Below are positions 1-32,921 of a stretch of DNA of 32,921 nt, piece by piece. A program made the position numbers and the translations under genes. Below the pieces are notes generated by a model. The model ran no database searches. It had not been told where the DNA came from and worked only from the letters and a program-made list of their open reading frames with translations. Position 1 is the first letter of the stretch. The number at the start of each line of letters is the position of its first letter. Source of the stretch: Sphingomonadaceae bacterium (GTDB lineage: Bacteria; Pseudomonadota; Alphaproteobacteria; Sphingomonadales; Sphingomonadaceae); NCBI GenBank assembly GCA_947455865.1, contig CANGQZ010000009.1, positions 1 to 32,921 of the forward strand, given 5' to 3'.

Positions 1-1649
1 AGTTCGCTCTCCTGCCGGGCAAGATACGGCGCGTAGACCGCATCTTCGCTGACCTCTTCGCGCAGTTCGGGATCGTCCGGCAAATCCTGATCAAGCCACG
101 GCGCCAGGTCCGCCAGCGTAATGCCGGGGAAGCGGAGCGCATCGCCAAGGCCCAGCCGGCCGCTATCGGCGCGCACCGCCAAACCGCTGCGCGCAAGATC
201 GGCCGCGCTCACTTCGCGGGCGAGAGCGCCTTCGAGGGCATACCGCGCAGCGCGGCGGCGGCGGAACCACTCGCCGCGCTCAGGACCGACCGCACCGGCC
301 TCCAGCGCAAACCCGGTCAGGCGGGTGGAGGCGTTGTTGGCACGGAGACGCAGGCGGTATTCGGCGCGGGCGGTGAGCATGCGGTAAGGCTCGCTCACGC
401 CATGCAGGGTGAGATCATCGATCATCACCGCGATGTACGAATTGGCGCGGTCAAACGGCAGCGGCATGGTGCCGCGCACCGCTGCGGCCGCGTGCATCCC
501 GGCAACGAGACCCTGCGCGGCGGCTTCCTCGTAGCCGGTGGTACCGTTGATCTGGCCAGCACAATATAGCCCGGGCATGTCGCGCAGTTCGAGGCTGGGG
601 CGCAGCGCGCGCGGATCGATATGATCGTACTCGACCGCGTAGCCGGGAACGGCCATTTCGACCGCTTCTAGCCCCGCCATCGTGCGCAGCATCGCCAGCT
701 GGACATCGGTGGGGAGCGAAGTGCTGATCCCGTTGGGATAGACAAGGTGCGTATCGAGCCCTTCGGGTTCGAGGAACACCTGATGCCCGTCACGATCGGC
801 AAAGCGGTGAATCTTGTCCTCGATCGACGGGCAATAGCGCGGGCCGAGGCCGCCGATCGCCCCGCTGAACAGCGGTGAGCGGTGGAGGTTGGCGCGGATG
901 ACATCGTGGCTGCGTTCGTTGGTGCGGGTGATCGCACAGAACACCTGCGGGTTGCCCCGCTGCAGGGTGAGGGCCGACATCGTCCATGGTTCGGGATCGG
1001 AAGGCTGCTCATCCAACCGGGCCCAATCGATCGTGCGGCCATCAAGGCGAGGCGGGGTTCCGGTCTTGAGCCGGCGCATCGGCAAAGGAGCCTCGCGCAG
1101 CTGCGCCGCCAGCACTTGCGCCGCAGCCTCGCCGATCCGCCCACCGACGATCCGCTCCTCGCCGCGGAACAGCGTACCGCCAAGGAACGTGCCGGTGCAG
1201 AGGACTACGGCCGGGGCGGTCAGACGGGTGCCATCGGCCAACACCAATCCGGCAACTTTGCCGCCAGCCAGTTCCAGCGCGGCGCCCTCGCCGGCGATTT
1301 GGGTGAGATCACCCTGGCGAGGGAGCAAATGCTGAATCGCGGCCTTGAACCGGCGCCGGTCGGCCTGAACGCGCGGTCCTTGGACCGCGCTGCCCTTGGA
1401 GCGGTTGAGCATGCGGTAGTGAATCGCCGCGGCATCGGCAGCGCGGGCGATCAGGCCGTCGCAGGCATCAACCTCGCGGACCAGGTGGCCCTTGCCGAGC
1501 CCACCAATCGCCGGGTTGCAGCTCATTGCGCCGATCATGGCGAGATCGAAACTGACCAGTGCGACGCGCGCGCCCATCCGCGCAGCGACGGCGGCCGCCT
1601 CGCAACCGGCGTGCCCGCCGCCCACGACGATGATGTCGAACTGGTGCAT
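1..1649 (-). CDS. mnmG: tRNA uridine-5-carboxymethylaminomethyl(34) synthesis enzyme MnmG (GidA), 3' end cut by window edge
   Basis: Reverse-strand reading from 1649 gives [19 protein letters not shown] (FAD-binding Rossmann motif of GidA). The frame is open to the window edge and the gene is adjacent to mnmE. Confidence 0.93.
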
Positions 1650-1686
1650 GGCGGGCCCATACCGCAAGAATATGCGGTTGGGGAGG

Positions 1687-1702
1687 CGTTTCACGTGGAA
1701 CA
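1687..1702. promoter_or_regulatory. parS-like ParB-binding site (CGTTTCACGTGGAACA)
   Basis: 15/16 match to parS consensus TGTTYCACGTGRAACA, in the mnmG-mnmE intergenic region. Confidence 0.85.
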
Positions 1703-1753
1703 TCGATGGCCAGGAGGCGGATGCTTGCACGATTCAACGCCAATGCAACGCGT

Positions 1754-3040
1754 CTACTTGCCGATGCAAAAGCGTCCGAACAACGCGTCGAGCATGTCCT
1801 CGGTGGTGGTTTGGCCGAGCAGAGCATCAAATGCCACGCGGGCGAGCCGGAGATGTTCCGCGACCAGCAGCAGATCGGTCAGCGACAGCGCGCCGCTCAG
1901 CGCCGCCTCGGCATCGCTGAGCAGGCGGTGCTGCCGGGCATTGAGCGCAGCCTCACCCGGCTTGGGCAGCGCGGCGCGGGCAGCGGCGACGAGATCGCTG
2001 CGCAGCGCGGGCAGGCCCTCGCCGGTCAGGGCCGAGAGGCGGTGGCGGGGGGCGGCCTTCGCCGGGGTAGCAGCCCGGTCGCACTGCGCGGCCACTTCCC
2101 ACGCGCCCAGAGGACCGGCGCCTTCGGGGCCAAGCCAGAGCACGAGATCGGCACTGGCAAATTCAGCCTCGGCGCGAGCAATGCCGATCTGTTCGACCGG
2201 ATCGCTCGCCTCAGCGTGAATTCCCGCAGTATCGCAGAACACGAACGGGATCCCGTCAAGCGCGACCGGGCGGGTGAGGACATCGCGGGTGGTGCCGACG
2301 GTGGGCGCGGTGATCGCCGCTTCGGCCTCGACCAGCGCGTTGAACAAGGTCGACTTACCGGCATTGGGCGGACCGGCGAGAACGACGCGGAAACCTTCGT
2401 GCAAGGCCTCGGCGCGAGGGCGGCTGAGCCAGCCGGCAATCTCGCTGCGCAGCGCGCCGATGTTCCACGTGAAACCCGGCGGTAACCGCGCGACATCGTC
2501 CTCGTCGCCGAAATCGAGCAAGGCCTCGATCTCGGCTGAACCGGTGAGCAATTCGCTGCGCCAGCGGTGAACGATGCGCGAGAACGTGCCGCCAGCCATC
2601 GCCAGCGCGCTGCGCCGCTGCAGTTCGGTTTCGGCGGAGAGCAGATCGGCCAGCCCTTCGGCCTCGGCGAGATCGATCTTGCCGTTGGCGAAAGCGCGGC
2701 GGGTAAACTCGCCCGGCTCGGCATGGCGCAGGCCGGGCATGGCGGCGAGCGCAGCTTCGACCGCAGCGACCACGGCGCGGCTGCCGTGGAGGTGGAGTTC
2801 GGCGGTGCTTTCACCGGTGGCGGTGTTGCCGCCGGGGAACCACAGCACCAGCGCCTTGTCGAGCACTTCGCCGGCAGCGTTGCGCAATGTGCGCAATACA
2901 GGCTGGTTGCCGAGCGGCGAGCGCCGGCGCGGGCCGAGCAGCGTCATCAGCGCATCGTGCGCCGCCGGGCCGCTGATCCGGATCACCGCAATCGCTGCCG
3001 GCGGGGCGCCGCTGGAGAGGGCGAAGATGGTGTCGCTCAT
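1754..3040 (-). CDS. mnmE: tRNA uridine-5-carboxymethylaminomethyl(34) synthesis GTPase MnmE
   Basis: N-term MSDTIFALSSGAPPAAIAVIRISG, GTPase motif GPPNAGKSTLFNAL, C-terminal FCIGK. Confidence 0.97.
   Translation of the reverse strand: MSDTIFALSSGAPPAAIAVIRISGPAAHDALMTLLGPRRRSPLGNQPVLRTLRNAAGEVLDKALVLWFPGGNTATGESTAELHLHGSRAVVAAVEAALAAMPGLRHAEPGEFTRRAFANGKIDLAEAEGLADLLSAETELQRRSALAMAGGTFSRIVHRWRSELLTGSAEIEALLDFGDEDDVARLPPGFTWNIGALRSEIAGWLSRPRAEALHEGFRVVLAGPPNAGKSTLFNALVEAEAAITAPTVGTTRDVLTRPVALDGIPFVFCDTAGIHAEASDPVEQIGIARAEAEFASADLVLWLGPEGAGPLGAWEVAAQCDRAATPAKAAPRHRLSALTGEGLPALRSDLVAAARAALPKPGEAALNARQHRLLSDAEAALSGALSLTDLLLVAEHLRLARVAFDALLGQTTTEDMLDALFGRFCIGK
2461..2476. promoter_or_regulatory. 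parS-like ParB-binding site (TGTTCCACGTGAAACC), inside mnmE
   Basis: 15/16 match to TGTTYCACGTGRAACA; second copy 774 bp from the first. Confidence 0.85.
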
Positions 3041-3072
3041 GTGCGCCGGGCTAGCCTAACCGGCCGGACAAG

Positions 3073-3309
3073 TCAGTCCTTCTTGGGCTTGATCCCCATG
3101 TCCATGAATTGCTGGAACAGCTTCATCCCCATTTCGCCCATCGGCGTCATCTGCTTGATCACCGCCTGCATCTGTTCGACACTGCCGCCGCCCTGCATCG
3201 CCTTGAGCACGGCATCGACATAGGCTTCGTTGGCGCGGGTGACGTCGGGCAGGCCGAGAAAACGGCGGGCCTCTTCGGGGGTGCAATCGACCTCGACATT
3301 GACCTTCAT
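3073..3309 (-). CDS. DUF6489-like small conserved protein
   Basis: ORF MKVNVEVDCTPEEARRFLGLPDVTRANEAYVDAVLKAM...; start chosen at internal Met of the 97-aa ORF. Confidence 0.75.
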   Translation of the reverse strand: MKVNVEVDCTPEEARRFLGLPDVTRANEAYVDAVLKAMQGGGSVEQMQAVIKQMTPMGEMGMKLFQQFMDMGIKPKKD

Positions 3310-3417
3310 CGCGGCACCTTTCTTCCAACTGCAACAAAGCTGGCACACGGCCTTGGCAAAGTCCATCCGCCGGGCCTATCCCGCCGCGATAACCAGTTGA
3401 CTTGAGGAGCGAATACC

Positions 3418-4116
3418 ATGGGCGAAATGATCCGCGTGCCGACGCTTGACGGCGCAGCCAGCTTCCCCGCCTATCTGGCACGCCCGGCCGCGGCGCCGCG
3501 TGGCGCGGTGATCGTGATTCAGGAAATATTCGGGGTGAACCCGGGTATCCGCAAGAAGGCCGATCACTGGGCCGCCCTGGGCTATCTGGCGATCGCGCCC
3601 GAAGTGTTCTGGCGCCAGGCCGAAGGGATCAGCCTCGATTCCGATGTGCCCGAGGAATTCCAGCAAGCGATCGATTACATGATGGCGCACGATTTCGATG
3701 CCGGGGTGCGCGACGTCGAGGCGGCGATCCGATGGATCCGCGGTGAGGGCGGTGTGCCTAAGGTGGGCCTGGTCGGCTACTGCATGGGCGGCAAGATCGC
3801 CTATCAGACCGCGGCGCGCACCGACATCGACGCCTCGGTCGGCTACTACGGCGTCGGCATCGAGGGCATGCTGAACGAGAGCCACGCCATCGCCAAACCG
3901 CTGATGCTTCATATTCCGACGGCCGACGGGTTCGTTCCCCCCGAAGCGCAGGCGGCGATCCACGCCGGGCTGGACGGCAATTCCCATGTGACGCTGCACG
4001 ATTACTTAGGGCTCGATCACGGCTTCGCCGCCGAAGACGGCATGCGCCGCGACGAGGCGGCTGCGCAGCTGGCGGATGGGCGGACCGAGGCGTTCTTTGC
4101 CGAGCATGTCGGCTAG
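3418..4116 (+). CDS. dienelactone hydrolase family protein
   Basis: IQEIFGVNPGIRKKADHWAALGYLAIAPE, nucleophile motif GYCMGGK and a conserved late LDHGFA. Confidence 0.92.
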   Translation: MGEMIRVPTLDGAASFPAYLARPAAAPRGAVIVIQEIFGVNPGIRKKADHWAALGYLAIAPEVFWRQAEGISLDSDVPEEFQQAIDYMMAHDFDAGVRDVEAAIRWIRGEGGVPKVGLVGYCMGGKIAYQTAARTDIDASVGYYGVGIEGMLNESHAIAKPLMLHIPTADGFVPPEAQAAIHAGLDGNSHVTLHDYLGLDHGFAAEDGMRRDEAAAQLADGRTEAFFAEHVG

Positions 4117-4123
4117 AACGGGA

Positions 4124-4147
4124 AAGGGGGGCCAACCGGCCCCCCTT
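4124..4147. terminator. bidirectional intrinsic-terminator-like hairpin AAGGGGGGCC-AACC-GGCCCCCCTT
   Basis: 10-bp perfect stem, 4-nt loop, between convergent genes (DLH and rho). Confidence 0.75.
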
Positions 4148-4151
4148 GCGC

Positions 4152-5408
4152 TTACTGATTCATCGTTGCGAAAAAGTCTTCGTTCGACTTGGTGTCCTTG
4201 ATCTTGTCGAGCAGGAACTCCATCGCGTCGATCGTGCCCATCTGCATGAGGATGCGGCGCAGCACCCACATCTTGGCGAGGTTGGCCTTGTCGACCAGCA
4301 GCTCTTCCTTGCGGGTGCCGGACTTGCCGACATCGAGCGCGGGGAAGATGCGCTTGTCGGAGACCTTGCGATCGAGGACGATTTCCGAGTTGCCGGTGCC
4401 CTTGAACTCTTCGAAGATAACCTCGTCCATCCGGCTGCCGGTATCGATCAGCGCGGTGGCGATGATCGAGAGCGAGCCGCCCTCCTCGATATTGCGCGCG
4501 GCACCGAAGAAGCGCTTGGGCCGCTGCAGGGCGTTGGCATCGACGCCGCCGGTGAGGACTTTGCCCGAGCTGGGCACCACGGTGTTGTAAGCCCGGCCGA
4601 GGCGGGTGATCGAATCGAGCAGGATCACCACATCGCGCTTGTGCTCGACCAGACGTTTGGCTTTTTCGATAACCATTTCAGCGACTTGGACGTGGCGGGT
4701 GGCAGGTTCGTCGAATGTCGAGGAGATCACCTCGCCCTTCACCGATCGCTGCATGTCGGTCACTTCCTCGGGTCGTTCGTCGATCAGCAGGACAATCAGG
4801 AACACCTCGGGGTGGTTGTCGGTGATCGCTTTCGCCATGTTCTGGAGCAGCACGGTCTTGCCGGTGCGCGGCGGGGCGACGATCAGCGCGCGCTGACCCT
4901 TGCCCTGCGGGCTGATCAGATCGATCACCCGCGCCGACTTGTCCTTCACCGTGGGATCGATCGTATCGAGCCGCAGCCGCTCATCGGGATAGAGCGGGGT
5001 GAGGTTGTCGAAGTTGACGCGGTGGCGGACGGCTTCCGGATTGTCGAAGTTGACGCTGATCAGCTTGGTGATGGCAAAATAGCGCTCGCCATCCTTGGGA
5101 GCGCGAATTTCGCCTTCGACCGTGTCGCCGGTGCGCAGGCCCCATTTGCGGACCTGATTCGGCGAGACATAGATATCATCGGGCCCGGCGAGATAGTTCG
5201 CCTCGGGCGAACGGAGGAAGCCGAACCCGTCGAGGAGCACCTCGATCGTGCCGATGCCGAGGATTTCCTCACCATCGTCGGCCACTTCCTTGAGAATGGC
5301 GAACATCAGGTCCTGGCGACGCATCGTGCTGGCGCCTTCGACGCCCAGCTCTTCGGCCATTTCGACCAGTTCGGCCGGGGTTTTGCGTTTGAGTTCTTTA
5401 AGATGCAT
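4152..5408 (-). CDS. rho: transcription termination factor Rho
   Basis: [27 protein letters not shown]-loop [30 protein letters not shown]. Confidence 0.97.
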
Positions 5409-5576
5409 TATTCGGGTTTCCGGGGATTGGCAGAGTCTGGCTGGCCGGCTGGCCGTCAACGGCAGGTCATGGGGCTTGGAGAAAGCAGACCTGTGGGCGG
5501 CAGCGTGCACCGCCTGATGCCGAGAGACGCGCCCGCAAATAGGGGGCGCGGCCGCATCCGTCAATCAGCCAGTGGA

Positions 5577-5954
5577 TCAGCCCGGGCTGACCGGAGCGAG
5601 CGGCGCAAGCGACTTGAGCTGTTCGCCGAGATCCTTGAGCATCGCGCCGCGCGCCTCTGCCTCACCGCCGCATCGCTTGAGATCGGCCGGCAATTGCTGC
5701 TCGTAGCCCGGCTGGGCCACAACGCGGGCGAACGCGCGCCCATAATCCTCGCCAGGGTGGCGGGCATCGGCCTTGCCGAGAAAGTACATGAACACCGTGG
5801 ACATTGCCTCGACCATATCGGGATCGGCGCCCTTGTCGTGCACAGCGCCCATCGCGAACGAAACCGCAACCATGCAGCGCAGATCCGGATCATCGACACC
5901 AATCGCCGGGGTGGGGGCGGCAGCGGCAAGCAGCGGCAGCAGCGCGAGTATCAT
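5577..5954 (-). CDS. small secreted protein of unknown function
   Basis: 125-aa ORF with N-terminal hydrophobic signal MILALLPLLAAAAPTPA; lies between rho and hemJ on the same strand. Confidence 0.6.
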   Translation of the reverse strand: MILALLPLLAAAAPTPAIGVDDPDLRCMVAVSFAMGAVHDKGADPDMVEAMSTVFMYFLGKADARHPGEDYGRAFARVVAQPGYEQQLPADLKRCGGEAEARGAMLKDLGEQLKSLAPLAPVSPG

Positions 5955-5978
5955 GCGTAATCCCCCGTTTGGCCAGCT

Positions 5979-6434
5979 TCAGAACGGCTTGATCACGACC
6001 AGCACGACGATGAACGCCGCAGTGATTCCCGGAACTTCGTTGAGGAGCCTCAGCTGCTTGCCGGTGAGCCGCCGTTCACCCGCCGCCAGTGTCTTGTGAT
6101 AGCCGGCGAGCCAGACATGATAGGCGCTGAGGACCAGCACTAAGGCGAGCTTGGCGTGGAACCAGCCCTGCCCGAAGGCCCCGCTGACCCACGCCAGTGA
6201 CAGCCCGAGCACCCAGACCACGATCAGCGAAGGCCACATGATGATGCGGAGCAGCTTGCCCTCACGCTCGGTCCACAGGGCATTCTCGGGCGAGCCGGGG
6301 GCCGCCTCCTGATGGTAGACGAAGTAGCGCGGCAGCATGAACAGCCCCGCCATCCAGAAGATGACGAAGATCACGTGTCCGGCCTTGAGCCACAGGTAAG
6401 TCATCGCAAGCGCCTGAAACATAGGTTGCAGCAT
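5979..6434 (-). CDS. hemJ: protoporphyrinogen oxidase HemJ / CopD-like membrane protein
   Basis: YLWLKAGHVIFVIFWMAGLFMLPRYFVYHQEA ... RLLNEVPGITAAFIVVLVVIKPF; start uncertain (ORF extends to 6467). Confidence 0.88.
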   Translation of the reverse strand: MLQPMFQALAMTYLWLKAGHVIFVIFWMAGLFMLPRYFVYHQEAAPGSPENALWTEREGKLLRIIMWPSLIVVWVLGLSLAWVSGAFGQGWFHAKLALVLVLSAYHVWLAGYHKTLAAGERRLTGKQLRLLNEVPGITAAFIVVLVVIKPF

Positions 6435-6559
6435 AGCCGTTTGGCGGCTTGCCGGGAACCGGTCCATGCACTGCTATTGCGGGCGAATTGCCGCGAAGGG
6501 AAGAGGCAAGGCTGGCAATTGCGCCCTGCAACCTGCCATGCGCCCGCTTGCCGGCGGTG

Positions 6560-6784
6560 TTACCAGCGGCTGGGGGGTACGTAGAATGGGAAACGCTTGA
6601 CACGCCCGGTGACCAGTTTGGTCTTGAATTCACCGCGCATCTGCTCGGCGCCTTCGCTGGTGGTGCACACCAGATGGGTCCCGCCCGAAGGCAGCGGCTC
6701 GACCGCGCTGATCGCGACGCCGGCCTTCTTGCACTTGCCGACGACTTCCGCCTCGGTCAGCTGGACGTTCATCGCGCGGCTCAT
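6560..6784 (-). CDS. small conserved hypothetical protein
   Basis: MSRAMNVQLTEAEVVGKCKKAGVAISAVEPLPSGGTHLVCTTSEGAEQMRGEFK...; start at internal Met. Confidence 0.55.
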   Translation of the reverse strand: MSRAMNVQLTEAEVVGKCKKAGVAISAVEPLPSGGTHLVCTTSEGAEQMRGEFKTKLVTGRVKRFPFYVPPSRW

Positions 6785-6982
6785 GACCGGCGCTCCCGCT
6801 GGGAAGCGCAATGGCTCTCGGAAATGTGCTGATCGGGGGTCATGCGCGCGCTCCACTTCCGCGGGAGCACACAATGTCTCTCAGTCACCGGGTGCGTAGA
6901 TCGGCACGGCGATGAGCGGGCCTTAGGCGCAGCGTGGCAGGAAAGCAAAGCAATCCGGGAGCAGGAGCTATGGTGGCAGCGT

Positions 6983-7123
6983 GGCGCTATTGCCCACCCC
7001 GCTGCGACTAGGCCTTGCCTGACGGCAAGACCAAAGTCTCGCGCCCCTCCCGTAAACGGGAGGGGGTTAAGTCTACGTACTCCCCTCCGGTAAACGGGAG
7101 GGGTCGGGGGTGGGCATTGCGCC
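6983..7123. repeat. composite palindromic (MITE/REP-like) intergenic element
   Basis: Outer imperfect inverted repeats GGCGCTATTGCCCACCCC (6983-7000) / GGGGTGGGCATTGCGCC (7107-7123) enclose two hairpins: CCCCTCCCGTAAACGGGAGGGG (7044-7065) and CCCCTCCGGTAAACGGGAGGGG (7082-7103). Confidence 0.8.
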
Positions 7124-7125
7124 GA

Positions 7126-8169
7126 TCACCGTTCCCAGTCGCGCACCACTTTGAGCAGGCGTTCGACATGTTCGATCGGGGTGAACTGGCCGATGCCATG
7201 ACCGAGGTTGAACACATGCGGACGCCCGGCGAAAGCTTCGAGCACGCGGACAGCCTGAGATTCGAGCTCGGCCGAGCCGGCAAGCAGCAGCAGCGGATCG
7301 AGATTGCCTTGGACCGGCATATTCTCAGGCAGGCTGCGCGCGGCCCACAGCGGATCGATCGTCTCATCCACGCCGAGCGCATCGACCCCGGTTTCGCGGG
7401 CATAGGCGGCAAGCTTTTCGCCCGCGCCTTTGGGAAAGCCGATGATCGGCAGATCGGGGCAACGCGCGCGCAGCTGGCGGACGATTTCCGCATTGGGAGC
7501 GATGACCCAGCGTTCAAATTCGGCGGGAGCAAGGCTGCCGGCCCAGCTATCGAACAGCTGCACCGCTTCGGCCCCAGCGTTGGCCTGACCTTCGAGATAA
7601 TCGACTGTGACCGCGATGATCGCATCGATGATCGCCTGAAACGCCTGTGGGTCCTGATAAGCGTAAGCGCGGGTCTCGTGCTGATCGCGGCTGCCTTCGC
7701 CCGCAACCATGTAGGTCGCGATGGTCCAGGGGCTGCCGGCAAAGCCAAGCATGGTCTGCTGGGGGGTGAGCGCCGCGCGGACTAGCGCCACGGTCTCGTA
7801 GATCGGCGCAAGACGCTCTGGCACGGCGCTGAGGCTCTCCAGCGCGGTATCGACGAGGCGGGGCGAGAGGTGTGGGCCTTCGCCGGCAAGGAAGGCGAGA
7901 TCCTGACCCATCGCGTAAGGGACGATCAGGATGTCCGAAAACAGGATCGCACCATCGAAGCCAAAGCGGCGCAGCGGCTGGAGGGTGATCTCGGCAGCGG
8001 CGGCCGGATCGTAGACCAGCGCAAGGAAACCGCCCTTGCTTTCCCGCAGCGCGCGGTACTCAGGCAAATAGCGCCCGGCCTGACGCATCAGCCACACCGG
8101 ACGGCGGCTCGCGTTGGTCCCGCGCAGGGTATCGAGGAGGAGACCAGGCATCGTTCGGGTCCAATCCAA
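7126..8169 (-). CDS. hemE: uroporphyrinogen decarboxylase HemE
   Basis: RRPVWLMRQAGRYLPEYRALR; VQLFDSWAG; FNLGHGI. Confidence 0.97.
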   Translation of the reverse strand: MDWTRTMPGLLLDTLRGTNASRRPVWLMRQAGRYLPEYRALRESKGGFLALVYDPAAAAEITLQPLRRFGFDGAILFSDILIVPYAMGQDLAFLAGEGPHLSPRLVDTALESLSAVPERLAPIYETVALVRAALTPQQTMLGFAGSPWTIATYMVAGEGSRDQHETRAYAYQDPQAFQAIIDAIIAVTVDYLEGQANAGAEAVQLFDSWAGSLAPAEFERWVIAPNAEIVRQLRARCPDLPIIGFPKGAGEKLAAYARETGVDALGVDETIDPLWAARSLPENMPVQGNLDPLLLLAGSAELESQAVRVLEAFAGRPHVFNLGHGIGQFTPIEHVERLLKVVRDWER

Positions 8170-8483
8170 TAACTATATAGAGTCTTTAAATAAGGATTCT
8201 GAAGGCTGTTGGCCCTGTGGAAACCGGGAATTGCGGCTCCTGCCCGAATTTTCCCGGCCTGAACAGGGGGCAGCGCAAGGGCGACTCTGCGTGGATGCGC
8301 GTCAAGCCGGAGTTATCCCACCTATCCGCAGCATGTGGGAAACTGCGTCCACATGTCCACAACCTGGCAGGGCGCGCGCCGGTAGCGGGCAGCGAATGGC
8401 ATGGCCAAGTTGTCAGACTTCTCCTCCCGTGGTTTATGCGTCGCTCTATCCACAGTGCGCCAGCGCACCGACGACAGGCAGCG
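8170..8483. other. oriC: predicted chromosomal replication origin (oriC) between hemE and the DUF299/ppsR gene
   Basis: 30-bp AT-rich tract 8171-8200 (23/30 A/T) in a very GC-rich window. DnaA-box-like 9-mers: CTATCCACA 8446-8454 (8/9), TGTGGAAAC 8216-8224, TGTGGGAAA 8334-8342, CTATCCGCA 8322-8330, ATGTCCACA 8353-8361 (7/9 each). Strand switch of flanking genes and hemE/CC_0001-like synteny. Confidence 0.8.
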
Positions 8484-9332
8484 ATGACGACCCGGCTTCA
8501 CCTGCACCTGCTCTCGGACTCGACCGGCGAGACTCTGGAAATGATCGCAAAGGCCGCGCTCGCCCAGTTCGATGATGCCGACGTCATCAGGCATTTCTGG
8601 CCGATGGTCCGCTCGCAGCAGCACCTCGACCGGATTTTGGCCGAGATCGCCGCGAATCCCGGGCTGGTGCTGTTCACGCTGGTCAACAGCGAGATCCGCG
8701 GCCGGCTGGAAGATCGCTGCCGCGCGTTGGGGCTGCCGACGGTGCCGGCGCTCGATGCCGTGACGGCCGTGCTCGAGGACATGCTGGGGCAGGAAGCCAA
8801 GGCGCGGCCGGGGCGCCAGCACATGCTCGACGATGCCTATTTCGCGCGGGTCGAGGCTATCCAGTTCACCATTGCCCATGATGATGGGACCGCTTGGGAG
8901 GACTGGGAGAACGCCGATATCGTGCTGGCCGGGGTCTCGCGCTCGTCAAAGACGCCGACCAGCATCTATCTTGCCAACCGCGGCTACAAAGTGGCGAACA
9001 TCCCGATCGTGGTGGAAAGCCCGCCGCCGCCAGCACTGTTCTCGTTGCGGCGGCCGCTGGTGGTGGGGCTGACCACTGCACCCGAGCGGCTGATTCAGGT
9101 GCGGCGCAACCGGCTGCTGTCGCTCAACCAGGCGCCCGAGACGGCCTATGTCGATGCCGACCGGGTTGCGCGCGAGGTGCAGTATGCCCGGCGCATGTTC
9201 GGCGACAACGGCTGGCCGGTGATCGATGTGACGCGGCGCTCGATCGAGGAAACCGCCGCGGCTGTGATAAAGCTCTACAACGAGTACAAGGCTAACGGCG
9301 AGAGTGCCGATGCCGGGGCCAAGCCAATATGA
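8484..9332 (+). CDS. ppsR: pyruvate, phosphate dikinase regulatory protein (DUF299 kinase/phosphotransferase)
   Basis: [30 protein letters not shown]-loop-like [27 protein letters not shown]. Confidence 0.94.
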
Positions 9333-9354
9333 GCGCAGGGGCGGCCGGCGGTTC

Positions 9355-9939
9355 ATGCTGATTCTGGCTTCCCAAAGCGCATCGCGGCGGGCGATGCTCG
9401 AGGCGGCTGGGGTGCCGTTCATGGCGTTGCCAGCGGCGGTGGACGAGCGGGCGATCGAGGCCGGCCTGGGCGACGCGCTGCCCGCGGCGGTGGCGACGAG
9501 CCTGGCCGAGGCCAAGGCGCTGGCCGTTTCCGCGCAGCATCCCGGTCGGCTGGTGCTGGGCAGTGACAGTCTGGCGGTCTGCGCCGGACGGCGCTTTGAC
9601 AAGCCGGCGGACCGCGAGGCGGCGGCGGCGCATCTGCGCTTCTTTGCCGGGCGGACCCTGACGCTGCACAGCGCGGCGGCGCTCGCGCGGGATGGGGATG
9701 TGGTGTGGCGACATGCCGCTGCGGCGTCATTGCGGGTGGCGGCGCTATCGGACGCCTTCATTGCCGACTATCTGACCTACGAATGGCCGGCGGTGGCGGG
9801 CTGCGTGGGCGTTTTTCGGATCGAAGGGCGCGGGGTGCAATTGTTCGAGGCGATCGACGGCGATCATTTCACCGTGCTGGGCATGCCGCTGCTGGCGGTG
9901 CTGGGCGCGCTGCGCGAGATGGGCGAGTTGCCGCGGTGA
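9355..9939 (+). CDS. maf: Maf family nucleoside triphosphate pyrophosphatase
   Basis: [39 protein letters not shown]; alternative GTG start at 9304. Confidence 0.94.
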
Positions 9940-10793
9940 GCCGGCCTTATGCAGAGGTGATCGGCGATCCGATCGCGCAATCCAAATCGCCGGCGATTCA
10001 CGGCTTCTGGCTGGCGGAACTGGGGATCGACGCCGAATACAGCGCATGCCACGTCACCGCCGCCGGCCTGGCCGACTATCTGACCGCACGGCGGCGCGAT
10101 TGCGCCTGGCGCGGCTGCAACGTGACGATGCCGCACAAGCAAGCGGTGATGCCGCTGCTGGACCGCATCGATCCGCTGGCGGCACGGGTCGGCGCGGTCA
10201 ACACCATCGTCCCCGAAGCTGGCGGGCTGGCAGGATACAACACCGACGTGCCGGGATTCCTCGAACCGCTCGCGCCGCTGCTGGCCGAAACGCACCTGTT
10301 CCGGATGGCGCGGGTGCTGGGTACGGGCGGCGCAGCGCGGGCGATTGTCGCGGGGCTGGCTGGACACGGTTTTGCCATCGTGCTGGCGGGGCGCGATCCG
10401 GCCAAGGCGCGGGCGCTGCTGGATGAGCTCGATCCCGGGCACGAGCATTATCCGGCCGATCTCGCGCATTTTGCCGCGCCGACCGATTTCGCGTTCGATG
10501 ATCGCCAAGGGTGCTGCGATCTGGTGGTCAACGCCAGTTCGCTGGGGATGACGGGGCAGCCCCCGCTGGTGTTCGACTGGAGCCATGCCCCGCCGGGGAG
10601 CGTGGCCTACGACATCGTGACGTCGCCGCTAGACACCGAATTTCTGCGCGGGGCGCGGGCGGCCGGGCTGCGCACCATCGACGGGCTGACCATGCTGATC
10701 GGCCAGGCTGACCACGCCTTTGCGCGGTTTTTCGGGCAGCGCCCGCCGCGCGGCGGCGATGCCGAGCTGAGGAAGCGGATCACCGGTGGCTGA
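9936..10793 (+). CDS. aroE: shikimate dehydrogenase
   Basis: GTG start overlapping the maf stop (GTGA); [41 protein letters not shown]. Confidence 0.95.
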
Positions 10794-11388
10794 TGGGCGG
10801 CCCTATATCCTTGGCCTGACCGGCTCGATCGGGATGGGCAAATCGGCTGTCGCGGCGATGTTCGCCGGGCTGGGGGTGCCGGTGTTCGATGCCGATGCGG
10901 CGGTGCATGCGCTGCAGGGCCCGGGCGGCGAACTGTTGCCAGAAATAGAGGCGGCGTTTCCCGGCAGCACCGGACCGGACGGGGTCAACCGCGGCAAACT
11001 GGGCGCGGCGGTGTTTGGCAACCGCGCAGAACTGGCCCGGCTGGAAGCGATCGTCCACCCGGCGGTGGCGCGGCTGCGGCAGGCATTTCTGGCGGAACAT
11101 GCCGAGCGGCCGCTGGTGGTGTTCGATATCCCGCTGCTGTTCGAAAAGGGCGGGCAGGATCAGGTCGATGCGGTGGTGGTGGTTTCAGCCCCCGCCGAGG
11201 TGCAGCGCGAACGGGTGCTGGCGCGACCGGGGATGACCACGGAGAAATTCGCGCAGATCCTGACGCTGCAGGTGCCCGATGCCGAGAAGCGGGCGCGGGC
11301 CGATCATGTGATCGACACCGGCACGTCGCTGGCGGCAACGCGGCATGAAGTGCAAGCGCTGGTCCACCGGCTGACGGGCAGGGCATAG
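10786..11388 (+). CDS. coaE: dephospho-CoA kinase
   Basis: [20 protein letters not shown]-loop; [21 protein letters not shown]. Confidence 0.96.
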
Positions 11389-11437
11389 TCCACTTCCCCA
11401 CTTGCGCGGCGCGCACGGCGGGCCGATAGGTTAGGCG

Positions 11438-12127
11438 ATGCGCGAGATCATCTTCGACACCGAAACCACCGGACTCGATCCGAAAACGGGTGACCGGATG
11501 GTGGAAATCGGCTGCATCGAACTGGTCAACCGGGTGCCGACCGGCGCGATGTTCCATGGCTATTTCAACCCCGATCGCGACATGCCGGCCGAGGCAGAGG
11601 CGGTCCACGGCCTCTCCGCCAGCTTCCTCTCTGACAAGCCGCGTTTTGCCGAGCGCGCGGGCGAACTGCTCGAATTCCTGGCGGAGGCGCCGCTGGTGGC
11701 GCACAACGCCGGGTTCGACTTTGCCTTCCTCAATGCCGAGCTGAGCATGATCGGGCTGGCGCCGGTGTGCCACAGCCGAATGATCGACACGGTCAAGCTG
11801 GCGCGGGTGCGCCATCCGGGGGCCAAGCTCTCGCTCGATGCGCTGTGCACCCGCTATGGGATCGACCGCAGCCACCGCACCCGCCACGGCGCGCTGCTCG
11901 ATGCCGAGCTCCTGGCGCAAGTCTATGTCGAGCTGACCGGCGGGCGCCAGATCGGGCTTGAACTCGCCTGCGGGCCAGTCGACGCGATCGATGCCGCGAT
12001 GGCCGCGCCGCCGCGCGAACGGGTGTTCCGCCCGGCCCGGCCACATTCTGCGAGCGAGGCCGAACTCGCCGCGCACACCGCGTTTCTGGAGACGGTGAAA
12101 GCGCCGCTCTGGCTTGGCGGAACCTAA
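11438..12127 (+). CDS. dnaQ: DNA polymerase III subunit epsilon
   Basis: MREIIFDTETTGLDPKTGDRMVEIGCIE exonuclease motif; LVAHNAGFDFAFLN; HGALLDAELLAQVY. Confidence 0.96.
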   Translation: MREIIFDTETTGLDPKTGDRMVEIGCIELVNRVPTGAMFHGYFNPDRDMPAEAEAVHGLSASFLSDKPRFAERAGELLEFLAEAPLVAHNAGFDFAFLNAELSMIGLAPVCHSRMIDTVKLARVRHPGAKLSLDALCTRYGIDRSHRTRHGALLDAELLAQVYVELTGGRQIGLELACGPVDAIDAAMAAPPRERVFRPARPHSASEAELAAHTAFLETVKAPLWLGGT

Positions 12128-12145
12128 GCAGCAGGAGCAAGTACT

Positions 12146-12712
12146 ATGGACATTCGCGTTTCCGGTCATCAGGTCGCCACGGGCGAAGCCTTGCAGACTC
12201 ACGCGTCCGAGCGCTTGACCGCGACGGTCGAGAAGTATTTCAGCAAGGCGCTGTCGAGCCACGTCACCTTCAACCGCGCCCCGGCGGGCGCGTTCCGCTG
12301 CGACATCGTCACCCATGTGATGCAAGGGCTGATCCTCAAAGGGGCCGGAATCGCGCAGGACGCGCATATTGCGTTCGATCAGGCGGCGGACAAGATCGAC
12401 AAGCAGCTGCGGCGCTACAAGCGGCGGCTCAACGATCATCACGAAGCGGCCGGGTATGCGGTGCGGGCGGAGGAGGCGGCCTATGTCGTGTTCGCCGAGC
12501 CCGAGCCCGAGGCCGATGAGATCGAAGCCGACGCTCCGCTGGTGATTGCGGAGACAACCGTGGATGTGCCCACGGCGACTGTCTCCGATGCCGTCATGAT
12601 GCTCGATTTGCGCAATACCAACGCGCTGCTCTTCAAAAATGCTGGCACCGGACGCCATAATATGGTTTATCGCCGCGGCGACGGCTCGATCGGCTGGGTC
12701 GAACCGTCCTGA
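12146..12712 (+). CDS. hpf: ribosome hibernation-promoting factor (long HPF/RaiA)
   Basis: MDIRVSGHQVATGEALQTHASERL; C-terminal domain LLFKNAGTGRHNMVYRRGDGSIGWVEP. Confidence 0.93.
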   Translation: MDIRVSGHQVATGEALQTHASERLTATVEKYFSKALSSHVTFNRAPAGAFRCDIVTHVMQGLILKGAGIAQDAHIAFDQAADKIDKQLRRYKRRLNDHHEAAGYAVRAEEAAYVVFAEPEPEADEIEADAPLVIAETTVDVPTATVSDAVMMLDLRNTNALLFKNAGTGRHNMVYRRGDGSIGWVEPS

Positions 12713-12856
12713 CCCCTTTCCCGTCAGAAACCCGGGCCGGGGCGCGGATTTTCAGGTGCTTTCAGGAGGAGGGACCCGGTTTTTCCGGGGCAAGCGTTAT
12801 ATCCGGCATCCGCGCGAGGCGGGTGACCGAGGCATGACAGGCGATTTGAACAGGCA

Positions 12857-13318
12857 ATGACCGCGCTTTTCACCCTCCTTCCCGACGCCGTGGGCACGAT
12901 CCGCGCCGACAGCAAACCCGCCATCCTCCAGCTGCTCGCGCAGCGGTTCGCGCAAGTCTATGCGCTCGAACCGCATACCGTGCTCGAGCGGATCGAGGAA
13001 CGCGAACGCCTTGGCTCGACCGGATTCGGCCGCGGCGTGGCTATCCCTCATGCCCGGATCGACGGGCTGGCCCGGCCGGTTGCCGCGTTCCTGCGGCTTG
13101 AGGCCCCGGTGGCGTTTGACGCCGCCGATGGCATGCCGGTCGATCTGGTGTTCGGCCTGCTTTCGCCGGAGCAATCGGGTGCGGCGCACCTCCACGCGCT
13201 GGCGGCGATTTCCCGGCTGATGCGCGACGAGCGGATGCACCGGGCGCTGAGCGAGGCGCCGGGTGCCGAGGCGCTTTATGGCCTGCTGTGCAATGTCATC
13301 GACCGCGACGCCGCTTAA
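12857..13318 (+). CDS. ptsN: PTS IIA-like nitrogen regulatory protein PtsN
   Basis: ERERLGSTGFGRGVAIPHARIDGL active-site His region of EIIA-Ntr. Confidence 0.92.
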   Translation: MTALFTLLPDAVGTIRADSKPAILQLLAQRFAQVYALEPHTVLERIEERERLGSTGFGRGVAIPHARIDGLARPVAAFLRLEAPVAFDAADGMPVDLVFGLLSPEQSGAAHLHALAAISRLMRDERMHRALSEAPGAEALYGLLCNVIDRDAA

Positions 13319-13793
13319 CCAGCAATCGGACACCGCAGGCGAGGCGAGTTCCGGGGCAACGCTGCACTGGCGGGCGCTGGAAGGCCTCTATGCATCGGCA
13401 CCGATCAATCGCCTGTTCGAATCGCGGCTGAGCGTGCTGGGCGAAGGCGCGGCGCGGATTGCGTTCACCGTGGATTCCCGGGTGCACCATGCCGCCGGCG
13501 CGGCGCACGGGACGATCTATTTCAAGATGCTGGACGATGCCGCGTTCTACGCGGCGAACACGCTGGTCACCGACCGGTTCCTGCTGACCACCTCGTTCAA
13601 CCTGCACTTTGTTCGGCCGGTCAAGTCCGGCGCGCTGGTGGCCGAAGGGCGATGGGTCAGCGGGCGGCGGCGGGTGTTGGTGGCCGAAGCCCGCCTGCTC
13701 GACGCGAGTGGCGAGGAAGTGGGGCGCGGCACCGGCACGTTCATGCGCAGCCGGATCGCGCTGTCGGGGCTGCCGGGATATCGCATTGGATGA
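13293..13793 (+). CDS. PaaI family (hotdog) thioesterase
   Basis: HHAAGAAHGTIYFKMLDDAAFYAANTLV ... TTSFNLHFVRPVKSGALVAEGRWVSGRRRVLVAEARL. Confidence 0.85.
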   Translation: MSSTATPLNQQSDTAGEASSGATLHWRALEGLYASAPINRLFESRLSVLGEGAARIAFTVDSRVHHAAGAAHGTIYFKMLDDAAFYAANTLVTDRFLLTTSFNLHFVRPVKSGALVAEGRWVSGRRRVLVAEARLLDASGEEVGRGTGTFMRSRIALSGLPGYRIG

Positions 13794-14115
13794 CACCCGC
13801 CTGCCCGCCGGGCTCGAGGTTTCCGGGCTGATCCGTCAGGTTCAGGCCGCCGGTGGATTCGCCGCGGTGCTGGCCAAGGGCGAGCCCGAAGCGGGCACGC
13901 TGGTGGTGGTGCTGACTGCCAATGGCAGCCCGCCCCGCGCCTTCGAACGGATGCCACAAGCCGATGGCAGCCGCCGCTGGGCGCTGGCCCGGGCCGAGTC
14001 GGACGAGGCACCGCACGAATTTGCCGAGTGGCTGGCGCGGCGACAGGCGCAGGACCGCGACTTGTGGATTGTGGAACTGGACATCCCGCAAGGCGAACGG
14101 TTCATCGGATTGTAA
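13786..14115 (+). CDS. DUF1491 family protein
   Basis: TTG start overlapping upstream stop; LPAGLEVSGLIRQVQAAGGFAAVLAKGEPEAGTLVVVL ... DRDLWIVELDIPQGERFI. Confidence 0.8.
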   Translation: MDDTRLPAGLEVSGLIRQVQAAGGFAAVLAKGEPEAGTLVVVLTANGSPPRAFERMPQADGSRRWALARAESDEAPHEFAEWLARRQAQDRDLWIVELDIPQGERFIGL

Positions 14116-14327
14116 TGTTGCGCGGGTTGACTCGCTTGCGCCGCACAAACAAAGGCCGCCTTCCACGCATGCGAAGGCGGTCAGCCGGGCAATAAGGTCC
14201 GGCGATTGGCACGCAGACGGGTGGCAGCCGGCGGGTTTCCCGGTGGGGGGCAATCGGGCGGCATGACTGCCCTGGCGCATCCCTCCGCACCCGTGCAGGC
14301 GCGCCAACCGCCGATTTAGATGGTCCT

Positions 14328-14966
14328 ATGAGCCGCAAGCTCGATAAAGCCAGTGCCCTTGCCGTGGCGCTGACATTTACTGTTACGATCTTGAGCGCCG
14401 ATGGTTCCGGCGCGATTGCTCAGGCAATCACTCCGCGGCTTGAGCCGCTGCCCGTGGCCGCTGCAGAGCCGGCCGCTCTCCCCCTCGCCGCATCGCCCGA
14501 CGAAGCGCAGCCCGCGTTCGATACCGCCGATCTGCCCGCCGTTGCTGCGGCGCGTCCCACCCTTGCCGATCTTGTCGCCGATCAGCCCTCGACGGGCGAG
14601 ATGTCGCGCGAGCTGGAATGCCTGGCCGGGGCGATCTATTTCGAAGCCAAGAGCGAAAGCCTGGCCGGCCAGCTGGCCGTGGGCAGGGTGATCGTCAACC
14701 GCGCGCGTTCGGGGCGTTTCCCGGCGTCGTATTGCGGCGTGGTGTTCCAGCGCTCGCAGTTCTCGTTCGTGCGCGGCAGCGCCATGCCCACGATCAACCG
14801 CGCCTCGCGCGGGTGGCAGACGGCAGCAGCGATGGCGCGGATTGCACACGATGGTTCGTGGACCAGCCCGGCCGAAGGCGCGCTGTTCTTCCATGCGGCC
14901 CGCGTTTCGCCCGGCTGGCGGCTGACCCGCATCGCGCGGGTCGACAATCACGTGTTCTATCGGTGA
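14328..14966 (+). CDS. cell wall hydrolase (SleB-type)
   Basis: LECLAGAIYFEAKSESLAGQLAVGRVIVNRARSGRFPASYCGVVFQRSQFSFVRG. Confidence 0.92.
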   Translation: MSRKLDKASALAVALTFTVTILSADGSGAIAQAITPRLEPLPVAAAEPAALPLAASPDEAQPAFDTADLPAVAAARPTLADLVADQPSTGEMSRELECLAGAIYFEAKSESLAGQLAVGRVIVNRARSGRFPASYCGVVFQRSQFSFVRGSAMPTINRASRGWQTAAAMARIAHDGSWTSPAEGALFFHAARVSPGWRLTRIARVDNHVFYR

Positions 14967-14972
14967 GTTGTT

Positions 14973-14994
14973 ATGCCCCGGTTCGCCGGGGCAT
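14973..14994 (+). terminator. hairpin ATGCCCCGG-TTCG-CCGGGGCAT downstream of cell wall hydrolase
   Basis: 9-bp perfect stem with TTCG tetraloop followed by TTTG; a second hairpin GCCCCGAA-CC-TTCGGGGC lies at 15009-15026. Confidence 0.75.
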
Positions 14995-15042
14995 TTGCAA
15001 CCTGCGCCGCCCCGAACCTTCGGGGCAAATCGTTGGTTGGGC

Positions 15043-15180
15043 GCGCTTCAAGCATCCGCTTGAAGCTTGCTGCACCAGCCCACTCCCCCACCCGGCCAAT
15101 CAAAGCATACCATCTTGTTGGGTGGCCGGGTGGGGGAGTGGGCTGGTGCGCTAGTCCTTTGCGGAGGCGGAGGGCTCAAC
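15043..15180 (+). repeat. dispersed intergenic repeat, copy A (with hairpin insert)
   Basis: GCGCTTCAAGCATCCGCTTGAAGCTTGC (15043-15070) and GCGGAGGCGGAGGGCTCAAC (15161-15180) recur in inverse orientation at 24184-24245 (26/28 and 19/20 identical). Confidence 0.85.
15072..15149. repeat. 27-bp perfect inverted repeat with 24-nt loop
   Basis: GCACCAGCCCACTCCCCCACCCGGCCA (15072-15098) ... TGGCCGGGTGGGGGAGTGGGCTGGTGC (15123-15149). Confidence 0.95.
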
Positions 15181-15181
15181 A

Positions 15182-15970
15182 TCAAAGACTCCGCACTTCC
15201 ACCCACATCGGCGCGTGATCGCTGGCCTTTTCCCGGCCGCGATGGTCCTTGTCGACCCCGGCGGCGACCAGCCGGTCGGCGAGTTCGGGCGAGAGCAGCG
15301 CGTGATCGATGCGGAAGCCATGATCGCGCTGCCAGGCGCCTGCCTGATAATCCCAGAACGTCCACACCCCGCCGCGCGGGTTGAGCGTGTCCAGGGCGTC
15401 GGTCCAGCCATCGCCCAGCAGCCGGGCATAGGCATCGCGCGATTCGGGCTGCATCAGCGCGTCGCTCGCCATGGCCGGCGGGGCCCAGACGTCCTTGTCC
15501 TCGGGGATGACGTTGTAATCGCCGAGCACCGCGGCAGCGACTTCCTCGGCCTCGATTTCGGCCATGCGCGCGCGCAGGCGCTCCATCCACCGCAGTTTGT
15601 AATCGAACTTTGGCCCGGGGACCGGGTTGCCGTTGGGGAGGTAGATCCCGGCGATGCGTAGGCCGAAGACATCGGCTTCAAGGTAGCGCGAGTGGAGATC
15701 TTCGGGATCGCCGGCGAGGCCGCGCTGGATCTCGACCGGTTGCTGCCCATCGGCGAGCATGGCGACGCCGTTGAAGCCCTTTTGCCCGTGCCAGATCGCG
15801 CCGTAGCCGATCTTTTCAAACTCGGCGGCGGGGAAGCCTTCGTCCTGAGTCTTGATTTCCTGAAGACAGGCGACCGCCGGGCGGGTCTCCTCAAGCCATT
15901 CGAGCAGGCGCGGCAGCCGCGCCTTGATTCCGTTGATATTGAAGCTGGCCAGCCGCAGGGTCTGCGCCAT
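15182..15970 (-). CDS. xthA: exodeoxyribonuclease III
   Basis: MAQTLRLASFNINGIKARLPRLLEWLEETRPAVACLQEIKTQD; GDYNVIPEDKDVW; FRIDHALLSPEL; SDHAPMWVE. Confidence 0.95.
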   Translation of the reverse strand: MAQTLRLASFNINGIKARLPRLLEWLEETRPAVACLQEIKTQDEGFPAAEFEKIGYGAIWHGQKGFNGVAMLADGQQPVEIQRGLAGDPEDLHSRYLEADVFGLRIAGIYLPNGNPVPGPKFDYKLRWMERLRARMAEIEAEEVAAAVLGDYNVIPEDKDVWAPPAMASDALMQPESRDAYARLLGDGWTDALDTLNPRGGVWTFWDYQAGAWQRDHGFRIDHALLSPELADRLVAAGVDKDHRGREKASDHAPMWVEVRSL

Positions 15971-16296
15971 CACACCGCGAAGCTCGCGCCGCAGCCGCAG
16001 GCCGCGGCGGCGTTGGGATTTTCGACCTTGAACGCCGCGCCGCCGAGGCTTTCGGCATAATCGACCACACAGCCGGCGACGAGATCGAGGCTGACTGGAT
16101 CGACGACCAACCGAACCCCATCGGTTTCGACCACGAGGTCTTCCGCATCGGGCGCATCGGCGAGGGCAAAGCGGTATTGGAAGCCCGAGCAACCGCCGCC
16201 TTCAACCGCCAGCCGGAGGATCGCCGGCTTGTCCTGCTTGCGGGCGATAAGCGCGACTCGCTGCGCGGCGCTGGGGCTGAGGGTGAGTGCGGTCAT
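15970..16296 (-). CDS. HesB/IscA/ErpA family iron-sulfur cluster insertion protein
   Basis: LRLAVEGGGCSGFQYRFAL ... NPNAAAACGCGASFAV (conserved C / CGCG cysteines). Confidence 0.93.
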   Translation of the reverse strand: MTALTLSPSAAQRVALIARKQDKPAILRLAVEGGGCSGFQYRFALADAPDAEDLVVETDGVRLVVDPVSLDLVAGCVVDYAESLGGAAFKVENPNAAAACGCGASFAV

Positions 16297-16363
16297 GCCC
16301 CGAATGTAGGGCGCGCGGACGGGTGCGGCAAGGCGCTGGCGCGAATAGCGGCGGTGGCCCGGC

Positions 16364-16795
16364 TCAACCCGCCTGAATGTAGCTGCGCAGCGCCTCGGCC
16401 TCGCGCTCGATCGCATCGATCCGGAATTTGACCAGATCGCCGATCGAGACAAATCCGGCGACACGCCCGTTATCGACCACCGGCAGATGACGAATGCGGC
16501 GGCGGGTCATCAGCGACAGCGCGGACAGCACCGAAGTCTCAGGCGAGACCGTGATGGCTGGGGCGGTCATCACTTCGCGCGCGGTGCGATCGAGCGCGGC
16601 GGCGCCTTCGCGGGCGAGGCAATAGAGCACATCGCGTTCGGAAAAGATGCCGGCAACCCGATCGCCTTCCATCACCGGCAACGCACCGATGCGGTGGACT
16701 GCAAGCAATCCGATCACTTCGTGAACCGACATATCCGCGGTGGCAGTGACGATAGTGGAGACGGTTCGGCCGGCGAGGACGCGGGCAATGGTCAT
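16364..16795 (-). CDS. CBS domain-containing protein
   Basis: Two CBS repeats: VHEVIGLLAVHRIGALPVMEGDRVAGIFSERDV ... LSALSLMTRRRIRHLPVVDNGRVAGFVSIGDLV. Confidence 0.92.
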   Translation of the reverse strand: MTIARVLAGRTVSTIVTATADMSVHEVIGLLAVHRIGALPVMEGDRVAGIFSERDVLYCLAREGAAALDRTAREVMTAPAITVSPETSVLSALSLMTRRRIRHLPVVDNGRVAGFVSIGDLVKFRIDAIEREAEALRSYIQAG

Positions 16796-16941
16796 GGCAC
16801 CTCTCCCAAGGTGGTCTTATGGGTGACAACAATGCCATGAAACTGTCCGAATCGCCAATAGTGCGCGAATCCGCCCCGGCGCGCGGGCACATGCCCTTAT
16901 TCCTCGTTGAAAGAGCGGCCGGGCCCGGCCATGGGGCGGCA

Positions 16942-17238
16942 ATGACCATTCCCGTTTCCCCGCTCGACGATCCGGTGCAGGCGGCTTACGCGTGGGCCCG
17001 GTATCGCCGGATCATGCGCGCAATGGCATGGGTGACGCTGGCGGTGGTGCTAATCGCGATGGCGATTGTCTACCGCGCGAGCGGTTTCGTCTCGATCAAC
17101 CTCTATATCGCCACCGCGCTTGGCGTGGGCGGGACGATGCTACTGGCGAGCGCCTTGATGGGGCTGGTGTTCCTGTCGAGCGGCACCGGGCACGACGCCG
17201 CAGTGATCGATTTCATGGCCGAAGACGCTCCGCGCTAA
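16942..17238 (+). CDS. small membrane protein of unknown function
   Basis: MTIPVSPLDDPVQAAYAWARYRRIMRAMAWVTLAVVLIAMAIVY..., two predicted TM segments; start at internal Met of a 139-aa ORF. Confidence 0.7.
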   Translation: MTIPVSPLDDPVQAAYAWARYRRIMRAMAWVTLAVVLIAMAIVYRASGFVSINLYIATALGVGGTMLLASALMGLVFLSSGTGHDAAVIDFMAEDAPR

Positions 17239-17242
17239 CGCG

Positions 17243-17611
17243 TCATTCCGCAGGGTAGAGCCGGAAATCCTCGACCGGGGTGGCGCCGACGAGATGTTCG
17301 GCGACGATCCGTTCGAGCACCGCCGGGGTGCAGGAATGGTACCAGACGCCATCGGGCCAGACCACCGCGATCGGCCCGGCAGCGCAGATCCGGAAGCAAT
17401 CGGCCTTGGTCCGGGCGATCCCGCCTTCGCGGTCAAGTCCCAGTTCCTTGAGCCGGCTCTTGAGGAATTTCCACGAGGCGGCGCCCTCTGCCCGCGTGCA
17501 GCATTCGCCCTTCTGCGCCTCGGCGCAGAGGAAGATGTGGCGGCGGACATCCGCGCCGCCATTGGTAGCGAGCGCGGTGCGGGCGCGAGCGAGATCGTCC
17601 GGATCGGTCAT
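17243..17611 (-). CDS. (2Fe-2S) ferredoxin domain-containing protein
   Basis: [19 protein letters not shown] ... [40 protein letters not shown] (thioredoxin-like ferredoxin cysteines). Confidence 0.88.
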
Positions 17612-17642
17612 CCCGGCGATCTAGGCACGAAGTGGGCTGCTG

Positions 17643-18101
17643 TCAGCCCTTGCGGCCGACGATCCGGGCGATTTCGAGCGCGACCAGGCGTTCGACCAGC
17701 GGTGGCAGGTGCGTATCGAGCCATTCGGCGAGCATTGGCCGGAGCAGATCGCGGACCAAGCCTTCGAGCGAGGTTTCGCCCGAGCGGACGATTTGCGGCG
17801 CGACCCCCGGGGCCGCCATTGTCGCCAGCGCGGCGAGCGATTCGCGCATCGAGGAAACCGCATGGTCGGTGATCAGCGGTGCCGGATCGGCCGCAGCATC
17901 GCCGGCCAGCGCGGCTTCACCCAGATCGAGCACATCGTCATCGTCATCAGCATCGGCGGAAGCTGGCGGCGCGGCCGGTTCACGCACCCGGCGTTCGGCG
18001 CCAAGCGCGGCGGCGGCGCGATTGTCGCGCGCGATCACTTTCTTGATCGATTCGAGAATTTCCTCGACCGAAGGTTCGCCTGCTTGCCCCATGCGCATCA
18101 T
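17643..18101 (-). CDS. popZ: PopZ-like polar organizing protein (DUF2497 family)
   Basis: N-terminal EPSVEEILESIKKVIARD, acidic linker SADADDDDDVLDLGE, C-terminal LEGLVRDLLRPMLAEWLDTHLPPLVERLVALEIARIVGRKG, typical of DUF2497. Confidence 0.87.
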   Translation of the reverse strand: MMRMGQAGEPSVEEILESIKKVIARDNRAAAALGAERRVREPAAPPASADADDDDDVLDLGEAALAGDAAADPAPLITDHAVSSMRESLAALATMAAPGVAPQIVRSGETSLEGLVRDLLRPMLAEWLDTHLPPLVERLVALEIARIVGRKG

Positions 18102-19642
18102 TTCCCGCCTGTGCCGGCGGCGCCATCGCTGCCAACCGGCTTGGTCCCGCCCATCCCGACACCGCCCGCACCGCCTGTGCTGGCCGCGCCCATGGCACCG
18201 AGCGGCGCGGTGTCATTCGGCGAAATTGACCCATCCTGTGCCGGCGTGTCAACCGTACGGGTCGCGCGCGGCTTGGGATCGCCATCACGCTGCCAATCCC
18301 AAATGATCCCCCGGACCCGCTTGTAATTGACGCCGGGATCGTAAAGCGGCCCGCCATCGAGCCCGAGATCGCGGGCTTCGGCGCGGCCCATCGCCGAAAG
18401 CAGGTTGAAGCCGGCGACGTAGGCATTGCGCCGCGCGCGGACGAGCAGGACCTGAGAGTTGAGCAGTTCCTGCTCGGCGTTGAGAATATCGAGGATGGTG
18501 CGATTGCCGACGCTGTTTTCAGCCCGCACGCCTTCGAGGCTGAGCGTGGCGGCATCGACCGCGGTCTGGCTGGTTTCCATGATCGCCTGCGCAGCCTGCC
18601 ACTGCTGGTAGGTGGTGCGCACGACCGCGATCACCTGACGTTCAATCCCGATTTCCTGTTCGAGGGTCTGCCCTTCGCGGGCCTTGGACTGGCGCTGACG
18701 CGCCGCGGGGAGCCCGCCCTGGAACAGCGGAATACGCGCGCGGACCCCGGCCTGGGCCGAATTGAAGCGCTGGCCGAAGTTGAGCCGGTAGCTGTTCAAA
18801 TAATCGGTGTGATCGAGGGTGGCAAAGACATCGACTGTGGGCAGGCGGCCGGCGCCGGCCGCCTGGCTATCAAACCCGGCGGCCTTGCTACGTTCGCGCG
18901 CGGCGAGCAGATCGGGGTTGTGATCGAGCGCGATCAACACCGCCTCCTCAGGGCTGGCGGGCAGGCCGGGCAGTGGCGGCGGCGGCTGGAGCGCGAGCGG
19001 CGCTTTGCCGACCAGCTGGATATAGGTTTCGCGCGCGCCGGCGAGGGTCGCCTCGGAACTGCGCAGATCGCCGCGCGCCTGAGCCAGCCGCGCCTGCGAC
19101 TGGGCGACGTCGGTGCGGGTGAGATCGCCGATCTCATACCGGTCGCGCGTGGCGGTGAGGTTGACGTCGAGCACTTCGACGTTGTTGCGATTGAGCCCGA
19201 CGATCGCCTGGTTGCTGATCACGTCCATGTAGGCCGCGACCGTCTGCGCAAAGACCTGCGATTCGGTGGCGCGCAGATCGTTCTGGCCGGCCACCACGCG
19301 GGTTTTCGCCGCGTTGATCGAATTGCGCACCAGCCCGCCCGAATAGACTGGGAAGTTGGCGCTGAGTTCGGTTTGAATCAGCCGGTCCGGCCCGGTGGTG
19401 CGGGCGATCGGGCTGTTCTTGAGCAGTTCGGTGTAAGTTGCCGTGCCTGAGAGCGACGGCAGCCCTTCTGCCTTGGCGATCGGCACATTCTCATCCACCG
19501 CGCGCTGCTGGGCGCGGGCCGCTTCGAGCGACGGATTGCTGCGATAGGCTGCTTCGAGCGCATCGCGCAGATCGTCGGCGTGCAGCGGCACGGCGGCGAG
19601 GGCGATTCCGGCGAGCAGCGCTGTCCGGGTCAAGGGGTTCAT
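18098..19642 (-). CDS. tolC: TolC family outer membrane protein
   Basis: Signal peptide then LRDALEAAYRSNPSLEAARAQQRAVDENVPIAKAEGLPSLSGTATYT ... RTDVAQSQARLAQARGDL ... VGNRTILDILNAEQELLNSQV. Confidence 0.94.
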   Translation of the reverse strand: MNPLTRTALLAGIALAAVPLHADDLRDALEAAYRSNPSLEAARAQQRAVDENVPIAKAEGLPSLSGTATYTELLKNSPIARTTGPDRLIQTELSANFPVYSGGLVRNSINAAKTRVVAGQNDLRATESQVFAQTVAAYMDVISNQAIVGLNRNNVEVLDVNLTATRDRYEIGDLTRTDVAQSQARLAQARGDLRSSEATLAGARETYIQLVGKAPLALQPPPPLPGLPASPEEAVLIALDHNPDLLAARERSKAAGFDSQAAGAGRLPTVDVFATLDHTDYLNSYRLNFGQRFNSAQAGVRARIPLFQGGLPAARQRQSKAREGQTLEQEIGIERQVIAVVRTTYQQWQAAQAIMETSQTAVDAATLSLEGVRAENSVGNRTILDILNAEQELLNSQVLLVRARRNAYVAGFNLLSAMGRAEARDLGLDGGPLYDPGVNYKRVRGIIWDWQRDGDPKPRATRTVDTPAQDGSISPNDTAPLGAMGAASTGGAGGVGMGGTKPVGSDGAAGTGGK

Positions 19643-19659
19643 CCGGCACAGCGACACGA

Positions 19660-20262
19660 TCAGAAACTCCAGCGTTTGGGGGCCGCGAATGCGGCAAGCA
19701 CCGGTATCCCGAGCTCGGCCAGCGGCAGCAGCGCGACCTCGCCCGCAGTCTTGCGGCCAAAGGCGAGCCGGGTGACCCCGCGCTCCACCACCCCGGTCAC
19801 GATCCGTCCGCCTTCGGCGAGACGGGCGGCGAGCCCGGCGGGAAGCTGTTCGATCGCGCCATCGACAAAGATCAAGCCGGCCGGTTCGCCTGCCTTGCGC
19901 GTGGCGGCGGCCTCGGCCGGGGTTAGCGTGACCGGCTCGGCGCCCATCGCGGCAACCAGCGCGGCGAGATAGCCGTTCGCGGAAACGACCAGAACCCGCT
20001 GCCCGGCGGTAGGGAGCGCTTCGCTCAGCATCCGGCCATGGACCAGCGGCGCGGGCAGGAAGCTGCCATCACCCAGCGCAACCGCGCGGTCGATATAGGC
20101 GCTTGAGCGAAGCTCGGCCGGAACGAAATCCTCCCGCGCGACGGCGGCGAAAGCGGCAAGGACCGCAGGTTCGTTGACCCCGCTGACGCGCAATTGGCTA
20201 TCGATCATGGCGCGGCGCGCGCCGCTGCTGGAAGCCGACGGCCGATCGTCGAGAAGCGTCAT
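19660..20262 (-). CDS. protein-L-isoaspartate O-methyltransferase-like protein (degenerate PCMT)
   Basis: ARRAMIDSQLRVSGVNEPAVLAAFAAVAREDFVPAELRSSAYIDRAVALGDG is PCMT-like; SAM motif I degenerate (VLVVSANGYLAALVA). Confidence 0.82.
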   Translation of the reverse strand: MTLLDDRPSASSSGARRAMIDSQLRVSGVNEPAVLAAFAAVAREDFVPAELRSSAYIDRAVALGDGSFLPAPLVHGRMLSEALPTAGQRVLVVSANGYLAALVAAMGAEPVTLTPAEAAATRKAGEPAGLIFVDGAIEQLPAGLAARLAEGGRIVTGVVERGVTRLAFGRKTAGEVALLPLAELGIPVLAAFAAPKRWSF

Positions 20263-20298
20263 CGCGTAAACCCTCAAGCCCGCCGGTTTTAACCCACC

Positions 20299-20318
20299 TG
20301 TATTGGATGGGCAATACA
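20299..20318. promoter_or_regulatory. operator-like inverted repeat TGTATTG-gatggg-CAATACA
   Basis: 7-bp perfect arms, 6-nt spacer, in the divergent intergenic region between PCMT-like gene and fumarase. Confidence 0.45.
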
Positions 20319-20515
20319 CCGGCGCAATCCCCAGCCTTCTAGGCGAACGCCGGTGCCGCGCCAAGGGCTTTCGCAGGTGCGGTAGAGTTCGGTTTGCGCC
20401 ATTGTGGCGGGGGTGTGGCCTCGTTGCACGGCGGCAGCGTCGCGGGCCTTTACGCGGGCGCGGACGAAGCCCTATGATCCGCGCGCAGCACGCGGGCAGA
20501 GGGAGCGCGAGGCAA

Positions 20516-22039
20516 ATGGCCGACATGGTGACCATCTCCGAAAACGATCTGATTGAGAGCGTCGCCGACGCCTTGCAGTTCATCAGCTTCTATCATCCGA
20601 TGGATTATATCCGTGCGCTGGGAGCGGCATACGAAGCCGAGCAGGGCCCGGCGGCGAAGGATGCGATCGCCCAGATCCTGACCAACAGCCGGATGTGCGC
20701 CGAGGGTCATCGGCCGCTGTGCCAGGACACCGGGATCGTCAACGTCTTCATCAAGTGGGGGCAGGAGTGCCGGCTCGATTCGCCGCGCGCGCTGCAGGAC
20801 GTGGTCGATGAAGGCGTGCGCCGTGCTTATGGCAATCCGGACAACAAGCTGCGCGCCTCGGTGCTGGCCGATCCGGCGTTCACCCGCCGCAACACCCGCG
20901 ACAACACCCCCTGCGTGCTCAACGTCGAGCTGGTGCCGGGACGCAAGGTGACGGTGGATGTCGCTGCCAAGGGCGGCGGGTCTGAGAACAAGTCGAAATT
21001 CAAGATGATGAACCCGAGCGATTCGATCGCCGACTGGGTGCTGGAAATGCTGCCGCAGATGGGTGCCGGCTGGTGCCCGCCGGGGATGCTCGGGATCGGT
21101 ATCGGCGGGACCGCCGAATATGCCGCGCTGCTCGCGAAGAAGAGCCTGATGGAGCCGATCGACATGGCCCAGCTCAAGCAGCGGGGGGCACAAAATGACA
21201 TCGAGGCGCTGCGGATCGAGATCTTCGACAAGGTCAACGCGCTGGGCATCGGCGCGCAAGGACTGGGCGGGCTCTCGACCATCCTCGACGTCAAGATCAT
21301 GGACTGGCCGTGCCATGCCGCGGGCAAGCCGGTGGCGATGATCCCCAACTGTGCGGCGACGCGCCACGCGCACTTCACGCTCGACGGTTCGGGGCCGACG
21401 TTCCTTGATGCGCCGAAGCTGGATGAATGGCCCAAAGTGCAATGGGCGCCGGACAGCGCGGCCAAGCGGGTCAACCTCGACACGTTGACCGCCGAGGAGG
21501 TGAAGGGCTGGCAGCAGGGCGACCGGCTGCTGCTCAACGGCAAGATGCTGACCGGGCGCGATGCCGCGCACAAGCGCATTCAGGACATGCTGGCCAAGGG
21601 CGAGCCGCTGCCGGTGCCGTTCAAGGGCCGGGTGATCTATTATGTAGGCCCGGTCGATCCGGTGCGCGACGAAGTGGTCGGACCCGCCGGGCCGACCACT
21701 GCCACCCGCATGGACAAGTTCATGGACATGATGCTGGAGCAGGGCCTGCTCGCCTGCGTCGGCAAGGCCGAGCGCGGCCCGGCGGCAACTTCGGCGATCG
21801 CCAAGCACGAATCGGCCTATCTCATGGCAGTGGGCGGCGCGGCCTATCTGGTCTCGCGCGCGATCAAGGCGGCCGAAGTGGTCGGCTTTGCCGATCTGGG
21901 GATGGAGGCGATCTACGAGTTCACGGTGGAGGACATGCCGGTAACGGTCGCGGTCGATTCCTCCGGACAGAACGTCCACACCCTCGCCCCGCTGGTGTGG
22001 CAGAAGAAGATCGCCGAGGAAGGGCTGCTGGTGAAGTGA
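20516..22039 (+). CDS. fumA: class I fumarate hydratase
   Basis: NSRMCAEGHRPLCQDTGIVNVFIKWG; GGGSENKSKFKMMNPSDSI; GMEAIYEFTVEDMPVTVAVDSSGQNVH. Confidence 0.95.
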   Translation: MADMVTISENDLIESVADALQFISFYHPMDYIRALGAAYEAEQGPAAKDAIAQILTNSRMCAEGHRPLCQDTGIVNVFIKWGQECRLDSPRALQDVVDEGVRRAYGNPDNKLRASVLADPAFTRRNTRDNTPCVLNVELVPGRKVTVDVAAKGGGSENKSKFKMMNPSDSIADWVLEMLPQMGAGWCPPGMLGIGIGGTAEYAALLAKKSLMEPIDMAQLKQRGAQNDIEALRIEIFDKVNALGIGAQGLGGLSTILDVKIMDWPCHAAGKPVAMIPNCAATRHAHFTLDGSGPTFLDAPKLDEWPKVQWAPDSAAKRVNLDTLTAEEVKGWQQGDRLLLNGKMLTGRDAAHKRIQDMLAKGEPLPVPFKGRVIYYVGPVDPVRDEVVGPAGPTTATRMDKFMDMMLEQGLLACVGKAERGPAATSAIAKHESAYLMAVGGAAYLVSRAIKAAEVVGFADLGMEAIYEFTVEDMPVTVAVDSSGQNVHTLAPLVWQKKIAEEGLLVK

Positions 22040-22055
22040 GCGGGGCGATGCGGGT

Positions 22056-22086
22056 TTCGACCAACGCCTGACCCGGTTCGACCAAC
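22056..22086. promoter_or_regulatory. two direct repeats TTCGACCAAC with 21-bp period; candidate LytTR binding site
   Basis: TTCGACCAAC at 22056-22065 and 22077-22086, located between fumA stop and the LytS/LytTR operon start. Confidence 0.55.
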
Positions 22087-22115
22087 CGACTGGCGCGCTG
22101 GCTATCGCGAGGGCT

Positions 22116-23420
22116 ATGCGGGGATTTCAGCGCATGAACCCGCCCTCCATCCTTCCTGTCCGCTTGCCGGACCCGCGCGGTCCGGCTCCGCAGGTTCCGG
22201 CGCAGATCGTGCTGGCTTCGATCGCCGGGCTGTGGCTGTGCTATTTCGTGCTGGCGAGCCTGCGCGGGGCGATCGTCGGGCTGGAATTCCAGAGCGAGGT
22301 GTTCCTGCGCCGCCTCCTGGTCGCGCTCGCCTCGATGGCGGTGACGGCGGCGCTGTGGCCGCTGCTGCGCGCGCTCGACCGGCAGGCGATGGCGGTGCGG
22401 ATTGCGGCGATCCTGCTGGCGGCGCTGCCTGCCTCGCTGGTGCTGGCGGCGATCAACCAACAGGCGTTCGCGGATATCGAGAGCAAACTGGTCGCCAAGC
22501 TGGGCGAGAAGGAGGGCATCCGCATTCGACGCGACGAGGCCGGCAACGTGCTGGTCGATGTCTCGAACATGCCGCCGATTCCGGTGCCGCCGGCCGCGCC
22601 TATGCCGCTGCCCGACGGATCGCTGGCGGTTCCGCAGGTTCCCCCGGTGACGGCGGCGGGCGCGGTGACAATCGATTCCGAGACTTCGACCGAGACGCGC
22701 TGGCGGCAACTGACCGATGTGGCGCTGGGCCGATATTTCCTGCTGCTGGCCTGGGCCGCGCTCTATGTGGCGCTGGTGGCGGCGGAAGAGGCGCGCGCCG
22801 CCGAGCGCCGCGAGGGCGAATACCGCCGTGCCGCCAAGGCGGCCGAATTGCGCAGCCTGCGTTATCAGATCAACCCGCACTTCCTGTTCAACACGCTCAA
22901 CTCGCTGTCCGCGCTGGTGCTGACCGGCAAGGGCGAGGCGGCCGAACGGATGATCCAGACGCTTTCCACCTTCTACCGCCGCAGCCTGGCCGATGATCCC
23001 ACCGGCGATCATCCGCTGGGCGAGGAAATCCGGCTGCAGCAGCTCTATCTGGAGATCGAGGGGGTGCGCTTTCCCGAGCGGCTGCGGATCGTGGTCGATG
23101 TCCCCGCAGAGCTCGCCGAAGTGGCGGTGCCGGGGATGATCCTGCAGCCGCTGGTGGAGAACGCAGTGAAGTATGCGGTCGCGCCGACCAGCCGGACCGT
23201 GACGGTGACCATCGCCGCGCGCGCCGAGGCGGGCCAGCTGGTCCTGACGGTGAGCGATGATGGGCCCGGCACCGGCGAGGGCCGGGCCAAGGGGCTCGGC
23301 ATCGGCCTTGGCAACGTGCGCGACCGGCTGCGGGCGCGGTTCGGCGACGCAGCGGGGCTGGTGGCCGGGCCGACCGGGCAGGGCTTCCGCACCGAGCTGC
23401 GCCTGCCGCTGGCCGGATAA
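22116..23420 (+). CDS. LytS-type sensor histidine kinase
   Basis: H-box LRSLRYQINPHFLFNTLNSLSALVLTGKGEAAERMIQTLSTFYRRSL; N- and G-boxes LQPLVENAVKYAV ... DDGPGTGEGRAKGLGIGLGNVRDRL. Confidence 0.94.
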   Translation: MRGFQRMNPPSILPVRLPDPRGPAPQVPAQIVLASIAGLWLCYFVLASLRGAIVGLEFQSEVFLRRLLVALASMAVTAALWPLLRALDRQAMAVRIAAILLAALPASLVLAAINQQAFADIESKLVAKLGEKEGIRIRRDEAGNVLVDVSNMPPIPVPPAAPMPLPDGSLAVPQVPPVTAAGAVTIDSETSTETRWRQLTDVALGRYFLLLAWAALYVALVAAEEARAAERREGEYRRAAKAAELRSLRYQINPHFLFNTLNSLSALVLTGKGEAAERMIQTLSTFYRRSLADDPTGDHPLGEEIRLQQLYLEIEGVRFPERLRIVVDVPAELAEVAVPGMILQPLVENAVKYAVAPTSRTVTVTIAARAEAGQLVLTVSDDGPGTGEGRAKGLGIGLGNVRDRLRARFGDAAGLVAGPTGQGFRTELRLPLAG

Positions 23421-23433
23421 TGTGGGGCTTGGC

Positions 23434-24171
23434 ATGAACGAACCGCTGCGCACGCTGATCGTTGACGACGAACCGCTCGCAGTCGAGCGGATGCAGGTGA
23501 TCTGCGCAAGGCTGGCCGGGCTGAGCGTGGTCGGCACGGCGGCTGACGGCGCGGCGGCATCGCGGCTGGTCGACGCGCTGGCCCCCGACCTGATGCTGCT
23601 CGACATGACGATGCCCGAACTCGATGGGCTGGGGGTGGCGCGCGCGCTGGCGCGGCATCCGCAGCCGCCGGCGCTGGTGTTTGTGACCGCCCACGATTCG
23701 TTCGCGGTCGAGGCGTTCGATCTCGATGCGGTCGACTATGTGCTCAAGCCCGTTGCGCCCGAGCGGCTGGAGCGGGCGATCGCACGCGCGGTGGCGCGGC
23801 GTCAGCCGGCCCCGAGCGGCCGGGCCCACCAGCCTTCACCGTGGATCGGCGAGTTCTGGGTGCCCCACCGTTCCGAATTGCTGCGGATTGCGGCGAGCGA
23901 TGTCGACCGGATCGATGCCGAGCGAGACTATGTGCGGCTGCATGTGGGCGAGCGCAGCTATCTGCTGCTGCACACCGTTACCAGTTTGGAGGAGCGGCTC
24001 GATCCGGCGATGTTCATTCGCCTGCACCGTTCCACCATCCTGCGCCGCGACCGGATCACCGGGCTGCGCCACGACGGGCTGGGGGTGTGGTCGGCCGAAC
24101 TTGCTGATGGCAGCGCGGTGCGGATCGGGCGGACTTATCTGCCCAAGGCCAAGGCGATGACGGGACGGTGA
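23434..24171 (+). CDS. LytTR family response regulator transcription factor
   Basis: Receiver LRTLIVDDEPLAVERMQ ... LMLLDMTMPELDGLGVARAL; C-terminal LytTR IDAERDYVRLHVGERSYLLLHTVTSLEERLDPAMFIRLHRSTILRRDRI. Confidence 0.95.
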   Translation: MNEPLRTLIVDDEPLAVERMQVICARLAGLSVVGTAADGAAASRLVDALAPDLMLLDMTMPELDGLGVARALARHPQPPALVFVTAHDSFAVEAFDLDAVDYVLKPVAPERLERAIARAVARRQPAPSGRAHQPSPWIGEFWVPHRSELLRIAASDVDRIDAERDYVRLHVGERSYLLLHTVTSLEERLDPAMFIRLHRSTILRRDRITGLRHDGLGVWSAELADGSAVRIGRTYLPKAKAMTGR

Positions 24172-24183
24172 GCGGGATTTGCG

Positions 24184-24245
24184 GTTGAGCCCTTCGCCTC
24201 CGCGAACGGCCGGTACCGCAAGCTTCAAGCGGAGGCTGGAAGCGC
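24184..24245 (-). repeat. dispersed intergenic repeat, copy B (no hairpin insert)
   Basis: GTTGAGCCCTTCGCCTCCGC (24184-24203) and GCAAGCTTCAAGCGGAGGCTGGAAGCGC (24218-24245), inverse orientation of copy A. Confidence 0.85.
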
Positions 24246-24258
24246 ACCCGACACAAAA

Positions 24259-24291
24259 CACCCGGAGCGGGGGACTGGTCCGCTCCGGGTG
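24259..24291. terminator. hairpin CACCCGGAGCGG-(9 nt)-CCGCTCCGGGTG
   Basis: 12-bp perfect stem between convergent LytTR and UrcA genes. Confidence 0.6.
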
Positions 24292-24393
24292 CAGGAACTG
24301 CCGGTTGGTGTGGCCCGGCCGCTCCGATCTGATGGGTTGAGACCCGCTGCGGTCCGAGGATGTGCGCCTGGCCAGTTTCGGTTTTACGCCGGT

Positions 24394-24702
24394 TCAGCGA
24401 TCATGCAGCGCAAGCTCGATGCCCCGTTCCTTGAGCCGGGCGGTGAGGCGGGCCTTGAGCTGGCCGCGCACGGCGGTCAGGCAGGCGCCATCGGGGCGGG
24501 CGGCAATGCGGCTGCCGGTGGCGGCCTCGGGCGTGCAATAGGCTTCGGCCGCCTTGTCGATGCGCGTGGAGAGTTCGGCCTGGCCGGCGGGGGTGGCGAG
24601 ATCGAGATCGGCATAGCGCAACTCGGCTCGGGCAGTCTCGGTGGCGAGCGCCGGAGCGGCGGCGATCAGGGCGATAGCGGCGAACGGGATCAGGGTCTTC
24701 AT
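24394..24702 (-). CDS. UrcA family protein
   Basis: Signal peptide plus AELRYADLDLATPAGQAELSTRIDKAAEAYCTPE ... CLTAVRGQLKARL. Confidence 0.88.
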   Translation of the reverse strand: MKTLIPFAAIALIAAAPALATETARAELRYADLDLATPAGQAELSTRIDKAAEAYCTPEAATGSRIAARPDGACLTAVRGQLKARLTARLKERGIELALHDR

Positions 24703-24922
24703 GGTCGGGTCCTCATGCTTGCGTCCGGCTGGGGGCTCCGGATGAGCAGTGGCTTACCGCTACGGCAGCGCCGCCACACATCGCGTTCGACCGCGCGCAT
24801 TGGTGAGCCGACCGGCGGCGGCGCGCGTCGACGAACCGCCGGCCCGGCCCGGCGAACGACATGGCGCGTTAACCGTTACGGTGGATTCGCCGCCATGACC
24901 GGCTACAGTCTGCCGCGACTCG

Positions 24923-25189
24923 ATGGCGCTCCTGATCGTCTTCTTCCTTGGCATCGCCAATTTCGCGTTGCACCGGGCCGTGCTGGAAAGCGGCCACCCG
25001 ATTCTTGTCCAGATTGGCTGGCTGTTCCGCTCGCTTGGCGGCCGGCTGAGCCTGATTGCGGAGTTCGCGCTGCTGCTGGGGACGATGCTGCAAGTGGCGA
25101 ACGGCGCGATCGGCTGGGCCTTCGCCTATATCGGCTACACGGCGCTGAGCGCGCTTTCGGGGTGGCTGATCCTCTCGGGCCGGGTGTGA
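24923..25189 (+). CDS. small membrane protein of unknown function
   Basis: 88-aa ORF MALLIVFFLGIANFALHRAVLESGHP..., hydrophobic segments; same strand as downstream gene. Confidence 0.65.
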   Translation: MALLIVFFLGIANFALHRAVLESGHPILVQIGWLFRSLGGRLSLIAEFALLLGTMLQVANGAIGWAFAYIGYTALSALSGWLILSGRV

Positions 25190-25244
25190 TCGGCCTGCGG
25201 TTTTCGCTTGCGCCGGCCGCGCGCGATCTGCTTGGCCCGGGGCG

Positions 25245-26048
25245 ATGAGCGCGCCGATCACCCTATTCCATATCAGCGACCTCCATTTCGGGCGGGAGGA
25301 TCGCCGTGCGCTCGACTGGGCGGCGCAGGCGATTGCCGCCGAGCGCCCTGCGGCGGTGGCGCTGACCGGGGACCTGACGATGCGCGCCCGCCACCGCGAG
25401 TTCGCCGCCGCCAACGCGTGGATCGGCGGGCTGGCGGCGCCGGTCACTATCGAGCCGGGCAATCACGATTTGCCCTATTTCAACCTGATCGAGCGGTTTT
25501 TCGATCCTTATCGCCGGTTTCGCGCAATTCAGGGGCTGCTCGAGCGCGAGATCGATCTGGGCGATCTGCATGTGGTGCCGCTGCAAACGGTGACGCGGGC
25601 GCAGTGGCGCTTTCCCTGGGTTGACGGGTGGGTGCGCGAATCGGCGCTGGCCGCGACGCTGGCGGCGATCGATGCGCTGCCGGAAGGCACACGGGTGATT
25701 GTCACGGCGCACCACCCCCTGCCCGAACACGCCGCGAACGGGCAGACGCTGACCATCGGCGGCACCCGCGCGATGGCCGAACTGGCGCGGCGCCGACCGC
25801 TGGCGGTGCTGACCGGGCATGTCCACGATCCGTTCGACCTCACCGCAGAAACCGCGGGCGGGCCGCTGCGGATGATCGGCGCGGGGACTTTGTCGCAGCG
25901 GGTGCGCTCGACCCCGCCAAGCTTCAATGAACTGCGCATAGTCGGCCGCGACGTGAGCGTAAGGGTGCGCAACCCTGAAGCGGTCGCGACCGCGGCAATG
26001 CTGGTTGATGCCGTGCCCGAGACGGCGCTGCCGCCCCAAAAGGATTAG
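25245..26048 (+). CDS. metallophosphoesterase
   Basis: LFHISDLHFGRED; ALTGDLTMRARHREF; EPGNHDLPYFN; VTAHHPLPE; VLTGHVHDPF (calcineurin-like motifs). Confidence 0.94.
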   Translation: MSAPITLFHISDLHFGREDRRALDWAAQAIAAERPAAVALTGDLTMRARHREFAAANAWIGGLAAPVTIEPGNHDLPYFNLIERFFDPYRRFRAIQGLLEREIDLGDLHVVPLQTVTRAQWRFPWVDGWVRESALAATLAAIDALPEGTRVIVTAHHPLPEHAANGQTLTIGGTRAMAELARRRPLAVLTGHVHDPFDLTAETAGGPLRMIGAGTLSQRVRSTPPSFNELRIVGRDVSVRVRNPEAVATAAMLVDAVPETALPPQKD

Positions 26049-26086
26049 AAACGGCGTTGACCCCGGCCCTTTCAAAGGAGGGGGCA

Positions 26087-26106
26087 AGCCCGCTGTTCGG
26101 CGGGCT
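26087..26106 (+). terminator. hairpin AGCCCGC-TGTTCG-GCGGGCT downstream of metallophosphoesterase
   Basis: 7-bp perfect stem, 6-nt loop; no strong T-tract. Confidence 0.4.
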
Positions 26107-26159
26107 CCACTTCCCTTCGCCGCATCGCCTGCTAGACCGGTGACAGGGGCGGGGGGAAA

Positions 26160-27626
26160 TTGGCGCGGATGAACGAGACACGGCAACTGACCGGCTGGCG
26201 CGCGCCGTTGCTGATCGTGCTGGCGGTGGTGGCCGCCCGCGCCCAGACTTTTGCCGATCCGGTGCTGGGGTTCGACGAGCAGTATTACCTGCTGGTGGCC
26301 GATCGTTGGCTGCACGGGGCGCTGCCCTATGTCGATATCTGGGACCGCAAACCGTTGGGGCTGTTCGCGCTCTATGCGCTGGCGCAGCTGCCGCCGGGCG
26401 ATCCGTTCGTGCTCTACAAACTGCTCGCCGCCGGGTTCGTGGCAACAACCGCGCTGACCATCCGCCGCGCAGCGCTGCGCGAGGCGGGGCCGTTCGGGGC
26501 GACCGCGGCTGCGCTGCTTTATGTGTTCTGGCTCAACTTCATGGAGGGCGAAGGCGGGCAATCGCCGGTGTTCTACAACCTGCCGGTGCTGATGGCGGCA
26601 CTGCTGATCCGCCGCGGACTGGAGCGGCGCGGACCGCTTGACCGGTGCGGGCTGGCGGCGATGTTGCTGATGGGGCTGGCGATTCAGGTCAAGTATACGG
26701 CGGTGTTCGAGGCAGCGTTCTTCGGGCTGGCGCTGGTTCGCGCGGCGCAGCGCGAGTGGGGCGTTGCCCCACGGCTGGCGGGGTGGGCGCTGGTCTGGGC
26801 GCTGGCGGCGCTGGGGCCGACGCTGGCCGTCTGGGCGACCTATGCCGTGATGGGCCACGGCCAGGCGTTCCTGTTTGCCAATTTCCTCTCGATCTTCGGG
26901 CGGCTGCCTGATCCGCTGCCCGACCGGATGGCCGGGCTGGCGGCGATCGCCGCAATCCTGACCCCGCTGGTCATTCTGGCGGCGCTGGCGCGGCGGCGCT
27001 GGCGGCGGCTGACTTTCATCCAGCGCTGGGTGCTCGCCGCAGCGCTGGGCGTGCTGCTGTTCGGCGCGTTCCTCTCGCCCTCATACGGGCTGCCGCTGGT
27101 GGCGCCGCTGTGCCTCTGCGCCGCGCCCTGGCTCGGGCGCTCGCGGGTGACGCAAACGGTGACACTGGTCCTGCTCGCACTCTCCTTCGTCGGCGGCACG
27201 CTGGCGGTGCGCCAGATCATCATCGGCAAGGGCAATCGGGCCGAGGCGCTGGCAGTGGCCGCGGCCGCCCGGCCGCAGCACGGCGGGTGCATCTGGGTAT
27301 GGGACGGCTATCCGGCACTCTACCAGCTGACGGGATCGTGCGTGCCGACGCGCTGGGCGTTTCCCGGCCATCTCAACACCTCCGACGAGGGTTCGGTGCG
27401 CGCCATCGGCGTCGATCCAGAGGCTGAAGTGCGGCGCATCCTTGCCACCCGGCCCGAGGCGATCGTCAGCGATTCGCCGGCGTACCGGCTCGGCAATCCG
27501 GCCACGCGGGCGCTGGTCGAAGCCGAACTCTCGCGGTCCTACCGGCTGGTGGCGCGGGTGCCGACCGGGCCAGGCCGGGTGCGGCTGGTCTACCGCCTGA
27601 GGAGCGAAGCTGGCGTGATGCCTTGA
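26160..27626 (+). CDS. ArnT/GT39-like polytopic membrane glycosyltransferase family protein
   Basis: FDEQYYLLVADRWLHGALPYVDIWDRKPLGLFALYALAQ followed by multiple TM segments. Confidence 0.8.
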   Translation: MARMNETRQLTGWRAPLLIVLAVVAARAQTFADPVLGFDEQYYLLVADRWLHGALPYVDIWDRKPLGLFALYALAQLPPGDPFVLYKLLAAGFVATTALTIRRAALREAGPFGATAAALLYVFWLNFMEGEGGQSPVFYNLPVLMAALLIRRGLERRGPLDRCGLAAMLLMGLAIQVKYTAVFEAAFFGLALVRAAQREWGVAPRLAGWALVWALAALGPTLAVWATYAVMGHGQAFLFANFLSIFGRLPDPLPDRMAGLAAIAAILTPLVILAALARRRWRRLTFIQRWVLAAALGVLLFGAFLSPSYGLPLVAPLCLCAAPWLGRSRVTQTVTLVLLALSFVGGTLAVRQIIIGKGNRAEALAVAAAARPQHGGCIWVWDGYPALYQLTGSCVPTRWAFPGHLNTSDEGSVRAIGVDPEAEVRRILATRPEAIVSDSPAYRLGNPATRALVEAELSRSYRLVARVPTGPGRVRLVYRLRSEAGVMP

Positions 27627-27686
27627 TCTCGCCCTTACTGCGCCTTATCCGGGCGCACTGCCCGACCGGAAGATCGAGGAAACAGG

Positions 27687-28220
27687 ATGACCGGCCCGCT
27701 TTCGCTTACTGCTTTGGCAATGATTTCCGCCGCCTTTGTCAACACCGGCCCCGATCTTGGCAAGGCTGAGGGGCAGTGCCGGCCGAACGAGCAGGGCCCG
27801 GCCTTCATCGTTGACGTGATCGGGATGAAGGACCGCACCGGCATGCTCAAACTGGAAGTCTATCCTTCCAACGATGCGGATTTCCTGCAGGATGACAATA
27901 TCCTGATCAACGCCGGCAAGGTGTTCCGCCGGGTCGAGAACGAAATCCCGCAGACCGGCGCCGTGGTGATGTGCATCCGCGTGCCAGGGCCTGGGACCTA
28001 CAGCCTGTCGCTGTTGCATGACCGGGATCGCAACCGCAAATTCGGCTGGACGGTCGACGGGATCGGCTTCTCGGGCAATCCGCGACTTGGCTGGTCGAAA
28101 CCCAAGGCGGCGGCTTCGCGCGCGATCGCCGGGCCCGGACTGACCCGGATCAGGGTGCTGATGAACTATCGCAGTGGGCTGGGCGTGGCGCCGTTGAAGG
28201 AATTCCGCAACCAGCGGTGA
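27687..28220 (+). CDS. DUF2141 domain-containing protein
   Basis: LKLEVYPSNDADFLQDD ... CIRVPGPGTYSLSLLHDRDRNRKFGWTVDGIGFSGNPRLGWSKP. Confidence 0.85.
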   Translation: MTGPLSLTALAMISAAFVNTGPDLGKAEGQCRPNEQGPAFIVDVIGMKDRTGMLKLEVYPSNDADFLQDDNILINAGKVFRRVENEIPQTGAVVMCIRVPGPGTYSLSLLHDRDRNRKFGWTVDGIGFSGNPRLGWSKPKAAASRAIAGPGLTRIRVLMNYRSGLGVAPLKEFRNQR

Positions 28221-28268
28221 TCGGCGCAACCGGCTGGCTGGTCGCGCCAATGGGGGAGTACCGCAGCA

Positions 28269-28646
28269 ATGGCGGCTTTGCGCATTCTGATTTGCCTATA
28301 CGCGCTGATGTTTGTGGTGATCGGCGTGGGCTTCTTCGTTGCCCCGGCAGAAACGGCCGCGCGGTTCGCCCTGATCGGGCAGGGCGCGCCCGGGCTGGCG
28401 GTGCTGCGGGCCGATTTCCCCGCGTTTTTCATCTGCACTGGCGGCTTCGCGATTCTCGGCGCGCTGCGGCAAGACCCGCGCCTGCTGGCGTTTCCGCTGG
28501 CCGGGCTGAGCATTGCAATCTCGGGGCGCGCGGTCAGCCTTGCACTTGATGGCTTTACGCCGGGGGCGCTGACGCCGATGGTGATCGAGGCGCTGGGGAT
28601 CGTGCTGCTGGCGGTCGCCGTTCGATCGTTCGGCAGCCGCGCATAG
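28269..28646 (+). CDS. DUF4345-like small membrane protein
   Basis: 125-aa ORF, 4 hydrophobic segments, RADFPAFFICTGGFAILGALRQDPRLL. Confidence 0.7.
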   Translation: MAALRILICLYALMFVVIGVGFFVAPAETAARFALIGQGAPGLAVLRADFPAFFICTGGFAILGALRQDPRLLAFPLAGLSIAISGRAVSLALDGFTPGALTPMVIEALGIVLLAVAVRSFGSRA

Positions 28647-28664
28647 CGGCGGCGCAACGAAAAA

Positions 28665-28690
28665 AGGGGCCGCAATTGCTCGCGGCCCCT
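28665..28690 (-). terminator. intrinsic terminator of the rplM-rpsI operon
   Basis: Minus strand AGGGGCCGC-gagcaatt-GCGGCCCCT followed by TTTTT. Confidence 0.88.
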
Positions 28691-28715
28691 CGATTCGATT
28701 TCGAAAGCCTTTGGC

Positions 28716-29252
28716 TTAGCGTTTCGAGAACTGGAAGCTCCGGCGAGCCTTGGCCCGGCCGTACTTCTTGCGTTCGACGACGCGCGGATCGCGGGTGAGG
28801 AACCCGGCGGCCTTGACCGCACTGCGCAGCAGCGGTTCGTACTTCGACAGCGCCTGCGCGATGCCGTGCTTGACCGCGCCGGCCTGACCCGAAAGCCCGC
28901 CGCCCTTGACGGTGCAGATGACATCGTACTGGCCGGCCCGGTCCGCGACCTGGAACGGCTGGTTGATGACGAGGCGCAGCGTCGGGCGGGCGAAGTAGAC
29001 ATCCTGGTCGCGGCCGTTGACCACGATCTTGCCCGAGCCGGGCTTGATCCAGACACGGGCAACGGCGTCCTTGCGGCGGCCGGTGGCGTACGAGCGGCCC
29101 TGCGCGTCGATCTGCTTTTCGCGGATCACCGCGAGCGGACCGGTGCGGACCGCCGGAGGAGCGGCATCGGCCGGGCCTTCGCCGCCGGTGACGGCAGGGC
29201 CGCCGGACAGCTGGCCGAGATCGGCGAGATCGGTGACGGAGTTATCGGACAT
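28716..29252 (-). CDS. rpsI: 30S ribosomal protein S9 (with about 50-aa N-terminal extension)
   Basis: [33 protein letters not shown] ... [24 protein letters not shown]. Confidence 0.97.
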
Positions 29253-29731
29253 CAGGCACCCACCTTGTTCTTGCGGTTGCGGCTGGCGACATCGAGCGGT
29301 TCGGGCTGCGTGCCGCCGTGCGGGTGTTCAGTGCCCGCATAGAGGTGCAGCGCGCGCATCTGCGCCCGGCCGAGCGGGCCGCGCGGGATCATCCGCTCAA
29401 CCGCCTTTTCGAGCACGCGTTCGGGGAAGCGGCCGTCGAGCACTTTGCCCGCAGTGACTTCCTTGATGCCGCCGGCGTAACCGGTGTGCTTGTAATAGAT
29501 CTTTTGCTTGAGCTTGTTGCCCGTGAGCCGCACCTTGCCGGCGTTGATCACGACAACGTGATCGCCGCAATCGACGTGGGGGGTGAAGCTTGGCTTGTGC
29601 TTGCCGCGCAGGATGTTGGCGATGATCACCGCAAGGCGGCCGACCACAAGGCCATCGGCATCGATCAGATGCCATTTTTTTTCGACCTCGGCCGGTTTGA
29701 TCGACCGGGTCACCGTGCTGAGCGCCTTCAT
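29252..29731 (-). CDS. rplM: 50S ribosomal protein L13
   Basis: [55 protein letters not shown]. Confidence 0.97.
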
Positions 29732-29905
29732 GGCTGGACAGGTTCCCTTGGTATGGCGTCATGCCGACCGGGCGGGGCCCGGGCGGTCAGGAAGGCGGGC
29801 CAATGGCCGAAGGGGGGGAAGGAGTCAAGGATTGTGCGGGATTGCGGAGAGGTAAAATAATACCGTCACGTCCGGGGGCGCAGTTCCGTGCTCAGGGGCC
29901 AGCGC

Positions 29906-30643
29906 TCAGGGGATCGCCGCCATCGTCCAGGTTTCGCTGCTCAGCCCGTTCGTTCCCGCCAGTTCGGTGACCACCTGACGCTGGAAATGGGCGAGCAGCC
30001 CGGTGGGCGTTTCACTGGCATTGATCGTAACGATAACTTTGCCCGCCGAGCCATCCGGCAAGGGCAGTTCGCGAGATTCGCGGCGCTCGCCATCGGCAGG
30101 GCGGAACAGGTCGGCCGGCCAGTTGCCACCCGCAGCGCGCGCCTGGGCCTGCAGTTTGGCGACCATCGCCAGCGCCGCCGCGCGATCCGCGTCGGTCAGA
30201 TCGGTCTGCGCGGCGAGATAAGTGCGGGCCTCGGCCATCGTGCGCGCTTCGGCGGCAGCATCGTGATTGCCTTGCTGCGCGACGATCATGCCGGCGGAAT
30301 CGAGCGTGAGCGGGAACAGGCCGCCGTCGCTACGGGTGCGCTCTACCTCGGCGAGGCCGGCAAGTTCGGGCGGAGCTTCAACCTCGGCGCCGATCAGATC
30401 GCCTTCCACCCGGTATCCGCTGCCTTGCGGCACGAAACGGATCGCGTAGCGGCGGCGCGAGACGATCTCGTTGCCGTCGGGCAGGATTTTGCGCAGTTCG
30501 CGGGTGAGCAGCAAAGGTGACTGCGGGGGCGCAAACGCGCTGGTGGCCGATTGGGCGGGCGCGGCGCAAGCGGGCGCGGCAGCAGCGAGCGCAGCGAGTG
30601 CCGCGCCCTGCATCATCCGCGCTGCCAACCGCCCGCGATTCAC
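29906..30643 (-). CDS. secreted/periplasmic protein of unknown function
   Basis: Signal-peptide-like NRGRLAARMMQGAALAALAAAAPACA; GTG start proposed at 30643 (ORF extends to 30712). Confidence 0.7.
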   Translation of the reverse strand: MNRGRLAARMMQGAALAALAAAAPACAAPAQSATSAFAPPQSPLLLTRELRKILPDGNEIVSRRRYAIRFVPQGSGYRVEGDLIGAEVEAPPELAGLAEVERTRSDGGLFPLTLDSAGMIVAQQGNHDAAAEARTMAEARTYLAAQTDLTDADRAAALAMVAKLQAQARAAGGNWPADLFRPADGERRESRELPLPDGSAGKVIVTINASETPTGLLAHFQRQVVTELAGTNGLSSETWTMAAIP

Positions 30644-30749
30644 CCCGCCAGCCCCTCCACCCGCGCCGCTGAAATCGGAGATGCCGCGCGACAACAAGCA
30701 TTTAACAGACAAAATCTTGCCACAACCTTGTCAGGCAAGCCGGCGCCGA

Positions 30750-31805
30750 TCACCGCGCCCGCCCCAGCGTATGCGCGCCCCACACCGTGGTGGCGACCAG
30801 CAAGGCCCCGACCAGCTGATGCAGCACCGCCAGCCACAGTGCGATCCCGCTGAGTACAGTCGCGATGCCGAGCAGGATCTGCAGGCCAAATGCGGTGTGA
30901 AGCGCCACCGAAACCGGCCGCGCCCCGATCCTGCGGAGCTGGCGCCCCAGCACCACCAGCACTGCCACCACCGCCCAGGCCCACCAGCGATGATCGAAGT
31001 GGACCAGATAGGGATCGCTGAGCACGGCGCGGAGCATGCCGCCCGACCAGTCCACCCCGGCGGGGAACCATTCGCCCTGCATCGTCGGCCAATCGGCCGC
31101 GACATGCCCGGCGCGCAGCCCGGCAACCAGTGCGCCCAGCCCGAGCTGGAGGAACACCATCGCCAGCGCGAGTGCGCCCAGCCCGCGCAGCCGGTGCGGC
31201 CGTTCGCCGCGCACCGTGGCCCTCAGGTCCAGCGCGGTCCAGACGAGGCCGGCCAGCGTGGTCATCGCGACCAGGAGATGCACTGCGAGGCGGAAATGGC
31301 TTACCTTCACGTCATGGACGATGCCGGACTGGACCATCCACCAGCCGATCGCGCCCTGCAGCCCGCCAAGCGCGAGCAGGGCCACCAGCCGCAGATGATA
31401 GCCGTGCGGAATTGCCCCACGCACCCAGAACCATGCCAGCGGCAGCGCGAATGCGAGCCCGATCGAGCGCGCGAGCAGGCGGTGGATCCACTCCCAGAAG
31501 AAGATGGTTTTGTAAGTCGCCAGCGTCATTCCCGCCGGGCCGTTTACCTGAATAAATTGCGGGGTCTGACGGTACTTGGCGAATTCGGCCTGCCATGCCG
31601 CTTCGCTCAGCGGCGGCAGTGCGCCGCTGACCGGGTTCCATTCGGTAATCGAAACGCCCGATTCGGTAAGCCGGGTGATGCCGCCGACGACCACGATCGC
31701 CGCGACCAGCAATGCAACGGCGAACAGCCACCGCGCGAGTGCCAGAGGCCGTGCGCGTGACAATCCGACTGCATGGTCGAGCCCCAAGCTGGCCACCATT
31801 CCCAT
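30750..31805 (-). CDS. ctaA: heme A synthase (COX15/CtaA)
   Basis: VGGITRLTESGVSITEWNPVSGALPPLSEAAWQAEFAKYRQTPQF ... FFWEWIHRLLARSIG ... VDWSGGMLRAVLSDPYLVHFDHRWWAW. Confidence 0.95.
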   Translation of the reverse strand: MGMVASLGLDHAVGLSRARPLALARWLFAVALLVAAIVVVGGITRLTESGVSITEWNPVSGALPPLSEAAWQAEFAKYRQTPQFIQVNGPAGMTLATYKTIFFWEWIHRLLARSIGLAFALPLAWFWVRGAIPHGYHLRLVALLALGGLQGAIGWWMVQSGIVHDVKVSHFRLAVHLLVAMTTLAGLVWTALDLRATVRGERPHRLRGLGALALAMVFLQLGLGALVAGLRAGHVAADWPTMQGEWFPAGVDWSGGMLRAVLSDPYLVHFDHRWWAWAVVAVLVVLGRQLRRIGARPVSVALHTAFGLQILLGIATVLSGIALWLAVLHQLVGALLVATTVWGAHTLGRAR

Positions 31806-31900
31806 GGCGCGAGCGATGCGCCGGGCGCGCTAAAAGCGCAAGGGGATTGTAAAGCGGACCGACGCAGTTGCCCGTCAAGCCATGCAGTCACGCTTGAATG

Positions 31901-31917
31901 ATGTTACAACGTATCAT
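31901..31917. promoter_or_regulatory. Zur-like palindrome ATGTTAC-AAC-GTATCAT upstream of merC fragment
   Basis: 6/7 symmetric arms, AT-rich, 14 bp before the likely merC ATG (31931). Confidence 0.4.
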
Positions 31918-31930
31918 ACATTCGGCACCG

Positions 31931-32060
31931 ATGCGTGACACCCTCCTTCTGATTCGTGACCGGCTGGATGGCGTGGGTGTTATCCTGTCCGGGCTTTGTG
32001 CGGTTCACTGTGTACTCGGGCTGGTGCTGGTGACGGTGCTGGGGCTGGGCGGCGGGGAGG
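31931..32060 (+). pseudogene. truncated MerC-domain protein (N-terminal about 40 aa only)
   Basis: MRDTLLLIRDRLDGVGVILSGLCAVHCVLGLVLVTVLGLGGG is MerC-like (SGLCxxHC). Downstream frame loses TM character and overlaps the opposite-strand gene. Confidence 0.6.
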
Positions 32061-32099
32061 ACGGGACCGGGCGTCCTGCGGCGGCCGCCCGGCGGGGGA

Positions 32100-32921
32100 T
32101 CACTTGGATTTCGCAGTGCCCCGGGCTGGTTTCTTGGGGTCCGGCTTTTTGGGCGCGGCCTTCTGGGATCCAGGCTTGCGGGGGGCGGGCTTGTTTGTCG
32201 CGGCCTTCACGGCAGGCGGTGTGACCTTGGGGGCCCCGCGCGGCACGGCCGTGATCAGCACGGATTCGAGCGCCGCAAGGGCCTCGGACTGGCAGGCCTC
32301 GCCGGCCTTCACAGGGCCGGCGGTGCTGCCGTCAACGAATGTCGCGGTGTAGCTGCAGTCAAACGCTTCGGCCGCGGCGCCGCGCAGGCGCAGGCGGAAG
32401 CCGAGGAGGGGGAGGGCCATGCCGCGGCTGCCGCAGTATTGACCGCCATCGACCCAGGGGGACAGCCAGTCCCGCCCGAGGACGGCCTGGTATTCGATGT
32501 CGGCGACGTCAAGCCCGGTGGTGGGGGCGATGGCGAAGCCTTCGATCCAGCGGCCGCTGCCGGGTTCGCCGAGGCGATCACCGAGCATACCGCCGACATC
32601 GCCGAGGCCCTGGATATGGGCGATCATGTCCATCACGCGGGGGGCGGCGGCTTCGGCCGGCGCGGGGGCCGCGGCGGGCTGGGCGACGGGGGCGGCGGTG
32701 TCGGTCAGGCGTAGGACCTGGAGATTGGGGGCCGTGCCATCGGGCGCGTCGGGCGCCTGATAGACGGTGATGAGCACATGGGCGGGGCTGCCGACCACGC
32801 GGACGAGGGCGGCGTCACCGAAGGGGCCGAGCCAGCCGTCGTCACGGAAGGTGGAGATGGTGACGGCCTCGGGGCGGCTCGACTGCCCGGGGGGCAGGGA
32901 GACGCGGACGCCGGGCAGGCC
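32100..32921 (-). CDS. hypothetical protein with lysine/proline-rich C-terminal tail, 5' end beyond window
   Basis: Frame is open to the window edge (GLPGVRVSLPPGQSSRPEAVTISTFRDDGWLGPFGDAALVRVVGSPAHVLITVYQ...), ending APKKPDPKKPARGTAKSK. Confidence 0.65.
   Translation of the reverse strand, partial: GLPGVRVSLPPGQSSRPEAVTISTFRDDGWLGPFGDAALVRVVGSPAHVLITVYQAPDAPDGTAPNLQVLRLTDTAAPVAQPAAAPAPAEAAAPRVMDMIAHIQGLGDVGGMLGDRLGEPGSGRWIEGFAIAPTTGLDVADIEYQAVLGRDWLSPWVDGGQYCGSRGMALPLLGFRLRLRGAAAEAFDCSYTATFVDGSTAGPVKAGEACQSEALAALESVLITAVPRGAPKVTPPAVKAATNKPAPRKPGSQKAAPKKPDPKKPARGTAKSK

Follow-up and report, generated by a model that had tools for sequence, protein, structure and literature searches.

The hemE-ppsR intergenic region as the predicted chromosomal replication origin of a Novosphingobium species

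The chromosomal replication origin of Caulobacter has been experimentally established to lie beside hemE (as reviewed in PMC1914354). This origin location is also already predicted at two levels. Within the genus Novosphingobium, oriC has been placed at hemE in strain PP1Y and in N. aromaticivorans (PMC4059872); at the family level, DoriC assigns the hemE location to most Sphingomonadaceae (PMC4741004). The DNA analyzed here (the window, 32,921 nucleotides) is one full contig, C9, of a draft genome of 2.77 Mb in 257 contigs that is 87% complete. The closest relatives of its hemE are in Novosphingobium, and the DNA is assigned to a species of this genus other than PP1Y and N. aromaticivorans that is known from a draft genome. 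Our analyses make it very probable that the hemE-ppsR gap is the Novosphingobium chromosomal replication origin and that it is of the Caulobacter (hemE-oriC-ppsR) type, a function that we infer from sequence. The locus resembles C. crescentus Cori, which lies between hemE and CC_0001, in its flanking genes, A/T-rich stretch, GANTC sites within the origin, and several weak and few stronger DnaA boxes (PMC1914354, PMC4285127, PMC3973325). Nothing essential separates it from the predicted origins of Novosphingobium sp. PP1Y, N. aromaticivorans, and Sphingopyxis granuli TFA, which likewise lie beside hemE and contain several DnaA boxes, with a putative unwinding element in Sphingopyxis as in the window (PMC4059872, PMC4741004).

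A position between divergent hemE and ppsR (COG1806) is a defining property of hemE-type alphaproteobacterial origins and was found here. The original prediction had named hemE and ppsR (DUF299) as the flanking genes; Pfam confirmed both and placed maf, coaE, and dnaQ-like genes downstream of ppsR on the plus strand. To compare the gap across relatives, we aligned 80 orthologous hemE-ppsR gaps from Novosphingobium and near relatives, the window counted in; these sequences share kinship, and counts over them are not independent events. Every one of the 80 gaps was head-to-head, with lengths of 275 to 471 bp. Because the hemE ATG at 8149-8151 was kept in 80/80 sequences and the TTG at the originally noted boundary, 8169, was not conserved, the gap is better set as 8152-8483 (Table 1). 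Among 24 genomes from seven further families of the order, 23 had both genes, always as divergent neighbors, which extends the head-to-head arrangement to eight families, own family included. In one genome (G049), the pair straddled the end of a single-contig record. The genes from mnmG to hemE had been described as all on the minus strand, which holds with one exception: the gene at 3418-4116, of the dienelactone hydrolase family (PF01738), is on the plus strand. A search for RNA families gave no match anywhere in the window.

Table 1. Predicted features of the hemE-ppsR region and nearby parS-like sites; fractions of 80 refer to the aligned gap sequences.
Feature	Position	Strand	Remarks
parS-like GTTTCACGTGGAAC	1688-1701		One of three GTTYCACGTGRAAC matches in the 2.77-Mb draft
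parS-like GTTCCACGTGAAAC	2462-2475		One of three GTTYCACGTGRAAC matches in the draft genome
hemE	7126-8151	-	PF01208, E 1e-109; start probably ATG 8149-8151
Predicted oriC (whole hemE-ppsR intergenic region)	8152-8483		Head-to-head orthologous gaps; conservation blocks in 80 sequences
A/T-rich stretch, likely DNA unwinding element	8162-8204		All window 30-mers with A+T >=0.77
GANTC (CcrM-type) site 1	8180-8184		GANTC there in 51/80
GANTC site 2	8195-8199		GANTC there in 15/80
DnaA-box-like GTTTCCACA	8216-8224	-	Genus consensus nTaTCCACAGG; ungapped 80/80
GANTC site 3, invariant	8283-8287		80/80; middle base C in 55, A in 25
Weak DnaA-box-like TTATCCCAC	8313-8321	+	Partly conserved TTnTcC; ungapped 80/80; 3 mismatches to consensus box
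DnaA-box-like CTATCCGCA	8322-8330	+	Genus consensus TnTCCcCAG; near Caulobacter W-box TCCCCA
DnaA-box-like TTTCCCACA	8334-8342	-	Genus consensus TncCCACAG
Weak DnaA-box-like GCGTCCACA	8345-8353	+	Weakly conserved; ungapped 72/80; 3 mismatches to consensus box
DnaA-box-like ATGTCCACA	8353-8361	+	Genus consensus CcTGTccAcAA; ungapped 80/80
Promoter-like TTGTCA-N17-TTTATG, probably for ppsR	8410-8438	+	TTGTC-N18-TTTAT in 66/80
Best DnaA box CTATCCACA	8446-8454	+	8/9 match; TaTCCACA core conserved
ppsR (DUF299/COG1806)	8484-9332	+	PF03618 (formerly DUF299), E 7e-94

Hallmarks of hemE-type origins also include an above-chance, conserved cluster of DnaA boxes and an A/T-rich unwinding stretch, and we detected both in the gap. 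Counting as DnaA-box-like any 9-mer within two mismatches of TTATCCACA, we found five in the gap, where dinucleotide shuffles predicted 0.49 (p=0.001). Elsewhere in the window, 314-bp stretches contained at most this number. The five comprise one 8/9 and four 7/9 matches, in line with the one 8/9 and several 7/9 boxes noted previously. No perfect DnaA box occurs in the gap, and the single 8/9 box is unremarkable alone, with 1.55 such matches expected per whole window. The positions of the five boxes (8216, 8322, 8334, 8353, and 8446) were conserved in the alignment. As a control, we used 511 gaps of similar size from relatives, with genes roughly called; a few origin gaps remain among these, making the comparison conservative. 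DnaA-box-like 9-mers reached a density of 16.0/kb in hemE-ppsR gaps versus 1.1 to 1.8/kb in the control gaps. Window-wide, 30-mers with at least 77% A+T (maximum, 80%) started only between 8162 and 8174; the 77% A/T 30-mer noted earlier at 8171-8200 is exact, with 23/30 A+T (76.7%). In 80/80 sequences, the A/T peak on the hemE side topped the rest of the gap. Inspection by eye for DnaA-trio elements, the unwinding system described in PMC8287927, revealed no clear pattern.

A parS site near the origin is another characteristic of this origin type. The draft genome has only three matches to the parS-like GTTYCACGTGRAAC; two are in the window, 5.7 and 6.5 kb from the gap. GANTC sites were also concentrated in the hemE-ppsR gaps, at 15.0/kb versus 2.4 to 3.7/kb in the 511 other gaps (4- to 6-fold), and were 7.1-fold enriched relative to all surrounding DNA. 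Control palindromes of equal base makeup showed 0.8- to 1.5-fold values, with the exception of AGNCT (3.2-fold). The invariance of the GANTC at 8283-8287 despite a middle base of either C or A, together with the 4- to 6-fold density, suggests that methylation is under selection at the predicted origin.

The promoter-like element of the gap faces ppsR, and across the 80 gaps no other spacing of TTGTC-N18-TTTAT was found. The best DnaA box, CTATCCACA, begins seven bases past TTTATG, at the expected transcription start. The conserved spacing suggests that 8410-8438 may act as the ppsR promoter with a DnaA box at its start point. Initiation could possibly be coupled to ppsR transcription via this element and box (8410-8454).

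We analyzed strand asymmetry in the closed genome G005 (NZ_CP029761), which the genome collection places in Novosphingobium although its record reads Sphingomonas sp. IC081. In samples between 2.0 and 3.47 Mb, GC skew was negative with one exception; in those between 3.48 and 3.87 Mb, it was positive. Within the contiguous 3.42- to 3.54-Mb region, the cumulative minimum fell at 3,479,880, 3.0 kb from the hemE-ppsR gap (3,476,600-3,476,927). With an origin at hemE-ppsR assumed, the KOPS word GGGNAGGG, which played no part in choosing the arms, was oriented 150:26 toward the leading strand. A sign change of GC skew was also seen locally in G027 and in most other genomes sampled, and skew was lower on the hemE side than on the ppsR side in nine of ten further relatives. 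In the window, skew was positive on both sides of the gap (+0.032 left and +0.054 right); a sign change at the gap was likewise not found in G028, nor cleanly in the closest relatives (G062 to G064). When trained on G005, a 7-mer strand classifier largely reproduced the GC skew picture.

This lack of a flip, which the window shares with its nearest relatives, along with the fixed-spacing promoter-like element, would fit an alternative in which the gap is only a divergent hemE/ppsR promoter under DnaA and CcrM/GcrA and the origin lies elsewhere, such as tens of kilobases to the hemE side in this subclade. In N. flavum (G062; contig C19, L209 to L241), the switch to positive values, in both GC skew and KOPS polarity, comes about 90 kb away from the gap on the hemE side, which also fits. 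However, in about 360 kb sampled from G062, no competing DnaA-box cluster or concentration of parS turned up there; DnaA boxes cluster most densely in its hemE-ppsR gap, and the four parS-like sites detected are all within 31 kb of that gap. Furthermore, the subclade keeps the A/T stretch and box array, and outside the subclade the flip occurs at hemE-ppsR in most genomes sampled. We therefore regard a promoter-only gap as very improbable. The odd N. flavum skew is not explained by a local inversion out to about 45 kb, the distance over which the left flank of G062 is collinear with G024.

In many bacteria, oriC adjoins dnaA, which would favor an origin at dnaA with the hemE gap coincidental. 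This possibility is barely credible, since dnaA of G005 (base 143 of the record, 433 kb from hemE) has flank skews of +0.006 and +0.048, neither negative, and thus lacks the negative-to-positive change that is present at hemE, and since a published study reports no conserved placement of dnaA near ori in Sphingomonadales (PMC8116508).

The independent lines of synteny, a conserved box array beside a conserved A/T stretch, parS, CcrM-type sites, and the G005 skew flip agree with one another and thereby support the reading of the hemE-ppsR gap as oriC made in the original prediction. For such an origin, we propose that DnaA would nucleate on the better boxes at 8216, 8353, and 8446 and then fill the weaker boxes between 8313 and 8361. 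The DnaA oligomer may then open the A/T-rich stretch at 8162-8204 beside hemE, where the helicase would be loaded. ParB, presumed to load on parS at 1688 and 2462, would segregate newly copied origins. GANTC sites would become hemimethylated upon replication, a state that probably links the cell cycle, via CcrM and GcrA, to initiation or to transcription nearby.

The draft genome encodes GcrA, a RAMA domain like that of Caulobacter CcrM, and DnaA domain IV. It gave no match to the DnaA ATPase model PF00308; because a DnaA DNA-binding domain was found in a short open frame on contig C143, an assembly gap is the likeliest reason for this absence. Unlike Cori, which is characterized by CtrA sites (TTAA-N7-TTAA) in the origin, the hemE-ppsR gaps contained this motif in 0/80 sequences, with none elsewhere in the window, and the G-box TGATCCACA in 1/80. 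CtrA is reported to be dispensable in Sphingomonas melonis (PMC8116508). A predicted origin free of CtrA sites and dense in methylation sites emerges as a by-product of our reading of these alignments. Considering the lack of CtrA sites, the dense and partly invariant CcrM sites, and the overlap of the putative ppsR promoter start with the best DnaA box, we tentatively raise the possibility, itself rather doubtful, that in Novosphingobium the methylation state, along with DnaA competing with the promoter, determines initiation timing in place of CtrA. This CtrA-free, GANTC-dense anatomy offers a testable contrast with Caulobacter in how alphaproteobacteria restrict initiation to once per cycle. 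For this and other genomes in the genus, the predicted oriC also sets coordinate zero, and it defines a precise 332-bp fragment for testing.

Clusters of four to five box-like words were also observed at a few other gaps. In G005, a divergent gap (L137, about 11380-11525) contains a DnaA-box-like cluster with one perfect TTATCCACA, and a divergent gap in G027 (L163, about 9480-9570) contains another. These two clusters could be DnaA-regulated promoters or titration sites.
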